Positions 1 to 57,453 of a stretch of DNA of 57,453 nucleotides are shown here, one piece after another. Position numbers and translations under genes: made by a program. Below the pieces are notes generated by a model. That model had not been told where the DNA came from. It worked only from the letters and a program-made list of their open reading frames with translations, and did not search any database. The stretch spans positions 1 to 57,453 of the forward strand of contig JAFGMI010000027.1 of assembly GCA_016927595.1 (NCBI GenBank), written 5' to 3'. How positions within the stretch are numbered: the first letter of the stretch is position 1; every line of letters begins with the position of its first letter. The stretch is from Melioribacteraceae bacterium (GTDB taxonomy: Bacteria > Bacteroidota > Ignavibacteria > Ignavibacteriales > Melioribacteraceae).

Positions 1-92
1 ACTTCGACAAGCCTGCCTGCGGCAGACAAGCTCACACTTCGACAAGCCTGCCTGCGGCAGACAAGCTCACACTTCGACAAGCTCAGTGTGAG
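1..92. repeat. Nested tandem repeat (35-bp unit, 2 copies plus a partial copy)
   Basis: Positions 1-35 and 36-70 are identical 35-base units, and a third, shorter copy follows at 71-92. The shorter copy reads as the uninterrupted form. Each full unit equals that form with a small hairpin-forming block (ctgcc-tgc-ggcag) placed in the middle and the six bases gacaag present on both sides of it. Bases 66-72 and 86-92 also form a 7-bp inverted repeat around the short copy. This is intergenic and lies 3' of the minus-strand operon that ends at 269. It looks like a REP-type intergenic repeat with a second palindrome inserted into it. Bases 93-268 hold no other feature that I can see. Confidence 0.75.
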
Positions 93-268
93 GTAAGGTT
101 CAAAAGTTTAAGTAGATCATAATTAATGACAAGTATTTGATTTATATGTATTTCTAGAATTTTTTTCGATAAATAAAATAACCGTTTTGAAGTTTTGATA
201 ACAAAATATTTGAACAGTACAGACGTATCAAGTTAAAATTATGTGAACTTATTTCTTATGATTTTGAT

Positions 269-1699
269 CTAATTAATCAATATTTCATGCGTTCGCATAG
301 CGCGGGGATATTGACTTTTTAATCCTTCCTTTGTACCGACTGCAGTTCCCAGAAAGTAGCCATTGTACTTTATAACCTTGTAACCAGCTTGATTTGTAAT
401 ACCTTTAATTATTCCGCCGGTCATGTAGGTTTTAAGTTCATCTGTAGTTGTAAGCTCGATTATATTTTGGGTGATATGTTCTTTAAATGATTGAATAGCC
501 AGAGAATTAAGAACGATGTTTCCGCGGTTATCTACCGTACCGAACTTCGTTCCGATGCGTGAATAAAGAGAAAGATCATCACTTTGCCAATTGGCGTTAA
601 TATAGTTAATGTCACGGCTCTTCATTATGAAGCGGAAGTTATCAAATACCTCTAAAGATATACCGTAATACTCCGATAAGTTCTGCAGGTGATGTCTGAT
701 ATCCTTATGCTTCGAATTAATAATCCGCAGCTTTGTTTCCCCTGTTGAGATTTTTGCGGGTACTTCAGTTGTACCGGTCTTAACAAGCTTTGCAATAAAA
801 AATCCTTCCGAATTAATTTCCCACGGAATAATTCGTCTCGCTTTTGCGATTTGAGGATTGAGCTGCGCTCCTTTGTATTCTGTAAATGCCTGATGAGACT
901 TAACGGGAAGCCCGATATCAACCAGTTCAACGGGATATCTTTTCAACACGGTATTCAATATAAGTTCGTTCTCTTCAACGGTTAATGTACAGGTAGAATA
1001 TACTATTTCACCACCGACTTTAGCCGACTTAACGGCGCTTACCAGAAGACGCATCTGAGTGTCGCTTATCCTCGAAACCGAATCCTCGTTCCACCAGTTG
1101 CTTATCTCGCCCCTCTTCTGAACAATACCCAATCCGCTGCAGGGCGCATCAACAAGAATTTTATCGAAGTAGTGATTGAAATGTTTGCTTAATATTTCAC
1201 CCTGTTTCTGACTAACGCCCATGTTAACGATATTCAACCGGTCGAGATTATAAACAAGGCTTTTAATCCGCTTCGGACTCGGTTCGTTCGCGTAGAATGT
1301 GCCGGTATTATTCATCATTTCTGCAATTTGTGTGGACTTAGAGCCTGGCGCTGCGCACATATCAAGCGTTACGTTATTTTTGCCTGCATCTAATACAATC
1401 GGCGGAATCATTGACGACAGGCTTTGTATATAATATTTGCCAATCGTGTACTCGAGCGTTTTACCCAGCTTCTCATAACCAGATAACACTTTATAAGCGA
1501 AAGGAATGGATTTATGCTGTTCGAGCTCAACGCCGTAAGAGGCAAGTTTTGGTATAATGGTCTTGCGTTCATCAAAATTAAGCGGGAGTCTTAAATATAT
1601 TTCGGCATCCTGTTCAATATAACTTCTGAAATTATTAAGAAATTCTTCGCCGAAAGTTTTAAGAATATAATCAGAAATATTTTGGCTTAATTCGATCAA
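269..1699 (-). CDS. RsmB/RsmF-type 16S rRNA (cytosine-C5) methyltransferase
   Basis: SAM-dependent RNA m5C methyltransferase of the NOL1/NOP2/Sun family, cytosolic. The SAM motif DMCAAPGSK lies at residues 113-121, the motif IV cysteine at 187 in DAPCSG, and the catalytic TC motif at 236-237 in YSTCTLTVEENE. Residues 1-90 form the usual N-terminal RNA-binding segment. The region after about residue 310 resembles the C-terminal PUA-like domain of RsmF, and the 476-residue length fits RsmF better than RsmB. The start is a TTG four bases after the stop of the upstream gene; no strong ribosome site is seen. It is the last gene of the long minus-strand run that begins at the Fur-family regulator. 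The exact target cytosine cannot be read from the sequence. Confidence 0.88.
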   Translation of the reverse strand: MIELSQNISDYILKTFGEEFLNNFRSYIEQDAEIYLRLPLNFDERKTIIPKLASYGVELEQHKSIPFAYKVLSGYEKLGKTLEYTIGKYYIQSLSSMIPPIVLDAGKNNVTLDMCAAPGSKSTQIAEMMNNTGTFYANEPSPKRIKSLVYNLDRLNIVNMGVSQKQGEILSKHFNHYFDKILVDAPCSGLGIVQKRGEISNWWNEDSVSRISDTQMRLLVSAVKSAKVGGEIVYSTCTLTVEENELILNTVLKRYPVELVDIGLPVKSHQAFTEYKGAQLNPQIAKARRIIPWEINSEGFFIAKLVKTGTTEVPAKISTGETKLRIINSKHKDIRHHLQNLSEYYGISLEVFDNFRFIMKSRDINYINANWQSDDLSLYSRIGTKFGTVDNRGNIVLNSLAIQSFKEHITQNIIELTTTDELKTYMTGGIIKGITNQAGYKVIKYNGYFLGTAVGTKEGLKSQYPRAMRTHEILIN

Positions 1700-1703
1700 C
1701 TTA

Positions 1704-2138
1704 TTAATATCTGTGCAGGTTTAAAGCTGAAAAAATACGGTTGGATACCTTTACAAAATTGTGCTCCCCGGGAAATACCTTTTTATAATCCCTTTCTATT
1801 TCTTTAAGGATTGAATCGAGAAGTCTCTCATATTCTTTAACAGATGAAACAATTTTATTTTCATCATTCGGCTGAAGTATCTTTTCCGGTTTGCCGCGTG
1901 TGGAATAAAGTATATACTTTGCCTTGTAATAACTGTCGGTATTGAAATACAATTTGCCTGATGAATCAACAATTTCGTAACTGCCGAAGAACTCGGATCC
2001 CATAACAAGTGCAACGGGAGGCATTATAATTTCTGTAGTGTTGGCGAGACCGATAAACTCATCGGGAAATTTTTTAATGAGCTCGTTCTCAATCAGGCTC
2101 ATCCACTTTTTTTCAAATTCTTTTTGTGTCATTTGCAT
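1704..2138 (-). CDS. Hypothetical protein, 144 aa
   Basis: I do not recognise this family. It is a soluble, charged protein without signal peptide or membrane segment. Residues 30-60 are hydrophobic with small residues (IIMPPVALVMGSEFFGSYEIV). A lysine-rich helical part follows near residues 95-130. There are two in-frame ATG codons (2138 and 2132), and neither has a clear ribosome site. It lies 26 bases after the TolB-like lipoprotein gene and four bases before the rRNA methyltransferase, so it is almost certainly co-transcribed with both. No function is proposed. Confidence 0.6.
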   Translation of the reverse strand: MQMTQKEFEKKWMSLIENELIKKFPDEFIGLANTTEIIMPPVALVMGSEFFGSYEIVDSSGKLYFNTDSYYKAKYILYSTRGKPEKILQPNDENKIVSSVKEYERLLDSILKEIERDYKKVFPGEHNFVKVSNRIFSALNLHRY

Positions 2139-2164
2139 AAAGCAAATTAACTAATAAACTATTA

Positions 2165-3313
2165 CTAATTAAGTGATTTAAATCTCAAGTCTGCATCTTC
2201 GGGAGTCTCAATCCAGTCCGCTGTAAATATATTTGTTTCACGGCTATCCTGTCGGTCGGTTCTCCTGTTGGATGCGAATACAAGTTTAGTGCCGTCGAAT
2301 GAGAACATAGGAAAAGCATCGAATGTTCCGCTGTGAGTAATTTGTTCGAGTCCGGTACCATCGAGATTAATCATAAATATATCGAAAAGCCTTCCCCCCT
2401 GCTTCTGAGAATGGTGATTAGAGCAGAAAAGTATTTTTTTTCCGTCGGGATGAAAAAACGGTGCCCAGTTTGCTCCTGATAAATCGGTTACCTGCCTTAC
2501 GTTTTTACCTTCGATATCGGCAACGAAAACATTTAGCTCTTTCGGTTCTACAAGTCCCTGATTCAATAATTTTTTATAAACATCTGCTTCATCTCCCTGA
2601 GGTCTGCTTGCGCGCCACACAATCATCTTAGAATCTTTTGAAAAGAACGCTCCGCCGTCGTAGCCAAGTTCATCTGTAAGCTGAATAATTTCGCCCGTTG
2701 CAATTTCGTATCTGTATAATTCAAGATCGCCCGATCTTGTTGAAGTGAATACAATAAATTTACCATCCGGTGAAGCTGTTGCTTCAGCATCATATCCTTG
2801 GCCGCCTATCAGTTTTTCGGTCTTCACACCGTTTTCGTCAGTTACATAAATGTCATATGAGCTGTAAATTGGCCAGACATATTTTCCGTCTTTAAACATT
2901 ACGGCTTCCGGACAGTCGGGATTACCCTCGTGTGTTGATGCGTAGACTATTCTTCCGTCTTTAAGAAAATAAGAACAAGTTGTTCTGCCTTTGCCGGTTG
3001 AAACGAGCTGATATTGTAAATTAACTGAATATGGGCTTCCGTCGGCGTTCATAACAAAAATCTGGTCGCAGCTCTGATCGTTTATTTTATCCCAGTCGCT
3101 CTGAAAAACAAGTTTCTTGTTATCGAAGCAAAAATAAGCTTCGGCGTTGTTTCCACCGAATGTCAACTGTTTAATATTTCTGAGGTGAACTTCGCCCGTA
3201 AATCTTAATGAGTCTGCTAAGGGATCGTAAGAATATTTTTTCTCCGTGCTGCATGCGGATAATAGAACCGCAGAAAAAATCAGTGTAAAAATATATTTGT
3301 AATAATTTATCAC
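2165..3313 (-). CDS. TolB-like beta-propeller lipoprotein
   Basis: Exported lipoprotein carrying a TolB/PD40-type beta-propeller. From the GTG at 3313 the protein starts with a basic end, a hydrophobic core and the lipobox LLSAC. Repeated strands of the form DGKxIVFTSxRSGDLELY, KKILFCSNHHSQ and FDGTKLVFASNRR are typical PD40 blades and fill most of the protein. The longer reading from TTG at 3328 adds five residues. I prefer the GTG because an AAAGG site lies seven bases upstream and the signal peptide begins directly. It sits 19 bases after lgt, whose product would lipidate it. TolB-like propellers usually act as periplasmic protein-binding scaffolds; the partner here is unknown. Confidence 0.8.
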   Translation of the reverse strand: MINYYKYIFTLIFSAVLLSACSTEKKYSYDPLADSLRFTGEVHLRNIKQLTFGGNNAEAYFCFDNKKLVFQSDWDKINDQSCDQIFVMNADGSPYSVNLQYQLVSTGKGRTTCSYFLKDGRIVYASTHEGNPDCPEAVMFKDGKYVWPIYSSYDIYVTDENGVKTEKLIGGQGYDAEATASPDGKFIVFTSTRSGDLELYRYEIATGEIIQLTDELGYDGGAFFSKDSKMIVWRASRPQGDEADVYKKLLNQGLVEPKELNVFVADIEGKNVRQVTDLSGANWAPFFHPDGKKILFCSNHHSQKQGGRLFDIFMINLDGTGLEQITHSGTFDAFPMFSFDGTKLVFASNRRTDRQDSRETNIFTADWIETPEDADLRFKSLN

Positions 3314-3347
3314 GTATCTGCCTTTCAATGATTTTTAATTAGCATGA

Positions 3348-4130
3348 CTAAGTTTTTAATCCGGATTTATCTTTTCGGTATAGAAGATAAACACCCAGTA
3401 TAACGAGGGGAACACTAAGGATTTGACCCATGTTAAGCGCCATTCCTTCTTCAAAATATGTCTGATTTTCTTTTAAAAATTCAACAAAAAATCTGAATCC
3501 GAAAACAAAGATCAGAAAGAGACCAAGGAAGGTTCCGTCTTTCAATTTTTGGTAACCTGACCGGTACAGTTTAAAGAGCATAAAGAATATCGCAAGATAT
3601 GCAAGCGCTTCGTAAATCTGCGTCGGATGTCTGGGTATATCATCAACAGCCGTAAAAACAAAAGCCCATGGCAGGTCGGTTGGTTTGCCGTAAATTTCCG
3701 AGTTCATCAGGTTTCCAGTACGTATAAAGGCGCCGGCAAGAGCCACAGTAATTACAACTCTGTCCAATATCCAAAGGTATCCGAACGATTTCCTCTTTTT
3801 CGTAAAGAAATACAAAGCCGCTAAAATACCGATTGCGGCGCCATGACTCGCAAGTCCGCCGCGGTACACCTTAATGATTTCGATTGGATTGCTTAAATAA
3901 TATTCGGGATTATAAAACAAACAATGTCCAAGCCGCGCGCCTATAACAGTACCCAGAACCATATACCAAACAAGATCGTTGAGATCCTTTTCGGATTTCC
4001 CTTCTCTCCTGAAAATATCGAACATGATTTTAAAGCCTACAATAAACGAACCCGCGAAAAGCAGACCGTACCACCTTAGTGTAAATGGTCCAAGTTCAAT
4101 AATATCGGGACTAACATTCCATTCAATCAC
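3348..4130 (-). CDS. lgt: Prolipoprotein diacylglyceryl transferase Lgt
   Basis: Inner-membrane enzyme that moves diacylglyceryl from phosphatidylglycerol to the lipobox cysteine of prolipoproteins. Family signatures are present in order: the Arg-Trp-Tyr-Gly-Leu stretch near residue 19, GGLASHGA near 90, RTGNLMNSEIYG near 137 and RHPTQIYEA near 166. About seven hydrophobic segments are visible, and 260 residues is normal length. The GTG start at 4130 overlaps the TAG stop of znuB by one base, which points to translational coupling. Its position between a zinc-transport gene set and a lipoprotein gene is notable, because both ZnuA and the next gene product carry lipoboxes. Confidence 0.95.
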   Translation of the reverse strand: MIEWNVSPDIIELGPFTLRWYGLLFAGSFIVGFKIMFDIFRREGKSEKDLNDLVWYMVLGTVIGARLGHCLFYNPEYYLSNPIEIIKVYRGGLASHGAAIGILAALYFFTKKRKSFGYLWILDRVVITVALAGAFIRTGNLMNSEIYGKPTDLPWAFVFTAVDDIPRHPTQIYEALAYLAIFFMLFKLYRSGYQKLKDGTFLGLFLIFVFGFRFFVEFLKENQTYFEEGMALNMGQILSVPLVILGVYLLYRKDKSGLKT

Positions 4131-4945
4131 TAAGCATACCTTTTATTTTTGAATGTTATATAGAGATATGACAAAATATATCCTAATATTGAAAGTAAAA
4201 TTATACTTGAGCCGGTAGGTAAATTTAAGTAATAGGAAATAAACAAACCACTTATAGTAAATATTATGCTTGCTGCAACAGAATAAAACATTAATTGTTT
4301 TAAACTGACCGCATAATGTTTGGCAATGGCTGCAGGTATAGTTAAAAGAGCGATAAGCAGTATAATTCCGACCAGCTTTATTAAAACAATTACAGTAAGT
4401 GCAATCAGCATAAATAATATAAAGTAAAGCAAGTCAACTTTTAACCCCAGGGTTCTTGCATATTCCTCGTCGAATGTAATTGCCAAAAACTGGTTGAAGA
4501 ACAAGGCAACTATTAAAATTATAATTACATCAATGGCAAGTATAATATAAATTTCCTGCAATGGGACAGTGAGAATATTACCGAACAAATAACTCATCAG
4601 GTCACCGGCATAACCGGGTGTAAAGCTTATAAACAGAACTCCCAGCGACATTCCGAAAGCCCACAGCATACCGATAATCGTATCTTCATTTGTATTATGT
4701 CTCGTTCTCAGGAACGAAATTATACCTGCAGCACTTAATGAAAATATAAGTGCACCGAATAACGGATTAATCCCCAGAAAATAACCAAGTCCTATACCGC
4801 CGTATGCGCTGTGTGAAATTCCGCCGCTGATAAACACAATCCGTTTAACTACTACGTAGCTGCCAATTATACCGCAGGCTATGGAAGCAAGAATGCTTGC
4901 AATAAATGCGTTCACGAAAAAATCATATTGAAACAGGTCAATCAT
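4130..4945 (-). CDS. znuB: Zinc/manganese ABC transporter permease (ZnuB-like)
   Basis: Membrane subunit of an ABC-3 family metal importer, 271 residues with about eight to nine hydrophobic segments. The family motif around VVVKRIVFISGGISHSAYGGIG lies near residues 31-52, and a polar segment (FDEEYARTLGLKV) near residue 155 marks the cytoplasmic loop that meets the ATPase. The ATG overlaps the TGA of znuC by four bases. Together with znuA and znuC it makes a complete importer. Zinc is preferred over manganese because the operon starts with a Zur-like regulator, but the permease sequence alone does not prove the metal. Confidence 0.9.
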   Translation of the reverse strand: MIDLFQYDFFVNAFIASILASIACGIIGSYVVVKRIVFISGGISHSAYGGIGLGYFLGINPLFGALIFSLSAAGIISFLRTRHNTNEDTIIGMLWAFGMSLGVLFISFTPGYAGDLMSYLFGNILTVPLQEIYIILAIDVIIILIVALFFNQFLAITFDEEYARTLGLKVDLLYFILFMLIALTVIVLIKLVGIILLIALLTIPAAIAKHYAVSLKQLMFYSVAASIIFTISGLFISYYLNLPTGSSIILLSILGYILSYLYITFKNKRYA

Positions 4946-5685
4946 ATACTTTGATGGTGATGTTCGAGTACGCGGTGCGGGATTCCGTGCGCTATAAGGT
5001 CAACAGGGCACTGGTAAGTACTTTCCAGCATCTCCTTGGTTATTTCCTTTGTGTCATGATAAACTAGTTTTTTATTTAAGCAGCCTATTTTCTTAACATG
5101 CCTTGAAATTGCACCTATATCGTGTGAAACGAGAATTATGGTTGTGGTTTCGTTAAGTTTATTCAAAAGTTCGTAAACTGACTTTCCTGTTTTGCTATCG
5201 ATGCTTGCTGTGGGTTCGTCTAGCAGCAGAATTTTAGGTCCGCCGACAAGTGCACGTGCGATCAGAACGCGTTGCTTCTGTCCGCCGGAAAGATTACCGA
5301 TCTGCTCATCGCGCAGGTTAAGTATCTGCATTGTTTCAAGGCACTTCAGTATTTGATCGTCATTTTCGTTACCCATCTTGCCGAGCCTTCCCATTTTAAC
5401 AACTTCCAGGACATTAATCGGAAAATCATTATTGAAACTGGTAAACTGGGGAACATAGCCGACAAGACTTTTTTGTGTTTCAATTTTCTTTCCGCCAATC
5501 GTCACACTACCGCTTTTCGGCTTAATCAGCCCTGATAAAACTTTCAGCAGCGTAGTCTTGCCACCTCCGTTAGGACCTATTATTCCAAGAAATTCATTTT
5601 CAGCAACGCGGAGATTTATATCTTCAAGGATTAGAGAATCGCCGTATTTTACCGAAACATTATTTAGTTCTACATAAAACGACAT
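4942..5685 (-). CDS. znuC: Zinc/manganese ABC transporter ATP-binding protein (ZnuC-like)
   Basis: Cytoplasmic ATPase of the metal importer. Walker A is GPNGGGKTT near residues 37-45, the Q-loop is YVPQF, the signature is LSGGQKQR near 137, Walker B is ILLLDEP and the H-loop is LVSHD. The ORF can open at a TTG (5688), but the ATG at 5685 gives the normal family N-terminus and overlaps the znuA stop (TGATG). The C-terminus has several His residues (YQCPVDLIAHGIPHRVLEHHHQSI, last about 24 residues). Such tails occur in some zinc-uptake ATPases and could bind metal; that is inference. Confidence 0.92.
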   Translation of the reverse strand: MSFYVELNNVSVKYGDSLILEDINLRVAENEFLGIIGPNGGGKTTLLKVLSGLIKPKSGSVTIGGKKIETQKSLVGYVPQFTSFNNDFPINVLEVVKMGRLGKMGNENDDQILKCLETMQILNLRDEQIGNLSGGQKQRVLIARALVGGPKILLLDEPTASIDSKTGKSVYELLNKLNETTTIILVSHDIGAISRHVKKIGCLNKKLVYHDTKEITKEMLESTYQCPVDLIAHGIPHRVLEHHHQSI

Positions 5686-6524
5686 CAATCCATACTCGCT
5701 GAAAGTTTAGTCGCAACATCAATCATGTTGGCAATGAAATCATCGGGCAATGGTTCTATCATTTCAATTTTAGCATCCAGTTCATCCGCAATTGCAATCG
5801 ATGCTTCTTTGCTTACCTGTCTGTCTATAAATAATGTGGTTAATCCGTAACGCCTGGCTTCATTCAAAACTTGCGACATCCTGTTTAAGTCGGGTTCCTT
5901 TGCGTCTTTTTCGACAACAATCACATTCAAACCGTACTGTTCCGCGAAGTACTTCCATGCATCATGATAAACAATAAAGTGACGGTTTGATTTTGAGTAA
6001 AACATTCCTTTTATAATGCTGTCAATTGAGTCCACTTTACCTATACTTCTTTCAAGATTTTTACCGAAAAACGATTTATGTTCGGGCAGGATAGCAGCCA
6101 GAGAATTGTAAATATTATTTAATATTATTTTCACCTCTCGCGGCGATAACCATATATGCGGATTGTTATCAATTATTTTTATTCCTTCAGAACAGTCTGT
6201 TATCTTAATTTCTCCGTTTACAATATCAATATCATCAAGTAAATTATTTTCGAAATTAAAGCCGGCGCCGACTTTAAAGTATATATCTGACGTAATTAAC
6301 TGTTTTATTTTAAGCGGCGAAGGCTCATATGTATGGGCATCGGCTCCCGGAGGTATCAAAACCTCTGTTTCTACCAAATCCGCCCCCACCATGTTAATAA
6401 ATTCTTTAAATGGCAAAATAGTTGTAATGGCTTTTAGTTTACCTGAATTATGCTGGTTTTGGTTATCAGTGCAGCTGAATAAAAGAGCCGCTAATAACAA
6501 GTATATGAGCGCTATTTTTTGCAT
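5685..6524 (-). CDS. znuA: Zinc-binding lipoprotein of ABC importer (ZnuA-like)
   Basis: Extracytoplasmic metal-binding component of the importer. A short signal peptide ends in the lipobox LLFSC. Metal-ligand positions of the ZnuA/TroA cluster A-1 family can be seen: His in GADAHTYEPSP, His in NPHIWLSP, His in FIVYHDAWKYF, and an acidic residue in TTLFIDRQ. The His-rich loop common in ZnuA of enterics is absent. The reading frame can begin at TTG 6533; I use ATG 6524, which starts right at the signal peptide, but neither has an ideally spaced ribosome site. The gene overlaps the end of the regulator gene. The ligand set suits zinc better than manganese, with moderate certainty. Confidence 0.88.
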   Translation of the reverse strand: MQKIALIYLLLAALLFSCTDNQNQHNSGKLKAITTILPFKEFINMVGADLVETEVLIPPGADAHTYEPSPLKIKQLITSDIYFKVGAGFNFENNLLDDIDIVNGEIKITDCSEGIKIIDNNPHIWLSPREVKIILNNIYNSLAAILPEHKSFFGKNLERSIGKVDSIDSIIKGMFYSKSNRHFIVYHDAWKYFAEQYGLNVIVVEKDAKEPDLNRMSQVLNEARRYGLTTLFIDRQVSKEASIAIADELDAKIEMIEPLPDDFIANMIDVATKLSASMD

Positions 6525-6901
6525 TGAGGACAAATGCCTTTAAATTCCATTATATGGCTTGTAATTTGAAAATCCGTTAACTGCTGCACTTTGTTAATAA
6601 TACACAAATCCAGCCTTTCAATTTTACCGCATTTAATACAGATTATATGATGATGATGATCGTTACCCATCAGTTCATAATGCGTTTGTTTATCGAACAG
6701 CTTTACTTCGTTTACAATGCCGAGTGATAAATAAAGATTTACTATTCTGTAAATTGTTGCAAAATTTATTTCACCGCACAGATTCTTTATATCATTAAGC
6801 GTCAAAGGTTTGCGGTTTTCAAGCAGTTTTTCAAGAACCAGTTTCCGATTCTTTGTGAGCTTATAACCATTTGCCTTTAGTACAGACAGCTGAGAAATCA
6901 T
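6512..6901 (-). CDS. zur: Fur-family regulator, probably Zur
   Basis: Metal-responsive repressor with winged-helix DNA-binding domain then dimerisation domain. Counted from the ATG at 6901, the HTH region is KLTKNRKLVLEKLLENRKPL with FATIYRIVNLYLSLG after it. The regulatory part has the His cluster GNDHHHHIICIKCGKIERL and a second pair CPQC at the C-terminus, which form the structural zinc site. The frame stays open upstream to an ATG at 6973, but that extension runs across a perfect palindrome and has no family similarity, so I use 6901. It leads the znu genes and overlaps znuA, which makes zinc the likely signal. It probably represses its own operon through the palindrome at 6926-6952. Confidence 0.88.
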   Translation of the reverse strand: MISQLSVLKANGYKLTKNRKLVLEKLLENRKPLTLNDIKNLCGEINFATIYRIVNLYLSLGIVNEVKLFDKQTHYELMGNDHHHHIICIKCGKIERLDLCIINKVQQLTDFQITSHIMEFKGICPQCKK

Positions 6902-6925
6902 GGTGTTAAAATAAACACAACACCG

Positions 6926-6952
6926 GCTAAATGCAAACGGTTTGCATTTAGC
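6926..6952 (-). promoter_or_regulatory. Perfect 13-1-13 palindrome, candidate Zur operator
   Basis: The arm gctaaatgcaaac at 6926-6938 and its exact complement at 6940-6952 flank one base (6939). The palindrome ends 25 bases before the regulator ATG at 6901. Fur-family operators are inverted repeats of this sort with a one-base centre, and the core TGCAAACGGTTTGCA has the layout of Zur/Fur boxes in many bacteria. No U-run follows it in the operon direction before the start codon, so a terminator is less likely than an operator. A weaker 6-bp stem (6902-6907 with 6919-6924) lies between it and the start codon. Confidence 0.7.
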
Positions 6953-7063
6953 ATTTTTTAAACGGAAGTGCATTGAACAATAACATTCGGTTCTATTCGA
7001 AAAACAAATAATTTAACATCTTTTGTTTTAAGAACAATCGTTCATTAGGCGGATTAATTTTGA

Positions 7064-7237
7064 TTATTTCTCGTCGATATAATCTTCAAGTTCTTCAGAA
7101 GTTACAATAAACAAATTGATTTCTGGCGCGAATCTTAAAAACTCCAATGCATCATCGTAGGTATCAAAAGACAACTTGGGATAATATTCGCCGTTCTTCT
7201 CTTCTATAATATGATATGACAGGTTATAGTTCAGCAT
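7064..7237 (-). CDS. Small hypothetical protein, 57 aa
   Basis: I do not recognise this protein. From the ATG at 7237 it is an acidic soluble protein (MLNYNLSYHIIEEKNGEYY at the start, EELEDYIDEK at the end) with no membrane segment. The ATG is preceded by an unusually strong ribosome site (GGGGGGAGAC), while the longer frame from 7276 has none, which decides the start. It lies 5' of the Zur-led operon on the same strand with about 160 bases between them, and is divergent from the protease gene. It may be its own short transcript. Confidence 0.6.
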   Translation of the reverse strand: MLNYNLSYHIIEEKNGEYYPKLSFDTYDDALEFLRFAPEINLFIVTSEELEDYIDEK

Positions 7238-7366
7238 GTCTCCCCCCAAAGACAATTTTATGACGAATAAAATCATTAAATGTTCGGTGTAATTTTAACG
7301 CTCCGTTTGTTCAGGAAATAGTCATCAAAATCATTCTTAATATTCACATGAAAAATTTTATTTACA

Positions 7367-7374
7367 TATTTTTG
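7367..7374 (+). promoter_or_regulatory. Bacteroidota-type -7 element (TAnnTTTG)
   Basis: The octamer TATTTTTG matches the -7 consensus of Bacteroidota housekeeping promoters exactly and ends 34 bases before the TTG start of the secreted protease gene. No convincing TTTG -33 element lies at the right distance, so only half of the promoter is supported. Confidence 0.4.
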
Positions 7375-7408
7375 TATTTATCAAAATACCATTAATCCGG
7401 AGTCTGTT

Positions 7409-8527
7409 TTGAGAACTACAAAAGCAATTTTTATAGTTTTTATTTTAAGTTACCTGTCAGTAAGCGCTTCCGACAACAAGAATAAATGCCCGCATGAATT
7501 TAAAATAATAAAACAGGTTGCTGCTACCCCTGTAAAAAACCAGGGAAACACCGGCACATGCTGGTCGTTCGCAACAACTTCATTTTTAGAATCGGAACTG
7601 CTTCGAATGGGAAAAGGCGAGTATGACTTATCTGAAATGTTTTTTGTAAGACTTTGTTATATTCCTAAAGCAGAAAAATATATAAGATATCATGGTGATG
7701 CTAATTTCGGCGAAGGTGGTCAGGCGCACGACGTAATGATGGTTATAAAAAAGCATGGATTGGTACCACAATCAGCCTATGAAGGAATAACGTATGAGAA
7801 GGAAAGATTAAGCCATGGTGAAATGACTTCGGTTTTAAGGGGTGCCCTCGACGGAGTATTAAAGCGAAGCGAGAAAACTCTTACACCTAAATGGCTTGAA
7901 GCATACACTTCCGTGCTGGATATTTATATGGGAACTATACCAGAAAAATTTGAACACCTGGATAGCTTATATACGCCCCAAATTTTTACAAAGAATTTGG
8001 AAATCAATACTGATGATTATATTGAGTTCACCTCATATACCAGCTATCCTTTTTATGAAAAAGTAAAACTGGAGGTTCCGGACAACTGGTCTGATGACCT
8101 CTATTACAATCTTCCCATTGACGAATTGATAAAGATTATTAATTCCGCAATTGAAACCGGTTACTCAGTCTGCTGGGACGGTGATACTGGTAGAGATCAT
8201 TTTTTAAAGGAAGGATATGCGGTAGTTCCTTCTGGTGAAAATAGATCCGATGGTCCCGAGAAAGAAAAAATTATCACTCAACAAATGAGGCAGGAAACGT
8301 TCGACAATTTCAGCATAACAGACGATCATCTGATGCACTTGGTCGGTCTGGCTGAAAACCAGGAAGGAACTATGTTTTATTATACCAAAAACTCCTGGGG
8401 TGCTGATGAGAAAGGATTTGACGGTTACTGGTACATGTCCGAGCAATATGTCAGGCTGAAAACAGTTGCGATAATGGTTCATAAAAATGCGGTGCCCACA
8501 GAAATTATAGAAAAGTTTAACAGGTGA
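7409..8527 (+). CDS. Secreted papain-like (C1, bleomycin-hydrolase type) cysteine peptidase
   Basis: Exported C1-fold peptidase. Residues 1-21 are a signal peptide (hydrophobic IFIVFILSYLSVSA). The oxyanion Gln (45) and nucleophile Cys (51) lie in NQGNTGTCWSF, the catalytic His is most likely 310 in DDHLMHLVG, and the Asn is 328 in KNSWG. The large insert between Cys and His and the DDHLMH motif are typical of the bleomycin hydrolase/aminopeptidase C subfamily, which normally is cytosolic; this copy carries a signal peptide. The start is TTG with GGAG eight bases before it. It stands alone between divergent and unrelated genes. The natural substrate is unknown; peptide breakdown outside the cytoplasm is inferred. 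Confidence 0.85.
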   Translation: MRTTKAIFIVFILSYLSVSASDNKNKCPHEFKIIKQVAATPVKNQGNTGTCWSFATTSFLESELLRMGKGEYDLSEMFFVRLCYIPKAEKYIRYHGDANFGEGGQAHDVMMVIKKHGLVPQSAYEGITYEKERLSHGEMTSVLRGALDGVLKRSEKTLTPKWLEAYTSVLDIYMGTIPEKFEHLDSLYTPQIFTKNLEINTDDYIEFTSYTSYPFYEKVKLEVPDNWSDDLYYNLPIDELIKIINSAIETGYSVCWDGDTGRDHFLKEGYAVVPSGENRSDGPEKEKIITQQMRQETFDNFSITDDHLMHLVGLAENQEGTMFYYTKNSWGADEKGFDGYWYMSEQYVRLKTVAIMVHKNAVPTEIIEKFNR

Positions 8528-8593
8528 GCGTTTGATTAAGAACCTAATAAATAGTTTTAATAAAGCGTCCATTTAATTAAATTGACGGTTGAT

Positions 8594-9016
8594 ATGACAA
8601 TTAAAGAAACTCATCAAAGTTTAATAAAAGAATTTGAAGCAATCGACAACTGGGACGATCGTTATTCGCATATAATAAAACTTGGGCGGCAACTGCCTGA
8701 TTTTCCGGAGGAATACCGGCTGGATAAAAATAAAATAGAAGGATGCCAGTCTCAGGTTTGGATGTATGCGAAGCTGATTAATGGAAAATTACAGATATAT
8801 GCGGATAGCGACGCAATGATAGTAAAAGGATTAATAGCCATATTATTGCGCGCCTATTCCGGTTTCACGCCTTCGGAAATATACTCAACTTCACCCGATT
8901 TTATAAAGGAGATAGGAATCGATCATCATTTGTCGCCAACCCGCAAAAACGGTCTTGCATCAATGCTGAAGCAAATTAAAATGTATGCCTTTACATTTAA
9001 GGCGCTAGCGATATAG
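8594..9016 (+). CDS. sufE: SufE-family cysteine desulfuration protein
   Basis: Sulfur-acceptor partner of a cysteine desulfurase (SufS/CsdA type) in Fe-S cluster assembly, cytosolic. The family core is present: WDDRYSHIIKLGRQLP near residue 20, then KIEGCQSQVW with the persulfide-carrying Cys at 51, then DAMIVKGLIAILLRAYSG, and near the end LSPTRKNGLASML. Length of 140 residues is usual. The frame is open from a TTG at 8582; the ATG at 8594 fits the family start better. No sufS or other suf gene is in the window, so it must work with a partner encoded elsewhere. Confidence 0.92.
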   Translation: MTIKETHQSLIKEFEAIDNWDDRYSHIIKLGRQLPDFPEEYRLDKNKIEGCQSQVWMYAKLINGKLQIYADSDAMIVKGLIAILLRAYSGFTPSEIYSTSPDFIKEIGIDHHLSPTRKNGLASMLKQIKMYAFTFKALAI

Positions 9017-9018
9017 CT

Positions 9019-9045
9019 GGCTGCTTTTCAAAAGCAGCCGTCTTA
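9019..9045. terminator. Hairpin between convergent genes
   Basis: A 10-bp perfect stem (ggctgctttt at 9019-9028 paired with 9030-9039, one base between the arms) lies directly after the sufE stop and before the end of the minus-strand peptidase gene. The runs of T and A next to it are short, so a bidirectional terminator is likely but not certain. Confidence 0.55.
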
Positions 9046-9052
9046 ATTTATT

Positions 9053-11830
9053 CTACCATTCCACAGTTTGATTTGTACCGAAACCGGGTCCCAGCAAAAG
9101 ACTGTTCAAAAACAATCTTTCGGTACTTTCGAAGTATGATCTGAACGTTGGCTCGTCAGCAAATAGTATTAACTGACCATTGCCCAACGATTCCCTTGTA
9201 AGGTAAGATGCATTTGCCATCCTGTATTTAGCTTCGTGCCAGAGAAGTCCTGAAACACGTATGTCTTTCACGTCAGCTATTCTTGCGGCGGTTTGAACGG
9301 GTGATTTCGACAATAGCACATGACTGCTGGTATACAGCGCCGGTACTTTATCTGGCAAACCGAAACAAAGCCAGTGTTCAGGGTTTAGATTAATTTTAAC
9401 AATTGCTCCCTGAGGCATATACCTTTTGAATTTATTATCCTGATCCAGCAATTTTATAACATCCGGTTTTGCAATTTTATCTTCTTTTTTATCTTCAACT
9501 TTAATTTCTTGTCCTTCCCAAATTGCGAGGCTGTCAATAGAAATTTTCTTATAACTCAATTCAGCCTTCAAAGCATCTGCAAATTCATCAAGCCTGGAAA
9601 TGACCTGTCTTCTCAGCCTGACCTTACTGATGTTTACAGTTGTATCTGCCATAGATTCAGCCGATCTGCCAATTGCGATAAGTGTTCCGCCGTTGTTAAC
9701 CCAATCGTTCAATTTTTTGATTCCGGTTTTACCGAACGAGTCTTTGAAAGATTGCGAACCGCCGTAATACGAAGGGACAATTAATACATTATACTTACGT
9801 AAATCATAACGGCTAAAATAGTCTGCATTGAGGGTTGTAACTCTGATTCTTAGCTCATCATCCAGCAAATGCATGATCGTGCCGTAATTATAAAGACTTA
9901 TAGACGTGCCTGTAAGCACTGCTATTCTTGGTTGTACAAGCAGGGGAAATTGATCAGCGCCAAGATCCGGACCACTCTGACTAAGCGCCGTGTTAACTCC
10001 TGTTATTTGAATAACGTTGTCAGCCGCAATTTTTTTCAGTATGTTTTTATCTAATGAAGGATTCTCTGTGTTCCGAATCAGCAACGTGCCCCGGTCATAG
10101 CTATTTCCTTCCACTTTGAAAGGTTTCAGCGCCGAACGCACTTTAACATCATTCTCCAATAATGTTATTAAAGCTTTTACAGAATTATCTTCTTCATATT
10201 TGATAAGATAGCCGTATGAAGAGTTGTCATTTTCAAATTTCCCTTCTGCGCTTTCAGGCTTATTTATTAATTTTAAATCGCTTCTTAATTCTTCACCCGA
10301 TGCATATGCGTCTACTCCGAAAGCAATAGGCAGCGACCAGGAACTTACTTCATAGAGCCTTGTTCCCTCTCCTTTTTCAATAGACTCCCTTTCCGACTTT
10401 AAAAATTTATTATCCATTCTCGTGTCAAACTCCATAACAGCGTTAATAAGGGGCTGAGCCGGCTGTTGTACGGGAATTACAACTGAACCAGAGGGAAAAT
10501 TACTCTTTGCTTTTTCATTCCAGTAATTAACCGCATCCGCTGCAGATATTTCTTTTTGTGTTTTATAAACTTCAATGCCGTGGGAAAGAAGAATTTCAAT
10601 CAATCTATTTGTTCGTGAAACATTTTTATCAGGATTAATTATAAATGTCTTAATGCCGTCTTCTCTGTTCTTGTTCACAGCATCCTTTTTTATTTCATAA
10701 AAATCTGATAATAACTTCTTTCTATTCTTTGCTGCAGTACTGAGATTTGAAATAGAGCTGATAAACTGATGATGAACTGCGTCTGCGAATGTAAGCATCG
10801 TTCCGTCGGGTCGTTTTATTTCAATGCCCGAAGTCCGGGCTTGTTCATATAATATGGCGACAGCACCAAAATACGACGGGTACGAACTGCCGTATCCGGG
10901 AAACCATTCTTCCAGCCATTCGCGTGTATAGTAACTCCATCCGTATCTGTCAAAAGCTCCTGCCTGATCCTGTGCAAATACTTTCCACCAATTTCTAATA
11001 CGGAAATCCATATACGGATTAATTGGTTCGCGCGGAGGATTGAAAAGAAACGAGCTGTATGACCCCATTTCGTGAGCGTCAACAACAAGCTGCGGATTCC
11101 ATTCTTGCATCAACTTTACTCTGGCCCTGCTCTCTGGCTGCGAGAGAATGAACCAATCCCTGTTCAGATCGAAGTGATAATGGTTGGTTCTTCCGCTCGG
11201 CCAGACACCGCTGTGAGGCATACTCTGAACATCCGAATTAGGAACTTTGCCCGACCAGGTTTCCACCTGACTTAAAAACCTCTCGCGTCCATCAGGGTTT
11301 TCCGAAGGGTAAATTATAATCACGAGATCTTCAAGAAGTTTTTTTGTGAGATCGTCGGTACCGGCGGCAAGCTGGTATGCAAGCTGTATGCCTGCATCGG
11401 TTCCGGAAGTTTCGTTGCCGTGTATAGAGTACATCATAAGTGCAACCGCTGGCGAATTTTTAATAATTTCATCGGCTTCTTTATTGGAAATTTTGCGCGG
11501 GTCAGACAGCCTTAGAATATTTGATCTTATTGTTTCAAGCTGGTTTCTGTTTCTCCCCGAAGTAATAATCATATAATATAATTTGCGACCCTGGTGCGTT
11601 TCACCTTCCTGATGCAACGTAACAAGCGGTGATGACTCGGCAAGTCGTGTTAAGTATTGAACCATTTCAACGTATCGTATTGGGTGTGATCCCGGTTTAA
11701 AACCTAACACATCTTCAACCTTGGGAATCTTCGCATCATAAGTTCCGTCCGGATAAAAAGCAATATCATGGCTCTGAGAGAAAAGACTTAATGCTGAATG
11801 CAACAGAAAAATTAATATCATGTTTTTCAT
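9053..11830 (-). CDS. Secreted M14-family zinc carboxypeptidase
   Basis: Exported metallopeptidase of 925 residues with a signal peptide (residues 1-19). The M14 zinc ligands are visible: HGNE in MMYSIHGNETSG, and the His in VVDAHEMGSYSSF. A FDLNRDWF motif lies between them and YEQARTSG follows, near the usual catalytic Glu region. After about residue 380 the protein continues into a long C-terminal part; its last 300 residues (for example RIAVLTGTSISLYNYGT and NVLIVPSYYGG) look like a class I glutamine-amidotransferase/DJ-1-like fold. This layout is common in Bacteroidota M14 peptidases. It has its own ATG and leader and no evident operon partners. The role is presumably extracellular peptide turnover. 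Confidence 0.88.
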   Translation of the reverse strand: MKNMILIFLLHSALSLFSQSHDIAFYPDGTYDAKIPKVEDVLGFKPGSHPIRYVEMVQYLTRLAESSPLVTLHQEGETHQGRKLYYMIITSGRNRNQLETIRSNILRLSDPRKISNKEADEIIKNSPAVALMMYSIHGNETSGTDAGIQLAYQLAAGTDDLTKKLLEDLVIIIYPSENPDGRERFLSQVETWSGKVPNSDVQSMPHSGVWPSGRTNHYHFDLNRDWFILSQPESRARVKLMQEWNPQLVVDAHEMGSYSSFLFNPPREPINPYMDFRIRNWWKVFAQDQAGAFDRYGWSYYTREWLEEWFPGYGSSYPSYFGAVAILYEQARTSGIEIKRPDGTMLTFADAVHHQFISSISNLSTAAKNRKKLLSDFYEIKKDAVNKNREDGIKTFIINPDKNVSRTNRLIEILLSHGIEVYKTQKEISAADAVNYWNEKAKSNFPSGSVVIPVQQPAQPLINAVMEFDTRMDNKFLKSERESIEKGEGTRLYEVSSWSLPIAFGVDAYASGEELRSDLKLINKPESAEGKFENDNSSYGYLIKYEEDNSVKALITLLENDVKVRSALKPFKVEGNSYDRGTLLIRNTENPSLDKNILKKIAADNVIQITGVNTALSQSGPDLGADQFPLLVQPRIAVLTGTSISLYNYGTIMHLLDDELRIRVTTLNADYFSRYDLRKYNVLIVPSYYGGSQSFKDSFGKTGIKKLNDWVNNGGTLIAIGRSAESMADTTVNISKVRLRRQVISRLDEFADALKAELSYKKISIDSLAIWEGQEIKVEDKKEDKIAKPDVIKLLDQDNKFKRYMPQGAIVKINLNPEHWLCFGLPDKVPALYTSSHVLLSKSPVQTAARIADVKDIRVSGLLWHEAKYRMANASYLTRESLGNGQLILFADEPTFRSYFESTERLFLNSLLLGPGFGTNQTVEW

Positions 11831-12080
11831 AATTCACCGTTTTGAATAAATAATTTGTACCGACAAAATAATAAAGATGAAATATTGTCTCAACACGGTT
11901 CTGCAAATTGAATTAAGACATCGTCCCATGTAATTGCAGCTATTCACGACAATTACTCAAATAAGTGTACAACTTTCCTGGATTTAACTTTCACATTTCA
12001 ATAGTATTTGAATTATTATTTTGCAATTTTCATGACATGCATAAAGCTGTTATTAATTTATAATTTCCGGAGGGTAATAA

Positions 12081-12341
12081 ATGAAAAAATCAGTTTTACT
12101 GGTTCTCGTCGGTAAGCGTGATGAAAGCGCTATTAAAGTACAACAGTTACTTACAGGCTGGGGCTGCATAATTAAAACAAGACTTGGTCTTCATGATGAT
12201 GTGTTGGAAGATTGTTCAAACAAAGGATTATTAATACTGGAGCTTGTAGGAACTGATGATCAAAACAACGAACTTTCCAGAAAGTTGAGCGTCCTGCCGG
12301 GCGTAATCTCAAAACTTGTTGATCTTGAACTGGAAGAGTGA
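12081..12341 (+). CDS. Small ACT-like protein, TM1266/iron-only hydrogenase regulator-like
   Basis: An 86-residue protein that resembles the TM1266-type ACT/NikR-C fold often annotated as iron-only hydrogenase system regulator. The pattern is LLVLVGKRDESAIKVQQLL, a Gly-Trp-Gly turn, RLGLHD, then GLLILELVGTDDQNNELSRKL and LPGVISKLVDLELEE, giving the beta-alpha-beta-beta-alpha-beta order of ACT domains. An excellent GGAGGG ribosome site lies at 12069-12074, six bases before the ATG. No hydrogenase or hydrogenase-maturation gene is in the window, so the hydrogenase label may be misleading here. It stands alone in its orientation. The 250-base leader 5' of it holds no other gene that I can support. 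Confidence 0.65.
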   Translation: MKKSVLLVLVGKRDESAIKVQQLLTGWGCIIKTRLGLHDDVLEDCSNKGLLILELVGTDDQNNELSRKLSVLPGVISKLVDLELEE

Positions 12342-12381
12342 TTCACAGTCAAATTGCCCGATATTAAAAGATTGATCCGGA

Positions 12382-13164
12382 TTAGCTTGTTGCTTTTTCT
12401 TTAAAAAGTACGCAAATCTGATATGGTCGTTTGGGCGAAGAGATCATATTCAGAGCATCGCTAAGAAAAGCTACCGGATGAAATCTATAAGGAATATTAA
12501 ACTGGTAATTGCAATAAGGACACAGCGTTTTTCTGCGTCCGTCCGGTGTCCAGTGTTTCGGTATCCAGGAGTAAGGCGGACTGAATCGATGTTTTATCCA
12601 GTTCAACGATTTGTCATAACCTCTTATTGGTGTCCCCGTTGTAAAAGAATTAATTAATTCGTAATCGTGCAGCAGCCTGATAATTTTCATCATATTCAAA
12701 CTTCTGAGATGATACGATTTATTAAACCTTCCGGAGCAGTTGGGGCATTCAACAAGATTTTTTTCAATGTTTTCGTTGTCCGGGAAAGTCAGCATTATAT
12801 ATTTTCTGCTTACGCGTCTGAACTCATCAAGTGCGTTGTAAAAAATTTCATCGGGAAGATGTTCAACCATTTCACTGCTGAACACAAGGTCGAAGGAATT
12901 CTCTCTGACTGAAAGATAATCTGCAGAAGATTGATACTTCGGTGTATTTACGTACTTAATTGAATTCAAGCTTCTGTCGGTTGCAACAACTTTATACTTT
13001 TTCGCGAGCGCCTCAGAAATCACACCATCACCACATCCAACGTCAAGAATCGAATTTACGTCCCCGGGAATAATTGACAATATTCTGCTGATTTTATCTT
13101 TAAGTTTGTCGGAAAGTTTTGCATCATCCCAGCTGAATTTTTCATAGTATGTTTTATTATCCAT
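12382..13164 (-). CDS. SAM-dependent methyltransferase with paired Cys motifs
   Basis: Class I methyltransferase: SAM-binding motif ILDVGCGDG near residues 39-47, acidic motif II in YKVVATDRS, and FSSEMVEHLP near residue 94. Two CPxC pairs (CPNC near 138 and CPYC near 213) suggest a bound zinc, an addition not found in the plain family. It begins directly after the stop of the glycosyltransferase gene (TGAATG), so the two are coupled. With the glycosyltransferase and the YfhO protein it makes a three-gene locus. By context it may methylate a sugar or lipid-linked glycan, but no substrate can be read from the sequence. Confidence 0.78.
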   Translation of the reverse strand: MDNKTYYEKFSWDDAKLSDKLKDKISRILSIIPGDVNSILDVGCGDGVISEALAKKYKVVATDRSLNSIKYVNTPKYQSSADYLSVRENSFDLVFSSEMVEHLPDEIFYNALDEFRRVSRKYIMLTFPDNENIEKNLVECPNCSGRFNKSYHLRSLNMMKIIRLLHDYELINSFTTGTPIRGYDKSLNWIKHRFSPPYSWIPKHWTPDGRRKTLCPYCNYQFNIPYRFHPVAFLSDALNMISSPKRPYQICVLFKEKATS

Positions 13165-14373
13165 TCAGTTTAAGCCCGATTCTATTTCTTTATAAAGACT
13201 CACAAGATTTTCACTCGTTGCCTTCCAGTTATATTTTTCCACCACAGCGGTTTTTCCTCTGATGCCCATTTGTCTGCGTTCCGCCTCATTCATCCACAGC
13301 CAAATTATTTTCTCCGCAAGTTCGGAAAAATCATCGGACAAGTAAGTTAATCCTGCTTCTGATTCATCAAGTATACGTTTAATAGGATTGCAATTAGTAG
13401 AGACAACGGGTCTTTGAAGATACATATATTGAAACAGTTTATGTGGAATTGTATTATCGGTATGCACTGTTTTTAAATGCGGGATAAGACAAATATCTGA
13501 AGCTATAACGTATGAGGGCAATGTCTCCGGTTTCTGCCATCCTTCAAAGCTAATTATATCAAGCACATGCATACTTTTCGCGAGTTCTTTTAGTGCTCCC
13601 AAATTTTGACCCGAACCTACCAAAACAAGTTTGAGATCAGTAATCTTGTTCTTTAATGAGGGCAGGCTCCTGATTACAGATTCAATTCCTCTGTGAATAT
13701 CAAACGCGCCGACATAAAGCAGTGTAAAATAATTCTTAAATCTTTTGGTTATATTTTCCTGTATACTGTATTTGTCGAATTCTTCTACATTGATATAGTT
13801 TGAAACTACAGTAAATTTATTTCTGTCAATTCCAAGCTGTGCATATCTATCAACAGCTTCTTCAATCACCGTTACAGCAAAATCCAGACCTTTAATCCAC
13901 TCTATTTCCTTTTTTTCCCATTTTGGTATCGATATCAGAATATTACCGGGAAATGTAGTCGAGAACCGATAATGCTTCAGACCTTCAACATAGTTTTCGT
14001 GAAGGTCACCAACAATTATAATTTTTTTCCGTAATTTTTTTTTTACAATAAATGCCGCCCCGAACATATACAAGTCGTGTACATGAAGAATATCTATGTT
14101 GTTGTCATAAATAAAACGTTCAATCAGCCTCGCCCAGAAGTACGGATAATAATTGAATAATGAATTGGTAAGCGCTCTTAGCTTTTTAATTTTATTCTTG
14201 GATTGCGAAACACGGATTATTTCGGCGCCGAAATATCTTTCTCGTTCCTGCTTTTCTCCATAATTCAAGCAAAGCACAAAAACATTAAAACCGGCTTTCT
14301 GCAAAGCCTGAACTTCGTTCTCGACTCTAAGATCGCCCGTAAATTCATTATCAAGGACCATTCCGATATTCAT
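13165..14373 (-). CDS. GT4-family glycosyltransferase
   Basis: Retaining glycosyltransferase of family GT4 with GT-B fold, 402 residues. The N-terminal half has NEFTGDLRVENEVQALQKAGF, as in acceptor-binding domains. The C-terminal half has VGAFDIHRGIESVIRSLP, LVLVGSG, ISFEGW and the nucleotide-sugar region TIPHKLFQYMYLQRPVVST, followed by the EAGLTY segment. No signal peptide is seen; such enzymes work at the inner face of the membrane. It is ten bases after the YfhO gene and abuts the methyltransferase gene. A role in building a cell-surface or lipid-linked glycan is inferred from family and neighbours. Confidence 0.85.
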   Translation of the reverse strand: MNIGMVLDNEFTGDLRVENEVQALQKAGFNVFVLCLNYGEKQERERYFGAEIIRVSQSKNKIKKLRALTNSLFNYYPYFWARLIERFIYDNNIDILHVHDLYMFGAAFIVKKKLRKKIIIVGDLHENYVEGLKHYRFSTTFPGNILISIPKWEKKEIEWIKGLDFAVTVIEEAVDRYAQLGIDRNKFTVVSNYINVEEFDKYSIQENITKRFKNYFTLLYVGAFDIHRGIESVIRSLPSLKNKITDLKLVLVGSGQNLGALKELAKSMHVLDIISFEGWQKPETLPSYVIASDICLIPHLKTVHTDNTIPHKLFQYMYLQRPVVSTNCNPIKRILDESEAGLTYLSDDFSELAEKIIWLWMNEAERRQMGIRGKTAVVEKYNWKATSENLVSLYKEIESGLN

Positions 14374-14383
14374 ACGGTTCCTA

Positions 14384-16867
14384 TTACTCCGGCTTCTTTC
14401 TGTTCTTATAAAACGTCATATATCCGAAAAATGTCAGCATAAAGATTATCAAAATATTTCCCGTCCAGGAAAGGGTTACCGCGCTGAAATATGTTTCCGG
14501 TTCAAACACGAATTCAACCGCACCGCCGCCCGCCGGTATTTCTACGCCCCGCAGCAAATGATTTACCTGATGAATGTCCGCCTCATTTCCGTTGATCAGA
14601 ACTTTCCATCCTGCCGGATAATAAATTTCAGACACAACCATAAACTGCTGGGACTGAGTTTTAACGTTCAGCTTTAACTCGTTCGGATTATACTCTTCAA
14701 CCGTTATATTCCCCTCTCCGTTAAAACCTTTACCCAAAAATTCATTATTAACAACCAGCGCTTCATTAGAAGGGACAAATGAAGTATCGTTCATAAACAA
14801 CACAAGCTCTTCGGGAGTACTAAAAGATTTAATTCTATTTACAAACCACGCTTTCGGAAGAGCATTCGTGTTCTCATATAGAATCTGTTTTGTAGTCTGC
14901 GAAGATGCCCTTCTTACAAGAAAATTCTTCTCTATCAGCCCGTCCGCGATAATGTACTTCCCGTTCATCATGTTTATGATATTCCAGTTTATTCTTTCCA
15001 GCGAATTAGCGTTATAGAGAGAATGTTCTATGATGTCCTGTATAAGCTGTGTCTTTATCGCGCTGTATCCGTTTATAGTCGGGTGGAAATAGGAATAATG
15101 ATTGCTCTGGAATTCGCGTCCTAAAACCAGCAGTCTGTCGGTGCTGCTGCGTTCTTGAAGATATTTCGTCAGTTCGTTTTCCCTGAAAACGCTCGCCTCA
15201 ACTTTAGCTTCGTTGTCGAGATCTACCTTTTCGAAAGCTTTCTTGTTTGCCGGGTATAACTCTGCTAGAACAAGAACAAGAAGCACAACCGTAAAGATTT
15301 CAGCTTTCATCTTTCTGAAATAGAATGCCATTACAGCCGCACCCGTAATCAATAAAATAATAAGCTGTCTGGTCGCATCTTTTGTTAAAAACTCCTTGCG
15401 TATATCCTTAAGCAGATTCAGAGTCTGCGGTTCGTATCTTCCGGCTTCTGATACCGTGGTATAAGCGTATGAATCCCTGAAAATAAGAATCGCACCTATG
15501 AATACAACGGCTGATCCGATTATCGAAACGAGAATTTTGGTATCCCGTGGATGCTTCATTTCAAACAGCGATTTTATACCGAAGCCCGAAAGTATCAGAA
15601 GTGCGATAAAAGTTATGTTCGCGATCATAGCCGGTGCACGGAACTTTGAGAAAAAAGGAACATAGTAATAGAACAGCTCGTAAAGTCCGATAAAATGCCG
15701 ACCGAAAGAAAGCAATAATGAAAAAACCACGAATACGGCGAGAGAGATAATAAAGGGATTTGTATAATTTTTGACCACCGCGAGTAAAGCAAAGATGAAC
15801 AGCACCATGCCGAAGAAGTTATAATTGCCGGACATCGGTTTTTGCCCCCAGTAACCAGGTATCTGTTGTCCTTTTAATTGCGGGTATTTGTCCCCGTCGT
15901 AAGTTTCCCCCGAGACACCGCCGTGAAATCTTTGCACGAAAACATCAAGCAGTTCCGATGGTGCGAGGGACCACTGAACTGCATAATCGAGATCAACGCC
16001 GCCTGTCTGATTGGCAGTAATATGCTTGTCCCCTATCTTAATCGGATTACCGCCGCGGGTTGAATAAGCTGCATATTCTTTCATACTTAGAAACGGCTGC
16101 GCAGCAGTAATAACCGTAAGGATTATAGCAACCGCGAACTTAAGTGTAAATGAAAAAGCTTTTTTATATTCTTTTTCCAGATACATTTTTACGTATGGGT
16201 AAATAAAAAGAAACAGCAAAAGTAATATTCCATAAAACACAATCTGAAAATGCTGTGTACGGAACATCCACGTGAACATAAATGAAAATACCGCTGCACC
16301 GAACCAATTGTTCTTGTTTATAAAATAATTAAACGATAATATCAGCCATGGAAGAACCATAACGGCTCTGAGTTTTGTAAAATGACCGTCTCCCAACAGC
16401 GCTTGCCAGTCCGGCAGCAGTGTAAAGGCTACAGCAATTATAACAGCGAACTGCCATGGTATCTTTTTATAAATCAAAAGTGAAAAAATCCCTAAAGCGC
16501 CGACAAAGAAATAGAAGAACGCCCAGTAACCAAATTTATCAAGTACCCAAATCAAAGAATCAAAGTGAATTATCTTGGGAGTAATACGAGGGTAAGCCGG
16601 CATGCCGCCAAAAATGTTGGGGTTCCATAATGCTCTTTCGCCCGTTTGATTCTGCCATTTCAAATAAAGATTTGTTTCTCCTTTTGAAGCGACTATATCG
16701 GTCCCGACAGGTCTTAAGTTTTCAAACAGATATGGTGAGAAATTTATTATCAATAAAAGCAGCAGTACTCCGACGGATAAAATGTATGCGGATCTTTTAT
16801 CAATTCTATCAAACGGTTTTGTATCTTCTTTCGCAGAATCAGCGCTTTTTTTCTTTTGTTTGGACAT
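14384..16867 (-). CDS. YfhO-family polytopic membrane protein
   Basis: An 827-residue integral membrane protein of the YfhO/GT-C-like family. A lysine-rich N-terminus is followed by a first membrane segment near residue 28. A loop with PVGTDIVASKGETNLYLKWQ and GGMPAYPRITP follows, typical of this family. About ten further membrane segments reach residue 540. Then comes an extracytoplasmic domain with a beta-rich part, and one last membrane segment at the C-terminus (LSWTGNILIIFMLTFFGYMTFY). YfhO proteins have been linked to transfer of sugars from lipid carriers to cell-wall polymers. First gene of the three-gene glycan locus. The 190 bases upstream carry no gene. Confidence 0.8.
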   Translation of the reverse strand: MSKQKKKSADSAKEDTKPFDRIDKRSAYILSVGVLLLLLIINFSPYLFENLRPVGTDIVASKGETNLYLKWQNQTGERALWNPNIFGGMPAYPRITPKIIHFDSLIWVLDKFGYWAFFYFFVGALGIFSLLIYKKIPWQFAVIIAVAFTLLPDWQALLGDGHFTKLRAVMVLPWLILSFNYFINKNNWFGAAVFSFMFTWMFRTQHFQIVFYGILLLLFLFIYPYVKMYLEKEYKKAFSFTLKFAVAIILTVITAAQPFLSMKEYAAYSTRGGNPIKIGDKHITANQTGGVDLDYAVQWSLAPSELLDVFVQRFHGGVSGETYDGDKYPQLKGQQIPGYWGQKPMSGNYNFFGMVLFIFALLAVVKNYTNPFIISLAVFVVFSLLLSFGRHFIGLYELFYYYVPFFSKFRAPAMIANITFIALLILSGFGIKSLFEMKHPRDTKILVSIIGSAVVFIGAILIFRDSYAYTTVSEAGRYEPQTLNLLKDIRKEFLTKDATRQLIILLITGAAVMAFYFRKMKAEIFTVVLLVLVLAELYPANKKAFEKVDLDNEAKVEASVFRENELTKYLQERSSTDRLLVLGREFQSNHYSYFHPTINGYSAIKTQLIQDIIEHSLYNANSLERINWNIINMMNGKYIIADGLIEKNFLVRRASSQTTKQILYENTNALPKAWFVNRIKSFSTPEELVLFMNDTSFVPSNEALVVNNEFLGKGFNGEGNITVEEYNPNELKLNVKTQSQQFMVVSEIYYPAGWKVLINGNEADIHQVNHLLRGVEIPAGGGAVEFVFEPETYFSAVTLSWTGNILIIFMLTFFGYMTFYKNRKKPE

Positions 16868-17058
16868 TAGTAATCCCGGTTTATTTTGATTCCCAATCTA
16901 TTTATTGAGTCGAAAATTTACAAAACTTATAAGCAGGAAACATAATTTAATCAATTGTTGGACTAAACCTCTTTCGAATCGGGTAATTACAAGAATTGAA
17001 CAATTTCTTTCTATCAGTATACTCTCCAAATTATCATATAAAGATTATACATAATGCC

Positions 17059-17715
17059 CTATCTAATTTGTGTACTGAGTGTGGCGATATTTTCAATCCC
17101 ACTTTCAATTCTATCTCCCCGAATTACTTTGCTGACTCCATCCGGGGTGCCAGTAAAAATCAAATCGCCTTCTTCGAGCGTCATACGCGATGAAATAAAT
17201 TTAACGAGTTCAACAGGGCTAAATATCATGTTGCTCAGGAGGGATTCCTGCTGTTTTTTACCATTAATATTCAGCCATATTTTTTCATTAAGTGTAAGCC
17301 GGTAATCTGATTTCAAAACAAATTCCGATAGTACGGCTGATGTATCAAATACTTTTGCGAGAGTCCAGGGATTGCCTTCTGATCTGAATTTATTCTGAAG
17401 ATCCCTCAGCGTCATATCCAGACCAACCGCATATCCAATGATCGATCGTTCAGCTGTTTCATCATCCGCGTTTTTTACAGTTTCTCCTATTAAAAGAACC
17501 AATTCTACCTCGTGATGCAGATTATCAGACCATTCGGGATGAAAAACCGGCTGCCCGGAATCGACAATACACGTAGCAGTTTTCAGAAACAGCATCGGTT
17601 CGCTTGGAATTTCATTTCCCAGTTCTTTTGCATGAGCTGCGTAATTTCTGCCCACGCAAACAAGTTTACCTATCTGAATTTTTTTATCGGAGTTTTTGAT
17701 ATGGGTATATTTCAT
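17059..17715 (-). CDS. Fumarylacetoacetate hydrolase-family protein
   Basis: Hydrolase or decarboxylase of the FAH superfamily, 218 residues, the size of the short acylpyruvase-type members. Seen in order: LVCVGRNYAAHAKELG near residue 18, EPMLFLKTATCI, HHEVELVLLIG with the metal-ligand Glu pair near 68-70, GYAVGLDMTLRDLQ, then DLIFTGTPDGVS near 194. Those acidic residues bind Mg or Mn in the family. The ATG is preceded by a good Bacteroidota-type promoter at 17744-17775. It stands alone. The substrate is probably a 2-oxo acid such as an acylpyruvate or oxaloacetate; the sequence does not decide between them. Confidence 0.85.
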   Translation of the reverse strand: MKYTHIKNSDKKIQIGKLVCVGRNYAAHAKELGNEIPSEPMLFLKTATCIVDSGQPVFHPEWSDNLHHEVELVLLIGETVKNADDETAERSIIGYAVGLDMTLRDLQNKFRSEGNPWTLAKVFDTSAVLSEFVLKSDYRLTLNEKIWLNINGKKQQESLLSNMIFSPVELVKFISSRMTLEEGDLIFTGTPDGVSKVIRGDRIESGIENIATLSTQIR

Positions 17716-17743
17716 ACGTTAATTCCTTTGTTCGTTTTATTAT

Positions 17744-17775
17744 CAAAATTATTCCATTATTTGTACTTTTACAAA
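17744..17775 (-). promoter_or_regulatory. Bacteroidota-type promoter (TTTG - 20 bp - TAnnTTTG)
   Basis: On the minus strand a TTTG at 17775-17772 and TAATTTTG at 17751-17744 are separated by 20 bases, and the second element lies 28 bases before the ATG of the fumarylacetoacetase-type gene. Both elements and the spacing match the Bacteroidota primary-sigma consensus, so this is the best promoter I can point to in the window. Confidence 0.6.
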
Positions 17776-17807
17776 CAATACTTTTACAAAAAATTCCGGA
17801 AACATCA

Positions 17808-18404
17808 ATGAAAGACAAATGGGACGAGCGTTTCGCTAACAAAGAATATATGTACGGAAAAGATCCGAACAAATTTTTTAAGCAGGAGATTGATAAATTA
17901 ACTCCGGGAAAGGCTTTATTTATTGGAGAGGGCGAGGGGCGCAATGCCGTTTATGCAGCTACCCTCGGATGGCAGGTTGATGCAGTTGACTGGAGCGAGA
18001 ATGCAAGAAAAAAAGCCATTTCACTGGCAATTGACAAAAACACAACTATCAACTACTATCTTAGTGCTTTCAACGATTTAACAATCCGGGAGGATTACTA
18101 CGATTTAATAGTGTTCATTTTTATACATGAAGAGCCGGATCTTCGCGAAAAATTACATTCGCTTGCATTAAAAGGATTAAAAAAAGGCGGCGTTATTATA
18201 CTTGAGGCTTATGAAAAGGAACAGCTTAAATTTAAGTCAGGCGGTCCGAAAAACCCCGAGATGCTCTATTCGCTCGAAGATATATACAATGATTTCAACG
18301 AATTATCGATAAGCCACTTCTCAAAAGAAATAATCTCTCAGCAAGAAGGATTTATACATAACGGCAATGCTGCGGTCATCCAGTATGTCGGAACTAAAGA
18401 TTAA
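17808..18404 (+). CDS. Class I SAM-dependent methyltransferase (TehB-like)
   Basis: A small methyltransferase of 198 residues. N-terminal WDERFANKEYMYGKDPNKFF is the hallmark of the TehB/thiopurine-methyltransferase-like group. The SAM motif is ALFIGEGEGRNAVYAA near residue 35, followed by VDAVDWSENARKKA and, near residue 100, LIVFIFIHE. The ATG at 17808 lies divergent from the hydrolase gene with 92 bases shared between the two. No neighbour suggests a substrate. Members of this group act on small molecules such as tellurite, thiols or selenium compounds, but that cannot be assigned here. Confidence 0.78.
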   Translation: MKDKWDERFANKEYMYGKDPNKFFKQEIDKLTPGKALFIGEGEGRNAVYAATLGWQVDAVDWSENARKKAISLAIDKNTTINYYLSAFNDLTIREDYYDLIVFIFIHEEPDLREKLHSLALKGLKKGGVIILEAYEKEQLKFKSGGPKNPEMLYSLEDIYNDFNELSISHFSKEIISQQEGFIHNGNAAVIQYVGTKD

Positions 18405-18437
18405 AAATTCCCCCAATTCACTCTTTTAACAAACAAC

Positions 18438-18488
18438 TGGAAACTATTACTTGCGTTTATGGTTTCCGTCGTATATATTGGAAACTAT
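18438..18488. promoter_or_regulatory. Three spaced GGAAAC half-sites before the TetR gene
   Basis: TGGAAACTAT occurs at 18438-18447 and again at 18479-18488. Between them, at 18459-18468, lies an inverted near-copy (atggtttccg). The three centres are 20-21 bases apart, so they lie on one face of the helix and make two overlapping inverted pairs. The set ends 22 bases before the GTG start of the TetR gene. It is a likely operator for autoregulation of the efflux operon. Confidence 0.5.
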
Positions 18489-18510
18489 AAAAACAAATTA
18501 AGTTTTTATT

Positions 18511-19119
18511 GTGGCAGATAAAGAAAATATACTTTTGTTTTCCCGTCAGAAATTCCTGATGTCCGGAATCACTAAAGTTACAATGGATGAAATAGCAAGG
18601 GAAATGAAAATAAGCAAGAAAACCCTTTATAAACACTTTCCCTCCAAAAACAGTCTTGTTCATGAAACAATATTCGATATGTTGAATTCAGTAAGGGATT
18701 CTATTCTGAAAATTATTGACGGTCCACAGAACGTAATTGAAAAACTGATTGGAATCGGACAGATCTTTTTCAGTATTGCAAAAACTTTCTCCGAATCATG
18801 GCTGAACGATATTAGGATGAATCATCATGAGCTATGGCTTGAGATAGATAAATTCAGAACCCTGGTCATTCAGCAGAACTTTGCAAAAATCATAGAACAA
18901 GGGAAAATAGAAGGATTATTTATTGATCGACCGACACCGTTAGTGATGACGGCATTTTTAGGTGCTGTCAGATCCGTTATTAATCCTGAGTTTTTAATGA
19001 ACCACAGCTTCACTGTGAAATCGGCAGCAGAAATTACCCTCGATCTGCTTTTTACCGGAATGCTGACGAAACAGGGGCGAAAAGCTTATAAACAATTAAA
19101 ATCGGAAATGATATCATGA
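18511..19119 (+). CDS. TetR-family transcriptional regulator
   Basis: One-component repressor, 202 residues. The N-terminal helix-turn-helix is clear: KFLMSGITKVTMDEIAREMKISKKTLYKHFPSKNSLV, residues 11-47. The C-terminal ligand domain is helical and not conserved, as usual. The start is GTG; no good ribosome site is seen, and no later start keeps the HTH intact. Its TGA overlaps the ATG of the HlyD-type gene (ATGA), so it is the first gene of the efflux operon and should control it, probably through the repeated half-sites at 18438-18488. The inducing ligand is unknown. Confidence 0.9.
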   Translation: MADKENILLFSRQKFLMSGITKVTMDEIAREMKISKKTLYKHFPSKNSLVHETIFDMLNSVRDSILKIIDGPQNVIEKLIGIGQIFFSIAKTFSESWLNDIRMNHHELWLEIDKFRTLVIQQNFAKIIEQGKIEGLFIDRPTPLVMTAFLGAVRSVINPEFLMNHSFTVKSAAEITLDLLFTGMLTKQGRKAYKQLKSEMIS

Positions 19120-20087
19120 GAGAAAATTTAAGAATCGTGTTCATATTTTTATTGAGCATATACGGCTGTGCTGACTCCGACACTGAAAATTATCTTGAGG
19201 AATCAGGTACAATTGAAATGGTTGATGTGGTTTTAAGTGCCAAGACGGGCGGTGAAATTATGCAAATCCTTAAAAATGAGGGCAATCCTGTAAATTCCGG
19301 TGATACAATACTCATTATTGATCCGGAACCGCTGGAGTTACAGTTAAAACAAGCAATTGCTGTTCAAAAAACTGCCGCCGCTCAATTGAAACTGCTCGAA
19401 ACGGGAGCAAGAACAGAAGACAGAACACAAGCCGCTGAGTTGTTGAATCAGGCAAGAGTAAATCTGGAAGTTGCTGAAAAAGACAGAGACAGGTTTGAAA
19501 AGTTATTTGATGAACGTGCGATCACCAAGAAACAGTTTGACGATATTACCGCTAAACATGAAATTTCTCTGGCACAGTACAAAGCAGCCGAAGCAAATTT
19601 TCAAAAAATAAAGAAAATTGCACGTGATGAAGAAGTAGAAATTGCAAAAGCTCAGCTTGAGAGCGCGGAAACAGGCATGGATCTTCTAAAGAAAAATATT
19701 TCCGATTGTTTTGTGACATCCCCAATTAATGGAGTAATTGCCCAAAAGTATGTTGAAAGAGGCGAAATCGCCGCTCCTCACGGTTCTCTTGTAAAAATTA
19801 ACAATTTAGACTCCGCAGAGATTTTCGTTTATATATCCGAAGTCAATCTGCCTAAAGTAAAAATCGGACAAACTGCTGAGATTGAGGTTGATGCTTTCCC
19901 GGAAAAAAGTTACCGTGGGAGCGTAACATATATATCACCGGAAGCAGAGTTCACGCCGAAGAATATTCAAACCAAAGATGAAAGAACCAAACTAGTATTT
20001 GCGGTTAAAATAAGCGTCCCCAATACGGATCAAGAGCTCAAGCCGGGAATGCCTGCTGATGTTAGAATAAAAATAGACAACCGCTGA
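19116..20087 (+). CDS. HlyD-family periplasmic adaptor lipoprotein (YbhG-like)
   Basis: Membrane-fusion subunit that links the inner-membrane ABC exporter to the TolC channel. A short signal peptide ends in IYGC, a slightly atypical lipobox. The biotinyl-lipoyl half motif follows (VVLSAKTGGEIMQILKNEGNPVNSGDTILIIDP, residues 39-71). A long alpha-helical hairpin covers about residues 75-195 and the second lipoyl half is CFVTSPINGVIAQKYVERGEIA. Then comes the beta-barrel part ending KPGMPADVRIKI. 323 residues is normal. The arrangement TetR-HlyD-ABC matches the ybh efflux operon layout of enterics. Confidence 0.88.
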   Translation: MRENLRIVFIFLLSIYGCADSDTENYLEESGTIEMVDVVLSAKTGGEIMQILKNEGNPVNSGDTILIIDPEPLELQLKQAIAVQKTAAAQLKLLETGARTEDRTQAAELLNQARVNLEVAEKDRDRFEKLFDERAITKKQFDDITAKHEISLAQYKAAEANFQKIKKIARDEEVEIAKAQLESAETGMDLLKKNISDCFVTSPINGVIAQKYVERGEIAAPHGSLVKINNLDSAEIFVYISEVNLPKVKIGQTAEIEVDAFPEKSYRGSVTYISPEAEFTPKNIQTKDERTKLVFAVKISVPNTDQELKPGMPADVRIKIDNR

Positions 20088-20131
20088 AGAAGGAACAGCA
20101 GAATGGTTTACCGAAATAGTCGTTATTTAAA

Positions 20132-21049
20132 ATGAATCGAATAATCAGCATAGAAAATTTACATAAGTCCTACGGACAGATTAAAGCCGTTAACGGATTA
20201 TCTCTCTCGGTCAAAAGCGGTGAACTTTTCGGACTTGTAGGTCCCGATGGTGCGGGTAAAACAACAACTATAAGAATTTTATGCGGTCTTTTGGAGTTTG
20301 AAAGCGGGCAGGTTGAATTATTCAACAAAAAAATGACCAACGCCGGCAGAAAAGAAATTCAAAAGTCTATAGGTTATCTCTCACAAAGATTCAGCCTGTA
20401 CGGAGATTTATCGATTGACGAGAATATTGAGTTCTTTGCAGAAATACATAATGTCAGGGATTTCAAATCAAGACGGGATGAGCTGCTTCGGTTTACTCGT
20501 TTAATCAATTTCCGGGACAGGCTTGCCGATAAGCTGTCGGGCGGAATGAAACAAAAATTAGCCCTGGCTTGCTCGCTTATTCACAAACCGAAAATACTTT
20601 TTCTGGATGAACCTACTACAGGAGTGGATCCTGTTTCACGAAGGGATTTCTGGAAAATTCTTTCGAGTTTATTAAAAGAGGGGATAACTATTGTAATGAC
20701 TACTCCCTATCTCGATGAAGCTGAGCGCTGCAACACTGTGGCGATGATGAACCGGGGCGGAATAATCGCTATAGATAAACCCGAGAAAATTAAAAAAAGC
20801 ATCGGCAAAGAAGTTGTCGAAATAGTCTGCGAGGATGTAAAAAAAGCCAATAATATAATTCGCCTGAAAACAGAATTTGATTCACAAATGTTCGGTGACC
20901 GTTTGGATATAGTTGTTGATTCATTTGAAAAAGACCTTACGGTTATTGAAAAGCTTTTGAATGAAAATGGTATCAGAATAGCAGCCAAACGATCACTCAT
21001 GCCATCACTTGAAAATGTTTTTATCTATAAAATAAAAGAAGCCGGATAA
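20132..21049 (+). CDS. ABC exporter ATP-binding protein, first (YbhF N-half-like)
   Basis: Cytoplasmic ATPase of the drug exporter, 305 residues. Walker A GPDGAGKTT lies at 37-45, the signature LSGGMKQ at 135-141 and Walker B ILFLDEPTTGVD at 155-166. The H-loop is changed: TTPYLDEAE puts Pro at 192 where the catalytic His belongs. The other ATPase of the operon (22442-23368) has His at the same position but a changed signature. In enterics the two halves are one protein, YbhF; here they are separate genes with the TolC gene between them. This subunit alone is likely a poor ATPase. Confidence 0.9.
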   Translation: MNRIISIENLHKSYGQIKAVNGLSLSVKSGELFGLVGPDGAGKTTTIRILCGLLEFESGQVELFNKKMTNAGRKEIQKSIGYLSQRFSLYGDLSIDENIEFFAEIHNVRDFKSRRDELLRFTRLINFRDRLADKLSGGMKQKLALACSLIHKPKILFLDEPTTGVDPVSRRDFWKILSSLLKEGITIVMTTPYLDEAERCNTVAMMNRGGIIAIDKPEKIKKSIGKEVVEIVCEDVKKANNIIRLKTEFDSQMFGDRLDIVVDSFEKDLTVIEKLLNENGIRIAAKRSLMPSLENVFIYKIKEAG

Positions 21050-21070
21050 TAAAGGCATCATGGGTTTAGT

Positions 21071-22384
21071 ATGAAAAGAATAATATTAGTGTTAATCATC
21101 ATTCATTCGACTGTTCTCCCGCAGGTTACTGTGTTATCGCTTGAAGAGTGCATCTTAACGGGGTTGAACAACAGCAAGGAATTGAAAATTGCCGGTTCAA
21201 ATATATTGTATGCTGAAGCCAGATTTTCTGAGGCGGCTTCACAAATGCTGCCAAATGTTTCACTCGAAGCCTCCTATTTACGTTTGAGCGACATCCCGCC
21301 CTTTGAAGTAAATGTGCCCTTATTCCCGGCTCCGATTACCATACAATATCCTATACTTAATTCGTATAACATCAAAATAAGCTTAAAGCAGCCTATATTT
21401 ACAGGCTTCAGATTATCCTCTTTGAAAAATGCCGCATCTTTGAATTCAAAAGCAAGTGAAGCCGAATACCGTCTTGCAAAGATTGAAAAAGTTCTACGGA
21501 TCACGAAAGCATTCTGGGACTATCATAAGCTAAAAAATCAAAAAGTTCTTATTGAAGAGACGATGCTTTCCTTAAATAACCATTTGAGGGATACCGAAAG
21601 ATTTGCAGAAAACGGACTCGCTACCAAAAACGACGTTCTGAAGCTAAAGGTTAAACTTGCTAACATCAGACTTAATCTGATTGATGCTGAAAACGCTGTT
21701 GAAATTGCAAGAAGAAAATTAAATACAGAGCTCGGATTGCCCTTTGATCAGCCTACAGAAATTTATGCCGATATAGTACAGGTGCCGGAACTGCCTGCAA
21801 ATTTTAATGACTTACTTAAAACAGCTTTTGAACAACGGGGTGAGCTCAAGTCCATGGGCTTAAAAATTGCCTCCGGCAAGGAGAGCATGAGTGCATCAAA
21901 AGCAGCATTTTATCCCCAGATATTTGCTTTCGGAAACTTTTACTACAGTCGTCCCAATCAGAGAATATTGCCGGCAGAGGACAGATTTAACGAAACTTGG
22001 GACTTGGGCTTGGGTCTTCAGTGGAATATCTGGGACTGGGGCAACAGCTCTTCAAAAGTTGAGCAAGACGCGCAAATGGTTTTACAGGCGGAACAGAACC
22101 TGGATATTATCAAGGAGGGTATAGAGCTGCAGGTATTCAGCGGATATAAAACTTTACTGAGTAACTTTGAAAAGATTGATGTAGTTAAACTTGCAGTTGC
22201 TTCAGCCGAAGAAAATTACAGGATAACAAATGAAAAATATAAACAGCAGCTTGCTACAAGTACCGATCTTATTGATGCTGAAGTTGATTTGTTGAAAGCA
22301 AAAACCGAGTTGTCCAATGCAATGGCTGAATTAAATTTATCAGGTACCGTACTTAACACTGCAATAGGAAAAAGTAATTACTGA
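21071..22384 (+). CDS. TolC-family outer-membrane efflux protein
   Basis: Outer-membrane channel of the exporter, 437 residues. Residues 1-17 are a signal peptide (IILVLIIIHSTVLPQ). Two homologous halves each have long helices with the family pattern, for example LEECILTGLNNSKELKIAGSNI near 26-47 and SAEENYRITNEKYKQQLATSTDLIDAEVDLLKAK near 378-411, the usual TolC repeat. It lies inside the operon, between the two ATPase genes, which shows that this export system brings its own tunnel instead of sharing one. It starts 21 bases after the first ATPase gene. Confidence 0.9.
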   Translation: MKRIILVLIIIHSTVLPQVTVLSLEECILTGLNNSKELKIAGSNILYAEARFSEAASQMLPNVSLEASYLRLSDIPPFEVNVPLFPAPITIQYPILNSYNIKISLKQPIFTGFRLSSLKNAASLNSKASEAEYRLAKIEKVLRITKAFWDYHKLKNQKVLIEETMLSLNNHLRDTERFAENGLATKNDVLKLKVKLANIRLNLIDAENAVEIARRKLNTELGLPFDQPTEIYADIVQVPELPANFNDLLKTAFEQRGELKSMGLKIASGKESMSASKAAFYPQIFAFGNFYYSRPNQRILPAEDRFNETWDLGLGLQWNIWDWGNSSSKVEQDAQMVLQAEQNLDIIKEGIELQVFSGYKTLLSNFEKIDVVKLAVASAEENYRITNEKYKQQLATSTDLIDAEVDLLKAKTELSNAMAELNLSGTVLNTAIGKSNY

Positions 22385-22441
22385 TCAAATGCGGATACAC
22401 AAATAATGAATGATTGCCGAATTCTAAATTTAATACTATAA

Positions 22442-23368
22442 ATGGATTCAATAACAGTAAGTAACCTGACAAAACGTTTTGGAAACTTTACCCCGGTAGA
22501 TAATATTTCTTTCAGGGTTAAGCAGGGTGAAATATTCGGATTCCTCGGTGCTAACGGCGCAGGAAAAACAACTACAATTAAAATGCTGTGCGGTATCTTG
22601 TCTCCCTCGGAAGGTGACGCAATTGTGGGGGGAAACAGCATTACAAAAGAACCGGACAAAGTTAAGCTGAATATTGGATATATGTCCCAACGTTTTTCTC
22701 TCTACAACGATTTAACGGTGGAAGAAAACATTAATTTCTTCGGCGGTGTTTACGGTCTCGAATTGAATGAGCTGCAAAAAAGAAAAAACTGGGTGCTGGG
22801 GATTGCAAACCTCAAGGGGAAGGAAAATCTTTTGACTGCCTCTCTCCCGGGCGGTATTAAGCAAAGACTGGCTTTGGGAACAGCTGTAATTCACAAACCA
22901 AAGATCGTTTTTCTGGATGAACCAACGAGCGGTGTTGATCCCATTTCAAGAAGGGGATTTTGGGATTTAATTCATTCGCTGTCCGATGAGGGCATCACCG
23001 TCTTTGTTACAACTCATTACCTTGAAGAAGCGGAGTTCTGCAATAATATAATTCTTATTAACGCTGGAAAACTTGTAGCCGAAGGCTCTTCAAAAGAATT
23101 GAAAGACCGGTATTTGACAAATGAAATGTACGAGGTGCGGTGCACCAACGTTATTGACGCTCTGGAAATACTGGAGACGGAGGACTATGTAGATGAAACC
23201 TCTATTTTCGGAAACAACATTCATCTGAGTGTAAATTACAGGTACCGGTCAGAGAATCAGATAAGAAAATCTCTTGGTCAAAAATCAGGCATCACGGTGA
23301 TGCACATCAATAAAATAGTTCCGACTCTCGAAGATGTATTTATTCACTTGCTGGATGAGAAGGCGTAA
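22442..23368 (+). CDS. ABC exporter ATP-binding protein, second (YbhF C-half-like)
   Basis: Cytoplasmic ATPase, 308 residues. Walker A GANGAGKTT lies at 36-44, Walker B IVFLDEPTSGVD at 155-166 and an intact H-loop His at 192 in VTTHYLEEAE. The signature motif is LPGGIKQ at 135-141, with Pro in place of the Ser of LSGG. That Ser contacts the ATP gamma-phosphate across the dimer, so this change should weaken the composite site formed with the first ATPase's Walker A. The TAA of this gene overlaps the ATG of the next permease gene by one base (TAATG). Confidence 0.9.
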   Translation: MDSITVSNLTKRFGNFTPVDNISFRVKQGEIFGFLGANGAGKTTTIKMLCGILSPSEGDAIVGGNSITKEPDKVKLNIGYMSQRFSLYNDLTVEENINFFGGVYGLELNELQKRKNWVLGIANLKGKENLLTASLPGGIKQRLALGTAVIHKPKIVFLDEPTSGVDPISRRGFWDLIHSLSDEGITVFVTTHYLEEAEFCNNIILINAGKLVAEGSSKELKDRYLTNEMYEVRCTNVIDALEILETEDYVDETSIFGNNIHLSVNYRYRSENQIRKSLGQKSGITVMHINKIVPTLEDVFIHLLDEKA

Positions 23369-24501
23369 TGTTAAGAAAGGCCCGGGCTATAGCAAAAAAA
23401 GAAATAAAACAATTGGTCCGTGATACGCGAATGATGCTGGTAATCTTTTCGTTTCCCGTTATTCTTCTCATTGTGTTTGGTTACGCTGTTAATTTCGATG
23501 TGCAGAATATACAGCTTGCCGTATATGATCAGGAACGTTCAGAGATAACAAGAGATTTTATCAATACTCTGACCGGTTCAAGCTATTTTACAATAACAAG
23601 ACACGTTGATGGTTCAAAAGAGATAGGAGATGTCCTGAGTTGGAAGGAGGCGCAGGCTGTAATAGTATTTCCATTAGATTTCTCAAAGAATTTCTACAGT
23701 GCAAAGCGTCCTGCAAAGGTTCAGGTAATAATAGACGGCGTGGACGGCAATACAGCCAGTATTATTAAAAATTATGTTAATGCTGCTGTTCTTACTTTTA
23801 ATCAAAAATACCGGAAAGAAATTCTCGCAGATTACGGGAAAGCCTTTCATGCCGCAGTTGATCTTCAGCCTATATTCTGGTTTAACCCCGATCTGCAGAC
23901 AACAAAATTTTTAATTCCGGGATTGATTGCCTTAATTCTTATTGTAACAGCCGTTATTACTGTTTCACTTACTTTGGTCCGCGAAAAAGAGCGGGGAACA
24001 ATTGAGCAGATTAATGTTTCTTCGATAAATACAATGGAGCTTCTGCTTGGTAAATCTATACCTTATCTTTTTGTTGCTTTGATCAATGCATCATTCATAC
24101 TTATTGCAGGCTATCTGTTGTTTGATGTTGTGGTTAAGGGAAGTTATGTTCTGCTGTTTTTTGCAACGATAATTTTTCTCTTTTCAAGCACCAGTCTGGG
24201 AATATTTATATCGGTTATTTCAGACTCTCAACAGGTTGCTTTTTCAATTGCAACGTTTGTTTCATTCCTTCCGTCTGTTATTTTATCCGGCTTTATATTT
24301 CCCATTGAGAGCATGCCGTACTTAATTCAGCTTTTAACAAATATTTCGCCTGCGAAATTTTTTATAGTTGTATTGCGTGCAATAATTCTGCGCGGAGCAG
24401 GATTGCAGGCTTTCTGGGACCAGCTTTTATACTTGTTGATATTCAGTTTTATTCTCCTCGGAGCAGCATCTGTGATAAATATGAAGAAACCAGTAAAATA
24501 G
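23368..24501 (+). CDS. ABC-2 type exporter permease (YbhS/YbhR-like), first
   Basis: Inner-membrane permease of 377 residues. The amphipathic start (ARAIAKKEIKQLVRDTRMMLVIF) is the family's coupling helix region. One membrane segment follows near residues 24-42. A large extracytoplasmic domain takes residues 45-175, then five more membrane segments end near residue 370. The cytoplasmic loop LVREKERGTIEQINVSSI near 205-222 is the ABC-2 signature. It overlaps the second ATPase gene and is followed after 11 bases by a paralogous permease; the two probably form a heterodimer. Confidence 0.9.
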   Translation: MLRKARAIAKKEIKQLVRDTRMMLVIFSFPVILLIVFGYAVNFDVQNIQLAVYDQERSEITRDFINTLTGSSYFTITRHVDGSKEIGDVLSWKEAQAVIVFPLDFSKNFYSAKRPAKVQVIIDGVDGNTASIIKNYVNAAVLTFNQKYRKEILADYGKAFHAAVDLQPIFWFNPDLQTTKFLIPGLIALILIVTAVITVSLTLVREKERGTIEQINVSSINTMELLLGKSIPYLFVALINASFILIAGYLLFDVVVKGSYVLLFFATIIFLFSSTSLGIFISVISDSQQVAFSIATFVSFLPSVILSGFIFPIESMPYLIQLLTNISPAKFFIVVLRAIILRGAGLQAFWDQLLYLLIFSFILLGAASVINMKKPVK

Positions 24502-24512
24502 GTATTAATAAG

Positions 24513-25643
24513 TTGAAAACAATTCTTCATATAATCAAAAAAGAATTCCTGCAGTTCAAGCGCGACCCGAAAATGTTCGGTATTATTCTGCTCGCTCCGG
24601 TAATACAATTAATATTTTTGGGTTATGCGGTAAATATGGATGTGGAAAAAATTTCAACTGTAATATTCAACATGGATAATTCCAGTGAAAGCCGCCGGTT
24701 AATCGAAATATTTACCTCGAGCAATTATTTTCAGATTTATGAGTATGTTAATAATTATGACGTTCTGCAGGAACATATCGAAAACGGTGATGCGTTGATG
24801 GGACTGGTTATTCCGAAAGATTTTGCGCGCAAACTCGGCAGAAATAATCCTGTAAAACTTCAGGCGATATTCGATGGTTCTGACGGAAATAAAGCTTCCA
24901 TTGCTGCGGGCTATGTCATGAATATAACGGGCGAGTACTCAAAAAACATTTTACTTGACTACAACAATAAGCATGGACAAAAATTTTCTCCGGCAGGTTC
25001 AATTGTAGCCGAGATACGAGCCTGGTATAATCCCACACTAAAAACGCGCATTTTTATGGTTCCCGGAATAGTGGGTCTTCTCCTTTCCATAATAACCCTT
25101 ATACTTACATCTCTGGCAATTGTAAAAGAAAAAGAAATCGGAACACTTGAACAAATAATTGTTACCCCCATAAAACCTTATCAGCTGATCGTAGGAAAGC
25201 TGATACCCTTTGCTATTTTGAGTTTAGCAACCATTGTTTTGGTGCTTTCCGCTATGTCAATAATTTTTGACATAACAACAAGGGGAAGTCTCGCTTTTCT
25301 TTTTGCGGCTTCATTCCTTTACATCTTGTCAACGCTGGGATTCGGACTTTTTGTCTCAACGATTTCCAGAACACAGCAGCAGGCGATGATGCTTGCAATA
25401 TTCGTTGTAATGCTGCCGATGGTTTTCCTGTCGGGATTTGCATTTCCTATCGAAAATATGCCCGATGTAATTCAATGGCTTACGTATGCTGTTCCTCTAA
25501 GGTATTTTATGACAATCATCCGCGGAGTAATTCTTAAGGGAACCGGATTTACAGAGCTCTGGGGCGAAGTAGTTGTTCTTTTTACAATGGGGATAGCCGT
25601 TTTAGGATTGAGTGCTCTGCGTTTCAGCAAACGTCTTGAGTGA
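24513..25643 (+). CDS. ABC-2 type exporter permease (YbhS/YbhR-like), second
   Basis: A 376-residue paralogue of the upstream permease with the same topology: coupling start (HIIKKEFLQFKRDPKMFGIILL), first membrane segment, a large outer domain at residues 43-175 and five C-terminal segments. The ABC-2 loop is IVKEKEIGTLEQIIVTPIKPYQLIVGK near 206-232, and the PR-like end segment FLSGFAFPIENMP is also seen. The start is TTG, 11 bases after the previous stop. It is the last gene of the efflux operon; no clear terminator hairpin follows within the next 110 bases. Confidence 0.9.
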   Translation: MKTILHIIKKEFLQFKRDPKMFGIILLAPVIQLIFLGYAVNMDVEKISTVIFNMDNSSESRRLIEIFTSSNYFQIYEYVNNYDVLQEHIENGDALMGLVIPKDFARKLGRNNPVKLQAIFDGSDGNKASIAAGYVMNITGEYSKNILLDYNNKHGQKFSPAGSIVAEIRAWYNPTLKTRIFMVPGIVGLLLSIITLILTSLAIVKEKEIGTLEQIIVTPIKPYQLIVGKLIPFAILSLATIVLVLSAMSIIFDITTRGSLAFLFAASFLYILSTLGFGLFVSTISRTQQQAMMLAIFVVMLPMVFLSGFAFPIENMPDVIQWLTYAVPLRYFMTIIRGVILKGTGFTELWGEVVVLFTMGIAVLGLSALRFSKRLE

Positions 25644-25770
25644 CCAGGATATTAATCAATCCTGTCTTATGAATTCGTTATTCAATTTTATTATATTGTT
25701 TCAATAATTTTTACTTACTTGTCGTATCCATTTAACGACGGTCTCTGATAAACAATTGCGGATGGTTCAG

Positions 25771-26205
25771 ATGAAGATAAAAGTAGCTTTAATATGTATC
25801 TTATTCTTTTCGGCAAGCCTTTTCTGCGGATGCAGTGATGATGATAATCCTGTAACAACTGTTCCTAAAAGCGTAGGAACGTATGAGGGAACAAATTCTA
25901 TGAATAAACCTGTGTCAATAACAATTGGCAATATAGGCGGCGATGCATGGGTTACCGAATATTCAATCGAGTATGAAACAACTGTTCAGAACAGCACGCT
26001 TAGCGGAACGCTTGCATCGGAAAATACCGACGGAATTGTGAGGGTTAATAACAACACGTTTTCGATAGATTTAGATCAATCGGGAGGAACATTGACGGCT
26101 GCAGTTGAGGATAATGCCGTTTCGGGTGCTTTCAACTTTTTTGTTTCTGTCCCGCTTGGGGGAACCACGGCAGTAGCCGGCACATTCAGCACATCAAAGC
26201 GATAA
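25771..26205 (+). CDS. Small lipoprotein, about 144 aa, unknown function
   Basis: Exported lipoprotein: hydrophobic segment VALICILFFSASLF then the lipobox FCGC and an acidic linker (SDDDNPVTT). The mature part is beta-rich and Thr/Ser/Asn-rich with Gly turns, e.g. GTYEGTNSMNKPVSITIGNIGGDAWVTEYSIEY, and a closing VAGTFSTSKR. It looks like a small beta-sandwich or lipocalin-like domain as found in many Bacteroidota lipoproteins of unknown role. The frame is open from TTG 25756, with ATG codons at 25762 and 25771. The last gives the shortest signal peptide and is used here, with low certainty. It follows the efflux operon by 127 bases and may be separate. Confidence 0.65.
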   Translation: MKIKVALICILFFSASLFCGCSDDDNPVTTVPKSVGTYEGTNSMNKPVSITIGNIGGDAWVTEYSIEYETTVQNSTLSGTLASENTDGIVRVNNNTFSIDLDQSGGTLTAAVEDNAVSGAFNFFVSVPLGGTTAVAGTFSTSKR

Positions 26206-26301
26206 TATTTTTTTTCTTTATTACATGATCTCAGCTGAATAAAGATTCTAATGCTGGTTTATTATTATCATCTGTTCCCGTAAAATCATTCCGTTTATCT
26301 G

Positions 26302-27189
26302 CTATTCATAAGTGATTGGGGAAGTATTGTCTATCAATAATTTCCAGCTATTTATTTCATCTTTTACCCACACGTGCAGATAATATTGAGAAGGCTGCTT
26401 GGACAATCCGGTTCCTTCAACTGTAAAAATCCTGCCGTAAGTATAACCTAGGTCGTTCGAGGATGAAACCATTCCTCCGATAGTTTCCCATTTTTGTATT
26501 GTACTGTTATTTGATATAAAAATCTTCAGCGTTCCGTTAGTCATATAATGAACATTCTCTCTAAGCAGTCTTGTTTTATCACACACAAGATTTAAGTAAA
26601 CAGATCCGAAACTGCTTGCCAGCGACTCTGTATAAAAATTCTTTTCAATGTTCACCGGTTCGGTAAAATCGGGAGATGAACCAACATTGTATTTAATATC
26701 ATTCGTGGAATTTGAGCTGCCTTCGTAGTTTAATGCTTGAACCTTTTTTGTCGGCTTCGGGTTACTGTTGCCCATATCAATTAAGAATTTCCATGAACCA
26801 TCCGTCTGTCTTTTCCATACCGTAACAAAATTGCCGAATGCAACCGATGCATCCCCGGCTGTTCTTTTAAACTCCCATGGTCCGGTATTTACCCCCAGGT
26901 CGCCGGCAGAAGCTGTCTTTGAAAAAGATGGATACCAGATCAGTACTCCGGGTTTTACCTCAGTGTTTACTAAAAATTCTCTGCCGTTTACAGGATGCGG
27001 TCTGAACAGTATTCCTGCCTCATCAATATACTTTAAGAAAGAGTCCCGGATATTTGTTTTGATCGCTTCTTCTGCAAACTCATATTCTGTTTTGATAAGA
27101 CTATTAGCCACAGTTTGGGATATTACTACAGAAGGTATAAAAAGTATGAACAATTTATAAATATTTCTCACTCCGCGCTCTGATATCAA
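26302..27189 (-). CDS. Secreted protein with tandem DUF4440/SnoaL-like (NTF2-fold) domains
   Basis: Exported protein of about 290 residues: signal peptide IYKLFILFIPSVVISQ, then helix ANSLIKTEYEFAEEAIKTNIRDSFLKYID as in NTF2-fold proteins. The first domain has AGDLGVNTGPWEFKR and FVTVWKRQTDGSWKFLIDMGNSNP, which is the DUF4440 pattern. The second domain (about residues 165-290) ends in a parallel strand set with VWVKDEINSWKLLIDN, so two copies are likely. The start could be TTG 27189 or the GTG seven codons in. No active-site function is known for such secreted members. It is ten to thirty bases from the histidine kinase gene on the same strand. Confidence 0.7.
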   Translation of the reverse strand: MISERGVRNIYKLFILFIPSVVISQTVANSLIKTEYEFAEEAIKTNIRDSFLKYIDEAGILFRPHPVNGREFLVNTEVKPGVLIWYPSFSKTASAGDLGVNTGPWEFKRTAGDASVAFGNFVTVWKRQTDGSWKFLIDMGNSNPKPTKKVQALNYEGSSNSTNDIKYNVGSSPDFTEPVNIEKNFYTESLASSFGSVYLNLVCDKTRLLRENVHYMTNGTLKIFISNNSTIQKWETIGGMVSSSNDLGYTYGRIFTVEGTGLSKQPSQYYLHVWVKDEINSWKLLIDNTSPITYE

Positions 27190-27217
27190 TTATAATTATG
27201 CTCGTCCGGGAATTTAC

Positions 27218-28582
27218 TCAAGTGGAAGGCAAACTAAAAAATACTTTTGTGCCTCTGTTTAATTCACTCTGTATCCACATCTTACCATTGTTTTTTTCAA
27301 CAAACTCCCGCGCGAGCAGCAGTCCCAGTCCACTTCCTTTTTCATTCCCGGTACCGTCGGATGTAAACAATAGTTTACCATTCAGTATTTTATCCACCAG
27401 TTCTTCCGGAATACCGACTCCTTTATCCGAGATGCAGATTACGGACATCCCGTTTCTGGCGCTTGCATCAACAATTACTTCGCTATTCAGAAATGAAAAT
27501 TTTATTGCATTGGAAAGTACGTTTCTCAATGTAATTCCTAATGATTGCTCGTCCGCTTTAACACTAAGCTTATCATTAACCACATTAACCAGTTCTATAT
27601 TTTTATTCAGTGCTGATTCTCTGTAAAGTTCGATGATCTTTTCAACCAAATCGTATAATTCTATTTTTCGCGGATGAATTTCAACATTGTCCATTTGAAT
27701 CTTAACCCAGTTCAGCAGGTTCTCAAGCATGCTGTTTATTTTTTCTGAAGACTGACTCAGTCCCCTCACTAAATCCAAAACTTCGGGTTTTGTAATATCT
27801 TCAATATTACTTTTAATGTAATCAACAGAATTTTTTAGAGTCCCGAACGGCGTTCTTAAATCATGGGCTATTATTGAGAATAATTTATTTTTATAATCAT
27901 TATTTTCAGATACTTTTTGCTTAAGTTCATTTTCTTTCATATAGGAGTAAAACAGTTTTCGTCTCCATTTGTTTGTCCGATACGAAACCACCAGCCCTAT
28001 CGATAGCGCAACAACAAAAGCAATTATAAGTGTAATTGTCGCTCTTGAACTCATTTCATTAACATTCGGCAGAAATACCAGGATCATGCTCAGTAAATAA
28101 ATCGTTGCAGACACTATTTGCGACAGGAAATTATTCGGTATAACAATAAACAAAAAGAAAAACACAATGAAATTCAAAACCAGTATAGTTGTGTAATCAA
28201 ACAGCTTAACTATGTTATAATAATACATAACGACCGTTACAAAAACCGCAGATAAAAAAATAATAGTATCAAAAATTCTTATTGATTTGGTTTTGGAAAT
28301 CACATAAAGGATAATCAATGAAACAATAAAACAGCAGGCTTTTATTAAAAGAGAGTTAATGAACATGCCGTCTGATTTATGAAATTCAATATCGGAAGGG
28401 ATAAAAATAATACTGGATAAATTTATAATTATAATAATCCAATAGATTAAATTCTTATCACACTTTAAGGAGTATTCTCTATATTTTTTTTCCAGGTCCT
28501 CAGAGACAAACCTGCATAAAAAACTGCTTATCATACAAAAAACAATGGCTGGTTGCTTAAAGATAACACATTTCCATAACAA
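27218..28582 (-). CDS. Membrane sensor histidine kinase
   Basis: Histidine kinase of 454 residues. Six membrane segments lie at about 47-61, 74-94, 104-121, 132-148, 155-171 and 182-199, followed by a short coiled-coil linker. The HisKA box FSIIAHDLRTPFG puts the phospho-accepting His at 240. The ATPase domain has NVLSNAIKFSF (N box), ISDKGVGIPEE (G1) and EKGSGLGLLLAREF (G2). No response-regulator gene is adjacent, so it is an orphan. The start may be TTG 28582 or ATG 28534; neither has a clear ribosome site. The signal is unknown; the compact six-helix sensor suggests a membrane-linked cue. Confidence 0.85.
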   Translation of the reverse strand: MLWKCVIFKQPAIVFCMISSFLCRFVSEDLEKKYREYSLKCDKNLIYWIIIIINLSSIIFIPSDIEFHKSDGMFINSLLIKACCFIVSLIILYVISKTKSIRIFDTIIFLSAVFVTVVMYYYNIVKLFDYTTILVLNFIVFFFLFIVIPNNFLSQIVSATIYLLSMILVFLPNVNEMSSRATITLIIAFVVALSIGLVVSYRTNKWRRKLFYSYMKENELKQKVSENNDYKNKLFSIIAHDLRTPFGTLKNSVDYIKSNIEDITKPEVLDLVRGLSQSSEKINSMLENLLNWVKIQMDNVEIHPRKIELYDLVEKIIELYRESALNKNIELVNVVNDKLSVKADEQSLGITLRNVLSNAIKFSFLNSEVIVDASARNGMSVICISDKGVGIPEELVDKILNGKLLFTSDGTGNEKGSGLGLLLAREFVEKNNGKMWIQSELNRGTKVFFSLPST

Positions 28583-28809
28583 ATGATTATAAATTTAAAT
28601 AAACAGATTTATGTATAAAGTTAATGCTTAACCAAACTTTTGTTCATTTCAACTTGAGTTATAATCATTGCGCTCGTAGATGTTATCCTTTTTCGCATAC
28701 AGAGCAACATTAAGTAATTCATCTGATTCACACCTTTATAAAAACGCTTTCTTATTGGATTCCATTATTTTATATTGGAATAAACTTTTAAAGATGAATT
28801 TCTAAAAAT

Positions 28810-29178
28810 ATGGACAATCAAATAATTATTTATATCGGTTCGGCGATAATAATGTTTTGGGGGCTTACACATATAATACATTCGGCAAAAGAATTAGACG
28901 AAATATCACAAGAAAACAAATTGATATATACACTTGAGTGGAGAGTCGAAGGGATTGCATTTTTATTTATTGGTCTGTTGGTTATCGCTGTAACCTCTGT
29001 TGTTGGTACTGTTAAGCTGTGTTCAGTTTTAATTTATTTATTATCATCAACATTACTGCTCACACTTACATTGTGGTCTCTTTTTAAAGGATATCAATCG
29101 AAGAAAACTGCGATCAGAATGAGTCCCTTCATTAAACTGATTGTAGCATCTATGTATTTATGGGTGGCTTTGTCATAA
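28810..29178 (+). CDS. Small four-helix membrane protein, unknown
   Basis: A 122-residue membrane protein with four hydrophobic segments, at about residues 6-24, 46-66, 70-91 and 104-121. The loops are short: HSAKELDEISQENKLIYTLEWRVEG between segments 1 and 2, and KGYQSKKTAIRM before the last. I do not recognise the family. A Trp-Gly-Leu-Thr-His motif in segment 1 and the Glu-Trp-Arg-Val-Glu-Gly turn might be conserved. It is transcribed divergently from the histidine kinase with 227 bases between them; I saw no other feature there. Function unknown. Confidence 0.65.
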   Translation: MDNQIIIYIGSAIIMFWGLTHIIHSAKELDEISQENKLIYTLEWRVEGIAFLFIGLLVIAVTSVVGTVKLCSVLIYLLSSTLLLTLTLWSLFKGYQSKKTAIRMSPFIKLIVASMYLWVALS

Positions 29179-29258
29179 AAATTCTTAACTATTTTTTAAA
29201 TTCAACATACCTTTAATAATACTATCTTGTATCGTATAATAACAGCGGGTCTACAAAC

Positions 29259-30395
29259 ATGAAAAATATTACGGCTCTTTTACTTCTTCTGTTTTTAACA
29301 TTGCCATTGTTTGGACAACAAAGAGCAAGAAAAGAATTTAATCTTCCTGACATACTGGGATATAAAACTCTCAAATGCGATTTTCATATACACACCGTGT
29401 TCTCAGACGGCAACGTATGGCCGACTGTACGTCCCGAAGAAGCATGGCGCCAGGGTCTCGATGTAATCGCCCTTACCGATCACATCGAATATACGCCACA
29501 CGACAAAGACATCAATATTGACTTTAATCGTCCATATGAAATTGCCAAGCCGTATGCCGACAATCTTGATATACTTGTTATAAGAGGCGGTGAAATTACA
29601 CGCGGTATGCCTCCCGGGCATTTCAACGCAATATTTTTAAATGATGCATCGAAAATTAAAACTGATAAATGGCAGGATGCATTCAAGGCGGCTGCGGATC
29701 AGGACGCTTTCATTTTCTGGAATCACCCCGGATGGGAAGGGCACCAGCATGATCACCTTGCCCGCTGGTACGATGAACACACCTGGCTGTTTGAAAAGGG
29801 CTGGCTGCAGGGAATAGAAGTGGTAAACACATACGATTACTACCCTGAGGCTCATCAGTGGTGCATCGATAAAAATTTAACAATGCTAAGCAACTCCGAT
29901 ACTCATGATCCGGTTCAAATGGAACACGCTATGGGTATCTATAACTATCGTCCGATGACAATAGTTTTCGCTGAAAATAAGTCCGAACAAGCGGTGCTCG
30001 ATGCTCTTAAGGCTCGCAGAACAGTAGTATATTCCCAAAACAGACTGATCGGTGACGAAAAATTTCTTTTACCATTGTTTGAAAATTCCGTTGAGTTTTT
30101 ATCGACGGAGCTGGAGCTGAACGGTCGTGGCTGGGCAAATTGTTTTGTAAAAAATAACTCCGATGTTGAGTACAAACTCGTACGGGCTTCCCTCAATGAT
30201 ATTGTTCAGGTTCAAAGAGAGATTATTCTTGAGCCCGGAAAAACAACCATCTTCGGAATACGTGCATGGGACAGGAAAAGAGGCGGTAAGCAAAAAGTTA
30301 AATTGGAGTACTATCTTGAAAATCTTCTGGTGCGTCCTGATGAGGCAATGAAATATAATCTTGAACTAACCGTGAAGTTTACTCCGTCAGAATAG
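29259..30395 (+). CDS. Secreted PHP-domain phosphoesterase (Sb-PDE-like)
   Basis: Exported metal-dependent phosphoesterase, 378 residues, with signal peptide (residues 1-20, ALLLLLFLTLPLFGQ). PHP metal ligands appear in order: CDFHIHTVFSDG near 46-57, LTDHIEY near 78, GGEITRG near 117, WNHPGWEGH near 159 and SNSDTHDP near 219. The C-terminal 110 residues form a beta-rich extra domain. The closest described relatives are secreted PHP phosphodiesterases of the Sb-PDE type, which act on phosphodiesters. It may serve phosphate scavenging in the periplasm, which is inference. The DinB-like gene follows 14 bases later, so co-transcription is possible. Confidence 0.82.
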   Translation: MKNITALLLLLFLTLPLFGQQRARKEFNLPDILGYKTLKCDFHIHTVFSDGNVWPTVRPEEAWRQGLDVIALTDHIEYTPHDKDINIDFNRPYEIAKPYADNLDILVIRGGEITRGMPPGHFNAIFLNDASKIKTDKWQDAFKAAADQDAFIFWNHPGWEGHQHDHLARWYDEHTWLFEKGWLQGIEVVNTYDYYPEAHQWCIDKNLTMLSNSDTHDPVQMEHAMGIYNYRPMTIVFAENKSEQAVLDALKARRTVVYSQNRLIGDEKFLLPLFENSVEFLSTELELNGRGWANCFVKNNSDVEYKLVRASLNDIVQVQREIILEPGKTTIFGIRAWDRKRGGKQKVKLEYYLENLLVRPDEAMKYNLELTVKFTPSE

Positions 30396-30409
30396 AAAAC
30401 ATAAATAAT

Positions 30410-30892
30410 TTGACTCAAAATCATAAGAGGAAACTCCTGAACAAAACCGCAGAAAATATTATTTGTCTTTTTAAAGAGGTACGGGCTTCGTCGCTGAAAC
30501 GATTTCGATTGGTACCTCTAGGTATGGAAAACTGGCGCATAAATGACGATAAAATGAGCATCGCCGATATTGCATATCATCTTCTCGAGTCTGATAACTG
30601 GACAATTCAAAAAATTAAAAACCCCGGGCTGAAGTCCATGGTCGCGTCTGCAAATATCGTCAATATAGTTTCACGGGAGGAATATGACGATATTCTGAAT
30701 CGACTTGAAAAGATACTCGGGGAAAAAATTCTAGCCGTAAAAAATTTTACCTTGTGGGATTTCGATAAAATGATTTATGACGATCGGTTCGGTAAAGAAG
30801 TTAATTTATGGTTCATGATAATGCGCGGCAATATAGATCATGAAATACATCACCGCGGACAGCTCTCCGCTTACTTACAACTAATAGGTTAA
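30410..30892 (+). CDS. DinB-family metal-binding four-helix protein
   Basis: A 160-residue protein of the DinB/YfiT superfamily. The three His ligands are recognisable: YHLLESDNW near residue 57 and DHEIHHRGQLSAYL near residues 143-156, the latter being the classic C-terminal signature. DinB-fold proteins include thiol-dependent transferases (mycothiol, bacillithiol) and others of unknown role, so the reaction is open. The start is TTG at 30410, 14 bases after the secreted PHP gene; the thioesterase gene begins 9 bases after its stop. These three form a likely short operon. Confidence 0.78.
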   Translation: MTQNHKRKLLNKTAENIICLFKEVRASSLKRFRLVPLGMENWRINDDKMSIADIAYHLLESDNWTIQKIKNPGLKSMVASANIVNIVSREEYDDILNRLEKILGEKILAVKNFTLWDFDKMIYDDRFGKEVNLWFMIMRGNIDHEIHHRGQLSAYLQLIG

Positions 30893-30901
30893 ATTGATTA
30901 T

Positions 30902-31636
30902 ATGGATTACGAAAAGGAATATGAAATTCACTACTATCACTGCGAAGCTGATATGGTCTGCAGTATTCATAGTATTGTTCGGTTTTTTGAGGACATCGCA
31001 ATTCAACAGAGCGAAAATCTTGGCGTTGGCGTTGAATTCTATAACAGTGAAAAAGTCGGTTGGATGCTCAGCAGATGGCTGATAGATATAGATCGTTTGC
31101 CGGAATTCAGGGAAAAGATTAAAATCATTACGACCCCCAAGGCATTCAGTGGATTTTATGCAAACCGTGAATACATTGTAATTGATTCTGGCAATCAAAT
31201 TATCATAAAAGCAACTACGCTGTGGATATTTGTAAATCTCGACACCCGCAGACCGGCTAGAATTAATCAGAAGATGTTCGATGCATATGCTCCGTCGGAA
31301 AGGGATATGCAGACATTTACAAAGCTAGAAGAGGTTAGTTCGCCCGAACTTATTAATCATTCAAAGCAATTCAGAATCAGGCGGAACGAAATAGATACGA
31401 ATGGTCATACAAACAATTCCCACTACATTACCTGGGCGCTTGAGACCCTGCCCGAATCAATTCTTAATGATAAAAAGCTCTCCAAACTCACAGTTAATTA
31501 TCTCAAGGAAACAAATTTTAATGATGTTATAGAATCATCTGTTCAGATAGACATCGCCGGAAGCAAGTACAGATGTTTACACTTAATCCAAAAAGATGAC
31601 ACCCCGGTTTGTAAGATAGAATCTGTCTGGATTTAA
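30902..31636 (+). CDS. Acyl-ACP thioesterase family protein
   Basis: Double-hotdog thioesterase of 244 residues, the length of bacterial FatA/FatB-like enzymes. The first hotdog domain begins EYEIHYYHCEADMVCSIHSIVRFFEDIAIQQSE, with VGWMLSRWLIDIDRLPEF, a family hallmark. The second begins RIRRNEIDTNGHTNNSHYITWALETLP, with the Asn/His/Asn-Asn cluster near the active site. It would release fatty acids from acyl-ACP in the cytosol. It is nine bases after the DinB-like gene. Chain-length preference cannot be read from the sequence. Confidence 0.88.
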   Translation: MDYEKEYEIHYYHCEADMVCSIHSIVRFFEDIAIQQSENLGVGVEFYNSEKVGWMLSRWLIDIDRLPEFREKIKIITTPKAFSGFYANREYIVIDSGNQIIIKATTLWIFVNLDTRRPARINQKMFDAYAPSERDMQTFTKLEEVSSPELINHSKQFRIRRNEIDTNGHTNNSHYITWALETLPESILNDKKLSKLTVNYLKETNFNDVIESSVQIDIAGSKYRCLHLIQKDDTPVCKIESVWI

Positions 31637-31770
31637 AGCTTACACTCTCTGTCATGTCTAGTTAATCTGACCCGAATTATTTTGGTTTTCCATCCCCATA
31701 ATGCTAATTTTATTTTATAATTTTTTTGAAAATTTAATCCTTTGAATAAGAATGAAGATTGGAGGAACCT

Positions 31771-33402
31771 ATGTCAAACGCACATTTCAGGGTGCCGGAA
31801 CCGATAAACGAACCGGTAAAAACTTATGCCCCGGGAAGTCCCGAAAAAGATAAACTTAAAAAGAAAATTGCCGCTCTCAAATCGGAAAAAATAGAAATTC
31901 CATTAATAATAGGCGGTGAAGAAGTTAAAACGGGCAACACTGCCGAAATAGTTATTCCGCATAATCACAAACATGTTTTGGGTATATATCACAAAGCCGG
32001 TAAAAAAGAAGTTGAAATGGCAATTGACGCAGCTCTCGAAGCCCGTAAACAATGGGCTGAAATGCCTTGGGAACACAGGGTTTCAATATTTCTGAAGATG
32101 GCTGATCTGCTCGCGGGTCCGTGGCGCTCAATCATTAATGGCGCAACGATGCTGGGTCAGTCTAAAGTCGCTCACCAGGCTGAAATTGACAGCGCCTGTG
32201 AACTGATCGATTTCTGGCGATTTAATTCATATTACATGGCGCAGCTAATGGCTGACCAGCCGTACTCGCCGCAGGGAATTTGGAACCGCGTTGAGTACAG
32301 ACCCCTCGAGGGTTTTGTGTTCGCAGTAACGCCTTTCAATTTTACATCTATTGCCGGTAATTTACCGACAGCCCCGGCGTTAGTAGGCAATGTAGCCTTG
32401 TGGAAACCCGCATCGAGTGCGGTCTATTCTGCATATTATCTGATGAAACTTTTCGGAGAAGCTGGTCTTCCAAAAGGTGTAATTAACTTCGTACCCGGCT
32501 CGGGCGGACAAGTCGGAAACCCGGTAATGGCAAGTCCGTATCTTGCAGGCGTGCATTTCACCGGTTCAACGGCAGTGTTCCAGGGTATGTGGAAAACCAT
32601 TTCCGAAAATCTTAAGACCAGCAAATACTACCCGCGAATAGTGGGTGAAACCGGCGGCAAGGATTTTATATTCGCTCATAATTCTGCAGATATTGATGCG
32701 CTGGTTGTCGCAGCCTTAAGGGGTGCTTTTGAGTACCAGGGACAAAAATGCTCTGCTGCATCGAGAATGTATATACCTAAATCGAGATGGGATGAATTTA
32801 AATCCAAATATGTTGAAGAGGTCGGTAAAGTAAAAATGGGCGATGTTGAGGACTTCACCAACTTTATGTCGGCTGTAATTGATAAAGCTGCTTTTGAATC
32901 GATAACAGAGTATATAGATTATGCAAAGAAAGCAAAGGATGCAGAGATTATAACCGGCGGTAATTACGATGATTCGGAAGGCTATTTTATCGAACCGACA
33001 ACTATAGTAACAACTAATCCGAAATTTAAAACAATGGAAGAGGAAATATTCGGTCCAGTATTAACGATATATGTTTATGAAGACGATCAATTCGACGAAG
33101 CACTCGAGCTATGCGATACGACATCACCCTATGCTTTAACTGGAGCGATCTGGGCACAGGACAGGCAAGTACTTATTAAAATGGCAAACTATCTGCGCAA
33201 CGCTGCTGGAAATTTTTATATTAACGACAAACCAACCGCGGCGGTTGTGGGTCAGCAACCGTTTGGCGGCGGTCGTGCTTCTGGCACAAACGACAAAGCA
33301 GGAAGTGCTATGAATATATTGCGCTGGATGACCGCCCGAACAATGAAAGAAACATTCGTACCGCCGAAAGACTGGCGTTATCCGTTTATGGGCGAGAAAT
33401 AA
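31771..33402 (+). CDS. pruA: L-glutamate gamma-semialdehyde dehydrogenase (P5C dehydrogenase)
   Basis: NAD-dependent aldehyde dehydrogenase of the ALDH4/RocA group, which oxidises glutamate gamma-semialdehyde to glutamate in proline degradation. From the ATG at 31771 it has 543 residues. VTPFNFTSIAGNLPTAPAL is the cofactor/substrate region; the catalytic Glu lies in GETGGKDF and the nucleophile Cys in GQKCSAASR. IFGPVLTIYVYED and PFGGGRASGTNDKAGS follow. The start is fixed by a strong GGAGG at 31760-31764. The frame also opens at TTG 31759, within that site, which is unlikely. No proline dehydrogenase gene lies nearby; a terminator follows at 33411. Confidence 0.95.
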   Translation: MSNAHFRVPEPINEPVKTYAPGSPEKDKLKKKIAALKSEKIEIPLIIGGEEVKTGNTAEIVIPHNHKHVLGIYHKAGKKEVEMAIDAALEARKQWAEMPWEHRVSIFLKMADLLAGPWRSIINGATMLGQSKVAHQAEIDSACELIDFWRFNSYYMAQLMADQPYSPQGIWNRVEYRPLEGFVFAVTPFNFTSIAGNLPTAPALVGNVALWKPASSAVYSAYYLMKLFGEAGLPKGVINFVPGSGGQVGNPVMASPYLAGVHFTGSTAVFQGMWKTISENLKTSKYYPRIVGETGGKDFIFAHNSADIDALVVAALRGAFEYQGQKCSAASRMYIPKSRWDEFKSKYVEEVGKVKMGDVEDFTNFMSAVIDKAAFESITEYIDYAKKAKDAEIITGGNYDDSEGYFIEPTTIVTTNPKFKTMEEEIFGPVLTIYVYEDDQFDEALELCDTTSPYALTGAIWAQDRQVLIKMANYLRNAAGNFYINDKPTAAVVGQQPFGGGRASGTNDKAGSAMNILRWMTARTMKETFVPPKDWRYPFMGEK

Positions 33403-33410
33403 GATTTCGG

Positions 33411-33441
33411 AACCCGGTCATTTCAGTGCCGGGTTTTTTAT
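33411..33441 (+). terminator. Rho-independent terminator after pruA
   Basis: A 7-bp GC-rich stem (aacccgg at 33411-33417 with ccgggtt at 33429-33435) with an 11-base loop is followed by a run of T. It lies eight bases after the pruA stop codon. Confidence 0.85.
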
Positions 33442-33835
33442 TTTAAAAAACCAATAATCCGTGTTAAAGTAAGCTTTTGATTTCATTCGGAAAAAAGCGT
33501 GGCTTCATAGATAAATTTTTGCTGCCGAAAGACAGCGGGTGAGGTGGTAATTTCGCCTAAATGTCCCTAAAAAGGTTTCCCAGCCATTTTGTAGGGTTTC
33601 TCTACGAAGCCACAAGTGGGGTATCAGACTTTTTTAATAATAAAACTTCCTTAGATTGTTTTGTTTTTATTTCTGGATTAAAATAATAACTTTTTGATGC
33701 ATATAAAGCGAAAATAGACGAGCGAAAATATTGTTCGACAGATGAGAGCTTTTGAGTTGTTACATTAATATCAAAACCCATCCTCATTAATTTGAAATTA
33801 GTCAAGAATAATTTTAATTAAAGAGATATTCTTAA
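33442..33835. other. Gene-free stretch with a 115-bp inverted-repeat element
   Basis: No supported gene lies between the pruA terminator and the sucC promoter. Bases 33499-33510 and 33602-33613 are 12-bp inverted repeats with one mismatch (gtggcttcatag against ctacgaagccac). Between them are a small hairpin (gctg at 33532-33535 pairing with cagc) and a GGTGG-rich part. The size and ends are like a MITE or a structured RNA, but I cannot tell which. A minus-strand frame of 67 codons (33602-33805) begins in this area; its composition does not look like coding sequence. Confidence 0.45.
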
Positions 33836-33843
33836 TAAATTTG
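33836..33843 (+). promoter_or_regulatory. Bacteroidota-type -7 element before sucC
   Basis: TAAATTTG matches TAnnTTTG exactly and ends 31 bases before the sucC ATG. A suitable -33 element is not evident. Confidence 0.4.
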
Positions 33844-33874
33844 GCAATTCAAATCATAAATCCTTTGGGTAAAA

Positions 33875-35089
33875 ATGAAAATACATGAATACCAGGCAAA
33901 AGAACTGCTAAAAAAATATGACGTTGCTATACAGGACGGCATCGCAATAAAAAAATTATCACAGTTTGATGCTGCGATTAAAAAACTTCAATCGCGTGGA
34001 ATAAATCAGTACGTTGTTAAATCGCAGATTCATGCCGGAGGGAGAGGAAAGGGAAAACTTTTTAATCCAAAGAATGTTACAGAGCTTGTGCTTGAAGGAG
34101 GGGTTAAGTTTACTACCTCGGTTGAAAAAGCGAAAGAGTACGCGTCCAAAATGCTCGGTAATTTACTCGTGACTCACCAGACCGGTCCGGAAGGAAAAAT
34201 TGTTAAAACACTTTTTATTACCGAAGGTCTGGATTATAAAAAAGAATTGTATCTCGGTATATTGCTCGACAGGGCAGTATCGAAAAATGTTATTATGGCG
34301 TCGACTGAAGGCGGTGTGGAGATTGAAAAAGTAGCAGAAGAAACACCGGAAAAAATTATTAAAGTATGGGTTGATCCGGCTGTTGGAATACAGGCTTACC
34401 AGGCTCGTGAACTTGCTTTCGGATTAGGATTAACCGGCGATGCGTTCAAAAGTTTTCTAAAATTTATTATAAAACTATACAAAGCTTATGAACAAACCGA
34501 TGCGTCACTGCTCGAAATCAATCCACTTGTTATTACAAACGACGACCAGGTCGTTGCACTCGACGCGAAAATGAACTTTGACGACAACGCTTTGTACCGT
34601 CATCCCGATATAGCGGCTTACCGCGATTTGTCCGAAGAGGATCCGCTGGAAGTTGAAGCTTCCAAATCGGATTTAAATTACATAAAGCTCGATGGTAACG
34701 TAGGCTGCATGGTTAACGGCGCGGGACTTGCGATGGCGACCATGGATATTATTAAACTCGCGGGCGGCGAACCGGCAAACTTCCTCGACGTAGGCGGCGG
34801 AGCCAACAAAGAAACGGTTAAAAGCGGATTTAAAATTATTCTGTCCGATAAAAACGTAAAAGCAATACTTATAAATATATTCGGCGGTATTGTACGATGC
34901 GACCGTGTCGCTCAGGGTGTTATCGACGCCGTTAAAGAAATTTCAGTTAAGGTTCCGATTGTAGTGCGGCTGGAAGGAACCAACGCCGAGGAAGCCGGCG
35001 TATTATTGAGCAAATCAAAAATGAACTTTGAAGTAGCCATGAGTTTGAAAGAGGCCGCCGAAAAAGTTACCTCTGTATTGGCAAAATAA
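33875..35089 (+). CDS. sucC: Succinyl-CoA synthetase beta subunit
   Basis: Beta subunit of succinate-CoA ligase (TCA cycle), 404 residues. It opens with MKIHEYQAKELLKKYDV and has the ATP-grasp domain with VVKSQIHAGGRGKGKLF. The C-terminal CoA-ligase domain carries CMVNGAGLAMATMDIIKLAGG, ANFLDVGGGANKETV and NIFGGIVRCDRVAQGV. The metal-binding region EINPLVITNDDQVVALDAKMNFDDNALYRH is intact. The gene lies alone: the alpha-subunit gene sucD, often adjacent, is not in the window. It ends shortly before a strong palindrome (35098-35130). Confidence 0.95.
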   Translation: MKIHEYQAKELLKKYDVAIQDGIAIKKLSQFDAAIKKLQSRGINQYVVKSQIHAGGRGKGKLFNPKNVTELVLEGGVKFTTSVEKAKEYASKMLGNLLVTHQTGPEGKIVKTLFITEGLDYKKELYLGILLDRAVSKNVIMASTEGGVEIEKVAEETPEKIIKVWVDPAVGIQAYQARELAFGLGLTGDAFKSFLKFIIKLYKAYEQTDASLLEINPLVITNDDQVVALDAKMNFDDNALYRHPDIAAYRDLSEEDPLEVEASKSDLNYIKLDGNVGCMVNGAGLAMATMDIIKLAGGEPANFLDVGGGANKETVKSGFKIILSDKNVKAILINIFGGIVRCDRVAQGVIDAVKEISVKVPIVVRLEGTNAEEAGVLLSKSKMNFEVAMSLKEAAEKVTSVLAK

Positions 35090-35097
35090 CATTTTAT

Positions 35098-35136
35098 ACA
35101 AACTAAGTTCCTTAAAGGAACTTAGTTTGTTATAAA
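35098..35136 (+). terminator. Perfect 16-bp inverted repeat after sucC
   Basis: Bases 35098-35113 and 35115-35130 are exact complements around a single base. The stem is AT-rich and followed by only a weak T run. It begins nine bases after the sucC stop, so a terminator is the natural reading. Confidence 0.65.
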
Positions 35137-35138
35137 TA

Positions 35139-35165
35139 TGAAACGCGTCACGGTGCGTCTCTACA
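35139..35165. repeat. REP-like imperfect palindrome
   Basis: The stretch gaaacgcgtcacggtgcg continuing into tctctac pairs with itself (gaaacgc with gcgtctc, one mismatch). It has the look of the intergenic REP family with gtctctac ends found in Bacteroidota. Only one end is well kept, so it is a decayed copy. The rest of the 230-base gap to the transporter gene holds nothing I recognise. Confidence 0.4.
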
Positions 35166-35319
35166 ATTGCTAATAACAAATTAATTCCATTATTTATTAA
35201 AGATGACACCTTTGCAATCTCCCGTCTCCCAACATTTAGATCGTATCGCTTTAAATTTACTGGCTAATTGATTAATATTTTTACATGTTTCCAACCTTAA
35301 TTTTTTAGAAAGGTTTAAT

Positions 35320-37542
35320 TTGGATAACGCGAAGAACAACGTCATCGGCTTCGGGACTGCACCGGTCTTTTTTGCGGCAATTTCAACAATACTCGGCGCT
35401 ATTTTATTTTTAAGATTTGGATTCGCTGTTGGTACTCTCGGTTTTTTCGGCGTTCTTCTCATTATTATTGTCGGTCATTTAGTAACTCTTCCGACTGCGC
35501 TCGCCATTTCCGAGATAGCAACAAACCAGAGGGTTGAAGGAGGCGGCGAGTATTTTATAATCTCACGATCATTCGGATTAAATATCGGTGCGACAATCGG
35601 TATTGCGCTGTATCTGTCGCAGGCAATTAGTGTTGCGTTTTATATTATTGCTTTCACCGAAGCGTTTTCGCCGTTGTTCGACTGGGTAAAAACAACTTAC
35701 AACCTCGATCTTCCGAGACAGGTGATAAGCGTACCAAGCATGCTTGCTTTATCAGCACTTATAATAAAGAAAGGTGCAAACCTGGGAGTTAAAGCTTTAT
35801 ACATAGTTGTAACTATACTTGCCGTATCATTAGTCGCATTTTTTTTAGGTTCAAGCGATTATTCATCAACATCAGAGCTGGGATTATTTGACAGATCATT
35901 CAGAAACTCCAACCAATTCTTTCTGGTATTTGCAATAGTATTCCCTGCATTTACCGGCATGACCGCCGGCGTTGGTCTTTCGGGAGACTTAAAGGATCCC
36001 AAAAAATCAATACCTCTTGGAACACTTGCGGCAACACTTGTCGGTATGGTTGTATACATTGCTGTAATTTGGAAACTTTCGGGTTCCGCTGCTCCGGAGG
36101 ATCTTATTAGCGATCAATTAATTATGGGAAAAATAGCATTGTTCGGTAATGTCCTAATCCCCATCGGATTAGCTGCATCAACATTATCGAGTGCAATTGG
36201 TTCCATCCTTGTTGCCCCTCGCACTTTACAGGCAATCGGGCTTGATTCTTCATTTCCCATAATGCCGCTGAATAAATACATTGCAAAAGGCAGGGGCGAA
36301 GTAAACGAGCCGCTTAACGCAACCATTATTACCTGTGTAATTGCTGTTGTATTTGTTGCGCTCGGAGATGTTAATGCTGTTGCAGAAATAATATCGATGT
36401 TTTTTATGGTAACATATGGTTCGATTTGTCTGATTTCATTCCTTCATCATTTCGGTTCCGATCCTTCTTACCGTCCGACTTTCAGATCGAGATGGTACTT
36501 TTCGCTAATAGGGTTTACCTTATGTATTTGGCTGATGTTTCAGATGAATCCAACATACGCCGTTCTTTCAATATTTATCATGGTGCTGATGTATCTCGGT
36601 ATTGATAATTATCATACATCGCGCAAAGGTCTCGAGGCAATTTTCCAGGGAGCAATTTTTCAATTAAGCCGTACTTTGCAGGTTTATTCTCAAAAATCCA
36701 ACAAACTGCGAAAAACCTGGCGCCCGTCGGCAATTTGTGTTTCAAAAGATTCTTTCGAAAGAGAAAAAGCTTTCGAATTACTAAACTGGATATCTCACAA
36801 ACACGGGTTCGGCACGTATATACATCTTATCGAAGGTTATTATTCAAAAACTTCTACGATTGAGGCGAAAAAAGTCCTGGATAAACTGATTAAAAGATCA
36901 AGCAAGATCGGCGGAAATCTTTATATCGATACATTGATTTCACCCTCTTATACATCTGCAATTGCACAGGCAATACAGCTGCCGAGTCCCTCGGGTATGG
37001 ACAACAACATGATAATTTTCGAATACGATAAAAAGACCCCGCTCAACCTGGACCAGATAATAGATAATATTGCATTAACCCAAGCCGGCTCGTACGACGT
37101 GTGCGTGCTTGGGTCTTCTTCGAGAACTGTCAGACCGGAAAATGGTATTCATGTCTGGATACAGAATCTTGGTGATGAAAATGCCGGTCTTATGATTTTA
37201 TTAAGTTACATAATACTTGGACACCCGGACTGGTCTGCGGGACACATAAAAATATTCAGTGTCTGCGCTCCTGGTGAAACAGAGAATGTTAAAAAAGATC
37301 TGAACGATTTTGTTATTTCAGGCAGGCTTCCGATTACGGAAAAAAACATACAAGTTATCGAACGCGACGAAAACCTAAGCTTTAAGTCCCTTGTAAACTA
37401 CAACTCGCATGATGCAGCTTTAACACTTATCGGTTTCAGAGAAGAATTAATAAAGCACGAAGGGACTTCGTTTTTTGAAGGCTATGATAAAATTGCAGAC
37501 GTCCTTTTTGTGGACGCTTTCAGCAAAAAGGAGATAGAATAA
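35320..37542 (+). CDS. APC/SLC12-type transporter with cytoplasmic C-terminal domain
   Basis: A 740-residue secondary transporter. The membrane half (residues 10-440) has about 12 segments with the amino-acid/cation-chloride pattern: APVFFAAISTILGAILFLRFGFAVG in helix 1, then EGGGEYFIISRSFGLNIGATIGIALYLSQAIS, and FAIVFPAFTGMTAGVGLSGDLKDPKKSIP for helix 6 and its loop. The soluble part from about residue 460 to the end resembles the C-terminal domain of cation-chloride cotransporters (SLC12-like) more than simple amino-acid permeases. The start is a TTG with GAAAGG about nine bases upstream. It stands alone. The solute is uncertain: cation/chloride or amino acid. Confidence 0.8.
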   Translation: MDNAKNNVIGFGTAPVFFAAISTILGAILFLRFGFAVGTLGFFGVLLIIIVGHLVTLPTALAISEIATNQRVEGGGEYFIISRSFGLNIGATIGIALYLSQAISVAFYIIAFTEAFSPLFDWVKTTYNLDLPRQVISVPSMLALSALIIKKGANLGVKALYIVVTILAVSLVAFFLGSSDYSSTSELGLFDRSFRNSNQFFLVFAIVFPAFTGMTAGVGLSGDLKDPKKSIPLGTLAATLVGMVVYIAVIWKLSGSAAPEDLISDQLIMGKIALFGNVLIPIGLAASTLSSAIGSILVAPRTLQAIGLDSSFPIMPLNKYIAKGRGEVNEPLNATIITCVIAVVFVALGDVNAVAEIISMFFMVTYGSICLISFLHHFGSDPSYRPTFRSRWYFSLIGFTLCIWLMFQMNPTYAVLSIFIMVLMYLGIDNYHTSRKGLEAIFQGAIFQLSRTLQVYSQKSNKLRKTWRPSAICVSKDSFEREKAFELLNWISHKHGFGTYIHLIEGYYSKTSTIEAKKVLDKLIKRSSKIGGNLYIDTLISPSYTSAIAQAIQLPSPSGMDNNMIIFEYDKKTPLNLDQIIDNIALTQAGSYDVCVLGSSSRTVRPENGIHVWIQNLGDENAGLMILLSYIILGHPDWSAGHIKIFSVCAPGETENVKKDLNDFVISGRLPITEKNIQVIERDENLSFKSLVNYNSHDAALTLIGFREELIKHEGTSFFEGYDKIADVLFVDAFSKKEIE

Positions 37543-37972
37543 TTATTAATTTGTCCTGAAGATTTATTAAACAGACAGATCGCTTCGGTTTCGTTTTATC
37601 TTTATTCAATGCTTTTCTTAAACGGTAAAAACTGTTATGCCGCTCTTGTTAACACTTTATGTTTTGTGTGCTCTCTTTTATAGATGCATGTAATAAGTGT
37701 CGCTGTGGTTTTATAAATTTTTTCGAACGGAATTGATACTTTCTCACAAGAAACACAAACTTATTTTAATTAATTTTTAAAGTGTCAGAAAATTTTTCTA
37801 GGTTATTTGATAAAAAATAAGGACGTTTTCCGGCTTCAAGTTTTCGGAATTCGTTATTAGACATAATTTTTTTTAAGATACACTGCCTGGTGCATGTAGA
37901 AATTAATTCTCCCGGTCATTATTGCTCAACACCGCATACACCCAGTGCCGAAAGATAGGTGTAAATTTATTA
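37543..37972. other. Gene-free leader of the four-gene operon
   Basis: This AT-rich stretch holds no frame I can support on either strand. The only structure I see is a 6-bp inverted repeat (tacacc at 37937-37942 with ggtgta at 37958-37963) directly before the -7-like element. It could be an operator for the downstream operon. Confidence 0.35.
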
Positions 37973-37980
37973 TACTTTTG
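37973..37980 (+). promoter_or_regulatory. Bacteroidota-type -7 element before the four-gene operon
   Basis: TACTTTTG matches TAnnTTTG exactly and ends 37 bases before the ATG at 38018. No good TTTG -33 element is found, so the promoter is only half supported. Confidence 0.4.
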
Positions 37981-38017
37981 TTTTTTAGAGTACAATCTAT
38001 ATTCATGAGTTGAGTGA

Positions 38018-39130
38018 ATGAACAACACAAATGACGATCAGAATGTCTTTACTACCACCGAGAAACCTTATGATCTTATAGACGGCGCTTCGGCACCGGG
38101 TTTCGAACTTGCCGTTGATGTAGAGAGGCTCAAAAAAATCATTCGCGATCCCGATATCTCTTTTGAAGAGAGGATAGAGGCATTTGAAGATGTTATTGAC
38201 TCCGAGGTCGGGGACACTACCCTATACCGCGCCCGAAACATCGAGCGTGAGATCGGTCTTCGGCAAATATATCTGAAGTTTGAGGGTGGCAATCCTACGG
38301 GAACACAAAAAGACAGAATTGCATTCGCGCAGGCAAAAGATGCTTTGAGACGAGGATATGATACTATGATGCTTGCAACGTGTGGTAATTACGGCGTTGC
38401 CTGTGCACTTGCAGCTTCTATTGCCGGCTTAAGATGTATTATACATGTACCTGAAACATACCACACGAGGAGAATAAAAGAGATGACAGACCTGGGCGCT
38501 GAAATAGTCCGCGTTCCGGGCGACTACGAAACCTCGGTTGGATTCTCGTCTGAAATAGCAAAGGAAAAAGAATACTATGATGCCAATCCCGGTGGAGATA
38601 ATATCACAATACAGCTTACAGCATATGGTGAGATTGCATATGAAATTTACGACGAGTTGCGAGATTCACCGAAAATTGTTGCGGCTCCCGTTTCTAACGG
38701 TACTCTCCTGGCGGGTCTTTACAAGGGATTTATAAGCTTATACAGAAGGGGTAAAACTTCACGCATGCCAATGTTTGTAGCCGGCTCATCATTTAAAAAG
38801 AATCCAATTATTCAGGCATTTGTATTAAATAAAAAAAACTGTGAGGATCTTTCGCCGGAAAAAATTAAAGAATCAAAAATTAATGAACCATTAATTAACT
38901 GGCATTCTATTGACGGTGATTTTGCGCTCGATGCAATAAGAAAATCCCGCGGCTGGGCTTCGAACGCAACCGATAAGGAAATGCTAAATTATTCCAAAAT
39001 GATCAGAGATAAAGAGGGTATGTCAGTACTGCCGGCTTCAACCGCTGGTTTAATCGCTTTAATCAACCAACATAAAAAGGAACTCATTTCAAACGACCGG
39101 TTCGTCGTTGTATTAACGGGGAGAAAGTAA
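38018..39130 (+). CDS. Threonine-synthase-fold PLP-dependent enzyme
   Basis: PLP enzyme of fold type II, 370 residues. VGDTTLYRARNIEREIGLRQIYLKFEGGNPTGTQKDRIA (residues 64-102) carries the Schiff-base Lys at 98. MLATCGNYGVACALAASIAGL follows as the phosphate/substrate loop and VAAPVSNGTLLAGLYKGF as the PLP-phosphate Gly loop. It is closest to threonine synthase but lacks the usual N-terminal extension and comes without hom or thrB. The last codon overlaps the ATG of the DUF1611 gene (TAATG). It is the first of four tightly packed genes and likely makes or breaks an amino acid used by the others; the substrate is unknown. Confidence 0.82.
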   Translation: MNNTNDDQNVFTTTEKPYDLIDGASAPGFELAVDVERLKKIIRDPDISFEERIEAFEDVIDSEVGDTTLYRARNIEREIGLRQIYLKFEGGNPTGTQKDRIAFAQAKDALRRGYDTMMLATCGNYGVACALAASIAGLRCIIHVPETYHTRRIKEMTDLGAEIVRVPGDYETSVGFSSEIAKEKEYYDANPGGDNITIQLTAYGEIAYEIYDELRDSPKIVAAPVSNGTLLAGLYKGFISLYRRGKTSRMPMFVAGSSFKKNPIIQAFVLNKKNCEDLSPEKIKESKINEPLINWHSIDGDFALDAIRKSRGWASNATDKEMLNYSKMIRDKEGMSVLPASTAGLIALINQHKKELISNDRFVVVLTGRK

Positions 39131-40233
39131 TGGAATCACTTCCAAATGGAAATGCAATAATATATTGTGAGGATGCGTTCAACACCACTAACGGGAAAAC
39201 TGCGCACGGACTTGTAAGATTTACCAACAGATATAAGGTGCTTGCGGTTATTGATTCAAAGTATCGTGGTCAGGACGCTGGAATGGTGCTTGATAAAAAG
39301 CCGAACAACGTGGGTATATTTGACAGTTTAACCGAAGCATACGATAAATATTCGAATACGGACACGCCCGCAACACATTTTGTTATCGGGTTGGCTCCCG
39401 ATGGAGGAAGGTTGCCGGATAATGCTAGAAAGGTGATTAAAAGTGCCATTAAGTTGGGTCTGCATATTGATTCGGGCTTACACGATTTTCTTTCGGACGA
39501 CAAAAAAATTATGGGTCTTGCATACGATTATGGTGTTAAGATAAGGGATATCCGCAAGCCGCCGTCGCGAGATGAATTACATTTTTTTTCAGGGAAAATC
39601 GATGAGGTTACTTCCTATGTGGTTGCTGTTCTGGGTACGGATTCAGCAATAGGTAAAAGAACAACCGCATGGATCGTTGTTAATGCACTTAAAGAAGCGG
39701 GTTACAAAGCCGAATTAATAGGCACCGGTCAAACAGCCTGGATGCAGGGTGCCCGGTATAGCATAATAATGGATTCGTTGATTAATGATTTTGTCTCCGG
39801 TGAAATAGAGCATGCGGTTCATAGTTGCTGGACGGAGCAGAAACCTGATTTTATAGTTATCGAAGGTCAGGGAAGTTTGTTGAATCCTGCTTATCCCGGG
39901 GGATTCGAAATAATGGCTGCCGGAAGACCCGATTCAATAATACTACAGCATGCGCCTGCAAGAAAAGAATACGATGGTTTCCCTTACTATACAATGCATC
40001 CGCTGTCTAAACAAATTAAGGCTGTTGAAATAATATCGGGGAAACCAGTAATAGCAATTACGCTGAATCATGAAAAAATGACTCAGAAAGAAATTGATAA
40101 GCAGGTTACGGAAATTTTAAAGCTTCATGATCTGCCTGCTTTCGACGTGCTTCTTCATGGCGCAGATAAACTGATTAAGACAATGCTTTCACATAGGAAG
40201 AAAATTATTGAGGAAAGAAATAAAAATTATTAA
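39130..40233 (+). CDS. DUF1611 P-loop protein (DgcN-like)
   Basis: A 367-residue DUF1611 protein. The N-terminal Rossmann-like domain includes NGNAIIYCEDAFNTTNGKTAHGLVRF, FVIGLAPDGGRLP and HIDSGLHDFL. The P-loop domain has VAVLGTDSAIGKRTTAW (P-loop at 169-179), then ELIGTGQTAWMQG, DFIVIEGQGSLLNP and IILQHAPARKEYDGFP. The family includes DgcN, described as a D-glutamate N-acetyltransferase that works with the racemase DgcA; an epimerase of that superfamily is encoded in this operon (42634-43701). The specific substrate here is inference. The gene overlaps the PLP enzyme gene by one base and is followed after three bases by the fusion gene. Confidence 0.82.
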   Translation: MESLPNGNAIIYCEDAFNTTNGKTAHGLVRFTNRYKVLAVIDSKYRGQDAGMVLDKKPNNVGIFDSLTEAYDKYSNTDTPATHFVIGLAPDGGRLPDNARKVIKSAIKLGLHIDSGLHDFLSDDKKIMGLAYDYGVKIRDIRKPPSRDELHFFSGKIDEVTSYVVAVLGTDSAIGKRTTAWIVVNALKEAGYKAELIGTGQTAWMQGARYSIIMDSLINDFVSGEIEHAVHSCWTEQKPDFIVIEGQGSLLNPAYPGGFEIMAAGRPDSIILQHAPARKEYDGFPYYTMHPLSKQIKAVEIISGKPVIAITLNHEKMTQKEIDKQVTEILKLHDLPAFDVLLHGADKLIKTMLSHRKKIIEERNKNY

Positions 40234-40236
40234 GAG

Positions 40237-42591
40237 ATGGGGCAAATGACACCCGAACAAAATGAAATAAAAAAACTGGTTGTTCTCGATACGCTCGAAG
40301 TTGGTCCGGTATTATTAGAGAAGAGAAGAATGATTGCTCCATATAAAGTAATTAATAAAAATCGTATTGAGACAAAGGAGTTTATTTACAGTTACGAAGA
40401 GGATGTGTTCAACCCTTCTGACAATTCGCATTTAAATATTGCTTCGGTAATGGCGGCTCAGGTTGCATTAAACTACGGACTCTTTTTTAAAAAAATTATT
40501 TTTCGCGGTTTATACGACAATGCGGATAAATCCGCATTAAAGGATTGGGCTGAAAACACATCCAGAGAAATATTTGTTAAAAAATTCCTGGAGCCGAATC
40601 CCTTCCTGACCGGCGATGTGAAATCTCTTAAACCGGTTAAATTAAAAAATTATTTAAATGCCTCTCTCGAGTTCCCGGATACAAATCCTGACCCGGTAAA
40701 AACCAAATGGGAATTTTGGATAAATGATAAATCTAAGCATTGTATTCTGTCCAGCGGGGGTAAAGACAGCCTTTTAAGCTACGGATTAATAAATGAGCTC
40801 GGTTATGATACTCATCCGATATTTGTAAACGAATCGGGCAGGCACTGGTTTACAGCTCTCAATGCATATAACTATTTCAAAAAAAATGTCAAAAACACCG
40901 GGAGAGTATGGGTAAATTCGGACAGAGTGTTTTCGTTCATGCTTCGCCAGCTGCCTTTTATCAGGAAGGATTTTGCGAATGTTCGTGCTGACGAATACCC
41001 GATACGATTATGGACTGTGGCGGTATTTCTGTTTGGTGTTATGCCTCTGTTACGAAAAAGAAAAATCGGCAGGCTTATTATAGGCGATGAATACGATACA
41101 ACCGTTCGAACTAATTACAAAACTATAACTCATTATGACGGGCTTTATGATCAGAGCCGTTATTTTGATGATGCAATGTCTCGATATTTTATGAGAAAGG
41201 GCTGGTCGGTTTCTCAATTCTCAATACTTCGTCCAATGAGTGAGTTGTTAATAGAGACTATTCTGGCAAAACGGTATCCCGAGCTTCAAAAGGAACAGGT
41301 TTCCTGTCATGCTGCACATAAAGAAGGCAATCGTATAGTTCCTTGCGGCAAGTGTGAAAAATGCCGGAGGATTGTGGGTATGCTGTCGGCTATTGATGTA
41401 AATCCCGAAAATTGCGGCTACGGCAGAAAGCAAATAGAGAGGTGTTTAACGTCTCTTGAGGTCAACCCTGTTCATCAGGAGAAAGCCGGTGCTCAGCAGT
41501 TAAATTACATGCTTTTTAATAAGGGATTAATTAATCCTCCTAGAGAGAGTGCTGCTTCGCTTAAGGAAAATGAGGAAGTGCTTCATTTACGGTTCGATTC
41601 GGAGAAGTCTCCCTTATCTGCTATTCCCAACGATATCAGAAAGTCTTTGTATATAATTTACCTCCAGTATGCTCGCGGTGCGCTGATTCGGGTTTCAAGA
41701 AAATGGATTTCATTCGATCCGATTAATGATCCTTCTGCCGATAAAAATTATCCGTTTGAGTTTTCAAACAAGAAAAACTTTTATACCGAACAGTCGGATC
41801 AGCTGCTCAAGAGCAAATATTTATGGGCGGAACTTACCTGGGAAGAAGCTGATAAAAGATTAAAGCAAACCAATATAGCAATTCTTCCGGTCGGCGCCAT
41901 TGAACAACACGGACCGCATCTCCCCCTGGACGTAGATTCATACGACGCAGACTATCTGGCTAAAAAAGTTGCAGAAGCCTGCAGTGATCCCAAACCGCTT
42001 GTGCTTCCCTTGATACCTTACGGTGTTTCTTATCACCACGATGATTTTCCCGGGACTATAAGCGTTACAAATGAAACCTTAAGCAGGATGGTTTATGAGA
42101 TTGGTATGAGTATATCAAAAAACGGGATTAATAAATTAATAATTATTAACGGACACGGCGATAACAGTCCAACTCTAAACTACGCAGCGCAGATGATAAA
42201 TCGTGATGCAAAAATTTTTGTTGCGGTAGATACGGGGGAAACTAGCGATGTAGACCTTGATGATTTATCTGAAACGCCGAATGATGTACATGCCGGCGAA
42301 ATAGAAACAAGTACAACTCTTGCTCTTAGACCCAGATTGGTTAAAATGGATAGGGCTAAAAAAAGTGTTTTGAGTTTTTCTAGCAGGTATTTAAACTTTT
42401 CATCTCTACGCGGCGTTCCCTGGTATGCAAGAACAAAACGTATTTCGGAATCAGGTATTATGGGAGACCCCACCAGGGCATCTTCTGAAAAAGGAAAGCA
42501 AATGTGGGAAATAATGATAGCTCATCTTGTTGCTTTTGTTGAAGACCTAAAAAATTTATCGCTCGATGAAATACATCAAAAGAAATATTAA
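40237..42591 (+). CDS. Fusion of PP-loop ATPase (MurL-like) and creatininase-family amidohydrolase
   Basis: A 784-residue two-enzyme protein. Residues 1-160 form a mixed N-terminal domain. Residues 165-390 are a PP-loop ATP-pyrophosphatase: ILSSGGKDS (170-178), then IIGDEYDTT, ILRPMSELLIETILAKRYPEL (330-350), Cys 357 and CGKCEKC (370-376), a likely zinc site. This order recalls MurL, the ATP-dependent epimerase of the glutamyl residue in UDP-MurNAc-peptide, more than QueC. Residues 530-784 are a full creatininase domain: GAIEQHGPHLP (553-563), NGHGDN (638-643) and HAGEIETS (685-692), which hold the metal ligands. Residues 395-525 link the two. The start could also be ATG 40246. I know of no characterised protein with this fusion. 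Confidence 0.8.
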   Translation: MGQMTPEQNEIKKLVVLDTLEVGPVLLEKRRMIAPYKVINKNRIETKEFIYSYEEDVFNPSDNSHLNIASVMAAQVALNYGLFFKKIIFRGLYDNADKSALKDWAENTSREIFVKKFLEPNPFLTGDVKSLKPVKLKNYLNASLEFPDTNPDPVKTKWEFWINDKSKHCILSSGGKDSLLSYGLINELGYDTHPIFVNESGRHWFTALNAYNYFKKNVKNTGRVWVNSDRVFSFMLRQLPFIRKDFANVRADEYPIRLWTVAVFLFGVMPLLRKRKIGRLIIGDEYDTTVRTNYKTITHYDGLYDQSRYFDDAMSRYFMRKGWSVSQFSILRPMSELLIETILAKRYPELQKEQVSCHAAHKEGNRIVPCGKCEKCRRIVGMLSAIDVNPENCGYGRKQIERCLTSLEVNPVHQEKAGAQQLNYMLFNKGLINPPRESAASLKENEEVLHLRFDSEKSPLSAIPNDIRKSLYIIYLQYARGALIRVSRKWISFDPINDPSADKNYPFEFSNKKNFYTEQSDQLLKSKYLWAELTWEEADKRLKQTNIAILPVGAIEQHGPHLPLDVDSYDADYLAKKVAEACSDPKPLVLPLIPYGVSYHHDDFPGTISVTNETLSRMVYEIGMSISKNGINKLIIINGHGDNSPTLNYAAQMINRDAKIFVAVDTGETSDVDLDDLSETPNDVHAGEIETSTTLALRPRLVKMDRAKKSVLSFSSRYLNFSSLRGVPWYARTKRISESGIMGDPTRASSEKGKQMWEIMIAHLVAFVEDLKNLSLDEIHQKKY

Positions 42592-42633
42592 CAGGTTTTG
42601 GTTATATGGTTATTCCATAATTAGAGAGCAACT

Positions 42634-43701
42634 ATGAAAATAACATCTATTTCTGCTTGCTCTGTAGACATGAAATTAAAAGAGCCTTACACAATTGCTT
42701 ATGAAACCGTGTCGCATACGACTAACATTTTTATTAAGATTGAAACCAATACGGGAATTACTGGCTTCGGTTGCGCCGCCCCCGATCTTCCGGTAACGGG
42801 TGAAACTTCCGGCAGTGTTCTTCGGGCGGTAAAAGATTCAATTGAACCCTCATTAAAAGGGGCTGATCCTCATCGATTAATATATCAGCTGGAAAAGATT
42901 AGAACGCCTTTAAGAAATCAACCTTCGGCAATGGCGCTGGTTGATATGGCATTATTCGATATACTGGGTAAAACCGCGAATCTTCCTCTTTATATACTGC
43001 TGGGTGGTTTCAGGGACAGGATGCGCACCAGCATAACAATTGGAATAATCCCCATTCAAGAAACTCTTGAGAAAGCAGCAGGTTTTGTGCGTGATGGTTT
43101 TAAGATCATCAAACTAAAGGGTGGAAACAATGTTGAGGAAGACATTGAAAAGATAAAAAAGATCCGGGAGAAGGTTGGTCCGACAATTGAATTGCGTTTC
43201 GATGCTAACCAGGGATACTCCGTAGAAAATGCTATTCTTTTCGTAAAAAAGACAAAGTCAGAAAAAGTGCAGATACTCGAACAGCCCACACCGAAAGGAC
43301 AACCGGATCAACTGCGGCTAATAACCGATGTTGTGCCTATCCCTGTTATGGCTGATGAAAGTCTGATGGATCTCAGGGACGCTTTTCGTCTTGCCAAAAA
43401 AGGTCTTGTTGATACCGTTAACGTAAAGCTTATGAAAGTCGGTGGAATAAATGAGGCAATGCATATTAATTCTGTTGCTAAAGCAGCTAACCTCGAAGTA
43501 ATGGTTGGGTGTATGGATGAATCTGCTTTGTCTATAGCCGCTGGTCTCCACTTTGCTCTCGCAAAACCCAATGTTGAGTACGCTGATCTTGACGGTCATT
43601 TAGATTTAATAAACGATCCTGCTGCTGGTGCTGTTGTTTTAAAAGAAGGCATTCTCTTTCCAACTAATCTGCCAGGTCTTGGTTTCAATCTTGATATATA
43701 A
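42634..43701 (+). CDS. Enolase-superfamily dipeptide epimerase / DgcA-like racemase
   Basis: A 355-residue muconate-lactonising subgroup enzyme. All active-site positions of L-Ala-D/L-Glu epimerases are kept: KxK at 160-162 in IIKLKGG, metal ligands Asp 190 (RFDANQGYS), Glu 216 (ILEQPT) and Asp 241 (VMADESLMD), the second base Lys at 268 (VNVKLMKVGG), and the C-terminal MDESALSIAAGLHFA and YADLDGHLDL. These bind the substrate amino group in dipeptide epimerases. It would invert the alpha carbon of a glutamate-like residue. It lies 42 bases after the fusion gene and is the last enzyme of the operon. Confidence 0.88.
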   Translation: MKITSISACSVDMKLKEPYTIAYETVSHTTNIFIKIETNTGITGFGCAAPDLPVTGETSGSVLRAVKDSIEPSLKGADPHRLIYQLEKIRTPLRNQPSAMALVDMALFDILGKTANLPLYILLGGFRDRMRTSITIGIIPIQETLEKAAGFVRDGFKIIKLKGGNNVEEDIEKIKKIREKVGPTIELRFDANQGYSVENAILFVKKTKSEKVQILEQPTPKGQPDQLRLITDVVPIPVMADESLMDLRDAFRLAKKGLVDTVNVKLMKVGGINEAMHINSVAKAANLEVMVGCMDESALSIAAGLHFALAKPNVEYADLDGHLDLINDPAAGAVVLKEGILFPTNLPGLGFNLDI

Positions 43702-43734
43702 ATAATTTCAAACCACTCCTTATAGGAGTAATTT

Positions 43735-44025
43735 ATGATTGCATTATGGAGCAGTTTTGTTTTACTTATAATTTTACTATTAGCGCTCGGTTTGGGGGTG
43801 TTCAACGGAAAAACGCACGTTATTAACATAAAGGACTGTTGCAATATATTATATAAATGAATTACACTGGTTTAATGTTGGCCTGGAAAATAATTATAAC
43901 CTGAACGGGGAACAGGCGGCTTTTCAATACATCCACGGTTATCTGATATTCGCTTATTGTAATTTATGTGGTTCTGATGTTCGGAATTGTATCATCGCTT
44001 TACAGAAAAGAATTATCGGACTGAT
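43735..44025 (+). pseudogene. Frameshifted small membrane-protein gene
   Basis: A strong ribosome site (AGGAG at 43724-43728) and ATG at 43735 open a 41-codon frame, MIALWSSFVLLIILLLALGLG and onward, ending at 43860. Just before that stop a second frame carries on: AIYYINELHWFNVGLENNYNL, then QAAFQYIHGYLIFA. A third frame then gives LIVIYVVLMFGIVSSLYRKEL and stops at 44025, right at the terminator. Joined, the pieces make a coherent protein of about 95 residues with a membrane helix at each end. Two single-base shifts best explain this. If the shifts are sequencing errors the gene is intact. The family is not recognised. Confidence 0.5.
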
Positions 44026-44047
44026 AACAGTCCGATAATTTTTTATA
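44013..44047. terminator. Bidirectional terminator between convergent genes
   Basis: An 11-bp perfect stem (44013-44023 with 44030-44040, six-base loop) is followed by TTTTTTA. It lies right before the end of the minus-strand trpB2 gene, so it probably serves both strands. Confidence 0.85.
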
Positions 44048-45421
44048 TTATCTTTCTATTCGCGGTGTCTGCAGTTCGTTAAGTCCGGCATACAGTTCTT
44101 CATGAGTTAATTCGTGATCTTCAAGTTTTCCATCGAAGTAATCCTGGTAAGCTGACATATCTAAATAGCCGTGTCCGCAAAGATTAAACAGTATGGTTTT
44201 TTCTTTGTCCTCTTCTTTTGCCTTGTTGGCTTCGCGGATCACCTGTGCAATTCCGTGAGTTGCTTCGGGAGCAGGCAATATGCCTTCGGTGTTGGCGAAC
44301 TTCACTCCCGCTGCAAAGCATTCAAGTTGGTGTATTGCGCTTGCTTCAACCAGTTTGTCCTTAAGAAGCTGACTTACCAAAACGCTTGCGCCGTGGTAAC
44401 GAAGTCCTCCCGCATGTATAGATTCCGGCACGAACGTGTGACCCAGAGTGTACATAGGCAATAATGGCGTTAAGCCTACCGTATCACCGAAATCATATCT
44501 GAATTCCCCTTTTGTTAATTTCGGGCATGATGCAGGTTCAACAGCAATGCATCTTATGTCTTTTCCATTGGTTAGTTTCTGATTAAGAAAGGGGAAAGAT
44601 ATCCCGGCAAAGTTAGAGCCGCCTCCGAGGGGAGCAATTACTATATCGGGATAATCGCCTGCTTTTTCCATTTGTTTAATTGCTTCAAGACCAATCACTG
44701 TTTGATGCATTAATACATGGTTCAAAACGCTTCCTAAGGAATATTTTTTTTCGCCATTGCTGGTTGCAGCTCTTTCAACCGCTTCTGAAATTGCAATACC
44801 TAAACTGCCCGGTGAATTCGGGCTTTTAGCAAGAATTGCTTTTCCCGATTCCGTTTTATCAGTAGGTGATGAATATACTTCCGCTCCCCATGTGTTCATC
44901 AAAAGTTTTCTGTATGGTTTTTGTTCATAGCTGACTCTTACCATGTAAACTTCCAGGTCGATGCCGAACCTTTCACACGCGAAAGCGAGTGCACTTCCCC
45001 ATTGTCCGGCTCCTGTTTCGGTTGTAAGTTTCCTTACTCCTTCTTTCATGTTATAATATGCCTGCGCTACTGCTGTATTCGGTTTATGCGAACCTGCCGG
45101 GCTGACTCCTTCGTACTTGTAATAAATTTTTGCCGGAGTATCCAATTCTTTCTCAAGATTCGTTGCTCTGAACAAAGGTGTTGGTCGCCATAGTTTATAA
45201 ACTTCACGGACTTCTTCCGGTATTTCAATCCAGCGCTCCTGCGCAATTTCCTGTTTAATTAATTCCATAGGAAACAGTGGGGCAAGATCATCCGGTCCGA
45301 TCGGCTGTTTTGTAACCGGATGCAACGATGGGAGCGGTTTGTTTGGCATATCCGCCTGAATGTTATACCACTTTTCAGGTATTTCTTTTTCGTCGAGTAT
45401 AAATTTCCTGTGCGAAATCAT
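44048..45421 (-). CDS. trpB: Tryptophan synthase beta subunit, TrpB2 type
   Basis: PLP enzyme that joins indole and serine to tryptophan, 457 residues. It has the longer N-terminus of the TrpB2 class ([26 protein letters not shown]). [15 protein letters not shown] comes next and [20 protein letters not shown] puts the Schiff-base Lys at 113. [21 protein letters not shown], the phosphate loop [18 protein letters not shown] and the end motif [13 protein letters not shown] complete the fold. It is not linked to trpA or other trp genes. TrpB2 enzymes often act without TrpA on free indole, or as serine-using salvage enzymes; which applies here is open. A good -7 element lies at 45482-45489. Confidence 0.92.
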
Positions 45422-45481
45422 TTTTAACCGTTTGTTTGTTGATGGAAACTTTTAATTTTCAGAACAATCAATATTAGTTGG

Positions 45482-45489
45482 CAAAGATA
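45482..45489 (-). promoter_or_regulatory. Bacteroidota-type -7 element before trpB2
   Basis: On the minus strand TATCTTTG matches TAnnTTTG exactly, 60 bases before the trpB2 ATG. No clear -33 TTTG is found. Confidence 0.4.
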
Positions 45490-45558
45490 ACATAATATTT
45501 GAAAATTTAAATCAGTTTATGGCTATATTTATTCGCTTTAATAAATAACCATTAATTT

Positions 45559-46038
45559 ATGAGCATAATTATTCTTTCAGGACCCGTTCAAAGCAGAAAA
45601 ACAACTTCAATAATTAAGTGGTCAGATTCAAGGTCAGGAGTTGCAGGAATTGTACAGCCCGTTATTGATAATAAGCGACATCTTCAGGACTTAAGCACCG
45701 GGGAAGTCCGTCTGCTGGAAACGGTTGAGAGCGATACGGACAAAATCTCTGTGGGAAAATTTCTTTTTTCAAAAAAAGTTTTGGAGTGGGGAAAAATTTG
45801 TCTTCTCCATTCAATAAAAATTAATCCCGATTGGATCATTCTCGATGAGGTCGGCAAACTTGAACTGAACGACAAAGGATTAGAGCCTGCAGTAGGGTAT
45901 ATAATATCTGAGGCGTCCGGTCAGAATAAATACTCGTTACTGATTGTTGTCAGAAATTATCTTCTGGATGATTTTATTTCCAGGTACGGATTGAAAAGAT
46001 CAAAACTGAAAATTATTAATGATCTGCACGAAATATAA
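45559..46038 (+). CDS. THEP1-like nucleoside-triphosphatase
   Basis: A 159-residue P-loop protein of the NTPase_1/THEP1 type. The P-loop SGPVQSRKTT (residues 7-16) is unusual: the first half is GPVQS rather than GxxGxGK. The Walker B region is DWIILDEVGKLELNDKGLEPAV, the known THEP1 pattern. Its C-terminal end is LLDDFISRYGLKRSKLKIIND. The gene overlaps the next one (ATG at 46019), and the two are translated in different frames. The pairing with a MobA-like protein suggests a shared task in molybdopterin or nucleotide handling; neither is proven. Confidence 0.7.
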   Translation: MSIIILSGPVQSRKTTSIIKWSDSRSGVAGIVQPVIDNKRHLQDLSTGEVRLLETVESDTDKISVGKFLFSKKVLEWGKICLLHSIKINPDWIILDEVGKLELNDKGLEPAVGYIISEASGQNKYSLLIVVRNYLLDDFISRYGLKRSKLKIINDLHEI

Positions 46039-46705
46039 CATTGCCGGTATTTTGATTGCTTCCGGTTATTCTATAAGAATGGGAAAGTTTAAACCGCTTT
46101 TAAATTACGGGGGTCTCTCTTTTTTATCAGGAACGGTGCTGAAACTTTCTCTCGTGTGCAAAAACATAACCGTTGTCGCCGGCTACAGAGGAGAATTGAT
46201 TAAAGAAGAACTGGATAACTTATTCTCTTCACATTATGAAAACGAAATATTAAATAATTACATCGATACAGCTGCTTCAAAAACAAAAACAATATTCAAC
46301 GAAAAATATGCCTCGGGTATGTTTACCTCATTAAAGGCGGGATTAAAAATGACTCCGGGAAATGATTGGTATATATATCACTTCGTTGATCAGCCCGCGA
46401 TCCCGGTTGGTTTTTATCACGATTTTGTGGAAAACATTAATCCGGATTACGATTGGATACAGCCTGTATTTAACAATACAAAATCTCATCCGATTTTATT
46501 GAGCAAAAAAGCAGCATCAAAAATTTTAAGGGCTTCGGATAATTCTAACTTGAAAGATGTCTCTTCGGGTATAAAACAAAAGCTGTTCTGGAATTGTGGT
46601 TACAAAGAAGTTGTTAATGATATTGATCTCTACGAAGAATATTCTTTCCTGGTCAAGTCATCAAACGTCTCTATATTAAACGATATTCTTGAGATTATTA
46701 ATTAA
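46019..46705 (+). CDS. MobA/MocA-like nucleotidyltransferase
   Basis: NTP-transferase of 228 residues in the MobA/MocA group, which adds a nucleotide to molybdopterin. The N-terminal motif IAGILIASGYSIRMGKFKPLL (residues 8-28) is the GxxxRxGxxKxL NTP-binding signature. ITVVAGYRGELI follows, then NDWYIYHFVDQPAIP, where the conserved metal-binding Asp lies. It overlaps the previous gene by 20 bases. No molybdoenzyme gene is in the window, so whether it makes molybdopterin cytosine dinucleotide is inferred from the family only. Confidence 0.75.
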   Translation: MICTKYNIAGILIASGYSIRMGKFKPLLNYGGLSFLSGTVLKLSLVCKNITVVAGYRGELIKEELDNLFSSHYENEILNNYIDTAASKTKTIFNEKYASGMFTSLKAGLKMTPGNDWYIYHFVDQPAIPVGFYHDFVENINPDYDWIQPVFNNTKSHPILLSKKAASKILRASDNSNLKDVSSGIKQKLFWNCGYKEVVNDIDLYEEYSFLVKSSNVSILNDILEIIN

Positions 46706-47348
46706 ATATATTAAGGCGGGAAATTAACACTGGATTTATTTCGTGCCCCCCATCGTAGTAACCTGTCTCATATTTTACTTTATGCTCGCCCAGTTTCGTC
46801 AGAGCCTTATCTTGAATATCTCGGTTTAAAAGTCTGTCGTCCATACCGAAAACAAATTTAATCCTTGTCGAAACCGACAGTATGCTTGCTTTTTTATAAT
46901 CGGAGTCTCCCGGCGGTACTCCTGCCCACATTATCAGATTATCGATAATAAATTTATTATCTGTAAATATCCGAAATGCCGTTTCAGCGCCCTGGGAAAA
47001 CCCCAGAAAATTACAACTGATTCGTGAAGTATTTAATCCGGCAGTTATTTTATGATACAGGTTGTTTATAAAAGTTTTATGATCTTTTATTTCTGATTCC
47101 CTGTCCTCTTTTGTCATCCAGCTTGCTCCAACTTCCCCAAAAAATCCTTTTTTATAAAATCTGTTTAATCCTTCCGGTGCTACAATAATTAATTTTTCGT
47201 TTTCGAATTCACTAAAAGTATCCAAAAACTCTTTGGCCAGCTGCGCATATCCGTGATAAACAAACCATATACTGTTTGTGTTGAATGACGGTTCACCAAT
47301 TGAAAAAAATCTCGCTGTTTTAACGGTTGTTAAATGTTCTTCTTTCAT
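46698..47348 (-). CDS. Alpha/beta-hydrolase (YpfH/carboxylesterase-like)
   Basis: A 216-residue serine hydrolase. HGYAQLAKEFLDTF is the oxyanion region, and the nucleophile elbow is GFSQGAETAFRI (Ser near residue 118). An Asp in FGMDDRLLN and His in DGGHEINPVLI complete the triad. It resembles small carboxylesterase/phospholipase-like proteins of the YpfH group. The gene overlaps the end of the convergent MobA-like gene by eight bases. No signal peptide is seen. The substrate is unknown. Confidence 0.78.
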   Translation of the reverse strand: MKEEHLTTVKTARFFSIGEPSFNTNSIWFVYHGYAQLAKEFLDTFSEFENEKLIIVAPEGLNRFYKKGFFGEVGASWMTKEDRESEIKDHKTFINNLYHKITAGLNTSRISCNFLGFSQGAETAFRIFTDNKFIIDNLIMWAGVPPGDSDYKKASILSVSTRIKFVFGMDDRLLNRDIQDKALTKLGEHKVKYETGYYDGGHEINPVLISRLNIFN

Positions 47349-47364
47349 TATTAAAACTTTTCCA

Positions 47365-47372
47365 TAAATTTG
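47365..47372 (+). promoter_or_regulatory. Bacteroidota-type -7 element before the secreted repeat protein
   Basis: TAAATTTG matches TAnnTTTG exactly and lies 46 bases before the ATG at 47419. No clear -33 element is seen. Confidence 0.35.
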
Positions 47373-47418
47373 ACTTTGAATTATACATTATTGTTAAAAT
47401 AAAACCGCCGGATTAAAT

Positions 47419-48855
47419 ATGAAAGTTGTTTTTACAGTCCTGATTTTATCAACATTAACATTTGCTAATCCCTACACACTCAACACTACCGACGAGCAAA
47501 TTCTTAATCTCACTTTTAACGAGCAGTTTAACGAAGCAAAAATTCTTTCCGAAAAACAGATCGAACTTAATCCGGACAGTCCTAAATACTATTATTATTT
47601 AATTAACACAATGGTAATGGAATATTTCGATAGAATAACAAGTGTTGATGCGGAAAAAAGAGAAGTGGCGCGTAAAGCTGTCAATTCTGAAATTATCGAA
47701 TACTGCGAAAACGTAATAGATAGGTTTGACGACAAAGAATTAAACGAGCAAGATAAATTTTATTTCGGAACTATACTCGGCTACTTAGCCCGCATTCAGG
47801 GATTAGATCAAGCCTGGTGGAGTGCGTTTCAGTCAGGGATGAAATCTCAGGGAATAATGGAAGATCTCGTAGAGATGAATCCCGACTTTTACGACGCTTA
47901 CCTTCTTATCGGCATGTTCGAATATTATGCTGATCGTTTAAGCGGTGTTGTGGGATTTGTTGCTTCTGTATTTGGATTTTCCGGAGACAGAGAAAAAGGT
48001 CTTGAATATTTACACATCGCATATGAGAAAGGTAATCTTGTTTTCGGACAAGCTGCGCTAACATTAATTGAGGTATACGCAAGCCTCGAGGACAATGAGC
48101 TTGCTTCTCTTAACTATTACAAAAGATTTCTCAGTATATATCCGAACAATAAAAGAATTATGAATGCCTATTGTCATGAGCTTCTTAATACCTGGCGCTT
48201 TGATAAGGTCGACAGTTTAATCCAAATCAATAATTATCTTATTGATGATTACGTTAAAGCCCGGTATTATCATACTACTGGAAACTCTTCCCTGGCAATA
48301 AGACATGCTTCGGCTGCACTGGAGAGCGAAGAGAAAATGTGGAGAGGTGTTAATAATTATGCCAGATATATTCTTGTTTTTAATAACTGGCTTGAAAATA
48401 ATATGTCGGAAGTCGCTGAGAAAAAATCTCTTTTGAATGATTCATTTTCCGAAACATTTAATAGGGCATATAATAATTCTGAAGCTTATATGTGGCTCCA
48501 CAAATTGTCGGTTATGCTTTCCGCCGGAGTCCAGAATGAAGCGCTGGATAAATTCTTAAGGGGCAAGCCGGTTGTGGAGGATGATGAGTTTGAAGGTCAG
48601 TATAATCTTTTGCTGGGTTCATACTATTTATATATGATCAATAATTATGTTGCCGCTGAAAATTATTTTCTAACCCTTGCAGCTTCTGAAAACGACCGTA
48701 ATAAATACACTGCATATAAAGCACTTATTGAAATTTATTTCGAATCAACTGCGGCTAAAACGAAAGTTGAGCGGCTGCTTGTTTTAATTGATGAATTTGA
48801 TAATGACAGATTAGTATACAGATCAAAAGATTTGCAATCAAAATACGCTTTGTGA
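47419..48855 (+). CDS. Secreted helical-repeat (TPR-like) protein
   Basis: Exported protein of 478 residues with a signal peptide (residues 1-16, VVFTVLILSTLTFA). The rest is almost wholly alpha-helical with TPR-like pairs, e.g. QFNEAKILSEKQIELNPDSPKYYYYLI near 31-57, GLEYLHIAYEKGNLVFGQAALTLIEVY and LASLNYYKRFLSIYPNNKRIMNAYCHELL. The repeats are degenerate. I do not recognise a specific family; it looks like periplasmic TPR proteins common in Bacteroidota. It stands alone between a divergent hydrolase gene and a convergent lyase gene. Confidence 0.7.
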   Translation: MKVVFTVLILSTLTFANPYTLNTTDEQILNLTFNEQFNEAKILSEKQIELNPDSPKYYYYLINTMVMEYFDRITSVDAEKREVARKAVNSEIIEYCENVIDRFDDKELNEQDKFYFGTILGYLARIQGLDQAWWSAFQSGMKSQGIMEDLVEMNPDFYDAYLLIGMFEYYADRLSGVVGFVASVFGFSGDREKGLEYLHIAYEKGNLVFGQAALTLIEVYASLEDNELASLNYYKRFLSIYPNNKRIMNAYCHELLNTWRFDKVDSLIQINNYLIDDYVKARYYHTTGNSSLAIRHASAALESEEKMWRGVNNYARYILVFNNWLENNMSEVAEKKSLLNDSFSETFNRAYNNSEAYMWLHKLSVMLSAGVQNEALDKFLRGKPVVEDDEFEGQYNLLLGSYYLYMINNYVAAENYFLTLAASENDRNKYTAYKALIEIYFESTAAKTKVERLLVLIDEFDNDRLVYRSKDLQSKYAL

Positions 48856-48932
48856 AAAGCTGGTGATTTTTCCCTGCCGGCTTTATATGAGCCTGGCGTT
48901 GATTTTCTATTTATATACTCAATCGTTGCAGC

Positions 48933-48968
48933 AAAATGCCGGATTTACCCCGGCATTTTTATTTTTTA
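48933..48968. terminator. Bidirectional terminator between convergent genes
   Basis: A 10-bp stem (aaaatgccgg at 48933-48942 with its complement 48950-48959) and seven-base loop are followed by a T-rich run. The minus strand also has A/T on its side, so it can serve both the secreted repeat protein and the lyase gene. Confidence 0.85.
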
Positions 48969-50180
48969 TACCTTTGCTTCTTCTTTTATTTTCTGACTTG
49001 CATTTTTAAACGCTTGTTCAAGATCATTTATAATATCATTGACATTTTCAATCCCTACCGAGAGTCTTACCAGCCCTTCTGATATACCTGCTACTGCACG
49101 AGCTTTTTCACCCATTGTAAGGTGCGTCATGCTTGCAGGGTGCTGTATAAGTGTTTCAACGCCTCCCAAACTAACTGCCAGCTGGCAGAACTTTACCGAA
49201 TTCATAACCGTTTCCCCTGCGCTAAAACCGCCTTTTACCTCAAATGTTATCATGCCGCCGGAACCTGAATGTTGCACCTTGCCGATTTCATAGCCGGGAT
49301 CATCTTTTAATCCGGGATATTTAACCCATTCGATAGCGGGATGTGCTTTAAGCCATTCAGCTATAATCTGTGCGTTTTCACAATGCCTTTGCATTCTTAT
49401 CGAAAGAGTTTTCAAGCCTCTGTGCACAAGAAACGCATTGAAAGGATCTATTACTCCTCCGAGCTGGTTGAGGGTTTTACGGAAGTGTTTATACGTTGTC
49501 TCGTCATTAACAACTATTACACCCGCAACAACATCTGCGTGACCGTTCAAAAACTTCGTCATACTGTGGACAACAACATCTACGCCGAATTTAATCGGCT
49601 GTTGAAGCGCGGGGCTCATGAATGTATTGTCGACAACAACTTTTGCGTTTACTTTCTTTGCTAATGCGCAAATAGATTTCAAATCAGCAACACTTAAAGT
49701 AGGATTTCCGGGTGTTTCTACGTAAATAACTTTCGTGTTGCTCCTGACTGAACTTTCAACCTCTTCCGTACTAGATGTTTCGACAAAGCTGACTTCAACG
49801 CCCAGTTGAGTAAAAATATTGTTAAGAAGTGTGTTGGTCGGTCCGTAAACCGCTTTTGAACAGACAACATGGTCTCCCGATTTCAGAAGCGAGAAGAATG
49901 TAGTACTTATTGCAGCCATCCCGCTTGCACATCCCAGCGCCTTATATCCTCCTTCAAGATCAGCTACTGCATTTTCCATTGCTTCAACCGTAGGATTTCC
50001 CATTCTGCTGTATATATATCCTTCTCTTTCTCCTTTAAATAAGTCCGCCCCGTGTTTAGCATTTTCAAATTTAAATGTTGATGTCTGGTAAATAGGTGGA
50101 ACTACCGGCCCATACTCGTACTCTTCAATTCCAGAATGCACACACTTTGAATCAAAATGAAGTTTTGAATTTTTAGACAT
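48966..50180 (-). CDS. Cys/Met-metabolism PLP enzyme (cystathionine/methionine gamma-lyase type)
   Basis: Fold type I PLP enzyme, 404 residues. TKCVHSGIEEYEYGPVVPPIYQTSTF-like start, YIYSRMGNPTVEAMENAVADLEGG and GCASGMAAI are family motifs; VHSMTKFLNGH puts the Schiff-base Lys at 209. VETPGNPTLSV and SLGGVETLIQHPASMTH follow. Position 114 in AVYGPTNTLL is Pro, where methionine gamma-lyases have Cys, so gamma-lyase activity on methionine is less likely than cystathionine gamma-lyase or gamma-synthase activity. Which of these cannot be settled by eye. It is preceded by a palindrome (50221-50250) that may regulate it. Confidence 0.85.
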   Translation of the reverse strand: MSKNSKLHFDSKCVHSGIEEYEYGPVVPPIYQTSTFKFENAKHGADLFKGEREGYIYSRMGNPTVEAMENAVADLEGGYKALGCASGMAAISTTFFSLLKSGDHVVCSKAVYGPTNTLLNNIFTQLGVEVSFVETSSTEEVESSVRSNTKVIYVETPGNPTLSVADLKSICALAKKVNAKVVVDNTFMSPALQQPIKFGVDVVVHSMTKFLNGHADVVAGVIVVNDETTYKHFRKTLNQLGGVIDPFNAFLVHRGLKTLSIRMQRHCENAQIIAEWLKAHPAIEWVKYPGLKDDPGYEIGKVQHSGSGGMITFEVKGGFSAGETVMNSVKFCQLAVSLGGVETLIQHPASMTHLTMGEKARAVAGISEGLVRLSVGIENVNDIINDLEQAFKNASQKIKEEAKV

Positions 50181-50220
50181 GATTTTTCCTAAAATATTAT
50201 TTTGAATTATCTGTTTTATA

Positions 50221-50250
50221 TAACTTAAACTACCCGAGGGTATTAAGTTT
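50221..50250 (-). promoter_or_regulatory. Inverted repeat before the Cys/Met lyase gene
   Basis: The inner palindrome taccc-ga-gggta (50231-50242) is extended, after a two-base bulge, by aacttaa (50222-50228) and ttaagtt (50243-50249). It lies 41-70 bases before the lyase ATG and next to the gyrA terminator. It could be an operator or the stem of a short leader structure. It is too short for a SAM riboswitch. Confidence 0.4.
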
Positions 50251-50251
50251 A

Positions 50252-50281
50252 AAATAAAAAAGTCCGGTTGTCCGGACTTTT
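50252..50281 (-). terminator. Rho-independent terminator after gyrA
   Basis: A 10-bp stem (50258-50267 with 50272-50281, four-base loop) is followed on the minus strand by a TTTTTATTTT run. It lies four bases after the gyrA stop and closes the replication gene block. Confidence 0.88.
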
Positions 50282-50285
50282 CAGT

Positions 50286-52769
50286 TTATCCAAGTTCCTC
50301 CTGCTCAATATCATCGGAGCCGTTTCCGTTTGTTCCCAGTTCATGTTCTTCGGAAACAACACGGGCAATATCTGCAATTGAATCCTCTTCGTTCAACCTG
50401 ATAAGTCTTACGCCCTGAGTATTTCTACCCATAACTCTTATGTCTTTGGCAGACTGTCTTATTACCATTCCATGATTTGTAATGATCACAAGTTCGTCGG
50501 TATCATTAACTTCCATCAATGCAATCAGGTTGCCGTTTTTATCGCCTGTTTTGACAGTAATTATTCCCTTACCGCCACGTTTTGTAATTCTGTAGTCATC
50601 TATCTCGCTTCGTTTGCCAAGTCCCTTTTCCGTTACCACAAGCAGAGTTGAAGCGCTTCTTACAACTATAAAGCCCATCACTTCATCTTCTTTGCCGAGA
50701 TTTATTCCGCGGACGCCCGTAGAAGTTCTTCCCATATCTCTAACATCTTTTTCGTTGAACCTGATAGCCATTCCTTTACGAGTTCCGATTATTATGTCGT
50801 TGTTTCCGTCTGTCATTTTTACTTCTACCAGGGTATCGCCTTTCACAAGGTTGATTGCTGCTATGCCGCCTCTGCGTACATTAGAATAAGCCGAGAGAAC
50901 CGTTTTCTTGGCAGTCCCGTTTTTTGTTACCATCATCAGATATTTGTCGTCCGAAAATTCTTTTACCGTTACGAATGCTGTAATTTTCTCTTCTTTATCC
51001 TTTTCAAGCAGATTGAGTATAGAGCGACCTCTTGATGCTCTTCCCCCCTCCGGAATTTCATGTACTTTGAGCCAGTAACATTTTCCCTGATCAGTGAAAA
51101 ACATAATATAGTGATGTGTTGATGCGATAAACATATGCTCGATAAAATCTTCGTCTTTAGTTCCTGCTCCTGTAACGCCTTTTCCGCCTCTTGCCTGTCT
51201 TCTATATCCGCTCACAGGAAATCTTTTAATGAAACCCTTGTGTGAAATTGTAACAACAACATCTTCTTCGGCAATTATGTCTTCAAGAGAAAATTCTTTG
51301 TAATCGTAAATTATTTCCGTTCGTCTTTCATCGCCGTACTTTTCTTTCAGAAGTAACAATTCATCTTTTATTATCTTGAACCTTCTCTTCTCATTATCCA
51401 GAATACCTTTTAGTTTTTCAATAAGCTTAATAGTCTCTTTGTACTCGTCTTCAATTTTCTTTCTCTCAAGTCCGGTTAATCTCTGCAACCTCATATCAAG
51501 AATTGCTTTCGCCTGAATATCCGAGAGTTTGAATTTTCTCATTAAGTTTGCTTTAGCCGTTTCAACATCTCTTGATTTCTTAATCGTTTCTATAACTTCG
51601 TCAATGTTGTCTAAGGCAATAATATAACCTTCAAGAATATGTGCTCTTCGTTCCGCCGCTTCCAGCTCGAACTTTGTTCTTTTAACCAGCACATCCATCC
51701 TGTGGTTGATAAAATGCTGCATCATTTCCTTAAGTTCCAGAACTTTGGGAACACCGTTCACCAGGGCAAGCATTATAACTCCGAAAGTTACCTGCATCTG
51801 TGTGTGTTTAAATAACTGATTAAGTATTACGGCAGGCTGAGCGTCTCTTTTCATTTCGATGACTATTCGTAAGCCGTCTCTGTCTGATTCGTCTCTTATG
51901 TTCGTTATGTCATTTAACTTTCCTGAACGAACCAGTTCCGCAATTTTTTCAATAAGGTTGGCTTTGTTTACCTGATAGGGTAATTCTGTAATTACAATGG
52001 TTTCCCTGTCGTTCTTGTGCATTTCAATGTTTGCTTTAGCCCGTATGACTATTCTTCCTCGTCCGGTAGTATAAGCTTCCCGTACTCCTTCGTATCCGTA
52101 GATTATACCTCCGGTAGGAAAATCAGGAGCTTTAACAAATTTCAGCAAATCTTCTGATTTCAACTTTGGTTTATCAATAAGCTCTATTAAGCCGTCGATT
52201 ACTTCATTTATATTGTGAGGAGGTATATTTGTTGCCATTCCTACAGCTATACCGCTTGAGCCGTTTATCAAAAGATTTGGAAGATATGCCGGCATTACTG
52301 TCGGTTCCTGAAGCGAATCATCGAAGTTCGGGGAAAAATTCACTGTGTTCTTATCCAGATCCCTTAACATTTCTTCTGTAATTCTTGCCATTCTTGCTTC
52401 TGTGTAACGCATTGCCGCGGCGCCATCGCCATCAACTGATCCAAAGTTCCCCTGTCCGTCAACTAACGGATACCTAAGCGAAAATTCCTGTACCATTCTA
52501 ACCATCGTTTCATACACCGCACTATCGCCGTGGGGGTGGTATTTACCCAACACTTCACCGACTATTCTCGCTGATTTTTTATAAGGTTTATTGTAAGCCA
52601 GTCCAAGCTCATGCATTCCATAAAGAACCCTTCGGTGAACTGGTTTTAATCCGTCTCTTACATCAGGAAGTGCTCTTGCAACTATTACAGACATAGCGTA
52701 GTCGATGTATGAAGACTTCATTTCGTCTTCAAGTGAAACCGGGAGTATTTTTTCAAAAATTGTTGCCAT
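50286..52769 (-). CDS. gyrA: DNA gyrase subunit A
   Basis: Breakage-reunion subunit of gyrase, 827 residues. [33 protein letters not shown] is the family start, [18 protein letters not shown] is the quinolone-resistance region with Ser at the usual first site and Glu at the second, and [10 protein letters not shown] carries the catalytic Tyr. The C-terminal beta-pinwheel starts near residue 510 with the GyrA box QARGGKG, which shows this is GyrA and not ParC. It follows gyrB by 46 bases. The acidic tail (last 20 residues) is usual. Confidence 0.97.
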
Positions 52770-52815
52770 TTTTACTCTGCTATTTTTTATTCAAAACTGT
52801 AAAAATTATTTTTTA

Positions 52816-54789
<1,974 letters not shown>

Positions 54790-54800
54790 TTAAATCTGTT

Positions 54801-55085
54801 TTATAAAAATTTTATTGTTTCAATTACTTCTTCATTAAAGTATCTGTTTATTTTTTTTACTATGAGAGACTGTTTAAAATTTAGTTCGCTTCTCCAGACA
54901 GAATTTTCAACTCTAAGAAATAGTTTTCCTTTCTCAACTTTTTTTGCCTCGGCTACTTTTACCAGATCTGGAAAAATCTCGTAAAATTTTTCAACAACAT
55001 CATGCTCTTTCGCTTTAATTCTTAGTTTTTCAAATTCCTTCTCTCTATCTATAATATCCTTAATGCTTTTTATTTCTTTACGCAT
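54801..55085 (-). CDS. DUF721-family protein
   Basis: A 94-residue DUF721 (DciA-related) protein: IKDIIDREKEFEKLRIK at the N-terminus, then VEKFYEIFPDLVKVAEAKKVEKGKLFLRVENSVWRSELNFKQSLIVKKINRYF, the family's core (about residues 35-87). DUF721 proteins near recF are linked to replicative-helicase loading in other bacteria. It begins inside the last codons of recF (overlap of eight bases), which supports co-translation. Confidence 0.8.
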   Translation of the reverse strand: MRKEIKSIKDIIDREKEFEKLRIKAKEHDVVEKFYEIFPDLVKVAEAKKVEKGKLFLRVENSVWRSELNFKQSLIVKKINRYFNEEVIETIKFL

Positions 55086-56190
55086 TGACTATTCTGCCGT
55101 TCTCTATCTCGATTAATAAGTCTGTGTTGCCTATATGGATGCTTTCAACTTTAGTGAGGTCAGTCATTGTTATGAATGCTTGTCCGATTTCTCTTAAGAA
55201 CATGCTTATTTTTTTTGCTCTGTTTGCATCAAGCTCACCAAAAACATCATCCATAAGAAAAAGAGGCGTTCTTCCCAGTCTATCTTTCATATAGAAAAAC
55301 TGAGCAAAACGAAGAGCAATTTGAAAAGTTTTATGCTGCCCTTGCGAGCCGTATTTTCTTAATTCATAATGATTGATATAAAAATGAAAATCATCTCTAT
55401 GAGGACCTATTAAATTTTTAGCTCTTCGTAATTCATCTTCCCTGCTATTGTTTAGTTCCTGTATAAACTTTCCCTCAATTTCACTTTCTCTTGTCTCACC
55501 CATAAAGTTATATTCTATCGAAGGATTTTCTTTCTTTTCCATTATCTTATTGTAAGCATGACATACATACTCATTAAAGTTTTCAACAAATTTTAACCTG
55601 TGTTTTATTATTTCCAAACCCATTTTAACAAGGGTTTCAGTCCATGCTTCCAGCTGGGGCATAAGTGATTTGTCGTTAAGCTCCCTGATTTTGGAGAGAA
55701 GAGCCGATCTGTGTCTCAGTGTTTTATTATAGTCTAATAAATAAATCAGATATGTTTCGCTATACTGTGAAATTATTGAATCGACTAGTTTTCTTCTTTC
55801 AGCCGGAGCGCCTAATGTAACAGCATGGTCAGATTGAACCAATGTGACGACAGGAAATTTACCTATTATCGAAGAAGCTCGGTAAGTTTGTTTTTCATCA
55901 ACAAAATAAGTTTTCTTACTCGTTTCAAGATCAAAATGTATTCTTGTAATATTTTCTGTCAAATCTCTAAAATGACCTTTAACTTCAAAGTGTTTTTCGT
56001 CAAAACTTACAGCTTCTGAATCCTGGTTCTGATTCAGGTTCTTTGTCGTACATAAATAGTAAATGGCTTCCAGAACTGTTGTTTTCCCCTGTCCGTTTCC
56101 TCCTACTATGTAATTAAGGTCTTTTGAAAAATCGAGATTTGTATTTTTATGTAATCTAAAATTCCTAAGACCAATAGAACTTAGAACCAT
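55078..56190 (-). CDS. recF: DNA replication and repair protein RecF
   Basis: SMC-like ATPase that loads RecA at gaps, 370 residues. The Walker A is GGNGQGKTTVLEAIYYL (residues 31-47), the signature is YGSQGQHKTFQIALRFAQ and Walker B is LFLMDDVFGELD. It follows dnaN by one base and overlaps the DUF721 gene, as expected in the conserved block. Confidence 0.95.
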   Translation of the reverse strand: MVLSSIGLRNFRLHKNTNLDFSKDLNYIVGGNGQGKTTVLEAIYYLCTTKNLNQNQDSEAVSFDEKHFEVKGHFRDLTENITRIHFDLETSKKTYFVDEKQTYRASSIIGKFPVVTLVQSDHAVTLGAPAERRKLVDSIISQYSETYLIYLLDYNKTLRHRSALLSKIRELNDKSLMPQLEAWTETLVKMGLEIIKHRLKFVENFNEYVCHAYNKIMEKKENPSIEYNFMGETRESEIEGKFIQELNNSREDELRRAKNLIGPHRDDFHFYINHYELRKYGSQGQHKTFQIALRFAQFFYMKDRLGRTPLFLMDDVFGELDANRAKKISMFLREIGQAFITMTDLTKVESIHIGNTDLLIEIENGRIVNA

Positions 56191-56191
56191 T

Positions 56192-57322
56192 TTAATTATT
56201 CAGCCTAACCGGCATAATTAACATCATTAAATCAATATTTTCATCTTTTTCATCAGGCACTATTACGACGGCTTTTGTGGGTGAATGTAACTTAAAAATA
56301 ATCTCTTTTAAGTTAACCAGGTGACTCAATATGTCATTAACATAAGCCGAATTGAAACCAATGTCTATTGAATCCCCGCTGTAAGTACAAACAACATTTT
56401 CCTTGCCTGATGCACCTATATCCAGATCTTCAGCAGAAATTTCGAGGTTATTTTCTTTTATAGAAAACTTAACCCTTCTTGTGTTAGATGTTGAAAATAA
56501 CATCATTCTTTTTATTGCATTATGTAGATCTTTTGTCTTTAGTTTTAATTCGAATTCATTTTCCAGAGGAATCACACTTTTATAATCGGGGTACTTTTGA
56601 CCAATCAATCTTGTAATTAATTCTATATCGTTTAATTTAAAAGAAATATGTGTCTTACTCATATACAGTTTAACGTCTTTCTCATCAAGTATCTTTAAAA
56701 GCACTGATATAGCTTTCTCTGGTACTATGTACTGATTATTTATTCCGGAAGTGATTTTTTTGTTTAACATATTTACTAGTCGGTGACCATCTGTTGATAC
56801 AAATCTTAAACCGTCTTCACCAAATTCAAACAAAGTACCCATCATTGCAGGACGCATCTCTTCCTTGCTCATCGCGAAAGATGTTTTTTCCAAGGCTTCT
56901 TTTAAATCCATTCCGGGAATCGATATTTCCGCAAGGTCTTCATTTTCATTCTGATCAGGGAACGATGGTATTTCAGGAAACTCTGTAGAATCCAAGTAAC
57001 TTAAAGAGTATTGTCCATTATCTGTTGTTAAACTTAGTTTACCGTTACCCGTAATATTAAAATGAACTGTAGTATCACCTAAAGATCTTATGACATCATA
57101 CAAAAGTTTTGCAGGTACAACAATGCTTATGTTTTCTTCGGTAACTATGTTAATAGACGACTTTAAAGAGATTTCCAAATCCGTTGCATAAATGGTTAAG
57201 AGACCGTTCTTAATTTCGAATAAGAAGTTCTCTAGTATTGGCATTGGAGTTCTTGTAGGGACAGCAGGAATAATTTTTGTAAGAAGTTTTTCTAACTCTT
57301 TGCTGTTAACTTTGAATTCCAT
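56192..57322 (-). CDS. dnaN: DNA polymerase III beta subunit (sliding clamp)
   Basis: Ring-forming clamp, 376 residues with the usual three similar domains. The start MEFKVNSKELEKLLTKIIPAVPTRTPMPILENFL and the motif RFVSTDGHRL near residues 174-183 are typical, and the protein ends VVIVPDEKDENIDLMMLIMPVRL. The ATG is preceded by GGAG with normal spacing. It is the most upstream gene of the block. The 131 bases after it (57323-57453) hold no DnaA box or gene I can see; dnaA probably lies beyond the window. Confidence 0.96.
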   Translation of the reverse strand: MEFKVNSKELEKLLTKIIPAVPTRTPMPILENFLFEIKNGLLTIYATDLEISLKSSINIVTEENISIVVPAKLLYDVIRSLGDTTVHFNITGNGKLSLTTDNGQYSLSYLDSTEFPEIPSFPDQNENEDLAEISIPGMDLKEALEKTSFAMSKEEMRPAMMGTLFEFGEDGLRFVSTDGHRLVNMLNKKITSGINNQYIVPEKAISVLLKILDEKDVKLYMSKTHISFKLNDIELITRLIGQKYPDYKSVIPLENEFELKLKTKDLHNAIKRMMLFSTSNTRRVKFSIKENNLEISAEDLDIGASGKENVVCTYSGDSIDIGFNSAYVNDILSHLVNLKEIIFKLHSPTKAVVIVPDEKDENIDLMMLIMPVRLNN

Positions 57323-57453
57323 AAATCACTCCGATATTTATAAAATTTTAACAAAGTAATATATCAAAAAAAAGCCTGTATTTCCAATAAATATAATAAC
57401 TTACAGAAATCACACACACCATAATTATATTTAAAAATAGAATATATTTTAAA

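Follow-up and report, generated by a model that had tools for sequence, protein, structure and literature searches.

Enolase-superfamily dipeptide epimerases are proposed, in an extract of PMC5808125, to serve the recycling of murein peptides. MurL, as described in an extract of PMC8788868, is an ATP-dependent enzyme which forms AMP and converts an L into a D residue, and its hosts carry no other genes for D-glutamate formation. In the QueC family, QueC itself uses ATP to activate a carboxylate for amide formation, Cap9 joins a carboxylate to an amine of a protein, and the family has recently been connected with anti-phage protein modification; the motifs YxQxHxxE, VPxRN, and YPDC characterise canonical QueC (extract of PMC13329287). 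The D-glutamate pathway of DgcN and DgcA combines a DUF1611 protein, with its P-loop, and an enolase-superfamily enzyme. The operon described here shares this pair, but has additional PLP enzyme, PP-loop, and creatininase parts, and the charge at position 24 of its epimerase is reversed. These five enzyme parts occur together in one order.

Organisation of the operon

The window, i.e. the whole analysed stretch of 57,453 nucleotides, carries four ORFs separated by a 1-base overlap, a 3-base gap, and a 42-base gap (Table 1). Their positions and spacing agree with the preliminary description, and the enzyme families named there were assigned by Pfam and NCBIfam (PALP, DUF1611_N and DUF1611_C, creatininase, MR_MLE_N and MR_MLE_C). 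Its four-gene unit stands as far as the ORFs are concerned, but five enzyme parts are the better count: in six loci (L037, L077, L097, L157, L158, and L159), the PP-loop and creatininase parts are encoded by two adjacent genes. The fusion is usual but optional, and fusion in some loci and adjacency in others both link the PP-loop domain with the creatininase.

Table 1. Features of the operon and its surroundings in the window
Feature	Coordinates	Strand	Basis
SLC12/APC-type permease, 475 bp upstream, outside the conserved core	35320..37542	+	Pfam/NCBIfam
PLP enzyme, fold type II (PALP), PRK06381-type	38018..39130	+	ORF, Pfam/NCBIfam
DUF1611 protein, Rossmann-like N domain and P-loop C domain	39130..40233	+	ORF, Pfam
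PP-loop (QueC/QatC-like)/creatininase fusion, one 784-aa ORF	40237..42591	+	ORF, Pfam, fold matches
Predicted PP-loop domain, residues 1-513	40237..41775	+	AlphaFold model, fold matches
SGGKDS ATP-pyrophosphate motif, residues 173-178	40753..40770	+	Family alignment
Four-cysteine motif C(x)12CxxCxxC, C357/C370/C373/C376	41305..41364	+	Family alignment
Creatininase-family amidohydrolase domain, residues 526-784	41812..42591	+	Pfam, fold, alignment
Dipeptide-epimerase-like enolase-superfamily enzyme, E24/D51/D295 pocket	42634..43701	+	Pfam, alignment
Terminator-like hairpin, 17 pairs, between the operon and a convergent TrpB2 gene	44007..44044	+	Consensus match only

Conservation and distribution

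A scan with the PP-loop domain as query retained 80 loci, which belong to many phyla. Of these, 57 are readable on both sides, and 46 of the 57 have all five parts in one order on one strand, which exceeds chance. Literature searches found no paper describing the operon. The set is thus both undescribed and conserved, as had been proposed, and its genes do co-occur in related genomes. The PP-loop protein was found in 9 of 164 genomes of the window's order, where the eight carrier loci besides the window have an identical gene order as far as the contigs reach; within the phylum, 10 of 395 sampled genomes carry the operon. Median pairwise identity is 58–63% per gene (49 sets, many phyla), and the distances of the four genes correlate moderately in pairs (Spearman 0.41–0.66 in these 49 sets, with shared ancestry uncontrolled). 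A cassette so conserved across many phyla, yet rare in the window's own phylum, probably makes something useful.

Phyla are mixed in the family tree of the fused protein, in which 58 of the 71 rows carry a group label: 24 label changes were counted, against a minimum of 10 and a shuffled mean of 39.6. This pattern would be compatible with transfer without proving it, and the operon is probably horizontally mobile. In the plasmid collection, 374 records match the fused protein but none reaches 80% of its length; among the 20 matches listed, they correspond to the creatininase end (29–39% of the query).

The genome of L108 contains the PLP, DUF1611, and PP-loop genes at one site and, adjacent to each other at a second site, the creatininase (66% identical) and epimerase (61% identical) genes, and is a relocated case which retains the whole enzyme set. 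Among assessable loci, the surroundings of the PP-loop gene lack the epimerase in 9/63, DUF1611 in 6/73, the creatininase in 4/73, and the PLP enzyme in 3/70. On the scale of whole genomes, the best DUF1611 and epimerase matches in L048, L063, and L110 are not close (40% and 41%), L081 has no match to either creatininase or epimerase, L099 has no creatininase, and L102 only ones of 34%, some genomes without a part being incomplete bins. With parts missing in some loci and genomes, the relay of reactions proposed below cannot be obligatory everywhere. Named cultured carriers are Flexithrix dorotheae, Desulfosarcina widdelii, D. alkanivorans, and NaphS2, which are marine. The conserved set, these hosts, and the residue predictions given below make the operon directly testable.

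PLP enzyme and DUF1611 protein

The PLP enzyme passes the cut-off of NF004996 (422 versus 266 bits), and its predicted Schiff-base lysine, K98, is present in 68/68 family rows. The name of this model, threonine synthase PRK06381, is a database name. Among 15 genomes, the cut-off was passed in exactly the nine operon carriers (9/9 carriers, 0/6 non-carriers). The score against ThrC (TIGR00260) was 104.5 bits, below the cut-off of 167.1, as in all eight carriers listed, while the window's genome has a separate thrC elsewhere that exceeds the cut-off (295 bits). The enzyme is therefore ruled out as the threonine synthase of the cell, and its earlier "threonine-synthase-like" label is not supported: both are fold type II PLP enzymes and the NF004996 cut-off is passed, but the ASTGN and NPxRxxGQKT motifs of ThrC are replaced by ATCGNYG and QLTAYGE.

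The DUF1611 protein exceeds the gathering scores of PF07755 and PF17396 (208.4 and 77.3 bits), and has solved relatives in 2g0t, 2obn, and 7xrj. Most residues of its P-loop, GTDSAIGKRT, are at least 97% conserved in 69 rows.

PP-loop/creatininase protein

No Pfam family passed its cut-off in residues 1–513 of the third ORF (QueC 12.7 bits, cut-off 22), and this part is a PP-loop domain as predicted from its SGGKDS motif and an AlphaFold model (pLDDT 90.2). The model comprises an extra N-terminal domain (about residues 16–160) and a QueC-like core (about 165–457). Its fold matches are QatC (Z 14.5; the 314 residues covered take in the extra domain), QueC (13.2), and Cap9 (12.5). K176 of the PP-loop motif is present in 71/71 rows and the pattern SGG[KRI]DS in 65/71, and each of the four cysteines of the C(x)nCxxCxxC motif, likely a zinc site, in 71/71. 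The domain thus has the fold, the SGGxDS, and the C-terminal CxxCxxC motif of QueC, QatC, and Cap9; it differs in being usually fused to a creatininase, in its operon, and in the absence of the three canonical QueC motifs (0/71 rows each), which rejects canonical QueC function.

The preliminary description had likened this domain to MurL. What remains of the likeness is a weak match of the MurL model NF041275 at the cysteine motif, confined to 57 residues (324–380) of the fused protein and far short of the cut-off of 700 (20.6 bits, and 13.3 bits when the genome was searched); membership was not supported, and the nearest folds are QatC, QueC, and Cap9. MurL is absent from the fold matches listed, which does not exclude a likeness. 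An improbable alternative is that inversion of an adenylated C-terminal residue, in one direction, is the work of the PP-loop domain, with the enolase-type enzyme acting on another substrate of the pathway. The L to D conversion by MurL, with ATP use and AMP formation (extract of PMC8788868), agrees with this, as does the short match, but the scores are far off and the operon would have no need of a second epimerase.

The creatininase part matches PF02633 at residues 531–768 of 784 (244.5 versus 31.3 bits), has the creatininase fold (Z 26), and retains the metal-type residues E556, H558, D567, H640, and E690 in 71/71 rows. These features are shared with MftE and creatininase, but the scores are below the curated cut-offs of both (149.4 versus 172 bits for MftE, TIGR03964; 109.8 versus 235 bits for creatininase), and the operon domain is usually fused to the PP-loop domain.

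Epimerase and the glutamate hypothesis

The last gene encodes a protein with the whole catalytic set of L-Ala-D/L-Glu epimerases, i.e. two lysines, KxK, three metal acids, and DxD: K160, K162, K265, D190, E216, and D241 are found in 59/59 rows, and D318/D320 in each of the 57 rows without a gap there (two of the 59 are gapped). All these residues are shared with 1jpm (B. subtilis YkfB), 3jva (E. faecalis), and 3rit (M. capsulatus). The operon epimerase is below the cut-off of every matched epimerase model and lacks Arg24, which in the B. subtilis Ala-Glu epimerase binds the glutamate side chain; position 24 is Glu in 55, Gln in 2, Asp in 1, and Gly in 1 of 59 operon epimerases, while four paralogues adjoining DUF1611 genes elsewhere have Lys or Arg. 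Aspartate occupies position 51 in 57/59 rows and position 295 in all 58 ungapped rows. D295 also occurs in the DUF1611-paired paralogues, and therefore does not separate the operon epimerases; one paralogue (L136) has Glu at 51. The GCMDES stretch and acidic residues at 51 and 295 are shared with 3rit, a cationic dipeptide epimerase which accepts Lys/Arg dipeptides and surrounds their C-terminal side chain with acidic groups. The argument from charge depends on the role of Arg24 in B. subtilis and on the M. capsulatus specificity, and 3rit has Arg24 despite its acidic residues at 51 and 295.

The theme of glutamate stereochemistry put forward earlier finds no support in the residues at positions 24 and 51. 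The assignment to DgcN and DgcA families survives as a family-level likeness of the DUF1611/epimerase pair, but the scores are 146.2 bits for DgcN, the N-acetyltransferase of that pathway (NF041892, equivalog cut-off 480), and 152.4 bits for DgcA, its N-acetyl-D-Glu racemase (NF042940, equivalog cut-off 400). Membership of the DgcN, DgcA, MurL, and MftE families was rejected, all scores being below curated cut-offs and those for DgcN, DgcA, and MurL far below. The proposed search for murI was positive, with scores above the family cut-off in 15/15 genomes including that of the window, so a role in D-glutamate supply is unsupported; the operon carriers differ in this from MurL hosts. It is most improbable that the operon supplies D-glutamate or salvages peptidoglycan dipeptides, with the epimerase and DUF1611 protein acting on Glu or N-acyl-Glu and the PP-loop domain as a MurL-like epimerase. 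The family-level scores, the weak MurL match, and the ATP dependence and AMP formation of MurL (extract of PMC8788868) would agree with it, but the presence of murI, the distance to all three cut-offs, Glu in place of Arg24, and the QatC/QueC fold match argue against it. The charge reversal at position 24 also advises caution: DUF1611 and epimerase pairs are not automatically D-glutamate genes.

Proposed pathway

Our preferred but tentative reading, with a probability of roughly 0.4, is that the operon represents a dedicated, probably mobile and biosynthetic pathway to a small amino-acid-derived product. The PLP enzyme would supply or remodel an amino acid, and the QueC/QatC-type PP-loop domain could adenylate a carboxylate with ATP and join it to an amine, yielding an amide or dipeptide. 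The epimerase would then invert the C-terminal residue of this dipeptide, one other than Glu and probably cationic (Lys, ornithine, diaminobutyrate, diaminopropionate, or Arg-like), and the creatininase domain may cleave an amide bond to give a D-configured or trimmed product. The DUF1611 P-loop protein could perform a further ATP- or acyl-dependent step. The most likely outcome of such ligation, epimerisation, and hydrolysis would be a D-configured or D-residue-containing small metabolite. The fusion of a ligase with an amidohydrolase could also mean action on two unrelated bonds, or a MurL-style ATP-driven epimerase.

Such a pathway would bring the QueC family into small-molecule peptide chemistry.

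Flanking genes

The SLC12/APC-type permease upstream of the operon is a possible functional neighbour; L101 and L106 also have a homologue in front of the operon, 4 bp and 275 bp away, respectively. Such a transporter would suit catabolic salvage of D-residue dipeptides or amides, in which the epimerase acts from D to L, the creatininase cleaves, and the PLP enzyme degrades the amino acid so released. PLP enzymes of fold type II are often lyases, and the murein-peptide recycling proposed for dipeptide epimerases (extract of PMC5808125) points the same way. We consider salvage unlikely: an ATP-spending, amide-forming PP-loop enzyme is ill-suited to simple breakdown, and, of the 73 same-strand neighbours scanned, any one family matched 10 at most, which means no steady uptake system or regulator.

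Membrane proteins recur in the flanks of the 80 loci, which are often short and come from partly related rows. DUF2179 proteins (YitT or DUF5698 type) flank 15 loci, 13 of them within 1.5 kb, and MscS-type channels nine, five within 1.5 kb; CorA was found in four, TerC in three, and SLC12 in two besides the window. These neighbours and the marine origin of the cultured carriers would accord with osmotic or ionic adaptation, the product being an amino-acid amide or dipeptide resembling a compatible solute, with the membrane proteins handling release or ion balance. This is unlikely, since 65/80 loci have no DUF2179 neighbour (many with short flanks), both DUF2179 genes of the window's genome lie outside the window, and MscS and CorA are common genes given here as raw counts. 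A distinctly unlikely form of the biosynthetic reading is an ATP-driven relay to a new, widely shared D-configured cationic metabolite, with an amino acid coupled to a carrier residue by QueC-type chemistry, inverted by the epimerase, and released by the usually fused creatininase, and with DUF2179 as transporter or sensor in some hosts. In that case, D-amino acids would arise by one more route alongside racemases, D-aminotransferases, and MurL-type epimerases, and the PP-loop enzyme would be, to our knowledge, the first metabolic peptide ligase in the QueC family.

Rfam gave no match at gathering score within the window, and promoter-like sites were at chance level (16 found, 17.8 expected). 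Terminator-like sites numbered eight, against 5.8 expected in shuffles.

Operon structure and conservation

The four plus-strand ORFs of the operon, with an overlap of 1 base followed by gaps of 3 and 42 bases, are real, and, the PP-loop domain apart, the enzyme families given in the preliminary description were confirmed by Pfam/NCBIfam. They belong to a 3.85 Mb genome that is 99.8% complete. Every operon enzyme falls in a known superfamily, and no description of the combination or its product was found in the literature searched, the scope of which took in few subscription papers.

Features of the operon, its surroundings and related loci
Feature	Location	Strand	Evidence
PLP enzyme (PALP)	38018-39130	+	ORF call, Pfam/NCBIfam
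DUF1611 protein, both domains	39130-40233	+	ORF call, Pfam/NCBIfam
PP-loop/creatininase ORF (creatininase, residues 531-768)	40237-42591	+	ORF call, Pfam/NCBIfam
Enolase-superfamily enzyme (epimerase)	42634-43701	+	ORF call, Pfam/NCBIfam
TrpB2-type (TrpB-like) PLP protein, convergent with the operon	44048-45421	-	NF009057, 735 bits
NTPase_1-like and MobA/MocA-like nucleotidyltransferase genes, overlapping	45559-46705	+	Both below NCBIfam equivalog cut-offs
Related proteins of about 510 aa upstream of the operon	L043:4385-5926; L040:2957-4495		
Carbon-nitrogen hydrolases near the operon	L042:4733-6292; L042:12453-13277; L037:15760-17280		Pfam (L042 copies only)
Shared cluster near the operon	L048:11402-17372; L053:2-5163		Pfam (L048 copies only)
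DUF2179 genes in flanks	L051, L053, L057, L058, L060, L064, L065, L067, L071, L075, L082, L101, L108, L111, L117		BLAST

The four-gene set does co-occur in related genomes. The PP-loop protein was found in 9 of 164 genomes of the order, and all 8 other carrier loci have the same gene order up to the limit of each contig, with mostly different flanks; in one of them (L037) PP-loop and creatininase are encoded separately. A phylum-wide sample contained the protein in 10 of 395 genomes. Four previously unseen loci from this sample were examined: three (L157–L159) have five separate genes, arranged as PLP enzyme, DUF1611, PP-loop, creatininase and epimerase, and in L160 the epimerase is absent from the operon's side.

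In a species-collection scan with the PP-loop alignment, the nearest named relatives were mostly Ignavibacteria and Melioribacteraceae. The best 80 of 153 relatives were used (loci L040–L119), some of which duplicate organisms already among the order-level relatives. Their titles name Bacteroidota, Acidobacteriota, Desulfobacterales, Planctomycetota, Gemmatimonadota, Zixibacteria, Latescibacterota and others, although most are metagenome bins whose individual placements may be wrong. Using tblastn (at least 45% identity, plus strand, any place in the locus, only loci with sufficient flank counted), the PLP part was present in 67 of 70 assessable loci, DUF1611 in 67 of 73, creatininase in 69 of 73 and epimerase in 54 of 63; the five parts were in order in 46 of 57. 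The median pairwise identity per gene was 58–63% for 49 full-length four-gene sets, the window's among them.

The absent parts were sought in the whole genomes of 12 loci with incomplete sets. Creatininase and epimerase (66% and 61% identical) adjoin each other at a separate site in the L108 genome, and DUF1611 (60% in both cases) was found on a different contig in L107 and away from the operon in L100. In the L048, L063 and L110 genomes neither DUF1611 (best 40%, none and 40%, respectively) nor the epimerase (41%, 30% and 41%) has a close match. No creatininase or epimerase match was obtained for L081; in L099 creatininase was not found and the best epimerase had 35% identity, and in L102 there were only matches of 34%. 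The best epimerases in L080, L087, L100 and L103 were 37–41% identical. Four of the 12 genomes (L048, L087, L100 and L103) carry elsewhere a side-by-side DUF1611 and epimerase pair (L136–L139), both roughly 40% identical to their operon counterparts (DUF1611, 38–40%).

PP-loop and creatininase domains

Residues 1–513 of the third ORF had no Pfam match above cut-off; they contain an SGGKDS motif and a cysteine cluster. AlphaFold models built from family alignments of 46 and 37 rows had a mean pLDDT of 85.7 for the fusion and 90.2 for the PP-loop domain alone. The closest solved fold to the PP-loop model was QatC (Z 14.5, 4.5 Å, an alignment of 314 residues that takes in the extra N-terminal domain), followed by QueC (13.2 and 13.1), Cap9 (12.5) and a lower group (TtuA, 10.3). 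The sequence profile gave no significant match in the PDB (best E 0.14). The four cysteines and K176 occur in 71/71 aligned PP-loop sequences and SGG[KRI]DS in 65/71; the QueC motifs YxQxHxxE, VPxRN and YPDC occur in none of the 71. According to PMC13329287, QueC uses ATP and ammonia to turn a carboxylate into an amide, and Cap9 joins a carboxylate to a protein N-terminus, as proposed for QatC; the terms MurL and creatinin are absent from its main text. On the basis of this chemistry, the PP-loop domain would be an adenylating, amide-forming enzyme acting on a non-deazaguanine substrate.

The likeness to MurL noted previously proved marginal: its profile scored 20.6 bits over 57 residues of the fused protein (E 0.00013) and 13.3 bits in a genome search. 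The model of the creatininase domain shows the fold typical of its family (Z 26), and E556, H558, D567, H640 and E690, which presumably correspond to the creatininase metal ligands, are present in 71/71 sequences. Its top named model is MftE (149.4 bits, below the cut-off of 172).

PLP enzyme and DUF1611 protein

The PLP enzyme is threonine-synthase-like, as first described, in scoring 422 bits with the threonine-synthase model PRK06381, above its cut-off of 266. Such an enzyme scored above cut-off, in single copy, in all nine carriers and none of six non-carriers among 15 genomes; in one (G017) it lies on a small contig apart from most of the operon. It is not, however, the threonine synthase of this cell, since its thrC score of 105 bits is below the cut-off of 167, a different gene scores 295, and the sequence stretches that flank the phosphate site in ThrC differ. 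A thrC gene above cut-off was present in 14 of the 15 genomes, the exception being carrier G025 (best 164.9).

Judged by sequence, the DUF1611 protein is a relative of DgcN (146 bits against a cut-off of 480), with solved relatives 2g0t, 2obn and 7xrj and P-loop residues mostly conserved at 97% or more. PMC12363236 describes dgcN as a key gene of a D-Glu racemisation pathway. The presence of murI above cut-off in 15/15 genomes (9 carriers and 6 non-carriers) speaks against the earlier suggestion that the operon serves D-Glu supply. The data show the ORFs, their conserved order, the fold families and the residues kept; the chemistry of each step, and the order, direction and product of the pathway, are what we infer, the DUF1611 step being the least certain.

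Epimerase

The nearest solved relatives of the epimerase (3jva, 3rit and 1jpm) were all deposited as epimerases. In the 59 full-length sequences, from the window and from those 58 of the 80 loci where the epimerase is present and not shortened, the catalytic and metal residues are all kept, with the DxD pair in 57/57 ungapped rows. At position 24, where the B. subtilis Ala-Glu enzyme has an Arg that binds the Glu side chain, the operon epimerase instead has Glu (55), Gln (2), Asp (1) or Gly (1). Position 51 is Asp in 57/59 sequences, and position 295 is Asp in 58/58 ungapped rows. The 3rit enzyme, which we take to be a cationic dipeptide epimerase, is likewise acidic at 51 and 295, yet has Arg at 24.

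Twelve relatives (L133–L144) were taken from the 12 searched genomes. L133 and L134 are operon-type; position 24 is Lys or Arg in L136–L139, adjoining a DUF1611 gene, Lys in L135 and L140, without such a gene, Glu in L144, Gln in L141 and Gly in L142 and L143. Because Asp295 is common to L135–L141 and L136 has Glu at 51, the operon epimerase is distinguished only by position 24 together with the constant Asp51. This pattern argues, short of proof, for a cationic substrate residue and against the glutamate previously envisaged.

Neighbouring genes

Of the 77 neighbour proteins listed on the same strand, 73 were scanned, and DUF2179 (10), YitT (6), DUF5698 (4), MFS (4), TerC (3) and MscS (3) recurred among them. 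BLAST over all flanks identified 16 DUF2179 genes (YitT or DUF5698 type) at 15 of the 80 loci; 13 of the genes, spread over 13 of these loci, lie within 1.5 kb of the operon, a zone of 191,286 of 762,529 flank bases. The chance of 13 of 16 falling in this quarter is about a few in a million, although some loci are close relatives. MscS was detected at 9/80 loci, in 5 cases no further than 1.5 kb away; CorA was present at 4 loci, TerC at 3 and SLC12 at 2. In 15 hand-picked genomes, 10 of them picked for having a DUF2179 neighbour, there are 1–4 DUF2179 copies per genome (23 in total), and the sole copy adjoins the operon in 7 of 9 single-copy genomes; neither of the two copies in the window's genome lies within the window. 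An SLC12-type permease is located 475 bp upstream of the window's operon, with homologues upstream in L101 and L106. These membrane neighbours hint at transport or ion/osmotic balance, as a lead rather than a result.

A terminator-like hairpin separates the operon from the TrpB2-type gene. The upstream proteins of L043 and L040 have a C-terminus resembling a secretion-sorting signal, and one kind of the carbon-nitrogen hydrolases in L042 and L037, two relatives of the window's genome, carries a GNAT fusion. The cluster common to L048 and L053 encodes a histone deacetylase fused to a GNAT domain, two ATP-grasp proteins resembling D-Ala-D-Ala ligase and a radical SAM protein resembling lysine-2,3-aminomutase.
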